This document shows positions 1 to 37,298 of a stretch of 37,298 bases of DNA, one piece after another. Every line of letters begins with the position of its first letter. Positions within the stretch are counted from its first letter, which is position 1. A program made the translations under genes and the position numbers. The notes beneath the pieces were generated by a model. The model saw only the letters and a program-made list of their open reading frames with translations, had not been told where the DNA came from and made no database searches. Origin of the DNA: an uncultured Bacteroidota bacterium (GTDB taxonomy: Bacteria; Bacteroidota; Bacteroidia; Chitinophagales; LD1); the NCBI GenBank assembly GCA_903917755.1, contig CAIXBT010000253.1, positions 1-37,298 of the forward strand, read 5' to 3'.

Positions 1-405
1 ATCAAAACAAACATGCTGAATGAAAATATCGCGAATTAATTTCATTGTCACAGCCTGATATTTATTGTGGATATAGCTTGAATTCAGCTTGTCACTTTTT
101 TCAATTACACATTAAACCGAATCCATATTTGGCATTATGGATGCGTTTTTCCAAAAAAATTAAAATGCTGCAAACAATCATTTTGTATATAAATAAAATT
201 AGCATTTGTTATAATAATATGCATAATTGAAATTCATTTTGCTTTATTTATTTATAAGATACAAATATAGCCATTTTAGTTAAAATAAACAAATCGTTCG
301 GCTGAATGTAACTGAGTAAAGAGGTTTTGTCTCCTGTCACATCTTATCTTCTTATATCTCGTAAAATAATAGATTTGTTCTTCAAAAAAATAAAACAAAT
401 AAACA
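1..405. other. AT-rich intergenic region at left edge
   Basis: There is no convincing gene in this stretch. The only open frame of note (about 60 codons, starting at 45 with TTG) has a composition like translated AT-rich DNA and no recognisable domain. A TAnnTTTG-type box for the gene at 406 lies at 370-377. A second match in the opposite orientation (TATATTTG read on the minus strand, 262-269) could serve a gene beyond the left edge, but it would leave a long leader. I see no tRNA-like or GC-rich hairpin structure here. Confidence 0.6.
370..377 (+). promoter_or_regulatory. Candidate Bacteroidota -7 box (TAGATTTG)
   Basis: TAGATTTG matches the TAnnTTTG consensus of the Bacteroidota primary sigma factor. 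It lies 28 bases before the ATG at 406, followed by an A-rich leader without a Shine-Dalgarno sequence. No TTG is present at the ideal -33 distance, so the assignment rests on the -7 box and its position. Confidence 0.45.
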
Positions 406-945
406 ATGGGCGATAGTCAATTAGGCGTAGGATCAAGGATAGAACATCCCAAGTTTGGCAAAGGTGTGATAGTAGACATGGATGCTTCATATTACTCCAT
501 ATGGTTTAAGGATGGTGGCTCTACACGCGGCATCGACCGGAGCTATGACGGGCTCCAGGTGCTGGAAAAAGTAGAAAGTGAGTTCATACCCATCACCCTG
601 CAGGAGATAGAGAAAGCCTTAGAAAACGTGCTGGACAAAAAGGCCGCCCTGTCTGAAACGGTAGAACTGGCCGGCAAATGGATAGGTGGTACACTGCTCA
701 TGAAACCCGGCAGCGGTGATCTGGCACCCAAAGAGATACCGATAGAGACCTTCTTTCACAAAATAGTGATGGTGCGCGACAGACTGCGTGTGCTGGAGCA
801 GAATATCAATGCACATAAGACCATGAGCGATGAGGAGAAAGTAGATCTGCAGCAATATATCACTCGCATCTATGGCTCACTGACCACCTTTAATGTGCTG
901 TTCAAAAATCAAGAACAATATTTCAGAGGAGCGAGCAAAGAATAA
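406..945 (+). CDS. Conserved hypothetical protein with N-terminal SH3/Tudor-like module
   Basis: This 179-residue soluble protein has no signal peptide or membrane segment. Residues about 6-52 contain the pattern VGSRIEHPKFGKGVIVD, followed by a short beta-rich stretch. That resembles the small SH3/Tudor-like module found at the C-terminus of UvrD/PcrA helicases and in CarD-type proteins (HP.FG.G.V). The remaining 120 residues are predicted to be helical and charged, with no motif I recognise. The ATG is supported by a promoter-like box 28 bases upstream. It is convergent with the peptidase gene at 1026. A nucleic-acid or RNA-polymerase partner is conceivable from the SH3-like module, but this is inference only; the function is unknown. 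Confidence 0.75.
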   Translation: MGDSQLGVGSRIEHPKFGKGVIVDMDASYYSIWFKDGGSTRGIDRSYDGLQVLEKVESEFIPITLQEIEKALENVLDKKAALSETVELAGKWIGGTLLMKPGSGDLAPKEIPIETFFHKIVMVRDRLRVLEQNINAHKTMSDEEKVDLQQYITRIYGSLTTFNVLFKNQEQYFRGASKE

Positions 946-948
946 TTC

Positions 949-974
949 GGCGATTCGATGATTAGGCAATTCGA
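949..974. repeat. Two 16-nt-period direct repeats, GGC(G/A)ATTCGA
   Basis: GGCGATTCGA at 949-958 recurs as GGCAATTCGA at 965-974, a period of 16 bases, just after the stop of the preceding gene. It looks like a fragment of a simple intergenic repeat. Whether it occurs elsewhere in the genome cannot be seen here. Confidence 0.4.
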
Positions 975-1002
975 AAATGTAATACAAATTCAAACAGCAA
1001 TC

Positions 1003-1037
1003 AAAACTCCGATATCCGAGATCGCTTAGAGTTTTTT
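1003..1037. terminator. Candidate bidirectional terminator hairpin
   Basis: AAAACTC (1003-1009) pairs perfectly with GAGTTTT (1029-1035), and the plus-strand arm runs into TTTTTT. The loop holds a smaller dyad, CTC-x-GATATC-x-GAG (1007-1020). The hairpin sits between two convergent genes and overlaps the last codons of the peptidase gene. Read on the minus strand it also ends in a T-run, so it could stop transcription from both sides. The stem is AT-rich, which limits confidence. Confidence 0.4.
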
Positions 1038-2723
1038 ATCATCCACACCTTCGAGCCATGCCTGCACCTCTGTGATGACGGGCTGTACCGTGGTCAATTC
1101 GAAAGGATCATTCAGGTTAGCGAGTTTGACCAGATCGAGGAATGACTTGCTGCCGCCTGCTTTGCAGAGGGTCAGATAGTCCTGCCATGCCGTAGGGTCA
1201 TTGTGCTGTGAACGGCTCCAAAACTGCAATGCGCATATCTGCGCCAGACAATAATCTATATAGTAAAAGGGAGAACGGAATATGTGTCCCTGTTTCTTCC
1301 AGAAACCGCCTTTCTCCAGATATTCCACGCCATCGAAATCCATATAGGGACGATACTTGGCATCGATCACTTTCCATGCATGATCGCGCTCGGCAGGGGT
1401 CATGTCAGGGTTCTCATACACCACATGCTGAAACTCATCTACGGCCACTCCATATGGCAGGAAGAGAATAGCCGACGATATGTGGGAGAATTTGTATTTC
1501 TCGGTATCTTCTTTGAAGAAAAGTTCCATCCAGGGCCATGCGAAAAACTCCATGCTCATAGAGTGTATCTCACATGCTTCGTAGGTCGGCCAGAGATATT
1601 CCTCTATACTGTTATTGCGGCTCTGATAGCACTGAAAGGCATGTCCTGCCTCATGTGTCAGCACATCTATATCGTGAGAGGTACCATTGAAATTAGAGAA
1701 GATGAATGGTGCCTTGTATTGAGAAAAATGCGTACAATATCCACCTGCCTGCTTGTTTTTCTTATTGACCAGATCCATCAGATCATGCTGTATCATGAAA
1801 TCAAAAAACTCTCTGGTCTCGGGAGATAGTTCTTCATACATCTTGCGGCCATTCTCTAATATCCATGCAGGATCGCCCTTGGGTGTGGCATTGCCCGAGA
1901 GATAGTTGAGCGGCACATCATAGAATTTCAATGTATCGAGGCCCAATCTTTCTGCTTGTCGGGCGCGGAGTTGGTTCGACAGAGGCACCACATGGTCCAG
2001 CACCTGTTTACGGAATTTCACCACATCTTCAGCCTTATAATCCGTGCGAAGCATCCGGTCGTAACCCAGTTCCACGAAATTTTTATAGCCTAGTTTCTGA
2101 GCTATCCGCGTACGGACCTTGACCAGCTTATCATAATTCGCATCAAACTTATCTGCATTTGCTTCCCACCATGCAAACTCGGCCACAGATGCTTCACGAC
2201 GTGTAGCGCGGTCTGTAGATTGTTTGAAAGGCTCCAGACCTGCCAGATTGTATTTCACTCCTCTGAATTCCACTTCGGCAGTGGCCACCAGCCTAGAGTA
2301 CTCTGTGCTGAGTCGATTCTCTTCCTGCATGTCGCTGATCACCGCAGGGCCGAAGCTGCGTACACTTACTTCTGCAATGTCAAATAGTTGTTTTCCGAAT
2401 TTATTTTCAAGTTGCTTTTTAAAAGGAGAGTTATTCAGCGATTTATAAAACTCAATATTCAGCTCTCTGAATATCGGCTCTGTAGTATCATAAAATTCCT
2501 GCTCCTGCTCATAGAATACATTGGAGCTGTCGATAGAATTCCTGACATTGGCTATACTGCTCGCCGTTTGAAATTCAGCCCTCAGATCATTGATCTCCGT
2601 GATGACAGATTCCTGCACGGAGCTGTCGGCTGCATTGTCAAATTTCTTTATCAGACCTTTGAATGTATTTTGAACTTTATCCAGATCAGGTCTGCGATAT
2701 TCTATTTCCGAAAACTTTTTCAT
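1026..2723 (-). CDS. pepF: M3 family oligoendopeptidase (PepF-like)
   Basis: This 565-residue cytoplasmic zinc metallopeptidase, without a signal peptide, cleaves short peptides. The gluzincin motif HEAGH is at residues 357-361 (THEAGHAFQ), and the third zinc ligand is probably E385 in YEACEIHSMSMEF, about 24 residues downstream as expected for family M3. The long helical N-terminal half (residues 1-200) corresponds to the M3 N-terminal domain. Length is normal for the Bacteroidota PepF branch. The gene is the last of a minus-strand series, 67 bases after the small membrane protein, and ends at a candidate terminator hairpin. Precise substrate specificity cannot be told from sequence; the family assignment is firm. 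Confidence 0.93.
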   Translation of the reverse strand: MKKFSEIEYRRPDLDKVQNTFKGLIKKFDNAADSSVQESVITEINDLRAEFQTASSIANVRNSIDSSNVFYEQEQEFYDTTEPIFRELNIEFYKSLNNSPFKKQLENKFGKQLFDIAEVSVRSFGPAVISDMQEENRLSTEYSRLVATAEVEFRGVKYNLAGLEPFKQSTDRATRREASVAEFAWWEANADKFDANYDKLVKVRTRIAQKLGYKNFVELGYDRMLRTDYKAEDVVKFRKQVLDHVVPLSNQLRARQAERLGLDTLKFYDVPLNYLSGNATPKGDPAWILENGRKMYEELSPETREFFDFMIQHDLMDLVNKKNKQAGGYCTHFSQYKAPFIFSNFNGTSHDIDVLTHEAGHAFQCYQSRNNSIEEYLWPTYEACEIHSMSMEFFAWPWMELFFKEDTEKYKFSHISSAILFLPYGVAVDEFQHVVYENPDMTPAERDHAWKVIDAKYRPYMDFDGVEYLEKGGFWKKQGHIFRSPFYYIDYCLAQICALQFWSRSQHNDPTAWQDYLTLCKAGGSKSFLDLVKLANLNDPFELTTVQPVITEVQAWLEGVDDKKL

Positions 2724-2790
2724 AAATAATAATATGGTTTTTTGCGGACACTTTATAAAGTCTGTTTCCGGCTGGTTTTAAGAGATCAGT

Positions 2791-3291
2791 TTATTCTTCA
2801 TCACCGGCATTCAGCCTCATGTGGCTGGTGCGCCAGTAGGATAGCACAAACCTGACAGACAGTGCTACGATCATGCCCAGACAGGCCATTACAGTAAAGT
2901 TGATCTCTGTAAAAAAATAACGGAACACCTGATCGGTCTGCTCCAGTGTCATGGGCTTGATCGGTTTGCCAATATCATCGATAGTGAACGAATCATAAAT
3001 GGTCATAAACCGCTGCTCCTGCCTCAACACAAAAACGAAGAAATTGATATTGAAAAGAAACAGTACAAACCGCACCCATTTGCTGCGAAGTACATACACG
3101 GTTTTGAGCATGATGGCATACCTGAAATAGGTGAGGCCGACTAATAGAAACAGACCGTTCAGCCAAAACATGTTGTAATGCACCTTGCTGAAGATCGGAT
3201 ACATCAGCACGACAGCTATCAATACACTTATACAGAGCCAGAGAAATTCTTTGAGGATCTCGAGTAAAACTATTTGCTTATTATTTGTCAT
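2791..3291 (-). CDS. Hypothetical four-helix inner-membrane protein
   Basis: This 166-residue protein has about four hydrophobic helices (roughly residues 13-31, 40-58, 71-89 and 131-151) joined by short basic loops. A longer soluble loop (about 90-128) contains DSFTIDDIGKPIKPMT, and the C-terminus is acidic (NAGDEE). I recognise no family. It is transcribed in the same direction as, and lies between, the DUF2804 gene (99 bases upstream) and the M3 peptidase (67 bases downstream). The spacing makes an operon possible but not compelling. No catalytic or metal-binding motif is obvious. Confidence 0.75.
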   Translation of the reverse strand: MTNNKQIVLLEILKEFLWLCISVLIAVVLMYPIFSKVHYNMFWLNGLFLLVGLTYFRYAIMLKTVYVLRSKWVRFVLFLFNINFFVFVLRQEQRFMTIYDSFTIDDIGKPIKPMTLEQTDQVFRYFFTEINFTVMACLGMIVALSVRFVLSYWRTSHMRLNAGDEE

Positions 3292-3390
3292 TCGCTATAC
3301 AGATGCTTTCAGATTGAGAAAAGCGCCTGCAATAATAGTGTAAAAAAGGGACGAAGTGGCGGCTAGTGGTGTATCAATTATCAGGGGCAT

Positions 3391-4344
3391 TTACCACTTG
3401 GCAAAATGCTCTTCCACCACACCATAGCCGGTGAATTTATGATTTATCCCATTGAGCCTGACGGTGCCTGTGAATACGCCGAAAGGCTGCTTGAACCGAC
3501 TTAGCATCAGCAATGCATTAATACTCTCTCCTCGCATACCCAGCGGTTTAAACTCCATGCTGAGCACACCATCCAGCGTATTTATCTGCCATATGCTTTT
3601 TTCGACAGGTCTGGTATAGCTAAATGTGGCCTGTGACAGTTGAGATACCTGACCATCCTGCCAAAGAGCATTCTCTATGCTGTTATTAAAATCTCCCACC
3701 AGATTTACGCCAAACTCGATACCGCTCTCGGTGGTGGCATTCATAGAGGCCCAATTCCAGAAAGTATGACGCGGCGGGTAGCCCTTGCTGAAATCCAGTC
3801 CGCCGATATTACCCCCGAAACTTACCATCTGCCCGTCTACTTTAGCTTCGACCTGAGTAGGCAGCAGGAGATTTTTATAAGTATGATGAAATGGCCTGTC
3901 TCCTGCGGGGGCTATGGTGGTAGAACCTTGACCGTTTTCCACTACTGTCATTTTTATATCCAGTCGTTTGCCCTGATACGAGTATATGAATTTATCTCCA
4001 TCGCGCGTGATCGAGAATTTCTTGAGGCTCCAGGTGGTCTTGAGATCAGGATCAAACTCGCTGCCGAATGCAAAAGGCACGGTGGCTTTTTCTTCCACAT
4101 ACTGACCCGAATTCGAATCAAAAAAATATGCAAAAGCAGTAGCCACAATACCCGCATCAGCTATCGCAAAACCAACATAATATTGGGAACTGAAAGCTCC
4201 TGCATACATCCATGTCTTGCGCTGACCGCGACGCAACGATGCCCAAAGATCCGTTTTCATATCTGCCACAGGCCCCGAATACAGACCAAACGGAACGGCA
4301 TTTTTTGTAAATGCGGAGAAACTCTGAGGTGCTTTAGCTAACAT
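3391..4344 (-). CDS. DUF2804 domain protein
   Basis: This 317-residue soluble protein matches my memory of the DUF2804 family. It has FGLYSGPVAD near the N-terminus, then KTWMYAGAFSSQYYVGFAIAD.GIV.TAFAYFFD, the TYKNLLLPT region, and a central GGLDFSKGYPPRHTFWNWAS segment. The family has a lipocalin/tocopherol-cyclase-like beta architecture, and its biochemical function is not established. I chose the ATG at 4344 because the longer frame to 4386 would need a TTG and adds 14 residues unlike the family. The gene starts 85 bases after the stop of the RND pump gene on the same strand, so read-through from the efflux operon is possible, but there is no functional reason to link them. Confidence 0.85.
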   Translation of the reverse strand: MLAKAPQSFSAFTKNAVPFGLYSGPVADMKTDLWASLRRGQRKTWMYAGAFSSQYYVGFAIADAGIVATAFAYFFDSNSGQYVEEKATVPFAFGSEFDPDLKTTWSLKKFSITRDGDKFIYSYQGKRLDIKMTVVENGQGSTTIAPAGDRPFHHTYKNLLLPTQVEAKVDGQMVSFGGNIGGLDFSKGYPPRHTFWNWASMNATTESGIEFGVNLVGDFNNSIENALWQDGQVSQLSQATFSYTRPVEKSIWQINTLDGVLSMEFKPLGMRGESINALLMLSRFKQPFGVFTGTVRLNGINHKFTGYGVVEEHFAKW

Positions 4345-4429
4345 ATGTATTATGTTGATGAGTGAATGAGTAGCACAATATAACAAGTTACGATTCTAAA
4401 AATAAAATAAGTCGGTCACCGTATACTGA

Positions 4430-7400
4430 TCAATGATCCTGTTTAGGCATCTCATATGGTTTGTGGTCTATCTTGCGATATGCCCAGCCGAATATGAGCG
4501 GGAACACCCACAAGGAGAACATCATCGCACAGAGTATACCTCCTATCACAACTCTGGCCAGCGGTCTTGAACTTTCTGATCCGATACCATGTGAGACAGC
4601 AGCCGGGAAAAGTCCGATGGCAGCCATCATGGCAGTCATCATCACCGGCCTGATCCTTGAGTTCACACCGAGTTTGATGGCTTCATAGAGCGAAGATTGC
4701 CCACCCTTGATCCGGTCCAGATTTTGCTTAAAGACCGTGATAAGCAATACTCCGTCCTGTATGCAGATACCAAACAATGCAATGAATCCGATACCCGCAG
4801 ATATACTAAAGTTAGTGCCTGTGAGGTGAAGGGCCATGATACCGCCCACGATCGCAAAAGGTACATTAAGAAACACCAACGCTGCATCTTTGAAATTGCC
4901 AAACATGATAAAGAGCAGCATGAATATCATGAGGAGGCTGATCGGCACTACCTGAGCCAGCCTTTTAGAGGCACGCTGCTGATTTTCAAAATCTCCCTGC
5001 CATGCCATTCTGTAGCCTTTTTTCAGAGTCACTTTCTTGTCCACTTTCGCCTGAGCTTCCGCTATTGTGCTACCCATATCCCTATCGCGCACAGAAAATT
5101 TAAGGGCGGAATATCTTTCATTATCATCTCGGAAAATGAGACATGGGCCTGTTTTCTGAGTGATGGTAGCTATTTCTTTGATAGGCACTCTTGCTCCGCC
5201 CATTGTGGGCACTAGCAGATTTCCGATATCCTCCGGCGTTTTTCTGTATTCTTCAGGCAGCCGTATTCTGATGTCAAATGTCCTGACACCTTCATACAGT
5301 GTAGATGCAGCCAAGCCACCAATGGCCATAGCTACGACGGCATTGGCATCTGCTGTAGCCACACCATAGAGAGCCATTTTTCGCTGGTCGAGATTGACAT
5401 CTATCTCGGGCTGACCAATATTGTGTATCACACCGAGATCATCGATGCCTCGTACACTTTTCAGGATATTATATACCTGATTGACCTTGCCCTCCATATA
5501 GTCGAGCGAATCACCATATACCTTGACACAAATAGACCCCTTGACACCGGATACAGCCTCTTCCACATTGTCCATGATAGGCTGGGAGAAATTTAGGTTC
5601 ACACCAGGAATAGTAGAAAGCTTTTTACTCATCTGGCTGATCAGCTCATCTTTCGAAATTTTCGGTTCCCATTCGCTCTCCGGCAGTAGCAGTATATCAA
5701 ACTCGTTATTGTAAAATCCTGCCACATCAGTACCATCGTCAGGTCTGCCGGTCTGAGATACAGCATAGGTCACCTGCGGGAAGGTCATCAATAACTTTCT
5801 GACCTGTGTAGAAACCTCCACTCCCTTATTCAGCGAAACACTATATGGCAGCTGTACCCGCAGCCATATCGAGCCTTCATTTAATTCCGGCAAAAATTCT
5901 GTACCCAGATACCTGAATGTATAAATGCCGATGGTCATTGCTACCAGAGAAACCACCACCACGATCTCTTTATGTTTGAATGATTTCATAAACCCAAAGA
6001 GCATGAAACCAGTGAGATGATGCACAAAGGGATTATGCTTTTCACGTACGTTCCGTTTCAATAGCATATTGATCAGGACCGGCACCAGTGTAAGTGTGGT
6101 AATGAGAGCACCGAGCAAAGCAAATCCAAGGGTATAGGCCAGCGGCGAAAACATTTTTCCCTCTACTTTCTGGAAAGAGAATATCGGTAGCAATCCTGTA
6201 ATGATGATCAGCTTCGCAAAAAATATCGCCTTACCCAGTTGTGCCCCATTGCGTTTGATCAGGCCCAGCTTGGTCATTTTGTTAAACCTGTCCATACCTA
6301 CATTCATGGCCTTATGATCGAGTATCACAAACATACCTTCGACCATCACCACCGCCCCGTCTATAATGATACCGAAGTCTACAGCGCCCAGTGACAGGAG
6401 GTTTGCGCTCATACCCATGAGATGCAGACATATGAATGCAAACAACAATGCCATCGGGATAATGATAGAAACGATCAAGGTGGTCCTCCAGTTAAACATG
6501 AAGAGAGATACCAGAAATGTAACCAGCAGTATGCCTTCTATCAGGTTGTGAAGCACCGTGTGTGTGGCAAATTCGATCAGGTCCGTACGATCATAATACG
6601 GCACGATCTTGGTATCAGCAGGCAGAATGCCATTGTTCAGTTTGTCGATCTGCTTTTTGAGATTGCTTACCACTTCCGAAGGGTTCTCTCCCTTTCTCAT
6701 GATCACGATCGCCTCGACCACATCGGTCTGGTCGGTTACGACACGCTTGCCCGTAGAATCTTTGAATCCGTCGCTTCTAGCCACCCATCCGAGACGTGGT
6801 ACGTTTGAGATCTCGACCGTAGCCACATCCTTGACCAATAGCGGCACACCATTGTTATTCTGAATGATGACGTTTTTTATTTCATTGATGTCATTGAGCA
6901 ATCCTATACCGCGTACTACAAATGCCTCGTCGTTTTGGATGATCATATCACCACCGATGTTGATGTTGGTTTTTTGGACAGCAGTGAAAACATCCAGCGG
7001 TGTCAGGCCAAATGATGTGAGTTTGCCCGGATCAACTTTTATCTCATATGTCTTGGTCTTGCCACCGAATGCCGTGATGTCTCCTATACCCTGCACGGCA
7101 CGGAGACGACGATCCACGACCCAGTCCTGGATTGTTTTCAGCTCACGTACATCCCGAAACGTGCTTTTGAGCGAGTAGCGGAATATCTCTCCCGTAGGGC
7201 CTGTGGGCGGCTGAACCTGAGGTTGAACATTGTTGGGCAGATTAGCATTCTGAAGAAGGTTCATCACCTGCTGTCTGGCCTGAGGATCCTTGATATCATC
7301 ATCGAAGATCAGCTTGACATATGAAAGTCCGAAAATAGTAGTCGAACGAAGGCTTATCTTGTTTTGCACAGGGTTCATGGCGAGTTCTACAGGTATCGTC

Positions 7401-7603
7401 ACAAATTTTTCCACCTCCTCTGCACTGCGGCCGGGCCATTGAGTGATAATACTTATCTCCGTATTGGTCACATCCGGAAAAGCCTCGATAGGCATATTCT
7501 TAAATGTGATGATACCAGCCACGATCAGCATTACCGCCGAGAAAAGTATGAAGTACTTATTCTTCAGCGAAAACCCTATTACACCTCTCAGAAACTTATT
7601 CAT
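4430..7603 (-). CDS. czcA: CzcA-like heavy-metal efflux RND transporter
   Basis: This 1057-residue inner-membrane proton/metal antiporter belongs to the HME-RND family and is full length. It has an N-terminal membrane helix (about 14-34), the first porter domain, a block of helices from about 345, and the TM4 motif DFGIIIDGAVVMVE (residues 409-422) carrying the proton-relay aspartates D409 and D415. The second porter domain contains TGRPDDGTD, and the C-terminal helices follow. Aligned by eye with CusA, the three copper-binding methionines are not conserved: the M623 position reads glutamate (NVEEAVSG) and the M672 position reads valine (YGVATADA). This favours divalent metals (Zn, Co, Ni, Cd) over Cu/Ag, though the ion cannot be fixed. 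It is the last gene of the efflux set, 76 bases after the adaptor gene. Confidence 0.92.
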   Translation of the reverse strand: MNKFLRGVIGFSLKNKYFILFSAVMLIVAGIITFKNMPIEAFPDVTNTEISIITQWPGRSAEEVEKFVTIPVELAMNPVQNKISLRSTTIFGLSYVKLIFDDDIKDPQARQQVMNLLQNANLPNNVQPQVQPPTGPTGEIFRYSLKSTFRDVRELKTIQDWVVDRRLRAVQGIGDITAFGGKTKTYEIKVDPGKLTSFGLTPLDVFTAVQKTNINIGGDMIIQNDEAFVVRGIGLLNDINEIKNVIIQNNNGVPLLVKDVATVEISNVPRLGWVARSDGFKDSTGKRVVTDQTDVVEAIVIMRKGENPSEVVSNLKKQIDKLNNGILPADTKIVPYYDRTDLIEFATHTVLHNLIEGILLVTFLVSLFMFNWRTTLIVSIIIPMALLFAFICLHLMGMSANLLSLGAVDFGIIIDGAVVMVEGMFVILDHKAMNVGMDRFNKMTKLGLIKRNGAQLGKAIFFAKLIIITGLLPIFSFQKVEGKMFSPLAYTLGFALLGALITTLTLVPVLINMLLKRNVREKHNPFVHHLTGFMLFGFMKSFKHKEIVVVVSLVAMTIGIYTFRYLGTEFLPELNEGSIWLRVQLPYSVSLNKGVEVSTQVRKLLMTFPQVTYAVSQTGRPDDGTDVAGFYNNEFDILLLPESEWEPKISKDELISQMSKKLSTIPGVNLNFSQPIMDNVEEAVSGVKGSICVKVYGDSLDYMEGKVNQVYNILKSVRGIDDLGVIHNIGQPEIDVNLDQRKMALYGVATADANAVVAMAIGGLAASTLYEGVRTFDIRIRLPEEYRKTPEDIGNLLVPTMGGARVPIKEIATITQKTGPCLIFRDDNERYSALKFSVRDRDMGSTIAEAQAKVDKKVTLKKGYRMAWQGDFENQQRASKRLAQVVPISLLMIFMLLFIMFGNFKDAALVFLNVPFAIVGGIMALHLTGTNFSISAGIGFIALFGICIQDGVLLITVFKQNLDRIKGGQSSLYEAIKLGVNSRIRPVMMTAMMAAIGLFPAAVSHGIGSESSRPLARVVIGGILCAMMFSLWVFPLIFGWAYRKIDHKPYEMPKQDH

Positions 7604-7679
7604 TAATTGATCAGTTAGTATTTAGTATTGAGCAAAGCACATTGATGACATTCATTTTTATTCTCCGAAAGCTGATTGA

Positions 7680-8789
7680 TTAACTATTCAACTCTCCATA
7701 TATCTGTATAGCCTGAGATGATATGACCCTGTCGCCATCTTTGACACCTGATTTGATATAGGTTTTATCTCCTAAAGTATTGAGTACTTCTACCGGTGTG
7801 ATCGAGGCATCTCCTTTACCATTATATACTACTACATAATAGCGGCTATTGTCATATATCAGCGCCTTGCTGGATACAGATATGGCATTCGTATTCTCAG
7901 GATTGGCAATGATGATACTGGCAAACATCTGCGGCTTCAATTCATAATTCGGATTTGGGATCACCACACGCACTTTCATAACCTTAGTAGCAGGATCGAG
8001 TGCATTGAGGATCTTATCAACTTTACCCTTGAATACTCTGCCCGGATATGAAAGCGTGGTCACACTCACTTCATCGCCCATATGGATACTGCCTATATTC
8101 GACTCATATACATTGGCCCATACCCATACATTTTTCAGATCTGAGATCGTAAAAATATTATTACCATTGTCTGTACGGATCGTGGTACCGTTTGTGATAC
8201 TTTTCTGTACTATGAATCCGCTTACAGGAGCTCTGACCACCCATTCACCTTTGGTGTTATCTCCATTTATTTTGAGTACCCTTTTAGACATTTCGAGTTG
8301 CGCCAATGCCTGATCATAATTGGTTTGAGCTACTGATACATCTAAGCTTGATGCCAGACCGCTTTTGAAAAGATCATTAGCAGCATCGAGTTGCTTCTTT
8401 GTGCTGGTGACATTGGTCTGAGCCACGATCAGGTTATTGCTGTAGCCGGCCATTTCACTGCTTTTGACCACTGCCAGTGTCTGCCCTGCAGTGACATAGT
8501 CGCCCAGTTGTACTTTCACATCGCTCACATTGCCGCTCACCTGCGGAAACACACTGACCTGATTGTCCTGATTAAAATCAACCATACCGGTGAAGGTGAT
8601 AGAACTGATCAGCGGAATGGTCCTGACGGTATCAAATTGCAAGGTCTTCAGCAGGGTATCAGGTATTACATATTTACGTGTAGTTTCCACCACTTGCTTT
8701 TTCTCACCATTGCAGCTTTGCATAGCCACGCTAAAGAGAGCAAGTATTATGGCGAAAGTGGATGCCTTGACTAAAAATTTACTTCTCAT
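7680..8789 (-). CDS. czcB: RND efflux periplasmic adaptor lipoprotein (CzcB/CusB-like)
   Basis: This 369-residue membrane-fusion protein bridges the RND pump and the outer-membrane channel. The N-terminus is a lipoprotein signal, with hydrophobic residues 9-22 and a lipobox ending at C26 (VAMQSC). The barrel-sandwich/lipoyl half-motif is visible as FPQVSGNVSDVKVQLGDYV, followed by a helical hairpin (about 120-165), the second lipoyl half around VRAPVSGFIVQKSI, and beta-barrel and membrane-proximal domains ending DGDRVISSQAIQIYGE. I see no extra histidine-rich metal-binding N-terminal extension of the kind found in some CzcB proteins. Only 6 bases separate it from the channel gene upstream, which indicates co-transcription. 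Confidence 0.92.
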   Translation of the reverse strand: MRSKFLVKASTFAIILALFSVAMQSCNGEKKQVVETTRKYVIPDTLLKTLQFDTVRTIPLISSITFTGMVDFNQDNQVSVFPQVSGNVSDVKVQLGDYVTAGQTLAVVKSSEMAGYSNNLIVAQTNVTSTKKQLDAANDLFKSGLASSLDVSVAQTNYDQALAQLEMSKRVLKINGDNTKGEWVVRAPVSGFIVQKSITNGTTIRTDNGNNIFTISDLKNVWVWANVYESNIGSIHMGDEVSVTTLSYPGRVFKGKVDKILNALDPATKVMKVRVVIPNPNYELKPQMFASIIIANPENTNAISVSSKALIYDNSRYYVVVYNGKGDASITPVEVLNTLGDKTYIKSGVKDGDRVISSQAIQIYGELNS

Positions 8790-8795
8790 ATTTTA

Positions 8796-10157
8796 TTAAT
8801 TAAAAAAATTCGTGCCTGTATAAAAATTGAGGTCTTCGAATGACTGCACCTTGTTATAATTGATGGTATTTAACTGAAGACTGTTTTGCTTATACGAATC
8901 ATAAAAATCAAGAAAGTCGAGCAGCCCAATATTTCGCACCTGATAGTTCTTGACCACTTCTCCGGCCAGCCTGTCAAAATCTCCCGAAAAAGCCGGATCG
9001 ATACTTTTAGTTAGGACCTCATTATCCAAAGCTTTCTGAAGTGAGCGGTAAACATTTTCCTCGAGCGTGGCTTCTACACTTTTCTGCGTAGCCATTGCAT
9101 TTTGGATATTATATTTCGCTGACTTGATATTGCCCTGATTATGGTTAAAAAACGGCAGGTCAATTGACAATCCGATCGTGGTGAGGTTATGTACATAACT
9201 ACCCTGCTGGTCATAACTGAAATTGAGCGATGGGTCAGGCACTCCCAGAGATCGCTGGTATTTCAGATTGATCTTATTGATCTCTGTATTTTCTTTGGCT
9301 ATCATCAGATCGGTCCTGTTGTGATATGCCGAATCGATCAGTGCGGCCAGAGGATATTTATGAGGGTCGAGTGTTTTTAAAGTTGCTGTATCTACCATTG
9401 GTATGATGAACTGGTGCCTGACCTGCAGCAGCAATCTTAATTCACTCTGCTGATCATTGATCTGATTTCTGAGATCGTTATACTCACTCCGCAGGCTATA
9501 TAGTTGTGCTTTGATCCTCACCACATCTTTTTCAGAGATATAGGCTTTGGCCTTTTGTGCGTCGTATGCATCTGCTATTTTTTGAAGGGCGTTGATTTCT
9601 GTATCGTATACCCGAGCAGACTGGAGCAAGTAGTATATATTGAAAAAATCTGAACGCAGCGTGTACTTCAATGTTCTGATCAGATCAAAAAACTGATATT
9701 CAGACAGGGTTGTATTCGCTTTGGCCAGTTTGATGGCGTTGTTCCTCTTGCCGGCTATCTGTATCAACTGCGAAAATCCAACTATTTCTTCACCGATCTC
9801 TGAACCGGGTGTCGGAAACCATCTCTTAGCAGTACTGTTATATAAAGTCTGAGAATAGGATGCATTAGGGTTTGGGAAAACCTTCGCTTGAATGATCAGC
9901 GCACGTGTAGCTTCGACATTATACTTCTGTGCCAGCAGTAAAAAATTACTATCCAGAAAGCTCCTTTCGCATTGACTCAGTGTGAGCCTTAGCGTATCAG
10001 TGTCTCCGGCCTTGCTTGAGTTTATGGCAGAAATGCAAAATACACTACACATAAATGCACCCAACGAGAGGTGTCTGCATATCTGCCCTAAAGAAGTATG
10101 TATAAAACTGAAGAAATCTACAACTTTCATAAAAACCAACCTGATCCGGTCTCTCAT
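8796..10157 (-). CDS. czcC: TolC-family outer-membrane efflux protein (CzcC-like)
   Basis: This protein of about 453 residues carries two outer-membrane-efflux (OEP) repeats of long coiled-coil helices. Typical features are ALIIQAKVFPNPNASYSQ near the N-terminus and IGLSIDLPFFNHNQGNIKSAK in the second repeat, the latter a hallmark of the CzcC/CusC branch in Bacteroidota. It forms the outer-membrane duct for the pump encoded downstream. An in-frame TTG at 10187 would add 10 residues. I chose the ATG at 10157; a further ATG at 10130 (MKVVDFF) gives a more ordinary signal peptide and is also possible. It is the first gene of the efflux operon, 79 bases after the kinase stop codon, with two candidate regulatory elements in that gap. 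Confidence 0.9.
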   Translation of the reverse strand: MRDRIRLVFMKVVDFFSFIHTSLGQICRHLSLGAFMCSVFCISAINSSKAGDTDTLRLTLSQCERSFLDSNFLLLAQKYNVEATRALIIQAKVFPNPNASYSQTLYNSTAKRWFPTPGSEIGEEIVGFSQLIQIAGKRNNAIKLAKANTTLSEYQFFDLIRTLKYTLRSDFFNIYYLLQSARVYDTEINALQKIADAYDAQKAKAYISEKDVVRIKAQLYSLRSEYNDLRNQINDQQSELRLLLQVRHQFIIPMVDTATLKTLDPHKYPLAALIDSAYHNRTDLMIAKENTEINKINLKYQRSLGVPDPSLNFSYDQQGSYVHNLTTIGLSIDLPFFNHNQGNIKSAKYNIQNAMATQKSVEATLEENVYRSLQKALDNEVLTKSIDPAFSGDFDRLAGEVVKNYQVRNIGLLDFLDFYDSYKQNSLQLNTINYNKVQSFEDLNFYTGTNFFN

Positions 10158-10160
10158 AAA

Positions 10161-10188
10161 CTTGCACCTTTTAAAATGGAAGTGCAAG
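10161..10188. promoter_or_regulatory. Inverted repeat CTTGCAC-N14-GTGCAAG ahead of the efflux operon
   Basis: Perfect 7-bp arms (10161-10167 and 10182-10188) flank a 14-base spacer containing TTTTAAAA. The repeat lies immediately upstream of the chosen ATG of the TolC-type gene. It could be an operator, or an mRNA hairpin that controls translation. There is no T-run after it, so a terminator is less likely. Confidence 0.4.
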
Positions 10189-10212
10189 ATTGCATCATAT
10201 TAATTAAATCAG

Positions 10213-10242
10213 CCTTAAAACAACCTTAAAAAAGGCTTAAAC
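10213..10242. promoter_or_regulatory. Three CTTAAA direct repeats at 11-bp period: candidate response-regulator box
   Basis: CCTTAAAA (10213-10220), CCTTAAAA (10224-10231) and GCTTAAAC (10235-10242) share the core CTTAAA at exactly 11-bp spacing, about one DNA turn. OmpR/PhoB-family regulators bind such tandem half-sites head to tail. The array lies 56-85 bases before the ATG of the first efflux gene and runs into the kinase stop codon. No TAnnTTTG box is present between the array and the gene, as expected for an activator-dependent promoter. Confidence 0.5.
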
Positions 10243-11601
10243 TTTAAAGGTGACCTTGATCTGATTGAAATTGGGGATGTTAATATTATATAATATTTCA
10301 GCTTCGTTGTATTGCAGTATTCTCTTCACGATGCTGAGTCCAAGCCCGAAACCCTTGCTCTGTATAGCATTGCTACCTCTCACAAACGGATCAAATAATT
10401 CATATGTGTTTTTTACATCAGGTGTCTTGCCGGTGTTTTCAAAAAAAAGGTCAATGGATTTTTCCTCCTGAATTATCTTTATAAACACCTCTTTGGTATC
10501 GGAATAAAGATATGCGTTTTTCAATAAATTATTGATCGCGATCTTCAGCAGCGACTCATCTCCCCGCACTTCCAGTTTGTCTTCGGCATTGGTTTCGTTG
10601 ATGATCTCAAAATGGATCTTCAGATCCGGATAGAACTTCTTTAAAAATTCTGAGCTGCTGAAAATGATCTCATCTATCCTTACGTTAGTAAAAGATTTTG
10701 ATGGATTTTCTTTTTCGAGTTTAGAGAGGATGAGCAGTGATGTGACGATGTCTGAGAGCTGCTGCGTATCTTCATTGATACTGGCCAGAATAGGTATATA
10801 TTTAGCCGGAAAATCCGGATTCTGCATCAGGTTTTCGAGTTGAGCGCTGATCTTCGACAGGGGTGTGCGTAGCTCATGAGAAGCACTGCCCACGAAACTT
10901 TTTTGGTATTGAAAAGATTTTTCGATCCTGTCGATCATCATATTAAATGCCCTGGTCAGCTCCGTGATCTCGTCTTTTCGCCCCTTATCTTCTATACGGG
11001 TACTTAGATTATTTTCCGATATATTCTGCACCTTGCCTTTGAATACATCCAGCGGGGTCAGCGCCTCTTTGCTTAGATAGAATGAGAGTATCCATACCAG
11101 TACTAAGCCTATCACAAAGGCGGCAAGAAAGAGATATTTGAGATATACCAGATTTCGATTGCCAAACTTATCTTCGGCAGATATGAGTACGAGGTATACC
11201 TTGCCTTGATAGGTACTTTCGATCCCGACTATGTCATACTCATTCTCGGTCATGTAGATATAGTCTTCATCCTGTATCCTTTTGAGCAGTTTGCTATCCC
11301 AGTTTATCACTGCGTCATCTATACTGCTATATATGAGTTTAAAGCTATCGTTAAAGATGAGTACCTTTTCATTATACAGGTTATTGATCGTGTTTGAATC
11401 GATCAGTTTCAGCAGCTGATAGTCTACCTGCTTGACCTCCACGAGCAGTTTGAGTGTGGTCTGGGCCTTTTCTTTCAGCCTGTTTTGGATCTCTTCCTTT
11501 CTGAAATTAGCAAACTGTGTATAGACCAAAAACAGCATCGTAGCCAGAATGACTGAATAGAGTATGCTGAAAGAAATTGAGAATCGCTGCTTTAAGTTCA
11601 T
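10237..11601 (-). CDS. Sensor histidine kinase, HAMP type (metal-sensing candidate)
   Basis: This 454-residue inner-membrane kinase has TM1 at about 10-30, a periplasmic sensor domain (31-152) and TM2 at about 153-175. A HAMP linker and the HisKA domain follow, with phosphoacceptor H242 in SASHELRTPLSK, and then the HATPase domain. The N-box asparagine is N362 in NLLKNA. The G1 box is degenerate (FFENTGKTPD in place of DxGxG), while the G2 box GFGLGLSIV (417-425) is intact; this pattern is common in Bacteroidota kinases. The periplasmic domain lacks His/Cys clusters, so the metal ligand is not evident. It lies 75 bases downstream of the response regulator and directly upstream of the efflux genes, which suggests it senses the pump's substrate. 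Confidence 0.93.
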   Translation of the reverse strand: MNLKQRFSISFSILYSVILATMLFLVYTQFANFRKEEIQNRLKEKAQTTLKLLVEVKQVDYQLLKLIDSNTINNLYNEKVLIFNDSFKLIYSSIDDAVINWDSKLLKRIQDEDYIYMTENEYDIVGIESTYQGKVYLVLISAEDKFGNRNLVYLKYLFLAAFVIGLVLVWILSFYLSKEALTPLDVFKGKVQNISENNLSTRIEDKGRKDEITELTRAFNMMIDRIEKSFQYQKSFVGSASHELRTPLSKISAQLENLMQNPDFPAKYIPILASINEDTQQLSDIVTSLLILSKLEKENPSKSFTNVRIDEIIFSSSEFLKKFYPDLKIHFEIINETNAEDKLEVRGDESLLKIAINNLLKNAYLYSDTKEVFIKIIQEEKSIDLFFENTGKTPDVKNTYELFDPFVRGSNAIQSKGFGLGLSIVKRILQYNEAEILYNINIPNFNQIKVTFKV

Positions 11602-11676
11602 CAGAAAATATTTATTCTGCCGGAGCAGAGATGCTTATTGCAATATAAAATTTGTCATTTGTAAACTCATACAAAA

Positions 11677-12363
11677 TCAATTTCCCTTTAAGTAATAACC
11701 AAAACCCGGTCGTGTATGGATCAGCTTATCATCATGGCCTTTATCGATTTTATTTCTGAGAAAATTGATATAGACCTCAATTGTATTGGTACCGGTGTCA
11801 AAATTGATATCCCATACCTGCTCGGATATGGTCTGCTTGGAGACCGGACGGCCCTTTGCTCTGGCCAGTAGCTCTAACAGACGAAATTCCTTGGGGGTCA
11901 ATTCAATGGCCTGTCCATTTCGGTTCACAGACATCTGAGATGTATTTATGGTCAGATCGTCTACTACTATCAGGTCATCCGGGTCTGTCTGCTGCTGTCC
12001 GGATCTTCTGATCAGCGCATTGATCCGTGCCGTCAGTTCATCAAAATGAAAGGGCTTGACCAGATAATCGTCTGCACCGATATTGAGCGCCTCTACTTTG
12101 TCATTCACATCGCCGAATGCTGTAAGCATAAGAATGGGAGTCGACCTATCCTCCAGTCTCACCTTTTTGCAAACTTCTAACCCATTGAGAGAAGGGACAT
12201 TGATATCCAGGATCAGTATATCATATTTATTGGCAGGTATGTATTTGAATACCGCCTGACCATCGTATGCTATGTCACAGACGCAGCTTTGTGCCACAAA
12301 ATACTGCCTTATCTCGCTTGCGAGCTTGGGGTCATCTTCCAGCAAAAGGATATTGAGCTTCAT
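11677..12363 (-). CDS. OmpR/PhoB-family response regulator
   Basis: This 228-residue two-domain regulator has a receiver domain (1-115) with acidic pocket E9/D10/D11, phosphoacceptor D53 (LILDINVP), T81 and K103 (LVKPF). The C-terminal winged helix (about 130-226) contains ELTPKEFRLLELLARAKGRPVSKQTI and the closing motif HTRPGFGYYLK. Every residue needed for phosphotransfer is present. It is the first gene of the regulator-kinase-efflux series and is most likely the activator of the operon starting at 10157. The upstream gap to the divergent lipase gene (12364-12528) holds a 15-bp palindrome at 12458-12472. The CTTAAA boxes seen before the efflux genes are not repeated here, so autoregulation is not supported by the same motif. 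Confidence 0.94.
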   Translation of the reverse strand: MKLNILLLEDDPKLASEIRQYFVAQSCVCDIAYDGQAVFKYIPANKYDILILDINVPSLNGLEVCKKVRLEDRSTPILMLTAFGDVNDKVEALNIGADDYLVKPFHFDELTARINALIRRSGQQQTDPDDLIVVDDLTINTSQMSVNRNGQAIELTPKEFRLLELLARAKGRPVSKQTISEQVWDINFDTGTNTIEVYINFLRNKIDKGHDDKLIHTRPGFGYYLKGN

Positions 12364-12457
12364 ATGCCGAAGGTAAGAAAAAGCGAATACAGGATACTGA
12401 TATTAATTTGAAATGAGCATCCGATTACTCCCGAGGGAAAATGAGTCTTTACCTAAA

Positions 12458-12472
12458 ACTTTTTTAAAAAGT
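12458..12472. promoter_or_regulatory. 15-bp palindrome ACTTTTTTAAAAAGT between divergent genes
   Basis: This is a perfect inverted repeat (7-bp arms around one base) in the gap between the response regulator and the lipase-like gene. It is entirely A/T in its core, so chance occurrence is plausible. It could be an operator or a curved or rigid A/T tract. Confidence 0.25.
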
Positions 12473-12528
12473 AAATGTTAGGCAAATGTTATCAGGGAAT
12501 ATTTCCATATTTGATACAAATTAAGATA

Positions 12529-13971
12529 ATGAAAAAAATAGCTGTACTTTCTCTGTTTGTATTGTCCTTTACTGTTTCCTTTTCTCAAAGGATCGTCAAC
12601 AAAATATGGCTTAAAACATTCACTGCTCAGCAGATCGACTCTATTCTCAGCGCAAACGGCGTTCCCAATATTTTCGGCAACACATACGACATCGATGTTT
12701 ACAGACTGATATATAATACTGTCAGCTATGACAGTACTGCTATCACTGCTTCAGGTATGATGGTGGTACCCAGAAATAAAAGCTGCAAATTTCCGATGGC
12801 AGTCTACCATCACGGTACAGAGAGCGCCAAAACCGAGGCCCCGTCTTATTTGGGCGGTCAGGAGCCGGTGATCGGCATGGTCATGGCTTCAATAGGTTAT
12901 GTAGTAGCAGAACCGGATTATCTGGGTCTGGGAGATGGTCCAGGACTGCATCCATATCAACATGCACAGACAGAGGCCAGTGCTTCGATAGATATGCTGC
13001 GTTCCGTCAGGGAATATTGTGACTCGGCAGGTATCCGCAGAAACGGACAACTGTTTCTGATGGGATACTCTCAGGGTGGACACGCTTGTATGGCTACACA
13101 CCGTACTATCCAAAATCAGCTCCATGGCGAATTTAACGTGACTGCTGCTGTGCCTATGTCGGGAGCCTATGACATGTCCGGCGTGATGATCAATACCATG
13201 CTATCTGATACACCTTATTCACAGCCCGGCTATCTGGCAGATCTTATTATTTCATGGAACCCCATCTACCATCTATACGATTCTATTCAGCAGGCTTTCG
13301 TAGCTCCTTATGATACTACATTGCCTCGTCTGCTGGATGGCAATCACGGCATCAACTATCTCAACAACGCCATGCCGAGTGTGGCGAAACACGCTTTCAC
13401 TGCCGGCGAGCTTGATACATTTGTTAATAATCCCAATTCTAGAGCAAGAAAGGCACTCAAGGAAAACGACGTGTTTGACTGGTTGCCACTCTGCCCGGTC
13501 AAGATACTTTTCTGTAAGGCCGATCAGTATGTACCATATATGAATTCCGTAGTGGCTATCAATAAACTGAGACAGAATGGATGCACTCTCTGCGATACAT
13601 TGGATGTGGACCCCAGCCTGAATCACGTACCATGTGCTCAGCCAGCTATTCTGAAAGCCAAACAGTTTTTTGATCTTTTCAGATCGATCGATAGCTGCAA
13701 TGCGCTAGGCATCAACGACCCGTTAAGCAATGCGATAATCAGTGTTTATCCTAATCCGGCTAAGGAAAAACTCAATATAGAGGCCTATTTCAGCGACCTG
13801 AGCTTCACGGCAGCCTTCTATGATATGGAAGGCCGAAAAGTGCAGGATATCGCTTTGAATAATGGCATCAATATCATATCTCTGAGCGATATGAATACCG
13901 GCGTTTATATCCTGAAGATCACCGACAGCAATGGTACAAGCCGTATCAGCAAGGTGACGGTAACTAAGTAA
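12529..13971 (+). CDS. Secreted lipase-like alpha/beta hydrolase with T9SS sorting domain
   Basis: From the ATG at 12529 this is a 480-residue protein beginning with a clear signal peptide (MKKIAVLSLFVLSFTVSFSQ). The hydrolase domain resembles secretory lipases: an oxyanion-type VYHHGTES segment, AEPDYLGLGDGPGLHPY, nucleophile S181 in GYSQGG, a probable acid D332 (CKADQYVP) and histidine H366 (LNHVPCA). Residues about 401-480 form a type-A T9SS C-terminal domain (ISVYPNPAKEKLNIEA ... MNTGVYILKITDSNG ... KVTVTK), so the enzyme is exported across the outer membrane and is released or surface-anchored. An upstream in-frame ATG at 12475 would bury the signal peptide and is rejected. A near-consensus promoter box CATATTTG lies at 12506-12513. 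The substrate (ester or lipid) is not determined. Confidence 0.88.
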   Translation: MKKIAVLSLFVLSFTVSFSQRIVNKIWLKTFTAQQIDSILSANGVPNIFGNTYDIDVYRLIYNTVSYDSTAITASGMMVVPRNKSCKFPMAVYHHGTESAKTEAPSYLGGQEPVIGMVMASIGYVVAEPDYLGLGDGPGLHPYQHAQTEASASIDMLRSVREYCDSAGIRRNGQLFLMGYSQGGHACMATHRTIQNQLHGEFNVTAAVPMSGAYDMSGVMINTMLSDTPYSQPGYLADLIISWNPIYHLYDSIQQAFVAPYDTTLPRLLDGNHGINYLNNAMPSVAKHAFTAGELDTFVNNPNSRARKALKENDVFDWLPLCPVKILFCKADQYVPYMNSVVAINKLRQNGCTLCDTLDVDPSLNHVPCAQPAILKAKQFFDLFRSIDSCNALGINDPLSNAIISVYPNPAKEKLNIEAYFSDLSFTAAFYDMEGRKVQDIALNNGINIISLSDMNTGVYILKITDSNGTSRISKVTVTK

Positions 13972-14094
13972 TCGATCATGTCAGAAATTATTTTTATTTC
14001 CTGATTCGAGGAGATTGATTTGTATTCCCAGTCAACCGTGGCTAACAACAGTCACCCGATTTTATCTATATTCGCCTCACAAAATTTAAAGACA

Positions 14095-15234
14095 ATGGAT
14101 TTCTCCTTATCAGAAGAGCATTTAATGATTCGCAAAGCCGCAAGAGACTTTGCTCAGAATATATGTAAACCGGGTGTGATAGAGCGCGACAGCGACCAGG
14201 TATGGCCGGCTGAACAGGTCAAAGGAATGGCCGATCTGGGTTTTCTCGGTATGATGGTCGACCCTAAATATGGCGGCGCTGGACTGGATACACTGAGCTA
14301 TGTAATAGCACTGGAAGAGATCTCAAAAATAGACAACTCATCTTCCGTCCTCATGTCGGTCAATAACTCTCTGGTCTGCTGGGGCCTCCAGGAGTTTGGT
14401 ACAGAAGAACAAAAGCAAAAATATCTGGTGCCGCTGGCAAAGGGTGAAAAACTGGGCGCATTCTGCCTTTCAGAGCCTGAGGCAGGCAGCGATGCCACTC
14501 ACCAGCGCACTACTGCAGTAGATATGGGGGATCACTATATCCTCAATGGTACAAAGAACTGGATCACTAACGGAGGCTGCGCTTCCGTCTATCTGGTCAT
14601 AGCACACACAGACCCGTCTAAAGGACCTAAAGGCATCAATGTGCTGATCGTAGAGAAGGGCATGGAGGGATTCATAGTCGGTAAGAAAGAAGATAAACTC
14701 GGTATTCGTTCATCTGATACACACACCTTGCTGTTTAACGATGTGAAAGTCCCCAAAGCCAATCGCATAGGCGATGATGGTTTCGGTTTTAAATTTGCCA
14801 TGAAGACATTGGCCGGCGGACGTATCGGTATCGCTGCTCAGGCACTTGGTATCGCTGCCGGTTCATACGAGCTGGCCGCTGCTTATTCACAGCAGCGCAA
14901 AGCCTTCAACAAAGAGATCATACAGCATCAGGCCATAGCTTTCAAGCTCGCCGATATGGCCACGGAGATCGAAGCTGCACGTCTGCTGGTCTATAAGGCT
15001 GCTGCGCTCAAAGATGCACACGAGAATTATGATATAGCAAGTTCTATGGCTAAAGTATTCGCTTCAGAAACGGCTATGAAGACCGCTATCGAGGCGGTAC
15101 AAATACACGGGGGATATGGCTTTGTGAAAGAATATCATGTGGAACGTCTAATGCGTGATGCTAAGATCACTCAGATATATGAGGGCACATCTGAAGTACA
15201 GCGCATCGTAATCTCAAGAGGCATTCTGGCTTAA
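14095..15234 (+). CDS. Acyl-CoA dehydrogenase
   Basis: This 379-residue FAD enzyme catalyses alpha,beta-dehydrogenation of short- or medium-chain acyl-CoA and passes electrons to ETF. The family landmarks are all present: N-terminal MDFSLSEEHLMIRKAARDFA, the FAD-contacting AFCLSEPEAGSDA and NGTKNWITNG, QHQAIAFKLADMA, IHGGYGFVKEYHVERLMRDAKITQ split across the C-terminal helices, and the catalytic glutamate E363 in IYEGTSEVQR. That position is typical of short/medium-chain enzymes rather than isovaleryl- or long-chain types. The ATG at 14095 gives the family-standard N-terminus; an in-frame TTG at 14020 is rejected. A near-consensus promoter box TATATTCG is at 14067-14074. Its stop codon is 2 bases from that of the convergent M1 peptidase gene. 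Confidence 0.94.
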   Translation: MDFSLSEEHLMIRKAARDFAQNICKPGVIERDSDQVWPAEQVKGMADLGFLGMMVDPKYGGAGLDTLSYVIALEEISKIDNSSSVLMSVNNSLVCWGLQEFGTEEQKQKYLVPLAKGEKLGAFCLSEPEAGSDATHQRTTAVDMGDHYILNGTKNWITNGGCASVYLVIAHTDPSKGPKGINVLIVEKGMEGFIVGKKEDKLGIRSSDTHTLLFNDVKVPKANRIGDDGFGFKFAMKTLAGGRIGIAAQALGIAAGSYELAAAYSQQRKAFNKEIIQHQAIAFKLADMATEIEAARLLVYKAAALKDAHENYDIASSMAKVFASETAMKTAIEAVQIHGGYGFVKEYHVERLMRDAKITQIYEGTSEVQRIVISRGILA

Positions 15235-15236
15235 GC

Positions 15237-17852
15237 TCAATTCTTTTTCATTTCTGCCAAAGCTGCTTTGGCATGTGCTGACACATGCTCCGCAGTGGAT
15301 AATAGTGTTCTGACTTTCTTCAGATCGTATTTGGATCTTGTCTTTTTATCAGAGTTCAGTACTCCCTCATACATCACTTTTTCGCGCTCATAGTAGTCTT
15401 TGATACGACCTATAGCACCGAGGCCAAACATATGCAACTGCTTATTGTCGTCCTTATCGCCCATTACCATCGCCCTGATCGTATCAATACCGGATTCTGC
15501 CATTGCAGGATTCATTCTGGTCAGAAAATTAGCATAATGATAAAGCAGGAAAGAGTGCTGAAAACCTTGTTCACCTCTGAGCTTTCTTATGAAATAACTA
15601 TTATAAGTTGAGTCACCAAGATTAGCATTGATAGTATAAACGGCGTTTTTCATTTCAAACACAGTCTCATTATCAAAAAGCTTGGCAGCCTCCAGCCCTT
15701 TAGCTGTATCAAGTTTGCTCAGCACGGTGAGTGAAGTGGAAGCTACGAGATAAGATGAATCGCCAAGATACTTTTCGATCACAGGAATGAATTTCTTTGC
15801 TTTCTGCCTTCCGAATGTCTCGATCACCGCCGCACGCACAGATGATATAGAATCAGACTCAAGTACTTTTTTCAGCAATGACAATACAGAATCTTTGATG
15901 CCGGAATTGATAAAGATATTTCTCGCGGCTATAGCCCTGATGCTTTCGGAGGGGTCTCTCAGCGCCTCCCGATACACCAATACGGCATCATAGTTTTTTT
16001 CCTGACGCCTATGCAGCGAGTCGATCGCTTCGCGTTTCTGCATGTAGTTAGATGCATTCCGATATTGGAATATATAGTCTTTTGCACTTTTATTTTCATA
16101 CTTCTCACATAGCAGGATACGCTCTCCGTCTGCGTCTATCAGGTCCGGACGACCGACAGCTTTAAAGGCAAATGTCTGAGTCTTTTTCTTCAATACTACC
16201 TTGTGCGATTCAACTATTGCACCATAATGAATATCTATGGTGAAAGGTAATTCATATGTAAGCCAAGTATCCGTGTTATGCTTCTGGCTTACTTTGACAT
16301 AAACACTGTCTCTCGTAGAGCTATATTCAAAATTCAATATCGGATGCCCGTTATTGAAAAACCATTGATTGAAAAACCAATTCATATCACGACCGGTCAC
16401 CTCCTCAAACGCCATGCGCAGTTGGGCTACTTCCGCAGCTTTAAACTGATTGGTTTTCAAATACAGATTTAATGATTTGAAGAAGGCTTCATCTCCCACT
16501 ATATTTCTAAGCATATGCAGTATCCGGCCTCCCTTTTCATAAGTATGAATATCAAAGACCTCTTCTCTGTCTTCATACTTATAGCGCACCAGATCTACAT
16601 TCTTTCCTCTGTGAGACTCGCCCATATATTTCTCAAATGCCTGACGGTTCTTCCAGTCAGCATTTTCTTTGCCATACTTATATTCATTCCAAAGATACTC
16701 ACCATAGTCAGCGAAAGATTCATTCACAGTGACATTGCTCCAGCTACGGCAGGTGACCAGATCTCCAAACCACTGATGAAATAATTCATGCGAAATGTAA
16801 TCATGATAATCTTCATCCAGCATCTGACGAGATGTGCGGTTCAGATTCTCGCCGTGCAGAGTGGCGGTAGTATTTTCCATTGCGCCGCTCACATAGTCTC
16901 GTGCCACTACCTGAGAATATTTAGGCCATGGATAATCTATGCCTAATCGCTTTGAGAAAAACTCGATCATCTCAGGGGTTTGCCCGAAAAGTTTTTTGGC
17001 ATAAGGAGCAAACTTGTGCTCTACATAATAATTGACTTCTCTATCTCTCCATTTATCTTTTATGACCTCAAACTCACCGACAGCCATCATAAAAAGATAG
17101 GTAGAATGCGGCAGGTCCATCTTCCAATAGTCAGTTCTGGTACCATTCCCATTGTCCTGTTGCGATACCAGCACGCCGTTTGAGAGAGTAGTATATTTTT
17201 TATCTACCGTGATGTATATCTCATCGGTGCATTTGAAGTTCGGTTTGTCAAAAGTCGGAAACCAATTTGAGTTTGATTCAGTTTCTCCCTGAGTCCATAT
17301 CTCTTTTGGTTTTTCAGGATCCTTGCCCAGAGGGTTTATGAAATAAAGGCCCTTATCCTCCTGAATGGCCTGAGAGCCTGCACTTTTGTGGTCATTTGGT
17401 TTGGCTTTGTAGTCGATGAATACCGTATAGGTCTCATCAGCCTTATATTCCTTGTCAAGATGAATATTGAGTTTCAGTGTATCATAAGTGAAACTGAGTG
17501 GCGACCTGCCACCATCAGGTTTTATGAGTTCTACTTTGTAAATATCCATGTGCTTGGCATCGAGTTCAAGCGTGGTCTGAGGGTAGAAATGCGGCTTGAC
17601 AGTTAGGTATGCTTTGCCATACATCCATTGATGTTCCCAATCGAAATTCACTTCCAGTTTAGTATGTATCAGATCATGAACCTTGGTAGCTGCTGCACGA
17701 TATGGATTATCTCTCGATACTGTGATCTGCATCGTATCAAGGACTATGGCATGCTTCTCATCATAGCCGGCTTTGGGAGTCTTGCAGGAAAATAAAGTCG
17801 CAGCGAGTATGATAAAACAGAAAAATGCTTTAATAGAATGATTGAGGCGCAA
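15237..17852 (-). CDS. M1 family aminopeptidase lipoprotein
   Basis: This 871-residue zinc aminopeptidase removes N-terminal residues from peptides in the periplasm or on the surface. The N-terminus is a lipoprotein signal with the lipobox cysteine at C23 (AATLFSC). The exopeptidase motif GAMEN is at 323-327, the zinc site is HELFH at 355-359, and the third ligand E378 is in NESF. Residues after about 620 form a HEAT-like helical domain. The start must be a TTG at 17852: there is no in-frame ATG between the upstream stop and residue 41, and a start further in would remove the signal peptide. It follows the TPR protein gene by 109 bases on the same strand and is tail-to-tail with the acyl-CoA dehydrogenase gene. 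Confidence 0.92.
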   Translation of the reverse strand: MRLNHSIKAFFCFIILAATLFSCKTPKAGYDEKHAIVLDTMQITVSRDNPYRAAATKVHDLIHTKLEVNFDWEHQWMYGKAYLTVKPHFYPQTTLELDAKHMDIYKVELIKPDGGRSPLSFTYDTLKLNIHLDKEYKADETYTVFIDYKAKPNDHKSAGSQAIQEDKGLYFINPLGKDPEKPKEIWTQGETESNSNWFPTFDKPNFKCTDEIYITVDKKYTTLSNGVLVSQQDNGNGTRTDYWKMDLPHSTYLFMMAVGEFEVIKDKWRDREVNYYVEHKFAPYAKKLFGQTPEMIEFFSKRLGIDYPWPKYSQVVARDYVSGAMENTTATLHGENLNRTSRQMLDEDYHDYISHELFHQWFGDLVTCRSWSNVTVNESFADYGEYLWNEYKYGKENADWKNRQAFEKYMGESHRGKNVDLVRYKYEDREEVFDIHTYEKGGRILHMLRNIVGDEAFFKSLNLYLKTNQFKAAEVAQLRMAFEEVTGRDMNWFFNQWFFNNGHPILNFEYSSTRDSVYVKVSQKHNTDTWLTYELPFTIDIHYGAIVESHKVVLKKKTQTFAFKAVGRPDLIDADGERILLCEKYENKSAKDYIFQYRNASNYMQKREAIDSLHRRQEKNYDAVLVYREALRDPSESIRAIAARNIFINSGIKDSVLSLLKKVLESDSISSVRAAVIETFGRQKAKKFIPVIEKYLGDSSYLVASTSLTVLSKLDTAKGLEAAKLFDNETVFEMKNAVYTINANLGDSTYNSYFIRKLRGEQGFQHSFLLYHYANFLTRMNPAMAESGIDTIRAMVMGDKDDNKQLHMFGLGAIGRIKDYYEREKVMYEGVLNSDKKTRSKYDLKKVRTLLSTAEHVSAHAKAALAEMKKN

Positions 17853-17961
17853 GGATTGATATTTTAAGATTGACTGATTTCGTGATATTTAGGCCAAAAG
17901 AACTGAAAATATCCTAAAACCTCTATGTGTAAAAACAGAATTAAGTATTATTCTGATCACC

Positions 17962-18843
17962 CTATCTCATGGATACATGGATCGTCCTCATTCCGGCCAA
18001 TATCAGCGGCTCCTCATAGTCGTAGAATGTGATATAGACAAAAGTCTTTAGCTCCCTGCCGTCGGCCCCTGTGTAGGTCAGATCATATTTGTCTTCTAAT
18101 GCCTGTTTGCCATAGAGTGCATGTTTTGACTCATATGGACAGCAGGTCCCTACCCGTTCATATTTCACAGGGCGGCCCTTGGCATCGCGCAGCAATTCGA
18201 GATAGGTACGTGCATTATTGGGTCCGCCTTCCGGGCCCATACCTACCTTGACCGGGTTCTCAGGCGTGAAGCCGTATTTGTCATTGTCTGAGGTCCTGCT
18301 GAGCCGAAGGATAGAATGGATGGAGGTGTCGGCGGTAGGCCTCTGAATACAGCGCTCCATTTTAGGTTGGGCGTTTTTGTAGCCGAGCTTGAGCGCCTTC
18401 TCAAAATCCAGACATGCGGGAACACGTCTGCCCAATAGATTTTCAAGCAAGGCGCGATCGTAATATGCTTCGCCAAAAATACTATCCAATCTGATGGCGA
18501 AATTGATATCAGCCATCGCTCCGTCATAATCCGTTAGATGTTTTTTTGCATTGCCCCTGTTGAGGTATGCCTTTTTATAGCCCGGCGAGAGGATGATCGT
18601 TCTGTCAAAATCCGTCAAAGCATCTTCATAGAGATTCAGCATGACCTTAGTGATACCGCGATTATACCAGGCTACATACTCATCAGATCTGATCTCGATA
18701 GACTTGTCAAAGTATTTGATCGCCTCTTCTGCCTTACCCTGCTGAGCCAGTTCTAGGCCTTTGTCATAATATGTTTTTGCATCCTGCGAATAGGATGAGC
18801 TCAGCCATACTGAAAAAATGAAAGTGAAAATTGTTTTAGTCAT
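17962..18843 (-). CDS. Secreted TPR protein with conserved Bacteroidota C-terminal domain
   Basis: This 293-residue protein has a signal peptide (MTKTIFTFIFSVWLSSSYSQ) and about four tetratricopeptide repeats (residues 22-165; for example AKTYYDKGLELAQQGKAEEAIKYFDKSI, shown here as a reading of the repeat). Its compact C-terminal domain (about 187-293) begins YGFTPENPVKVG and contains ARTYLELLRDAKGRPVKYER, a vicinal cysteine pair C234-C235 (GTCCPY) and a tyrosine-rich end (FYDYEEPL). I recall this C-terminal module from stand-alone Bacteroidota proteins that databases sometimes misname as 2-dehydro-3-deoxyphosphooctonate aldolase; its true function is unknown. The gene starts 33 bases after purD on the same strand. 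A role in purine metabolism is unlikely for an exported protein. Confidence 0.8.
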   Translation of the reverse strand: MTKTIFTFIFSVWLSSSYSQDAKTYYDKGLELAQQGKAEEAIKYFDKSIEIRSDEYVAWYNRGITKVMLNLYEDALTDFDRTIILSPGYKKAYLNRGNAKKHLTDYDGAMADINFAIRLDSIFGEAYYDRALLENLLGRRVPACLDFEKALKLGYKNAQPKMERCIQRPTADTSIHSILRLSRTSDNDKYGFTPENPVKVGMGPEGGPNNARTYLELLRDAKGRPVKYERVGTCCPYESKHALYGKQALEDKYDLTYTGADGRELKTFVYITFYDYEEPLILAGMRTIHVSMR

Positions 18844-18876
18844 AGCAGCGTACTATACGACAAAGGACGTTTATTA

Positions 18877-20154
18877 TTACTTAAACTCGTAGCCGATGTC
18901 CTTTCTATAGTATTTTTTATCAAATTGGATCTGCTCTATGACCTGGTTTGATTTGGATACTGCCTCTGTAATATCTTTGCCGAAAGAGGTCACAGCCAGT
19001 ACACGACCACCATTGGTCACGATATCATGTCCTGAATTTTTGGTGCCCGAGTGGAAGACGATGGTCTCATCGGTCGGAGCAGGCAGGCCTTTGATAGCCT
19101 TATATTTTTCATACTCATTCGGATAGCCACCCGATGCTACCACCACCGTACAGGCGGCACGGGGATTGAATTTGATCTGCTCTACTGCCAGAGTGCCACT
19201 GCCCAATGCTGCAAAGTGCTGCACGATGTCTGAATCCAGACGCGGCATCACCACTTCCGTTTCGGGATCTCCCATACGGCAGTTATATTCTATCACAAAT
19301 GGTTCTCCGTTCACACGTATCAGTCCGAAAAAAACAAAACCTTTATACACCAAACCGTCTTTGGCAAAACCATCGATAGTGGGTTTGATGATACGCTCCT
19401 CTACTTTTTGTTTCAGCACATCATCATAGAAAGGCACCGGAGATACGGCGCCCATCCCACCTGTATTGAGACCTTTGTCTCCTTCGCCGATACGTTTATA
19501 GTCTTTGGCCTCCGGCAATATTTTATAACTCACCCCATCCGTGAGCGCAAAAACCGAAAATTCTATCCCTGGGAGAAATTGCTCAATCACCACACGGCTC
19601 GATGCCTTGCCGAATTTAGCATTGGCGATCATTTCACGGAGTTCTTTTTTAGCTTCTTCTTTTGAGTCGAGTATCAGCACCCCTTTGCCGGCTGCGAGCC
19701 CGTCGGCCTTGAGCACAATAGGTGCCTCCTGTGTGTCTATATATGCGAGGCCCTCGGCGAGATTGTCAGCATCAAACTCCCTGTATGCCGCCGTAGGGAT
19801 GTTGTGCCGCATCATAAATTTCTTCGCATAGGCTTTGCTGCCTTCGAGTTGTGCTGCTTCTTTGGAGGGGCCTATGACATTGACTTTTTTGAGGTTTTCT
19901 TTTGATTGGAAATAATCATAGATACCTGCCACCAGCGGATCTTCGGGGCCTACTACGACCATCTCGATATTTCGTTCGGTCACGAGCTGCTCAATATTGG
20001 GAAAGTCGCCCACTCCGATAGGGACATTGTCGCCGCAGAGTGCCGTACCTGCATTGCCGGGTGCGATGAAGAGCTGTTTGCAAAGGGGGCTTTGGGAGAT
20101 CTTCAATGCCAGAGCATGTTCTCTGCCACCGGAACCCAATAAGAGGATATTCAT
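18877..20154 (-). CDS. purD: Phosphoribosylamine-glycine ligase (GAR synthetase)
   Basis: This 425-residue cytosolic ATP-grasp enzyme catalyses the second step of de novo purine synthesis (PRA + glycine + ATP to GAR). Landmarks include GSGGREHA at residues 7-14, the ATP-grasp loop KADGLAAGKGV at 149-159, LNTGGMGAVSPVPF, and the metal-binding IEYNCRMGDPETE. Length is normal for single-domain bacterial PurD. An ATG at 20160 would add only two residues (MS); the ATG at 20154 (MNILLLG) matches the family. No other pur gene is in the window, so it is separated from the rest of the pathway. It is followed closely by the TPR gene and may share its transcript. Confidence 0.96.
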   Translation of the reverse strand: MNILLLGSGGREHALALKISQSPLCKQLFIAPGNAGTALCGDNVPIGVGDFPNIEQLVTERNIEMVVVGPEDPLVAGIYDYFQSKENLKKVNVIGPSKEAAQLEGSKAYAKKFMMRHNIPTAAYREFDADNLAEGLAYIDTQEAPIVLKADGLAAGKGVLILDSKEEAKKELREMIANAKFGKASSRVVIEQFLPGIEFSVFALTDGVSYKILPEAKDYKRIGEGDKGLNTGGMGAVSPVPFYDDVLKQKVEERIIKPTIDGFAKDGLVYKGFVFFGLIRVNGEPFVIEYNCRMGDPETEVVMPRLDSDIVQHFAALGSGTLAVEQIKFNPRAACTVVVASGGYPNEYEKYKAIKGLPAPTDETIVFHSGTKNSGHDIVTNGGRVLAVTSFGKDITEAVSKSNQVIEQIQFDKKYYRKDIGYEFK

Positions 20155-20236
20155 ACTCATATTCGAAGAATTTTCAGGCAGCGAAGTAAGCCCTAAAATC
20201 TGAATTATAAAAAAGGAATGGACATAAGATAGATTA

Positions 20237-21130
20237 TCAGTCCCCTATCTGCTGCACCAGAAATGCCGCCAATTTCCGATTGGCGACCCTGGCTGTCCTG
20301 AGTACCTGATAGAATGCCTGAAAAACATGGAAGTATCTTTCATAAATATCGATGCTCACATTGACACCAGCCTCTTTGGCTTTTTGCGCAAAGCGCACCG
20401 AATCATCCAATAGTATTTCGGCAGAGCCGACCTGAATATAAATAGGCGGCAGACCATTCAGATCTGCAAACAATGGTGATGCGTATGGATTCTTAGGGTC
20501 TGTCTCTCCCAGATAGTTGGCCGCCCAGACAGGCAGGGCTTCCCTAATCAGCATTGGTTCAGCTTGCTCTTTGGTGCTTTGCGACTCGCCGCTTTGCGTC
20601 AGATCCAGCCAGGGCGACATACAGATAGCGCATTTAGGCAAAGGGATATTCTGATCTCTGAGATTGAGCAGCGTAGCCACGGTGAGTCCGCCACCCGCAG
20701 AGTCACCCCCGAAAGCGATCCGCTCAGGCAGGTAGTTGTTTTTCAAAAGCCATTCATAGGCTAGTACTGCATCATCTATCGGTGCAGGAAATTTATTTTC
20801 CGGTGCCAGACGATAATCTATCATCAATGCTTTGATACCACTGTACATTACCAGCTGGGAGATATGCGCACGATGCGTATTGATGGAACCGGCCGCATAT
20901 CCGCCGCCGTGAAAGTATAGCAGCACTCTGTTTGTGTCAGGTTTATCAATAGACATGATCCATTCCGCTTTCATATGGTCGATCATGAAAGGCTCATAGC
21001 GACAGGCTTTGTTATGTGTGCCATATTTACTCGCTATCTTCTCAAATCCATATCGTACACGCGTTATATCACGCCAGTCAGACTTATTTTTGAATTTGCG
21101 AATGGAATATTTTAGTATGGAGAGTAGCAT
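20237..21130 (-). CDS. HSL-family alpha/beta hydrolase (esterase), copy 2
   Basis: This 297-residue cytoplasmic carboxylesterase of the hormone-sensitive-lipase family (bacterial family IV) has the oxyanion motif HGGGYAAGS at 74-82, nucleophile S144 in GDSAGGG, and catalytic histidine H268 (RYFHVFQ). The usual acidic residue of the DPL motif is replaced by a glutamate, E238, in GSAEILLDDS. It follows its paralogue by only 9 bases on the same strand and shares its layout throughout (for example INTHRAH against IRTHRAL, LAPENKFP against LAPEHKFP), so the pair arose by tandem duplication. Substrates are probably short-chain esters, but nothing in the context identifies them. Confidence 0.9.
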   Translation of the reverse strand: MLLSILKYSIRKFKNKSDWRDITRVRYGFEKIASKYGTHNKACRYEPFMIDHMKAEWIMSIDKPDTNRVLLYFHGGGYAAGSINTHRAHISQLVMYSGIKALMIDYRLAPENKFPAPIDDAVLAYEWLLKNNYLPERIAFGGDSAGGGLTVATLLNLRDQNIPLPKCAICMSPWLDLTQSGESQSTKEQAEPMLIREALPVWAANYLGETDPKNPYASPLFADLNGLPPIYIQVGSAEILLDDSVRFAQKAKEAGVNVSIDIYERYFHVFQAFYQVLRTARVANRKLAAFLVQQIGD

Positions 21131-21139
21131 GTTAGATGG

Positions 21140-22051
21140 TTATGGTTTTAGGAGCAGATTCTTTCTGAGAAAGGCACCTAGTTTTTCTATAGCAGCTATT
21201 CCTTCGGGTATCACCATCCAGAAGCCCTGCCAGGCATGAAACATATCAGGCCAGACCTCCATTGTCACATCCACTCCTGCATTTTTTGCTTTGTCAGCAT
21301 ACCGTGTCGAGTCCGAGAGCAGTATCTCACACTCGCCTACCTGAATATAGACCGGACACAACCCCGACAGATCACCAAACAAGGGCGAGGCGTATGGATT
21401 GGTGAGGTTGGCTTCTTCCGCATAGTTTCTGGCCCAGAGTGGTATGCCCTTGTGCGGCACCATAGGGTCCTTGTGCTTATTGTTTATGATAGACCTGCCG
21501 GATGCCGTGAGGTCAAACCATGGCGACATAAAAATAGCGCAAGCCGGCAAGGGGATATTGTGGTCTTTCAGATAATGCAAGGTGCCGCCGCTCAGACCAC
21601 CACCGGCCGACTCACCTCCTATGGCAATATTCTCCGGCTTATAGCCCTGCTCCAGCAGAAATTTATAGGCGGTGACCGCCTGCTCTATCTGTGTGGGAAA
21701 TTTATGTTCCGGGGCGAGTTTATACTCTATCGATAGTGCCTTGACACGACCATGGATAGCGATCTGCGATGCCAATGCCCGGTGTGTCCTGATAGACCCT
21801 GTAGCGTATCCCCCGCCATGCAGAAAGAGCAACACCTTGTCTGATTTAGATCTTTTGGGGGTGATCCATTCTGCGGGTATATCCTCGCCTATGATGATGT
21901 TTTGATAGCTGCATTCTGACAACTTGCCCGGAATGACATCTGCCAGTCTCTCAAAAGCCGCCCGAGCCAGTTGCGGATTGGAATATGCCAGCTGCCCTAC
22001 ATTCTTGTAGAGTCGCAAAAGATTATGAAATGCAAGTGTTCTGAAATTCAT
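21140..22051 (-). CDS. HSL-family alpha/beta hydrolase (esterase), copy 1
   Basis: This 303-residue paralogue of the next gene has the oxyanion motif HGGGYATGS (78-86), nucleophile S148 within GGESAGGG (Glu in place of the Asp of GDSAG), acid E242 in GECEILLSDS, and histidine H272 (DMFHAWQ). No signal peptide is seen. It is the upstream gene of the tandem pair and begins 72 bases after the flavin reductase gene's stop codon. The residue differences around the nucleophile compared with copy 2 suggest divergence in substrate preference after duplication; that is inference. Confidence 0.9.
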   Translation of the reverse strand: MNFRTLAFHNLLRLYKNVGQLAYSNPQLARAAFERLADVIPGKLSECSYQNIIIGEDIPAEWITPKRSKSDKVLLFLHGGGYATGSIRTHRALASQIAIHGRVKALSIEYKLAPEHKFPTQIEQAVTAYKFLLEQGYKPENIAIGGESAGGGLSGGTLHYLKDHNIPLPACAIFMSPWFDLTASGRSIINNKHKDPMVPHKGIPLWARNYAEEANLTNPYASPLFGDLSGLCPVYIQVGECEILLSDSTRYADKAKNAGVDVTMEVWPDMFHAWQGFWMVIPEGIAAIEKLGAFLRKNLLLKP

Positions 22052-22123
22052 TAGTGTTTTGAAATGCCATGCGGCACCAATAAAGTTAGAATTAAAATCA
22101 AAAAAATCAAGTGCCAGATCTCT

Positions 22124-23044
22124 TTAACTCGTCAGAGATTCTCTGGTATACTCCACTATCATCAGGATCTTCCAGGCCAGCCATAAGTTTGACTGCTCTA
22201 TTTCCTGTTTGGCGAGCAGATGCATCTCTTTTTCGAAACTAATGAAATCATGTCCGTGATTTCGCACTACGACCTGTATCTCTTCAACGTCACGCGTGTC
22301 AAATAGTTCCTTTTCGGTAGGTATTTTATCACAAGCTGCCAGTTGTGCGAGGTCATTGCCCGAGAGATATTTTGAATATCTGACCCCCTCAGGCAAATGG
22401 TCGAAGCCCATGCCCAGTTCATTCCCCATTTTAAACGAAGGTACGCTGAAAATATTTTCCGGGCCTACACGACACCAGTTTTGTTTGCCCATGCGGGCGA
22501 TATAGTTCATCTTGAATGGGTCAATGCTGCCCTCACTATCAAGAACGCTGTCGTTAATGTGCAGCATCACAACTTCACAAATGATCAGGTTTCCAGCACC
22601 GCCTGCTTCGCCCGTTTCTATCACCTGATTTACCTTGCACTCAAAACTTACATAGCATTCTCCTACTCTCGGTGGCTTGACTTTCGCAGATGGCACGGCC
22701 GTCAATCCAGATTTCTCAAATTCATTCATGCCCTTAGGATACATGCCTGCAGCGAGGTTCATCTGATAGAGCATGTCATAGTGTGCAATGTTGACCACGC
22801 ATTCAGGTACTACTTTTACATTGTCATGTGTGTTCTTGGTGGCGCCTGTCCTGCCTGAACGGGCAGGTGAGAATATCATGATGGGAGGATTAGAACCAAA
22901 CACATTAAAGAAACTAAACGGCGAAAGATTCACATTGCCATCGCGGTCTACTGTAGATACAAAAGCTATGGGGCGTGGCGCTACTGCACTGAGCAAATGA
23001 TCGTGCAGTTTCGGCATAGGGAGTTCTTTGGGGTCGATTTGCAT
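22124..23044 (-). CDS. Flavin reductase-like FMN-binding split-barrel protein
   Basis: This 306-residue soluble protein has an N-terminal flavin-reductase-like domain (about residues 15-190). The pattern PRPIAFVSTVDRDGNVNLSPFSFF is typical of the FMN-binding split barrel, followed by PPIMIFSPAR and the KNTHDNVKVVPECVVNIA segment. The C-terminal 100 residues are a family-specific extension. It may reduce FMN for a partner monooxygenase or act on another substrate. It lies directly downstream of fumarylacetoacetase on the same strand (197-base gap). From general knowledge this pairing recurs in Bacteroidota tyrosine-degradation clusters, which hints at a role in aromatic amino-acid breakdown, but the reaction is not established. 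Confidence 0.87.
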   Translation of the reverse strand: MQIDPKELPMPKLHDHLLSAVAPRPIAFVSTVDRDGNVNLSPFSFFNVFGSNPPIMIFSPARSGRTGATKNTHDNVKVVPECVVNIAHYDMLYQMNLAAGMYPKGMNEFEKSGLTAVPSAKVKPPRVGECYVSFECKVNQVIETGEAGGAGNLIICEVVMLHINDSVLDSEGSIDPFKMNYIARMGKQNWCRVGPENIFSVPSFKMGNELGMGFDHLPEGVRYSKYLSGNDLAQLAACDKIPTEKELFDTRDVEEIQVVVRNHGHDFISFEKEMHLLAKQEIEQSNLWLAWKILMIVEYTRESLTS

Positions 23045-23208
23045 TTATTATTTGAAAATTAAAATTTAAAAATGAAAACCCAATACAAGGCACACTGATG
23101 AAACGGATTTTTAAAATATTTGATCACTTTCAATTTTTGTTTCGATCCAACTTTTTTATTTAATAAAACAGCGATTTGATTTGCTTGTATCATTTATTCA
23201 AAATTAAA

Positions 23209-23239
23209 GATCAGCGTTTATCTATGAAATCTGCGGGAA
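23209..23239. other. Non-coding motif resembling a dispersed Bacteroidota intergenic repeat
   Basis: A stretch starting GATCAGCGTTTATCTATGAA and ending CTGCGGGAA lies just before the fahA stop codon in an otherwise A/T-rich 197-base gap. It resembles the 'ATCAGCG...ATCTGCGGGAA' strings I recall from intergenic spacers of several Bacteroidota genomes. Only one copy is seen here, so repeat status is unproven. Confidence 0.25.
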
Positions 23240-23241
23240 CA

Positions 23242-24513
23242 TTATTTACTCGGCAATATCATTCCGCTGCATTCGCCAAAGCCTATCCGCACACCATCTT
23301 TTTCAGCATAGCCTTTTATCAGGACCGTATCATTGTCATTGATAAATTTGCGTTCGGTACCATCAGGCATCTGGACAGGGTTCTTGCCGCCCCAAGTGAT
23401 CTCGAGCATCGAGCCGTATGAGTCAGGCGTAGGTCCTGAGATCGTACCACTGGCATACATATCTCCCACTGAGATATTGCATCCATTCACCGTGTGGTGT
23501 GCTAGCTGCTGGCACATATTCCAGTACATGTATTTGAAGTTGGAATGACTGACTAGTTTCTCTGCACCTGATTCAGTACGAATAGTGACCTCAAGTGCAA
23601 TATCCAGATTTTTCTTGCCGCTGTATTTCAGATATGGCAATACTTCTGGTTCCTGAGCAGGACCTTCAACTCGAAACGGCTCCAATGCTTCAAGTGTCAC
23701 TACCCATGGTGAGATCGTAGAACCAAAATTCTTCGCCAGAAAAGGTCCCAATGGCACGTACTCCCAACGCTGCAGATCGCGTGCACTCCAGTCATTGAAG
23801 AGCACCAAACCGAAAATAAAATCTTCTGCTTGCGCAGTGGTGATGCTATCGCCAAGTGATGTCGCTTTGCCGGTGATGAAAGCTATCTCCAGTTCAAAGT
23901 CGAGTGATTTAGACGGACCAAATGAAGGCATCGCCTCTGCATCTGTTTTGGTCTGACCTTTCGGCCTATGTATCGGAGTGCCCGATACGACTATCGATGA
24001 CGCACGTCCATGATAGCCTACCGGCAGATGAAGCCAGTTAGGCAGCAGTGCATTAGCCGGATCGCGAAACATCATGCCGACATTGGTCGCATGCTCACGG
24101 CTTGAGTAGAAATCTGTGTAGTTGGGTACAGATACCGGCATGAGCATCCTCGCATCAGACTGCTTGATCAAAGCTTTATTTCTTAGCACATCATTTGCCT
24201 GAAGTTCCTGATTGTCCGCATTAAGTAATTCTGATGATCTTTCACGCACTGCATTAGTGGTGTGCTTGCCCAAGGCAATAAATGAATTGAGGATGTTTTT
24301 TGACAAAACACTTTTATCAAAAGAAATACTGTTGAGCAATCCCGCTTCGGCTATGGCTTGCAGGTCCAGTATCTGCTCGCCGATCGCTACTCCTACTCTC
24401 GGGCTGAGATCCTTGGTTTGAAAGATCCCGAAGGGCAAATTCTGTATCGGGAAATCACTGCCGGCAGGTACGGTTACCCAGCTCCACAGTGATGGGTCAT
24501 TCGCTTTTGACAT
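23242..24513 (-). CDS. fahA: Fumarylacetoacetase
   Basis: This 423-residue cytosolic enzyme hydrolyses fumarylacetoacetate to fumarate and acetoacetate, the last step of tyrosine and homogentisate degradation. Metal ligands can be placed by comparison with the mammalian enzyme: D134 (TDFYSS), E207 and E209 (LDFELEIAF), and D241 (NDWSARD). The catalytic histidine is H141 in SREHATNVG, and the downstream GYHGRASSIVVSGTP loop is intact. Length and N-terminal domain are normal. A near-consensus promoter box (TATATTCG read on the minus strand, 24535-24528) lies 14 bases before the ATG. Other tyrosine-pathway genes (hmgA, hppD) are absent from the window. The flavin reductase-like gene follows on the same strand. 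Confidence 0.96.
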   Translation of the reverse strand: MSKANDPSLWSWVTVPAGSDFPIQNLPFGIFQTKDLSPRVGVAIGEQILDLQAIAEAGLLNSISFDKSVLSKNILNSFIALGKHTTNAVRERSSELLNADNQELQANDVLRNKALIKQSDARMLMPVSVPNYTDFYSSREHATNVGMMFRDPANALLPNWLHLPVGYHGRASSIVVSGTPIHRPKGQTKTDAEAMPSFGPSKSLDFELEIAFITGKATSLGDSITTAQAEDFIFGLVLFNDWSARDLQRWEYVPLGPFLAKNFGSTISPWVVTLEALEPFRVEGPAQEPEVLPYLKYSGKKNLDIALEVTIRTESGAEKLVSHSNFKYMYWNMCQQLAHHTVNGCNISVGDMYASGTISGPTPDSYGSMLEITWGGKNPVQMPDGTERKFINDNDTVLIKGYAEKDGVRIGFGECSGMILPSK

Positions 24514-24542
24514 ACACTTGTTTTGTGCGAATATAGAGAAAT

Positions 24543-24621
24543 AGATGTGAGATGCCAGATGTGAGACTTGAGATAATGCATTGTCATTTTGTCCATTGCT
24601 TTTGCCTCAAGTCTCACATCT
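24543..24621. repeat. Inverted repeat with 16-bp perfect arms and an internal direct repeat
   Basis: AGATGTGAGACTTGAG (24557-24572) is repeated as its exact reverse complement at 24606-24621, around a 33-base loop. The first 10 bases (AGATGTGAGA) also occur directly at 24543-24552. It sits between the sugar transferase stop codon and the fahA start, both on the minus strand. It may act as a transcript-ending or mRNA-stabilising hairpin, or it may be a remnant of a small dispersed element. There is no strong T-run, so a classic intrinsic terminator is doubtful. Confidence 0.65.
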
Positions 24622-24630
24622 CTAGTCTAT

Positions 24631-26043
24631 TTATTTGCCACGACCATAGATCACCGTCATCACTGTATATACTATGATCTTAAAGTCCATTACGATGCTC
24701 ATATTCTCTATGTAGATGATGTCGTATTTGAGGCGTTTTACCATTTCATCTACGGTAGAGGCGTAACCGTATTTGACCATCCCAAGTGAAGTGATACCCG
24801 GTTTAACCTTAAAAATATGTTTATAGTATGGCGCTTTCTGCACTATCTGGTCCGCAAAGAATCTCCGCTCTGCTCTCGGGCCTACTATACTCATTTCTCC
24901 CATGATCACATTGATGAACTGCGGCAACTCATCGATACGATATTTGCGGATCCATTTGCCGATAGGGGTGATACGCGGGTCACCATCTGTAGCGAGTCTG
25001 GGGCCATGCTGCTCCGCGTCAGTATACATGGACCTGAATTTCAAAATGTGAAATGGTATGCCATAGTGGCCGAGACGCTCCTGAGTATAGAATATCGGTC
25101 CTTTAGAACTGAGTTTTATCTTCACTGCCACATAGACCAGCAAGGGGCTTGTGACTATCAGTGCCAGGACAGATGAGACCACATCAAACCACCTCTTAGT
25201 GATCAGCTGCCATTCGGTGAGTAGTGATGGCGGTATCTCTATGAATGCCTCACCCACTATTGAGTTCATCTTTGTGGTACCGGAGAGGATATCATACATA
25301 TCGGGAATGATACGGATATAAACATTCTTATCGGCCAGCTGATTGATTATGTCATTGAGCTGGTGGTGCTCGTTTGATTCGATGGCAATGATCGTTTCTT
25401 CAATGCCATATTTATGTACCACCTGCTCCAGATCACCCAGTTTGCCTAGTTCTTTCAGTTCGGTGGTCAGTTTGTTTTGAGTATCGCCATTGAGCTTGAT
25501 ATAACCCAAAAATTTATATCCGAACTCATTATTCAAAGCTGAAAATTCCTCATAGATCTCATTGGCATTTTGATTGCTGCCGATGAGCAGGGTATTGAAG
25601 CCCGCTTTCTTTTTGCGAAGGTAGACCTTGGTCTGATTGAGCAGCAATATCCTGCCAGAAAAAGTAAAACAAAACTCACATGCATACAGCACAAAAAACG
25701 TGAGATAATAATCCGAATACCTTCTCACACGGTCGTCGAGCAGCAGCAAAAAGAAGATGATCAAAGTACCTATCAGCAAAACAAAAACCGTTTTGACCAG
25801 CTCCTGAAGGCGCGATTTGCGATAGAGGTCCACATATGTACCGCTGATATAATGCAGCAGCAGCCATATTTGCGGTACGACGATCAACCCGACAAAAAAC
25901 TGGCTATCCTGAAAGGGCAGTGTTGGATAGAGGGTCTGGCCTTCTATCACTACTTTCCTAAACATATAGAGGCAATACCAGGCCAGCAATGAGCTGAAAT
26001 AATCGCTAAGAATATATAGCCATATGAGCGGTTTCCTTCCCAT
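24631..26043 (-). CDS. Polyprenyl-phosphate sugar-1-phosphate transferase (WcaJ/WbaP type)
   Basis: This 470-residue polytopic inner-membrane enzyme starts exopolysaccharide or O-unit synthesis by moving a sugar-1-phosphate from a nucleotide sugar to a polyprenyl phosphate. Four N-terminal membrane helices lie between about residues 8 and 130, followed by a CoA-binding-3/Rossmann-like cytosolic domain (about 145-250). The bacterial sugar transferase domain starts with a re-entrant helix (about 285-310) and carries KFRSM (335-339), the catalytic Asp-Glu pair D371-E372 in RIDELPQF, and GEMSIVGPR (382-390). Its start codon overlaps the stop of the upstream lipoprotein gene by one base (TAATG), so the two are probably translated together. 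Which sugar is used cannot be told. No glycosyltransferase cluster is next to it. Confidence 0.94.
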   Translation of the reverse strand: MGRKPLIWLYILSDYFSSLLAWYCLYMFRKVVIEGQTLYPTLPFQDSQFFVGLIVVPQIWLLLHYISGTYVDLYRKSRLQELVKTVFVLLIGTLIIFFLLLLDDRVRRYSDYYLTFFVLYACEFCFTFSGRILLLNQTKVYLRKKKAGFNTLLIGSNQNANEIYEEFSALNNEFGYKFLGYIKLNGDTQNKLTTELKELGKLGDLEQVVHKYGIEETIIAIESNEHHQLNDIINQLADKNVYIRIIPDMYDILSGTTKMNSIVGEAFIEIPPSLLTEWQLITKRWFDVVSSVLALIVTSPLLVYVAVKIKLSSKGPIFYTQERLGHYGIPFHILKFRSMYTDAEQHGPRLATDGDPRITPIGKWIRKYRIDELPQFINVIMGEMSIVGPRAERRFFADQIVQKAPYYKHIFKVKPGITSLGMVKYGYASTVDEMVKRLKYDIIYIENMSIVMDFKIIVYTVMTVIYGRGK

Positions 26044-26915
26044 TATTGAAAATATAACAACTTGATATTATCTAAAAATACCGTGTCATTCTGCCCTTGT
26101 GTATGATAACCTGTCAGATATACCTGAAAGTTATAATTGGGATTAGCACCTATCTCATTATCAAAATTGATGTATATCTTATTCCATTGACCAATGGGCG
26201 ATGTCAGTACGATCTTATCATAGACATTTTGCTGTGTTATTTGTCCGCCGCTATATAGCGTGGCGATGACACCTATATCACAGAGCACATTGGCATTATT
26301 CAACCTGTAGTTCAGTTCGAGATACGACTCTCTGCCATTAGTATTAATAACGTATGACCTAGAGGTAGCTGTGAGAGAGTCAACTGAAGAGGAGAGCACT
26401 ATCCCCCCGCTTCTGAATCCTTCAAACACGGTATTGGTTTCCGGAGTGATATTGGTGAAAGTATTGCTGGCATCAAAGGTTTCGTTAAAGGCTACCTGTG
26501 TGGATGAAAAATAATTATAGACAGGTTTATGGTGATATACATGACCGGGAATAGCATTAGGAATAGTGAAAGTATCGGGCCTGTAGAAGGGATACATAGC
26601 AGGTGCACTGATTATACCATTATCTGAAATCCCTGCACTAAGCGCTACGGACACGCTGCCCCCTGCCAGTATCGGGATATCTACAGGCATCTCGTAGGCT
26701 CCAAGATTGTGGCTGCCGGTCGTGGCCCATACACTTGGTATGACGAAGGATGAAGAGCCGAAATAAGAGTTAGACACCACGCTAGGCGAATCGATATGAA
26801 GATAGATAGGGACGCCGTTATTAGGCAAATTATTGCAGGCACTGATACTAAAGATCAGTCCGGCTATAATGACCATTGATACGAAAGGTCTGAAAAAGGT
26901 AATTTTTGATCCCAT
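26043..26915 (-). CDS. Hypothetical envelope lipoprotein coupled to sugar transferase
   Basis: This 290-residue protein has a lipoprotein signal (hydrophobic residues 13-26) and a lipobox cysteine at C27 (SISAC). The mature part is beta-rich, aromatic and Asn/Thr-rich. The C-terminal half (about 150-290) looks like a jelly-roll or carbohydrate-binding-like fold, with patterns such as YLELNYRLNN, GQWNKIYINFDNEIG and the closing DTVFLDNIKLLYFQ. I do not recognise a named family. It overlaps the following sugar transferase start by one base, a strong sign of co-translation and a shared role in polysaccharide or cell-surface assembly. A perfect 15-bp palindrome lies 8 bases before the ATG. Confidence 0.8.
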   Translation of the reverse strand: MGSKITFFRPFVSMVIIAGLIFSISACNNLPNNGVPIYLHIDSPSVVSNSYFGSSSFVIPSVWATTGSHNLGAYEMPVDIPILAGGSVSVALSAGISDNGIISAPAMYPFYRPDTFTIPNAIPGHVYHHKPVYNYFSSTQVAFNETFDASNTFTNITPETNTVFEGFRSGGIVLSSSVDSLTATSRSYVINTNGRESYLELNYRLNNANVLCDIGVIATLYSGGQITQQNVYDKIVLTSPIGQWNKIYINFDNEIGANPNYNFQVYLTGYHTQGQNDTVFLDNIKLLYFQ

Positions 26916-26923
26916 TTTTTGAT

Positions 26924-26938
26924 TTTACAGGCTGTAAA
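26924..26938. promoter_or_regulatory. Perfect 15-bp palindrome TTTACAGGCTGTAAA: candidate operator
   Basis: Seven-base arms TTTACAG/CTGTAAA flank a single G, ending 8 bases before the ATG (26915) of the lipoprotein and sugar transferase genes. A dimeric repressor site fits the position and symmetry; no regulator gene is adjacent. No exact TAnnTTTG box is seen upstream; a one-base-short TATTTTG occurs on the minus strand near 26983-26989. Confidence 0.4.
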
Positions 26939-27094
26939 CGTAAGAAGTTTAAAAGGATTGTGAAAATGCAGTAAGAATGAACAAAATATGATTCCTTCCT
27001 GACATTAGCCTCCATCTTAGAGATTTTTGGTAATAATATTGCGTTGCCGTGCCATATAATGTGCCGTCGGATTTTCAAATTCTGAAATTAAACC

Positions 27095-27102
27095 TACTTT
27101 TG
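27095..27102 (+). promoter_or_regulatory. Candidate -7 box (TACTTTTG) for the panD operon
   Basis: TACTTTTG fits TAnnTTTG but lies only 8 bases before the panD ATG. If used, transcription would begin at or beside the start codon, giving a leaderless mRNA. The other candidate boxes in this window lie 17-28 bases before their genes. Confidence 0.4.
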
Positions 27103-27110
27103 CCCGCGCT

Positions 27111-27461
27111 ATGACCATTACAGTATATAAATCAAAGCTTCACCGGGCTACGGTGACTCAGGCAGACCTTAATTATATCGGTTCGATAACGATAGACGAA
27201 GATCTGATGGATGCATCTAATATCTACGAGCATGAGCGCGTACAGATAGTGAATGTCAATAACGGCGAACGCCTTGAAACCTATGTGATCAAAGGTGAAC
27301 GCGGTTCGGGCACTATATGCCTGAACGGTCCGGCTGCACGCAAGGTGTCCGTAGGAGATATCATCATTGTCATATCATACTGCCAGGTGACTCTCGATGA
27401 GTATAAGAAACACGTCCCGGTCACAGTGCATGTCACGGCTTCTAACAAGCTAACTCACTAA
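27111..27461 (+). CDS. panD: Aspartate 1-decarboxylase
   Basis: This 116-residue pyruvoyl-dependent enzyme makes beta-alanine from L-aspartate for pantothenate and CoA synthesis. The N-terminus [20 protein letters not shown] and the self-cleavage site Gly24-Ser25 (YIGSIT) are as in the family, so the chain should process into beta and alpha subunits with Ser25 becoming the pyruvoyl group. Y58-equivalent and NGPAAR residues are also present. The length is normal and the start is fixed by homology. It is the first gene of a tightly packed operon; panC, often its neighbour in Bacteroidota, is not in the window. The start lies unusually close to a promoter-like box. Confidence 0.97.
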
Positions 27462-27487
27462 TTCAAACCTCCTGAGGAAACATACTT

Positions 27488-28498
27488 ATGTCAAAAACCC
27501 TGGGCAATATCCTCAAACTCATCATCTCGCTTGGTATAGGGATATTCATCGTATGGTTTACGACCAGTAAACTAACGCCAAAAGACATAGCTGATATCAC
27601 TGGTATCTTTAAAAGAGCTGACTACAAATGGCTCATCATAGGACCTATGATAGGTATGATGAGCAATGTGGTCCGCGCCGAAAGATGGAAACAACTGCTC
27701 AACTCGGTAGGATATCAACCAAGTCGGATGAATGTGGCCAATAGTGTCTTTGTGATGTATGCACTCAATCTCGTTTTCCCGCGTCTGGGCGAGGTGACAC
27801 GCTGCACTCTGCTATACAAGACAGATAAGATACCTCTGGACAAGTCTATCGGCACAATGGTGCTGGAGCGAATGGTGGACATGGTGAGTATACTGATAGT
27901 AGGTGCCCTGCTGATGGCTTTTCAATATCAGTTGCTGTTTGACCTGCTCAATAATACTATCCTATCTCACTACTCAGGCAGCATCAAACAACTGACTACA
28001 GGCTACGGAGGCATAATGCTCATAGTAGCTATGATCACCGTGGGCTCAGCCTTGTTATATTTTCTCTACTACATGAGAGATCATCACATATTGGGTAAGG
28101 TCTGGCAGTTTATCACCGGTATATTGCATGGATTGGCGTCAATTTTGAAACTGGATAACCCATTGCTGTTTATCTTTTACTCCTTTTTGATCTGGTTCAT
28201 GTACTTTATGATGATATATTTCTGCTTCCTCAGTCTGCCTGAGACGGCCCATTTGGGAGTATGGCCCGGCATGGCATGCCTTTTTTTCGGGGGCTTTGCC
28301 TTTATCATATCTCCGGGAGGCTTGGGTGCCTACCCTGCCACGATGGGTGCCGTATTATTACTTTACAAAGTAGCCTTCACGGTCGGATTCGGATTTGGAT
28401 GGCTGGTCTGGTCCTTTCAGACAGCATCAGTGATACTATTTGGAGTAATATCCTTTATATTGGTAAGTCGAAATTTCTCTGTGACCACAAAATCATAA
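27488..28498 (+). CDS. YbhN-like (LPG-synthase transmembrane/flippase-like) membrane protein
   Basis: This 336-residue polytopic protein has about eight membrane helices and belongs to the UPF0104/YbhN family, the isolated membrane part of lysylphosphatidylglycerol synthases. Supporting patterns are GMMSNVVRAERWKQLL in the second helix region, MYALNLVFPRLGEVTRCTLLY, VLERMVDMVSILI and SPGGLGAYPATMGAVLL near the C-terminus. The cytosolic aminoacyl-transfer domain is absent, so it is not a full MprF. YbhN relatives are thought to take part in lipid or glycolipid transport, which would fit the downstream sugar-nucleotide enzyme. It begins 26 bases after panD and ends 4 bases before the next gene. 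Confidence 0.9.
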   Translation: MSKTLGNILKLIISLGIGIFIVWFTTSKLTPKDIADITGIFKRADYKWLIIGPMIGMMSNVVRAERWKQLLNSVGYQPSRMNVANSVFVMYALNLVFPRLGEVTRCTLLYKTDKIPLDKSIGTMVLERMVDMVSILIVGALLMAFQYQLLFDLLNNTILSHYSGSIKQLTTGYGGIMLIVAMITVGSALLYFLYYMRDHHILGKVWQFITGILHGLASILKLDNPLLFIFYSFLIWFMYFMMIYFCFLSLPETAHLGVWPGMACLFFGGFAFIISPGGLGAYPATMGAVLLLYKVAFTVGFGFGWLVWSFQTASVILFGVISFILVSRNFSVTTKS

Positions 28499-28502
28499 CA
28501 TC

Positions 28503-29507
28503 ATGAATATCATTATCCCTATGGCAGGTTGGGGAACCCGCCTGAGGCCACACACTCTTACCATACCCAAACCCATGCTGCCCATAGCCGGCAAACCGAT
28601 CGTGCAGCGACTGGTAGAAGACCTGATCAAATCTACGGATGAGAAGATCGACAATATCGTCTTCATCATACGTGAAGATTTCGGCAAGAAGATAGAAGAG
28701 CAGCTGATGGCTATGTCTCCGGCGCTTAATATTCCCTGTCATATCCGCTATCAGGACCAGCCACTGGGCACTGCACATGCTATACTCTGTGCCGGCGACT
28801 TCCTCAACGACCGCATCGTAGTAGCTTTTGCTGATACTTTGTTCAAAATGAACTTTAAGATCGAAACCGCAAAAGAGGGAGTGATATTCGTGCAGAAAGT
28901 GGCCGACCCATCTGCCTTTGGTGTCGTGAAACTTGATGCCGAAGGGGTGATCACCGACTTTGTCGAAAAACCAAAAGATTTCGTTTCAGACCTCGCCATC
29001 ATAGGCATCTATTACTTCCGCGATGGTACCAGACTGAGAGCGGAGATGCAGTATCTCATCGATAATAATATCATGGGCAAAGGCGAGTACCAACTGACCG
29101 ATGCCATGGAAAATATGAAACGCAAAGGTGTCAGATTCGAACAGGGTACTGTGCAGGATTGGCTGGACTGCGGCAATAAAAACGCCACCGTAGATACCAA
29201 TGCCGTATATCTGGGATATCTGAAAGGCACCAAACTGGTCAGTGATACTGCCGAGATCAGCCACTCAGTGGTCATCGAACCATGCTTCATTGATGAGGGC
29301 GCCCGTATCCTGAACTCTGTGGTAGGGCCTTATGTTTCTGTAGGAAAGAACACTGTCATCGAAAATTCAGTGATTAGAAAAAGCATCATTCAGTCCAACT
29401 CTGTTTTGAAAAATAAGTTAATTGAAAACTCAATGGTTGGAAATAATACTAAATTGCTCGGAAAATCAGAGGACCTCAGTATCGGGGATTATGTAACAAC
29501 TGAATAG
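28503..29507 (+). CDS. Sugar-phosphate nucleotidyltransferase with beta-helix C-terminus
   Basis: This 334-residue cytosolic enzyme makes a nucleotide sugar from NTP and a sugar-1-phosphate. The N-terminal Rossmann-like domain begins MNIIIPMAGWGTRLRPHTLT with the signature GWGTRLRP (9-16) and the lysine of KPMLPIAGKP. The substrate loop region contains YQDQPLGTAHAI, and the metal-binding aspartate is likely in VAFADTLF. From about residue 250, hexapeptide-type repeats (ISHSVVIEPCFIDEGARILN, VVGPYVSVGKNTVIENSVI) form a left-handed beta helix. The sequence is nearest to glucose-1-phosphate thymidylyl/uridylyl or mannose-1-phosphate guanylyltransferases; the exact sugar and base cannot be assigned. 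It is 4 bases from the gene before and 3 from the gene after. Confidence 0.92.
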   Translation: MNIIIPMAGWGTRLRPHTLTIPKPMLPIAGKPIVQRLVEDLIKSTDEKIDNIVFIIREDFGKKIEEQLMAMSPALNIPCHIRYQDQPLGTAHAILCAGDFLNDRIVVAFADTLFKMNFKIETAKEGVIFVQKVADPSAFGVVKLDAEGVITDFVEKPKDFVSDLAIIGIYYFRDGTRLRAEMQYLIDNNIMGKGEYQLTDAMENMKRKGVRFEQGTVQDWLDCGNKNATVDTNAVYLGYLKGTKLVSDTAEISHSVVIEPCFIDEGARILNSVVGPYVSVGKNTVIENSVIRKSIIQSNSVLKNKLIENSMVGNNTKLLGKSEDLSIGDYVTTE

Positions 29508-29510
29508 TAA

Positions 29511-31253
29511 ATGACCCTATCCTTAAAAAATATCGCCATGTCTTTTGTTTTATGTCTGCTACTCGGCGGATGTAAGACGAACAGTAAAGTAATTAAAGGA
29601 GGTAGCGCTGACTCAGGCACTAAACTCACTGAGGAACAACGCGTAACTCTGGAGCGAACATTTATGGAGGGTCAAAGGGCTAAATCTATCGAGGATTACG
29701 ATGAGGCACTGAAAAAATTCAAGGATGTCCTGAAGATAGACCCTAAAAATGCCGATGCACATTTCGAAGTTTCCACTCTGCTTTACAGTGCCAATAAATT
29801 TGATGATGCGCTCGCAGAATCAGATCAGGCTGTCAAGTTAAGCCCTGGCAACAAATGGTATCTGGAGCAGATGGCTGCCATTCAGATGAAAAAGAACAAC
29901 ACCAAAGAAGCTATCAAATCATACGAACAGCTCATCAAGTTGAGCCCCAATGACCCTGACAACTATTTCGATCTCGCCTATCTATACCTTCAGTCTAATC
30001 AACCTGACCAGGCCATAAAGACCTACGATCAGTTTGAGAAAAACTATGGTCTCGAAGAGAGTGTAGTGCTTCAAAAAGAACGCATCTATCTGAAGCAAAA
30101 CAAATTTGACAATGCCGTTACGGAACTGCAGAAGCTCGTTGACGCTTTCCCCGGAGAAGTCCAATATATGGGTATGATGGCAGAACTATATGCCCTCAAC
30201 AACAAGAAAGAAAAAGCAGCCGAGATATATCAAAAGATACTGGAGATTGAACCTGATAATGCTCAGGCACTGATGGCCACAGCAGATATCAATGCCGGCA
30301 AAGGTGACTCTACTGCTCGATTCACAGGCATGAAAAAAGTTTTTGCCAATCCGAAAGTGAGCATCGATGTCAAGGTCAAAATGCTGTATCCATATATTCA
30401 ATATTATGAGATCAAACAGGATAAGATCAAAGACGCATTCGAACTGGTAGATATAATGGTGGCCACTCATCCTAATGATGCCAAAGCCTATGCTATCAAG
30501 GGTGACCTATACTATATAGACAAAAAAGACAGCCTCGCACTGCCTGCATATCTCAAAGCGCTGGAGCTGCAGAAACAGGTTTTCTCCGTATGGCAGCAGG
30601 TCATGCTGATATACAACACCAAACGCGAATGGCAGCAGCTCGACAAGATAGCCACAGATGCTATGGAGTTGTTTCCTAATCAGGCGGTCATCTATCTCTT
30701 CAAAGGTGGCGCTGAATATCAGATGAAGCTTTATGACAAAGCTCTGAAGGCATTCACCAAGGGTGAAAGAATGGCCAACGATAACCCTCAGCTCAAAGCA
30801 CAGATATATTCTAACCTCGGTGACACATATCATAGCCTGAACCGCGATCTGGAGTCGGACAGTGCTTATGAGAAATCTCTCAAGCTGGACCCTGAGAATG
30901 CATTCGTGCTGAATAACTACAGCTATTACCTCTCACTGCGTAAGGTCAATCTCGAAAGGGCAAAACAGATGTCTGCTTACTCTAACAAACTGGAGCCTGA
31001 GAATGATTCATTCATGGACACCTATGCATGGATACTCTTCCAGCTCGGCGAGTTCAAAGAGGCCAAGACCTTTCAGGAAAGAGCCGTGTCAAAGAACCCT
31101 AATAATCCCACACTACTTGAACATTTTGGAGATATCCTGATCGAACTCGGTGATAAGGACAAAGCCGTAGAATACTGGCACAAGGCCAAAGATGCCGGCT
31201 CAGACTCCAAGACCATCGACACCAAGATCGCTTCGCTGAAGTATGTGGAGTGA
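29511..31253 (+). CDS. TPR-repeat lipoprotein
   Basis: This 580-residue protein has a lipoprotein signal and lipobox cysteine C21 (LLLGGC); an internal ATG at 29538 would leave a very short signal. Most of the mature chain is tetratricopeptide repeat, at least ten copies between about residues 40 and 570, recognisable as AL..F...L..DP.NA.A (for example ALKKFKDVLKIDPKNADAHF and AYEKSLKLDPENAFVLNN). It is probably an outer-membrane-anchored scaffold for protein-protein contacts in the periplasm. It is the last gene of the panD operon, 3 bases from the nucleotidyltransferase, so it may organise an envelope glycan or lipid pathway together with the YbhN-like protein; that link is inference from gene order. 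Confidence 0.9.
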   Translation: MTLSLKNIAMSFVLCLLLGGCKTNSKVIKGGSADSGTKLTEEQRVTLERTFMEGQRAKSIEDYDEALKKFKDVLKIDPKNADAHFEVSTLLYSANKFDDALAESDQAVKLSPGNKWYLEQMAAIQMKKNNTKEAIKSYEQLIKLSPNDPDNYFDLAYLYLQSNQPDQAIKTYDQFEKNYGLEESVVLQKERIYLKQNKFDNAVTELQKLVDAFPGEVQYMGMMAELYALNNKKEKAAEIYQKILEIEPDNAQALMATADINAGKGDSTARFTGMKKVFANPKVSIDVKVKMLYPYIQYYEIKQDKIKDAFELVDIMVATHPNDAKAYAIKGDLYYIDKKDSLALPAYLKALELQKQVFSVWQQVMLIYNTKREWQQLDKIATDAMELFPNQAVIYLFKGGAEYQMKLYDKALKAFTKGERMANDNPQLKAQIYSNLGDTYHSLNRDLESDSAYEKSLKLDPENAFVLNNYSYYLSLRKVNLERAKQMSAYSNKLEPENDSFMDTYAWILFQLGEFKEAKTFQERAVSKNPNNPTLLEHFGDILIELGDKDKAVEYWHKAKDAGSDSKTIDTKIASLKYVE

Positions 31254-31308
31254 TGTTATCCCTTTTCTCACGCAGCAAGCTCAGCTTCTGAGATCGAACT
31301 GAATTTTA

Positions 31309-31316
31309 TATTTTTG
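31309..31316 (+). promoter_or_regulatory. Candidate -7 box (TATTTTTG) for the NHL/PKD gene
   Basis: This is an exact TAnnTTTG match 17 bases before the ATG at 31334, in the 80-base gap after the TPR lipoprotein. A weak hairpin (CTCAG-CTT-CTGAG, 31280-31292) precedes it and may help end the upstream operon. Confidence 0.45.
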
Positions 31317-31333
31317 AACAAACAAATCAGCTA

Positions 31334-33751
31334 ATGAAAAAGTACATTTTTATAGCAATACTCTCGCTTGTTATGACACAGGCAAAGTCTCAGGATACTA
31401 TTACCACTCAACCCTTTTCCGGGTCATTTTGCATCTCAAATCTGACCATTCAATATACAGTTGTCGGCACTTACTTTGTAAGCACCCGATTTATAGCTCA
31501 ATTATCAGATTCAGCAGGAAGCTTTGCCAATCCCGTATCAATCGGCAGCTTTCTTACCCCAAGCACAGGTACTTATTACTCGGGATTGATGGGAGTTGCA
31601 ATACCACGCACCACGAAAACAAGCCATCATTACAGGATCAGGGTGACCAGAAATACCTCCGGCGATAGTGTCAAAGATAATGGCTCTGACCTGACAATAT
31701 ATAGTACGCCACCTGCGCCTACGCTTTCTGTCAATGGCAGTCCTTGTGTAGGCAATATTCTGGTAGCAAGCGGGGCTGTAGATGCCGCAGAAATAAACTG
31801 GTATAATTGGTCTGTTCCTGCCTATGGCAATCCGGGTTACGCTTATAACTCATGTGTCGGCGGGTATCAATATGATTCAATTGTAGCGGGCGGTGGCTAT
31901 GGCACTTTTGCTAATGAGCTTACCAATCCCACCGATGTAGTTGTAGATAGAAATGGTTATATCTATGTTTCCGACCTGAGTAATAACCGTATCCAAAGAT
32001 TCCCTCCCGGAAGTTCATTGGGTACTAATGCTGTGACAGTGGCAGGAGGAAACGGAGCCGGTTCTGCCACAAATCAAATTACTCCTAATGCCCTTTGTAT
32101 TGACAATAGCGGCAATATCTATGTAGCTGATGCAGTCAATAACCGGGTATTAAAATTTCCTTCAGGTAGCAGCTCGGCTACATATGGAACTATTGTAGCA
32201 GGAGGAAACGGCCAGGGCAGTGCTGCCAATCAATTGAATGCTGTGTCAGATGTCTGCCTGGATAGGGCAGGTAATTTATATGTAGTGGATCAAAGTAATA
32301 ATCGGATACAAATGTTCCCTCCCGGCAGTAGCTCTTCTACCAATGGTATCACCGTAGCGGGAGGAAACGGAGCCGGTGGTGCCGCAAACCAGTTGAATAG
32401 CCCATTATTTGTCCGTTTAGACAGTGCTGGCAATCTCTATGTGGCAGACAACTATCAACGCATCCAGAAATTTCCTGCTGGTAGCACTTCATCTACCAAT
32501 GCAGTAACCATATCCGGCACTTACAATCAACAAGTACAGAATGATGGAAGCATAACCAATACTTTTTATTCTATCACAGGAATGGCTCTGGATCGCGCAG
32601 GCAATATCTTTGTGGTAGATGGACATAATAATCATGTCGTCAAACTCCAGGCAGGTGGTGGCAATATAAATAATGGCATTATCGTAGCAGGTGCCGGGCT
32701 TAGTGCAAATAATCTGCTCAACGGACCCTTAGGCATATTCATAGACAGTATCGGCAATCAGTACATAGTGAATAATGGTTACGTAAATAATTATACCGCT
32801 ATGATCGAAAAGTGGAGTCCTGCCACACCCGACTCTACACTTATCCCCTCTTATCCCGGCGGCTATTATTCTGTTGCTTATAACAATTCGGCAGGATGCA
32901 TGTCTGCATTTTCTGATACTTTATTCATAGGATTCAACTTTACTCCTCAGGTCTTCATTTCCGGCAAAACAAATATCTGCAGCGGCAGCAGCGATACTTT
33001 CAAGGTCGCTCAGGTCGGTGGCGGCGGCACTAATCCGGTATATGAATGGTATAAAAATGGTATTTCCACAGGCATTTCAGATTCCATTTATATTCCAAAC
33101 AATCTATCCAATCAGGATAGTATATGGGTATTAATGACCAGTAATCACGCCTGTGCTTACCCTGCTACTGTGAAAAGCAGCGATTCGGTAGTCACAGTCA
33201 AACCGGCTCCTTATGCTCACTTTACATTACAACCATCCAATACGCCACACCTGTGGTATGCTCTGAATCAATGTAGCGGCACGTCCCTAACCTATTCATG
33301 GGACTGGGGTGACAATAGTCCCGTCAGCACCGGAGATACCCCGTCACATACTTATGATAGCGCAGGCTATTATACTATTTGCGTAACAGTGGCCAATAGC
33401 CAGGGCTGCTCAGACAGCTATTGCGATACGAGTATATACCTGTTCAAAGACCAGTCCAATCAACTGGTTTATGTCAATGTACTTCAGTCTTTGCCTTTAG
33501 GTATCAGTACTATGAATGCCGACAATATGCCTGATATAAATTATTATGCCGGTGCCATTCATTTTTCAAAGGCTATTAATATCCCTACCGACATGACCCT
33601 TTATGATATGTCCGGCAGGCAAATAATGTCAAAGAATAAGTTTACCGGTGCTTCCATAACCATAGACAAAAATATTTCGCAAGGTGTTTATCTTATCACT
33701 TTGCAAAATGATGATTATACTCTATCCAGGAAACTAGCAATACTGCAGTAA
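31334..33751 (+). CDS. Large secreted NHL-propeller/PKD protein with T9SS sorting domain
   Basis: This 805-residue exported protein has a signal peptide (MKKYIFIAILSLVMTQAKSQ), an N-terminal beta domain (about 25-125) and a short Ig-like or linker segment to about 180. Six NHL-type repeats follow (about 183-495; ITNPTDVVVDR.G.IYVSD..NNRIQ.F pattern), which should close a six-bladed beta propeller. A cysteine-bearing Ig-like region (535-620), a PKD domain (625-703; WDWGDNSPVSTGDTPSHTY) and a type-A T9SS C-terminal domain (740-805; MTLYDMSGRQIMS ... ISQGVYLITLQN) complete it. VAGGNG recurs at residues 236, 288 and 341, near-identical blades 52-53 residues apart. It is probably a surface adhesin or carbohydrate-binding protein; no catalytic site is seen. 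Confidence 0.9.
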   Translation: MKKYIFIAILSLVMTQAKSQDTITTQPFSGSFCISNLTIQYTVVGTYFVSTRFIAQLSDSAGSFANPVSIGSFLTPSTGTYYSGLMGVAIPRTTKTSHHYRIRVTRNTSGDSVKDNGSDLTIYSTPPAPTLSVNGSPCVGNILVASGAVDAAEINWYNWSVPAYGNPGYAYNSCVGGYQYDSIVAGGGYGTFANELTNPTDVVVDRNGYIYVSDLSNNRIQRFPPGSSLGTNAVTVAGGNGAGSATNQITPNALCIDNSGNIYVADAVNNRVLKFPSGSSSATYGTIVAGGNGQGSAANQLNAVSDVCLDRAGNLYVVDQSNNRIQMFPPGSSSSTNGITVAGGNGAGGAANQLNSPLFVRLDSAGNLYVADNYQRIQKFPAGSTSSTNAVTISGTYNQQVQNDGSITNTFYSITGMALDRAGNIFVVDGHNNHVVKLQAGGGNINNGIIVAGAGLSANNLLNGPLGIFIDSIGNQYIVNNGYVNNYTAMIEKWSPATPDSTLIPSYPGGYYSVAYNNSAGCMSAFSDTLFIGFNFTPQVFISGKTNICSGSSDTFKVAQVGGGGTNPVYEWYKNGISTGISDSIYIPNNLSNQDSIWVLMTSNHACAYPATVKSSDSVVTVKPAPYAHFTLQPSNTPHLWYALNQCSGTSLTYSWDWGDNSPVSTGDTPSHTYDSAGYYTICVTVANSQGCSDSYCDTSIYLFKDQSNQLVYVNVLQSLPLGISTMNADNMPDINYYAGAIHFSKAINIPTDMTLYDMSGRQIMSKNKFTGASITIDKNISQGVYLITLQNDDYTLSRKLAILQ

Positions 33752-33799
33752 GGCTATTACAGCCAATGTCAGTTTATCACTTATACTTTTCTGGTTCCT

Positions 33800-34165
33800 T
33801 TATACAGCAGCCCCGTGAATGATATGGTCTCTGTGTTTCATACCCCAGTTTTTCATAGCATCCAGCACTTCCCTGAAAGTTTCTGCATATTTTGTCAATG
33901 CATACTCTACACTGATAGGCTTAGTAGCCAGCACAGTGCGGGTCACTAAATGATTGACCTCCATGTCCTGCAGCTCCTTGCTCAGCATGCGTGGAGAAAT
34001 ACCTATTTCTCTTGATAATTCCTTAAACCTATACGGCCTGCTGCTTAGGGTAATGATAATTATCAATTTCCATTTGCCATTGATGATCTCCAGCGTGTCC
34101 TGAATAGCTCTTCGGCTTTCGGCGCAATTTTGGGAACTGTGGCTTGGGGCACTATACTTTTTCAT
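33800..34165 (-). CDS. HxlR-family winged-helix regulator
   Basis: From the ATG at 34165 this is a 121-residue MarR/HxlR-type DNA-binding protein. Family marks are the N-terminal cysteine C14 (QNCAESRRA), the GKWKLIIIITLSSRPYRFKELSREI wing and recognition helices read in two parts, and ISPRMLSKELQDMEVNHLVTR. HxlR proteins commonly sense electrophiles or redox stress through that cysteine. Longer starts (ATG at 34222, GTG at 34225) add about 20 residues that do not fit the family and overlap the promoter of the divergent DoxX gene, so they are rejected. The divergent arrangement suggests it controls the DoxX-like gene at 34245. Confidence 0.9.
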   Translation of the reverse strand: MKKYSAPSHSSQNCAESRRAIQDTLEIINGKWKLIIIITLSSRPYRFKELSREIGISPRMLSKELQDMEVNHLVTRTVLATKPISVEYALTKYAETFREVLDAMKNWGMKHRDHIIHGAAV

Positions 34166-34170
34166 ACTGG

Positions 34171-34201
34171 TATACTTTATGTAACTGCTATCAAATGTAT
34201 A
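34171..34201. promoter_or_regulatory. Candidate HxlR operator (TATAC...GTATA)
   Basis: Arms TATACTTT (34171-34178) and AAATGTATA (34193-34201) form an imperfect inverted repeat centred in the 79-base gap between the divergent HxlR and DoxX genes. HxlR dimers bind such A/T-rich dyads with GTA-containing ends. The outer arms TATAC/GTATA match exactly, and the inner bases only approximately. Confidence 0.35.
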
Positions 34202-34211
34202 TCTATTAGCG

Positions 34212-34219
34212 TAAATTTG
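34212..34219 (+). promoter_or_regulatory. Candidate -7 box (TAAATTTG) for the DoxX gene
   Basis: This is an exact TAnnTTTG match 25 bases before the ATG at 34245. It lies next to the dyad at 34171-34201, where a bound regulator could block or recruit polymerase. Confidence 0.5.
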
Positions 34220-34244
34220 CATCACAATTAAAAACTAAAATATA

Positions 34245-34607
34245 ATGAACACTTTTCTTTGGGTCTTACAAGTAGTACTTGCGTTATTTTTTCTGATGCC
34301 CGCCGGCATGAAACTCCTTTCCAGCAAACAAAAGCTGATCGAAAAAGGCATGGTAAAAGACGGTGAATCCGACATACCCTCCCGATTGATCGGTACTATG
34401 GAACTATTGGGCAGTATTGGACTTATTCTTCCCATGTGGCTGAACATCCTGCCCATTCTGACACCCATAGCAGCAATAGGGTTTTGTATCATCATGATAG
34501 GTGCTTTTGCGGTGCATTTTGGCAGAAAAGAATACAAACAATTGGCATTGCCGGTGTTGATCTTTATTCTCTCGGCTATTGTGGCTTGGTACCGCTTCCA
34601 AGGGTAA
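34245..34607 (+). CDS. DoxX-like membrane protein
   Basis: This 120-residue inner-membrane protein has four predicted helices (about 4-22, 48-66, 70-90 and 99-116). The first-helix pattern LALFFLMPAGMKLLSSKQKLIEKGM and the second ELLGSIGLILPMW are typical of the DoxX/DoxD-like family. Biochemical roles are poorly known; some members take part in thiol or oxidative-stress handling at the membrane. Divergent pairing with an HxlR regulator and a shared control region is a common arrangement and suggests induction by a reactive or toxic compound; the inducer is not evident. Confidence 0.88.
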   Translation: MNTFLWVLQVVLALFFLMPAGMKLLSSKQKLIEKGMVKDGESDIPSRLIGTMELLGSIGLILPMWLNILPILTPIAAIGFCIIMIGAFAVHFGRKEYKQLALPVLIFILSAIVAWYRFQG

Positions 34608-34649
34608 GGGTTAACCACTCAAAAACTGCAAAGGCGATAAGTGCATTGA

Positions 34650-35918
34650 CTATTTATACTTCGGCCTTTTCACCTTTTCTTTTTTCACCTCAGTTTCGGG
34701 CTTGTCTTCCACAAAGGTTTGATCCAGATAGCCATGCCAATAGCCTGCCTTATATGGATAACGCTCCAGATATAGCTCCTTGACCTTCGCAAATATCTTA
34801 TCACGCAGTTCGCCTGTATTTCTGTTTTGTGTAGCAGAGATAAAGATTGCATGATCATTGGTCTTTTGCATCCATGAGTCTTTCATCTCCTGCAGCAGGG
34901 TTTGCCTCACCTCTGCCGGCAGAAACTCATCTAGGTGTTTGGCTTCATAGAGATCCATTTTATTGAAGACGATGATCATGGGCTTGTCTTTAGAGCCCAG
35001 TTCATCCAGTATCTGCGCCACCACTTTCATCTGATCTTCAAAAGCAGGGTGCGATATATCCACTACCTGCAGCAATATATCTGCTTCGAGGGTTTCATCG
35101 AGTGTAGATTTAAAACTCTCGATGAGATGGTGAGGCAGCTTGCGGATGAAGCCCACCGTATCAGACAGCAGAAACGGCACCCCGTTGAAAACCACTTTGC
35201 GCACCGTCGTATCCACAGTAGCGAAGAGTTTATTTTCCGCAAAGACATTGTCCTTGGCCAGCAGGTTCATCAGCGTCGATTTGCCCACGTTAGTATATCC
35301 TACCAGGGCCACACGTATCATATCAGCGCGACTCTTCCTGCGAGTTTCATTCTGTTTGTCTATCTCTTTGAGTTTGATCTTGAGCAGAGCTATCTTTTTC
35401 TCAGCCATTCGGCGGTCAGTCTCCAGCTCCTTCTCGCCCGATCCTCCGCGTGTGCCCGTGCCTCCGCGCTGACGCTCCAGGTGGGTCCACATACCTTTCA
35501 GTCGCGGCAGCATATACTGCAGCTGTGCCAGCTCTACCTGCGTGCGTGCCTGCACGGTCTTGGCACGCTGGTTAAAGATGTCGAGTATCAGCATACTCCT
35601 GTCCATCACGCGGCATTTGAGTATGGTTTCCATATTCCGGTGCTGAGAGGGCGATATCTCATCATCTACTATGATCATGTCTATACGCTTATCCTCTACA
35701 TAGAGGGCAATCTCTTCCAGCTTGCCTTTGCCCAGATATGATTTATTGTCCGGGGTCTGCATTTTCTGATAGTATTTGCGAGCGGTCACTATGCCGGCTG
35801 TCGATGCCAGAAAATCCAGCTCATCGAGATATTCTTTGGTCTGCTCTTCCGTCTGAGATTTGGTGACCAGGCCCACTAGTACGGCCTTGTTTACGTGTAT
35901 GGTTGTATTATCTATCAA
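34650..35918 (-). CDS. hflX: Ribosome-associated GTPase HflX
   Basis: This 422-residue P-loop GTPase binds the 50S subunit and helps split stalled or stress-damaged ribosomes. The N-terminal HflX domain includes GKGKLEEI and ELAQLQYMLPRLKGMW, and the glycine-rich loop RGGTGTRGGSGEKELE follows. The G domain has G1 GYTNVGKST (207-215), G3 DTVG (253-256) and G4 NKMD (319-322). A basic C-terminal tail (KKEKVKRPKYK) closes the protein. The start is a TTG at 35918: no in-frame ATG lies between the upstream stop codon and residue 52, and the TTG gives the expected N-terminus (IDNTTIHVNKAVLVGL). A promoter-like box sits 24 bases before it. The gene is convergent with the DoxX gene. Confidence 0.95.
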   Translation of the reverse strand: MIDNTTIHVNKAVLVGLVTKSQTEEQTKEYLDELDFLASTAGIVTARKYYQKMQTPDNKSYLGKGKLEEIALYVEDKRIDMIIVDDEISPSQHRNMETILKCRVMDRSMLILDIFNQRAKTVQARTQVELAQLQYMLPRLKGMWTHLERQRGGTGTRGGSGEKELETDRRMAEKKIALLKIKLKEIDKQNETRRKSRADMIRVALVGYTNVGKSTLMNLLAKDNVFAENKLFATVDTTVRKVVFNGVPFLLSDTVGFIRKLPHHLIESFKSTLDETLEADILLQVVDISHPAFEDQMKVVAQILDELGSKDKPMIIVFNKMDLYEAKHLDEFLPAEVRQTLLQEMKDSWMQKTNDHAIFISATQNRNTGELRDKIFAKVKELYLERYPYKAGYWHGYLDQTFVEDKPETEVKKEKVKRPKYK

Positions 35919-35942
35919 TGTACTTTTCTAAAAATGTGCCTG

Positions 35943-35950
35943 CAAAAATA
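35943..35950 (-). promoter_or_regulatory. Candidate -7 box (TATTTTTG, minus strand) for hflX
   Basis: CAAAAATA on the plus strand reads TATTTTTG on the minus strand, an exact TAnnTTTG match, 24 bases before the TTG start of hflX. Confidence 0.5.
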
Positions 35951-36224
35951 CCTTTAATTATTCAGGATTGAGGATTGTTATGCCAAAATCCAGCCGGGTG
36001 TACTTTTTTCACTTATGCATATGAATAATCCTAATTTACCACTATTGGGCTCTTTTTTCAGAAAAATACAAATGCCTAAAAGTCTATCATATAAGTATCT
36101 GCAATTTTATTATAAGTAATAAATATATAGCTGATTTTTGTTTGCCTTTTGCAATTAACTCATGCAAATATAGCAACTAATAGCCAAATTAGCAAATTCT
36201 GTCTCACGACTTAAGCATTGCGAA

Positions 36225-36258
36225 TTGTCAAATTATTAAATCTCATTCTTTATCTTTG
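36225..36258 (+). promoter_or_regulatory. Candidate promoter for adk (TTG ... TATCTTTG)
   Basis: TATCTTTG (36251-36258) fits TAnnTTTG exactly and lies 24 bases before the adk ATG. A TTG at 36225-36227 is 23 bases further upstream, slightly wide for the -33 element but acceptable. Confidence 0.55.
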
Positions 36259-36282
36259 TCGCAATTCAAAAACACATTGTAT

Positions 36283-37298
36283 ATGAAAAATATCGTTTTA
36301 TTCGGCCCTCCGGGCAGCGGCAAAGGAACCCAGGCAACCAATATCATCAACAAATACCAACTTATACACCTTTCTACCGGCGACATGCTGCGCGCTGAGA
36401 TAGCAGGGCAGACCAAACTGGGCCTCGAGGCAAAATCTCTGATGGACAAAGGAGAACTCGTGCCCGACGCGGTAGTGATCGGTATGATAGAGAATAAACT
36501 CAATGCCAACTCGAATGCAGCGGGTTTTGTGTTTGACGGTTTCCCGCGCACAGTGAAGCAAGCTGAGGCCCTCGATGAACTTCTCGCTAAAAGGAATGCG
36601 CCGATACAAAAAGTTCTTTCACTAAAAGTAAGCGAAGAAGAACTGACCAAAAGAATCCTCGAAAGAGGCAAAACATCCGGCCGCGCTGATGATCAGGAGC
36701 CCGAGATCGTAAAGAACCGTGTGATAGAATATCGCAACAAGACCGAGCCTTTGGCTAACTACTATGCCGCACAGAATAAGCTGGTAGAGATACAGGGTGA
36801 AGGCACGGTAGATCATATCTCCGACCTGCTCAACTATGAGATAGACGGTATAGAAGATCAAGCTGCTCCGGTTGCCACCTCAAAAATTGACAAGGTGCCT
36901 TTCCCGATAGAAAAGAAAGTAGCAGCTCCTCAGAAAGCTGTGGCTAAAAAAGAAGTGAAGAAAGCGCCTGTTAAGAAGGCAGCTGCACCGAAGAAAGCAG
37001 TAGCTAAAAAAGCAGCACCTAAGAAGGTGGTGAAAAAAGCTGCACCTAAGAAAGCGGTAAAGAAAGCTCCCGCTAAAAAAGCAGTAGCTAAAAAAGCTGC
37101 ACCTAAGAAGGTAGTGAAAAAAGCTGCGCCTAAAAAAGCGGTAAAGAAAGCACCTGCTAAAAAAGTAGTAGCTAAGAAAGCTTCACCTAAGAAGGTGGTG
37201 AAAAAAGCGGCACCTAAAAAAGCAGTAAAGAAAGCTCCCGCTAAAAAAGTAGTAGCTAAGAAAGCAGCCCCTAAGAAAGCAGTGAAAAAAGCGGTGCC
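36283..37298 (+). CDS. adk: Adenylate kinase with Lys/Ala-rich histone H1-like tail (runs off the right edge)
   Basis: The frame is open from 36283 to the last base, giving 338 residues without a stop; the true C-terminus is outside the window. Residues 1-190 are a complete short-LID adenylate kinase (ATP + AMP to 2 ADP): P-loop GPPGSGKGT (8-16), AMP-site LSTGDMLR (30-37), FDGFPRT (84-90), and a short LID ERGKTSGRADD (127-137) without zinc cysteines. From about residue 205 the sequence changes to an almost pure K/A/P/V tail (AAPKKVVKKAAPKKAVKK). Such tails occur in histone H1-like and AlgP-type bacterial proteins and bind nucleic acids or other polyanions. Adenylate kinases normally end near residue 190, so the tail is an added domain. 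A frameshift fusion is unlikely because the junction is smooth and the repeat copies keep their reading frame. The enzyme assignment is sure; the tail's role is unknown. Confidence 0.93.
   Translation, partial: MKNIVLFGPPGSGKGTQATNIINKYQLIHLSTGDMLRAEIAGQTKLGLEAKSLMDKGELVPDAVVIGMIENKLNANSNAAGFVFDGFPRTVKQAEALDELLAKRNAPIQKVLSLKVSEEELTKRILERGKTSGRADDQEPEIVKNRVIEYRNKTEPLANYYAAQNKLVEIQGEGTVDHISDLLNYEIDGIEDQAAPVATSKIDKVPFPIEKKVAAPQKAVAKKEVKKAPVKKAAAPKKAVAKKAAPKKVVKKAAPKKAVKKAPAKKAVAKKAAPKKVVKKAAPKKAVKKAPAKKVVAKKASPKKVVKKAAPKKAVKKAPAKKVVAKKAAPKKAVKKAV
37012..37298 (+). repeat. 84-bp in-frame tandem repeat encoding the adk tail
   Basis: Three full units (37012-37095, 37096-37179, 37180-37263) and the start of a fourth (37264 to the edge) each encode 28 residues, arranged as two 9-residue blocks and one 10-residue block: AAPKKVVKK, AAPKKAVKK, APAKKAVAKK. 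Adjacent units differ at about 7-8 of 84 bases, nearly all at third codon positions. The array continues past the window, so the copy number is unknown. Confidence 0.9.

Follow-up and report, generated by a model that had tools for sequence, protein, structure and literature searches.

The stretch of DNA that was analysed (the window) comprises positions 1-37,298 of contig CAIXBT010000253.1 from the assembly GCA_903917755.1 of an uncultured Bacteroidota bacterium (Chitinophagales; LD1). On its minus strand, genes for a response regulator, a sensor kinase and CzcC-, CzcB- and CzcA-like proteins follow one another consecutively down to position 4430. The response regulator (11677-12363) is of the OmpR/PhoB type, its receiver and winged-helix (Trans_reg_C) domains being recognised by matches to PF00072 and PF00486 above the gathering scores, and its recognition helix reads NTIEVYINFLR. 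It is followed by a sensor histidine kinase (10237-11601), identified by matches to the HAMP, HisKA and HATPase domains, and then by a czcC-like gene for an outer-membrane factor of the OEP family (8796-10157), which is the first gene downstream of the repeats described below and whose start, judging from a congener, is probably the ATG at 10157. The remaining two genes encode a czcB-like RND adaptor (7680-8789; TIGR01730 above its cut-off, and PF16576) and a czcA-like pump (4430-7603), which scores 873.6 bits against TIGR00914 (cut-off 701.45) and is hence a member of the CusA/CzcA family of heavy-metal RND pumps. Divergent to the regulator gene, at 12475-13971, lies a gene for a lipase-like secreted protein that carries a type IX secretion sorting tail.

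In the preliminary description, three CTTAAA boxes were reported on the forward-strand letters between the sensor kinase and the first efflux gene, with a response regulator gene just upstream. Their positions (10214, 10225 and 10236), the spacing of exactly 11 bp, the arrangement of the genes and the overlap of the box at 10236 with the stop codon of the kinase gene are all correct. However, a fourth core, ATTAAA at 10203, which is in register with the other three and has one mismatch, was missed in that account, and the strand was left unstated. When read on the minus strand, which is the transcribed strand, the hexamers are TTTAAG-N5-TTTAAG-N5-TTTAAG-N5-TTTAAT, and the full array runs from 10242 to 10203 with a period of exactly 11 bp. 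It consists of the heptamers GTTTAAG (box 1, 10236-10242, containing the kinase stop as GTT TAA G), TTTTAAG (box 2, 10225-10231), TTTTAAG (box 3, 10214-10220) and ATTTAAT (box 4, 10203-10209), separated by cctt, gttg and gctg, respectively; all four boxes were located both in the sequence and by a scripted in-register search. These four boxes thus have the spacing of direct repeats (10-11 bp) by which a tandem operator of the OmpR/PhoB type is recognised. A 7-bp inverted repeat, CTTGCAC/GTGCAAG, is seen just downstream of the array. A scripted array search of all 37,298 nt found the array at 10203-10242 only; as no array of the 11-bp kind precedes the regulator gene of the window, autoregulation is not indicated.

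When up to three mismatches are allowed, the triple CTTAAA-N5-CTTAAA-N5-CTTAAA has two overlapping matches in the window, both belonging to the one array, versus a mean of 0.08 and a maximum of 1 in 100 dinucleotide shuffles. The genome-wide search for this triple, which had been proposed earlier, returned the window array as the only exact site in 4.05 Mb, and the earlier view that three boxes in phase are striking despite their A/T-richness is borne out. The second-best non-overlapping sites in the genome have three mismatches, a level at which there is no genome-wide excess (6 matches vs 7 for the reversed pattern). The pair CTTAAA-N5-CTTAAA is not rare, being found at five sites in this genome, two of them inside the window array (control 0), and no metal genes were recognised by eye within 2 to 3 kb of the other two-box sites (L001, L002 and L005). 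A search of 396 genomes of the order gave 12 places with the exact triple, spread over nine genomes, as against 3 for the reversed-pattern control (counted from the table). In four of these nine genomes it lies beside czc-type genes, viz. in the present genome, in G002 (L009), where the next gene starts like the czcC of the window, in G258 (L045), where it comes after a kinase with a czcA match of 58% identity further down, and in G017 (L046), where it precedes a czcA match of 89%. Three more genomes (L044, L048 and L049) have the triple as a perfect 11-bp tandem repeat, and in the remaining two (L043 and L050) it is neither. The triple of TTCTAAT, found at two sites in 1 of 119 genomes, with no related kinase recognised by eye in the 3 kb surrounding either, was dropped as an uninformative genome-wide search term.

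Lack of conservation in close relatives had been named beforehand as an outcome speaking against a role for the boxes. In G002, the one congener found with this system, whose kinase is 92-93% identical, all 24 letters of the four hexamers are unchanged, that of box 4 included, whereas changes are seen in 2 of the 15 spacer letters and in the final codons of the kinase. The ATGATGCAATCTTGCAC downstream of the array is likewise kept, and the inverted repeat CTTGCAC/GTGCAAG is not intact. The congener kinase (L136; G002 contig 87, 952-2311) is split over two frames, which reflects either a broken gene or an assembly error. Two further draft assemblies, G017 and G025, contain orthologues of the regulator and the kinase (71-72% for the latter) on contigs apart from their czc genes. 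After these kinases (L146 and L147) there is no array, and the surrounding 16 kb that were read contain no czcA match; one weak RND match (24%) lies at the distal end of the G025 kinase contig. The arrays of these two assemblies are found instead at the pump promoters: in G025, there are four boxes ahead of czcC and another four, with a single step of 12 bp, ahead of a second czcA, and in G017 czcC is preceded by two perfect boxes and a second czcA by eight TTTAAK boxes at 11-bp spacing (L135; contig 125, 9387-9470), the regulator orthologue being on another contig. In this distribution, the array goes with the target pump genes. Conservation of the array upstream of orthologous czcC genes had been proposed earlier as a check, and boxes do precede czcC in G002, G025 and G017.

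The layout is also widespread among more distant relatives, a breadth of conservation which the original operator idea, although otherwise sustained, did not foresee. Arrays were defined as three TTYTAAK boxes with at least 18 of 21 matches, lying between 45 bp before and 200 bp after the kinase stop. This consensus was read off a first set of 45 loci around related kinases, of which 44 were counted (L009, a near copy of the window, was left out) and two come from metagenome bins labelled as Spirochaetes and Alphaproteobacteria; weaker kinase matches (L019-L035) were left out of the counts. The other 150 of the 194 loci were gathered after the motif was fixed, viz. a held-out set of 63 loci from the order, of which 62 were counted and L163 was dropped for want of a kinase ORF, and a third set of 89 loci from the class, of which 88 were counted, L284 being dropped on the same ground. 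These are 63 and 89 among the matches listed, mainly the top-ranked ones; their kinases were found by a widened rule with an H-box pattern broader than in the first version, and one near-duplicate pair (L054 and L216) occurs across the sets. Three-box arrays at 11-bp spacing are present in 25 of 44, 31 of 62 and 28 of 88 loci (84 of 194 in total), counts which are not independent, as the loci are related by descent. At spacings of 8, 9, 10, 12, 13 and 14 bp the totals are 0, 1, 10, 5, 0 and 0 of 194 (0-2 of 44, 0-3 of 62 and 0-5 of 88 per set). No array is seen right after the related kinase in 19/44, 31/62 and 60/88 loci, most often in the third set. One locus counted as a miss, L036 (Emticicia, from a plasmid search), has a partly similar system in which one box is perfect and another is out of register by a base. 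Further, in the held-out set all 11 loci whose regulators have the helix NTIEVYISFLR (L176, L178, L179 and eight more) are without such an array downstream of the kinase, and these paralogues may recognise a different site.

Against dinucleotide shuffles of its own region, the array reaches p <=0.05 in 29 of the 44 first-set loci. In a lag test that makes no use of the consensus, the mean best 18-bp self-match in these 44 loci is 12.25 at lag 11 and 10.66 at lag 22, the remaining lags from 5 to 30 giving 8.68-9.75; in the 62 held-out loci the values are 11.27 and 10.55, with 8.61-9.6 for the remaining lags from 7 to 33. Inside the kinase gene there is no peak at 11 among lags 9 to 13, and the peaks at 11 and 22 are not seen in controls from outside the phylum. 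In the 50 loci of the latter kind (L084-L133) no arrays were found, but this is a weak control, since their mean G+C content is 65%, as compared with 37-39%, and only five are under 50%. A better control is provided by the remaining spacings, applied to the same loci.

In many of these loci, the array also stands in a preferred phase to a promoter-like element. Flavobacterial sigma-A promoters, as described in PMC9723704, have a -7 box TAnnTTTG at -12 to -5. In the window, the predicted -7 element CAATCTTG (10185-10192, minus strand), chosen by the phase test and the TAnnTTTG consensus, starts 17 nt after the start of box 4, leaving a gap of 10 nt from the end of the array, and differs from the consensus at two of its six fixed positions. 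Transcription would then start near 10180, in which case box 3 would span -40 to -34 and box 4 would span -29 to -23. The best -7-like site starts 17 nt after a box start (phase 6 of the 11-bp register) in 16/27, 14/28 and 10/24 of the arrays with a candidate in the three sets, where three of the first-set arrays are the extra G025 and G017 promoters. One base later (phase 7) it is found in a further 4, 6 and 7 arrays; accordingly, the constant phase by which a class II site on a Bacteroidota sigma-A promoter is recognised is seen, as phase 6 or 7, in 20/27, 20/28 and 17/24, and 1/28, 3/31 and 4/28 arrays have no -7 candidate at all. This geometry suggests a class II activator that would replace the -33 element. 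The array does lie upstream of the efflux operon, as described earlier, but its phase to the -7-like element had gone unnoticed.

The letters of the boxes vary between loci, and they do so together with two residues of the recognition helix of the neighbouring regulator, which we number 191 and 196 from an alignment by eye with PmrA. For this comparison, arrays required a three-box score of 18 or two perfect boxes; among the 106 loci in the first two sets, the helix is readable in 92, and an array is present in 52 of the 92. Under this scoring rule, which itself favours T or C at base 3 and T or G at base 7, regulators with Phe at 196 have majority T at base 3 in 23/24 arrays (one tie), those with Tyr have C in 21/27 (four ties, two T) and the single one with Ser has T (1/1); similarly, Glu at 191 goes with G at base 7 in 9/11 (two ties) and Asp with T in 40/41. 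The same scoring was applied to the third set, where 77 of 88 loci have a readable helix and 27 an array; here, base 3 is T with Phe in 18/18 and with Leu in 2/2, and C with Tyr in 5/7, and base 7 is G with Glu in 12/17 (two ties, three T) and T with Asp in 10/10. All four combinations occur, viz. Glu-Phe with TTTTAAG, Asp-Phe with TTTTAAT, Asp-Tyr with TTCTAAT and Glu-Tyr with TTCTAAG. Among the Glu-Tyr regulators, L256 and L293 have TTCTAAG, L247 has TTCTAAT and L057, from the first set, has mixed boxes. The outright exceptions are L078, L173, L288, L290, L221, L271 and L247, and nine further arrays are ties at one position. The regulator of the window has Glu and Phe, and the predicted TTTTAAG is present and is the main form of its boxes. 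A paralogous kinase and regulator are encoded on contig 114 of the same genome (L305), where the helix is NIVEVYINYLR and the proposed code predicts TTCTAAG boxes. Another residue, Asn195, was considered as a mark of array-bearing regulators (50/71 with Asn vs 2/21 without in the first two sets), but was dropped in view of the third set (24/70 vs 3/7).

On a tree of 79 regulators, made with the helix columns excluded, the fewest changes needed are 6 for Phe/Tyr and 3 for Glu/Asp. The Phe/Tyr switch is represented by four well-supported independent pairs, of which a mean of 3.5 follow the code, 0 oppose it and 0.5 are unchanged (median p 0.125), and the Glu/Asp switch by two, of which 1.6 follow and 0 oppose (p 0.5). 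The independent pairs thus never oppose the code, yet they are too few for significance. Asn196 in the recognition helix of PmrA contacts bases, according to PMC4660055, and position 191 would likewise be a base-reading residue. We regard it as somewhat probable that Bacteroidota OmpR-type regulators use a modular two-letter code, in which residue 191 sets base 7 (Glu with G, Asp with T) and residue 196 sets base 3 (Phe with T, Tyr with C).

Taken as a whole, the array is very probably a class II operator through which the adjacent OmpR/PhoB-type regulator acts on czcCBA. The kinase, responding to what would be a metal signal, would phosphorylate the regulator, dimers of which would bind the four head-to-tail half-sites, two dimers in all, each turn of the helix carrying one half-site. 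Since boxes 3 and 4, which lie closest to the pump genes and are predicted at -40 to -23, would occupy the position of the -33 element, RNA polymerase would be recruited by the bound regulator to the weak -7 element, and the pump genes would be switched on from an internal promoter located where the kinase gene ends. The assignment to the adjacent regulator, made in the preliminary description from the layout, now gains support from the box letters, which follow the helix of the neighbouring regulator in most loci, from the recurrence of the layout and from its association with pump genes.

It is also conceivable, but unlikely, that the array serves another OmpR-type regulator of the cell, or that it mediates repression instead of activation. 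Additional kinases are encoded in the genome (a search with the query kinase gives 22 matches at E 0.001, counting the query itself), and the direction of regulation is read from the layout. However, the box letters agree with the neighbouring helix in most loci, and the helix of the cell's own paralogue on contig 114 differs, with no such array visible after its kinase; against repression, the boxes end 10 nt before the -7-like element, a usual place of an activator. That three similar hexamers fell in phase by chance in an A/T-rich stretch is most improbable: box pairs do occur elsewhere in the genome, near-matches with three mismatches are no commoner than in the control, and perfect 11-bp tandem repeats can yield the triple, but the exact triple is unique in the genome, the congener has conserved the boxes amid changed flanks, and the specificity for 11 bp appears at the same place in loci gathered later. 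Equally improbable is that the repeats act at the RNA level or as part of the kinase gene's end (as a terminator or in translational coupling), for although box 1 overlaps the kinase stop, an offset shared exactly by 10 of the 84 arrays, and the 7-bp inverted repeat lies close by, 65 of the 84 arrays begin no earlier than the end of the stop, direct repeats cannot pair with one another, in the congener the inverted repeat is not intact, and arrays precede second czcA genes without any kinase between.

As an operator, the array is an ordinary kind of part, and it is the widespread layout together with the proposed code that is worth following up. To our knowledge, the two-component regulons of Bacteroidota are little mapped, and the operator and promoter predicted here for a metal-efflux operon are concrete. 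The covariation suggests that the binding sites of a large class of regulators are readable from two amino acids; if the code is true, operators could be predicted from the regulator sequence, and whole regulons with them, with a preferred 17-nt step to the -7 element. In addition, the eight boxes before the second czcA of G017 provide a long natural array for relating box number to output. No title describing such an array was found in the open-access literature, though one may be in print elsewhere.

In its gene content, the locus resembles the CzcRS, CusRS and CopRS systems of proteobacteria, where a response regulator and a kinase are likewise found beside a CzcCBA/CusCBA-type pump. The best NCBIfam matches of the two proteins are TIGR01387 (CztR/SilR/CopR), the best-scoring family of the regulator, and TIGR01386, but both fall below the curated cut-offs (210.9 vs 279.2 bits and 164.2 vs 292.55 bits, respectively), and the regulator is outside the CztR/SilR/CopR family as so defined. 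The proteobacterial Czc/Cus/Cop operators are generally described as palindrome-like TTACA sites, not as direct repeats of TTTAAG. There is also a likeness to the PmrA (BasR) box of enterobacteria, and the helix NTIEVYINFLR resembles that of PmrA. As described in PMC3973317, PmrA, also a regulator of the OmpR/PhoB family, binds head to tail to the half-sites CTTAAT and CCTAAG, which share the TAA core and the 5 bp between hexamers with the window array, and the TTTAAT of the window fits the Salmonella half2 site XTTAAT. However, PmrA has two half-sites, whereas the window has four, and other genes are involved; the PmrA domain binds TTTAAG, the main hexamer of the window, less well than CTTAAT (PMC3973317), and the base-contacting residue 196, which is Asn in PmrA (PMC4660055), is Phe in the regulator of the window. 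The site of the window may work in a PmrA-like manner, but its regulator, which scores 170.5 bits against the PmrA family NF007928 (cut-off 330), is not PmrA. In the PhoB box, 7-bp half-sites separated by 4 bp give a period of 11 bp, which is the layout of the window. Sigma is reported to contact PhoB at the half-site that holds the -35 element (PMC4660055); the PhoB box differs from the array of the window in its half-site letters and its regulon, and the window has a -7 element of the Bacteroidota kind.
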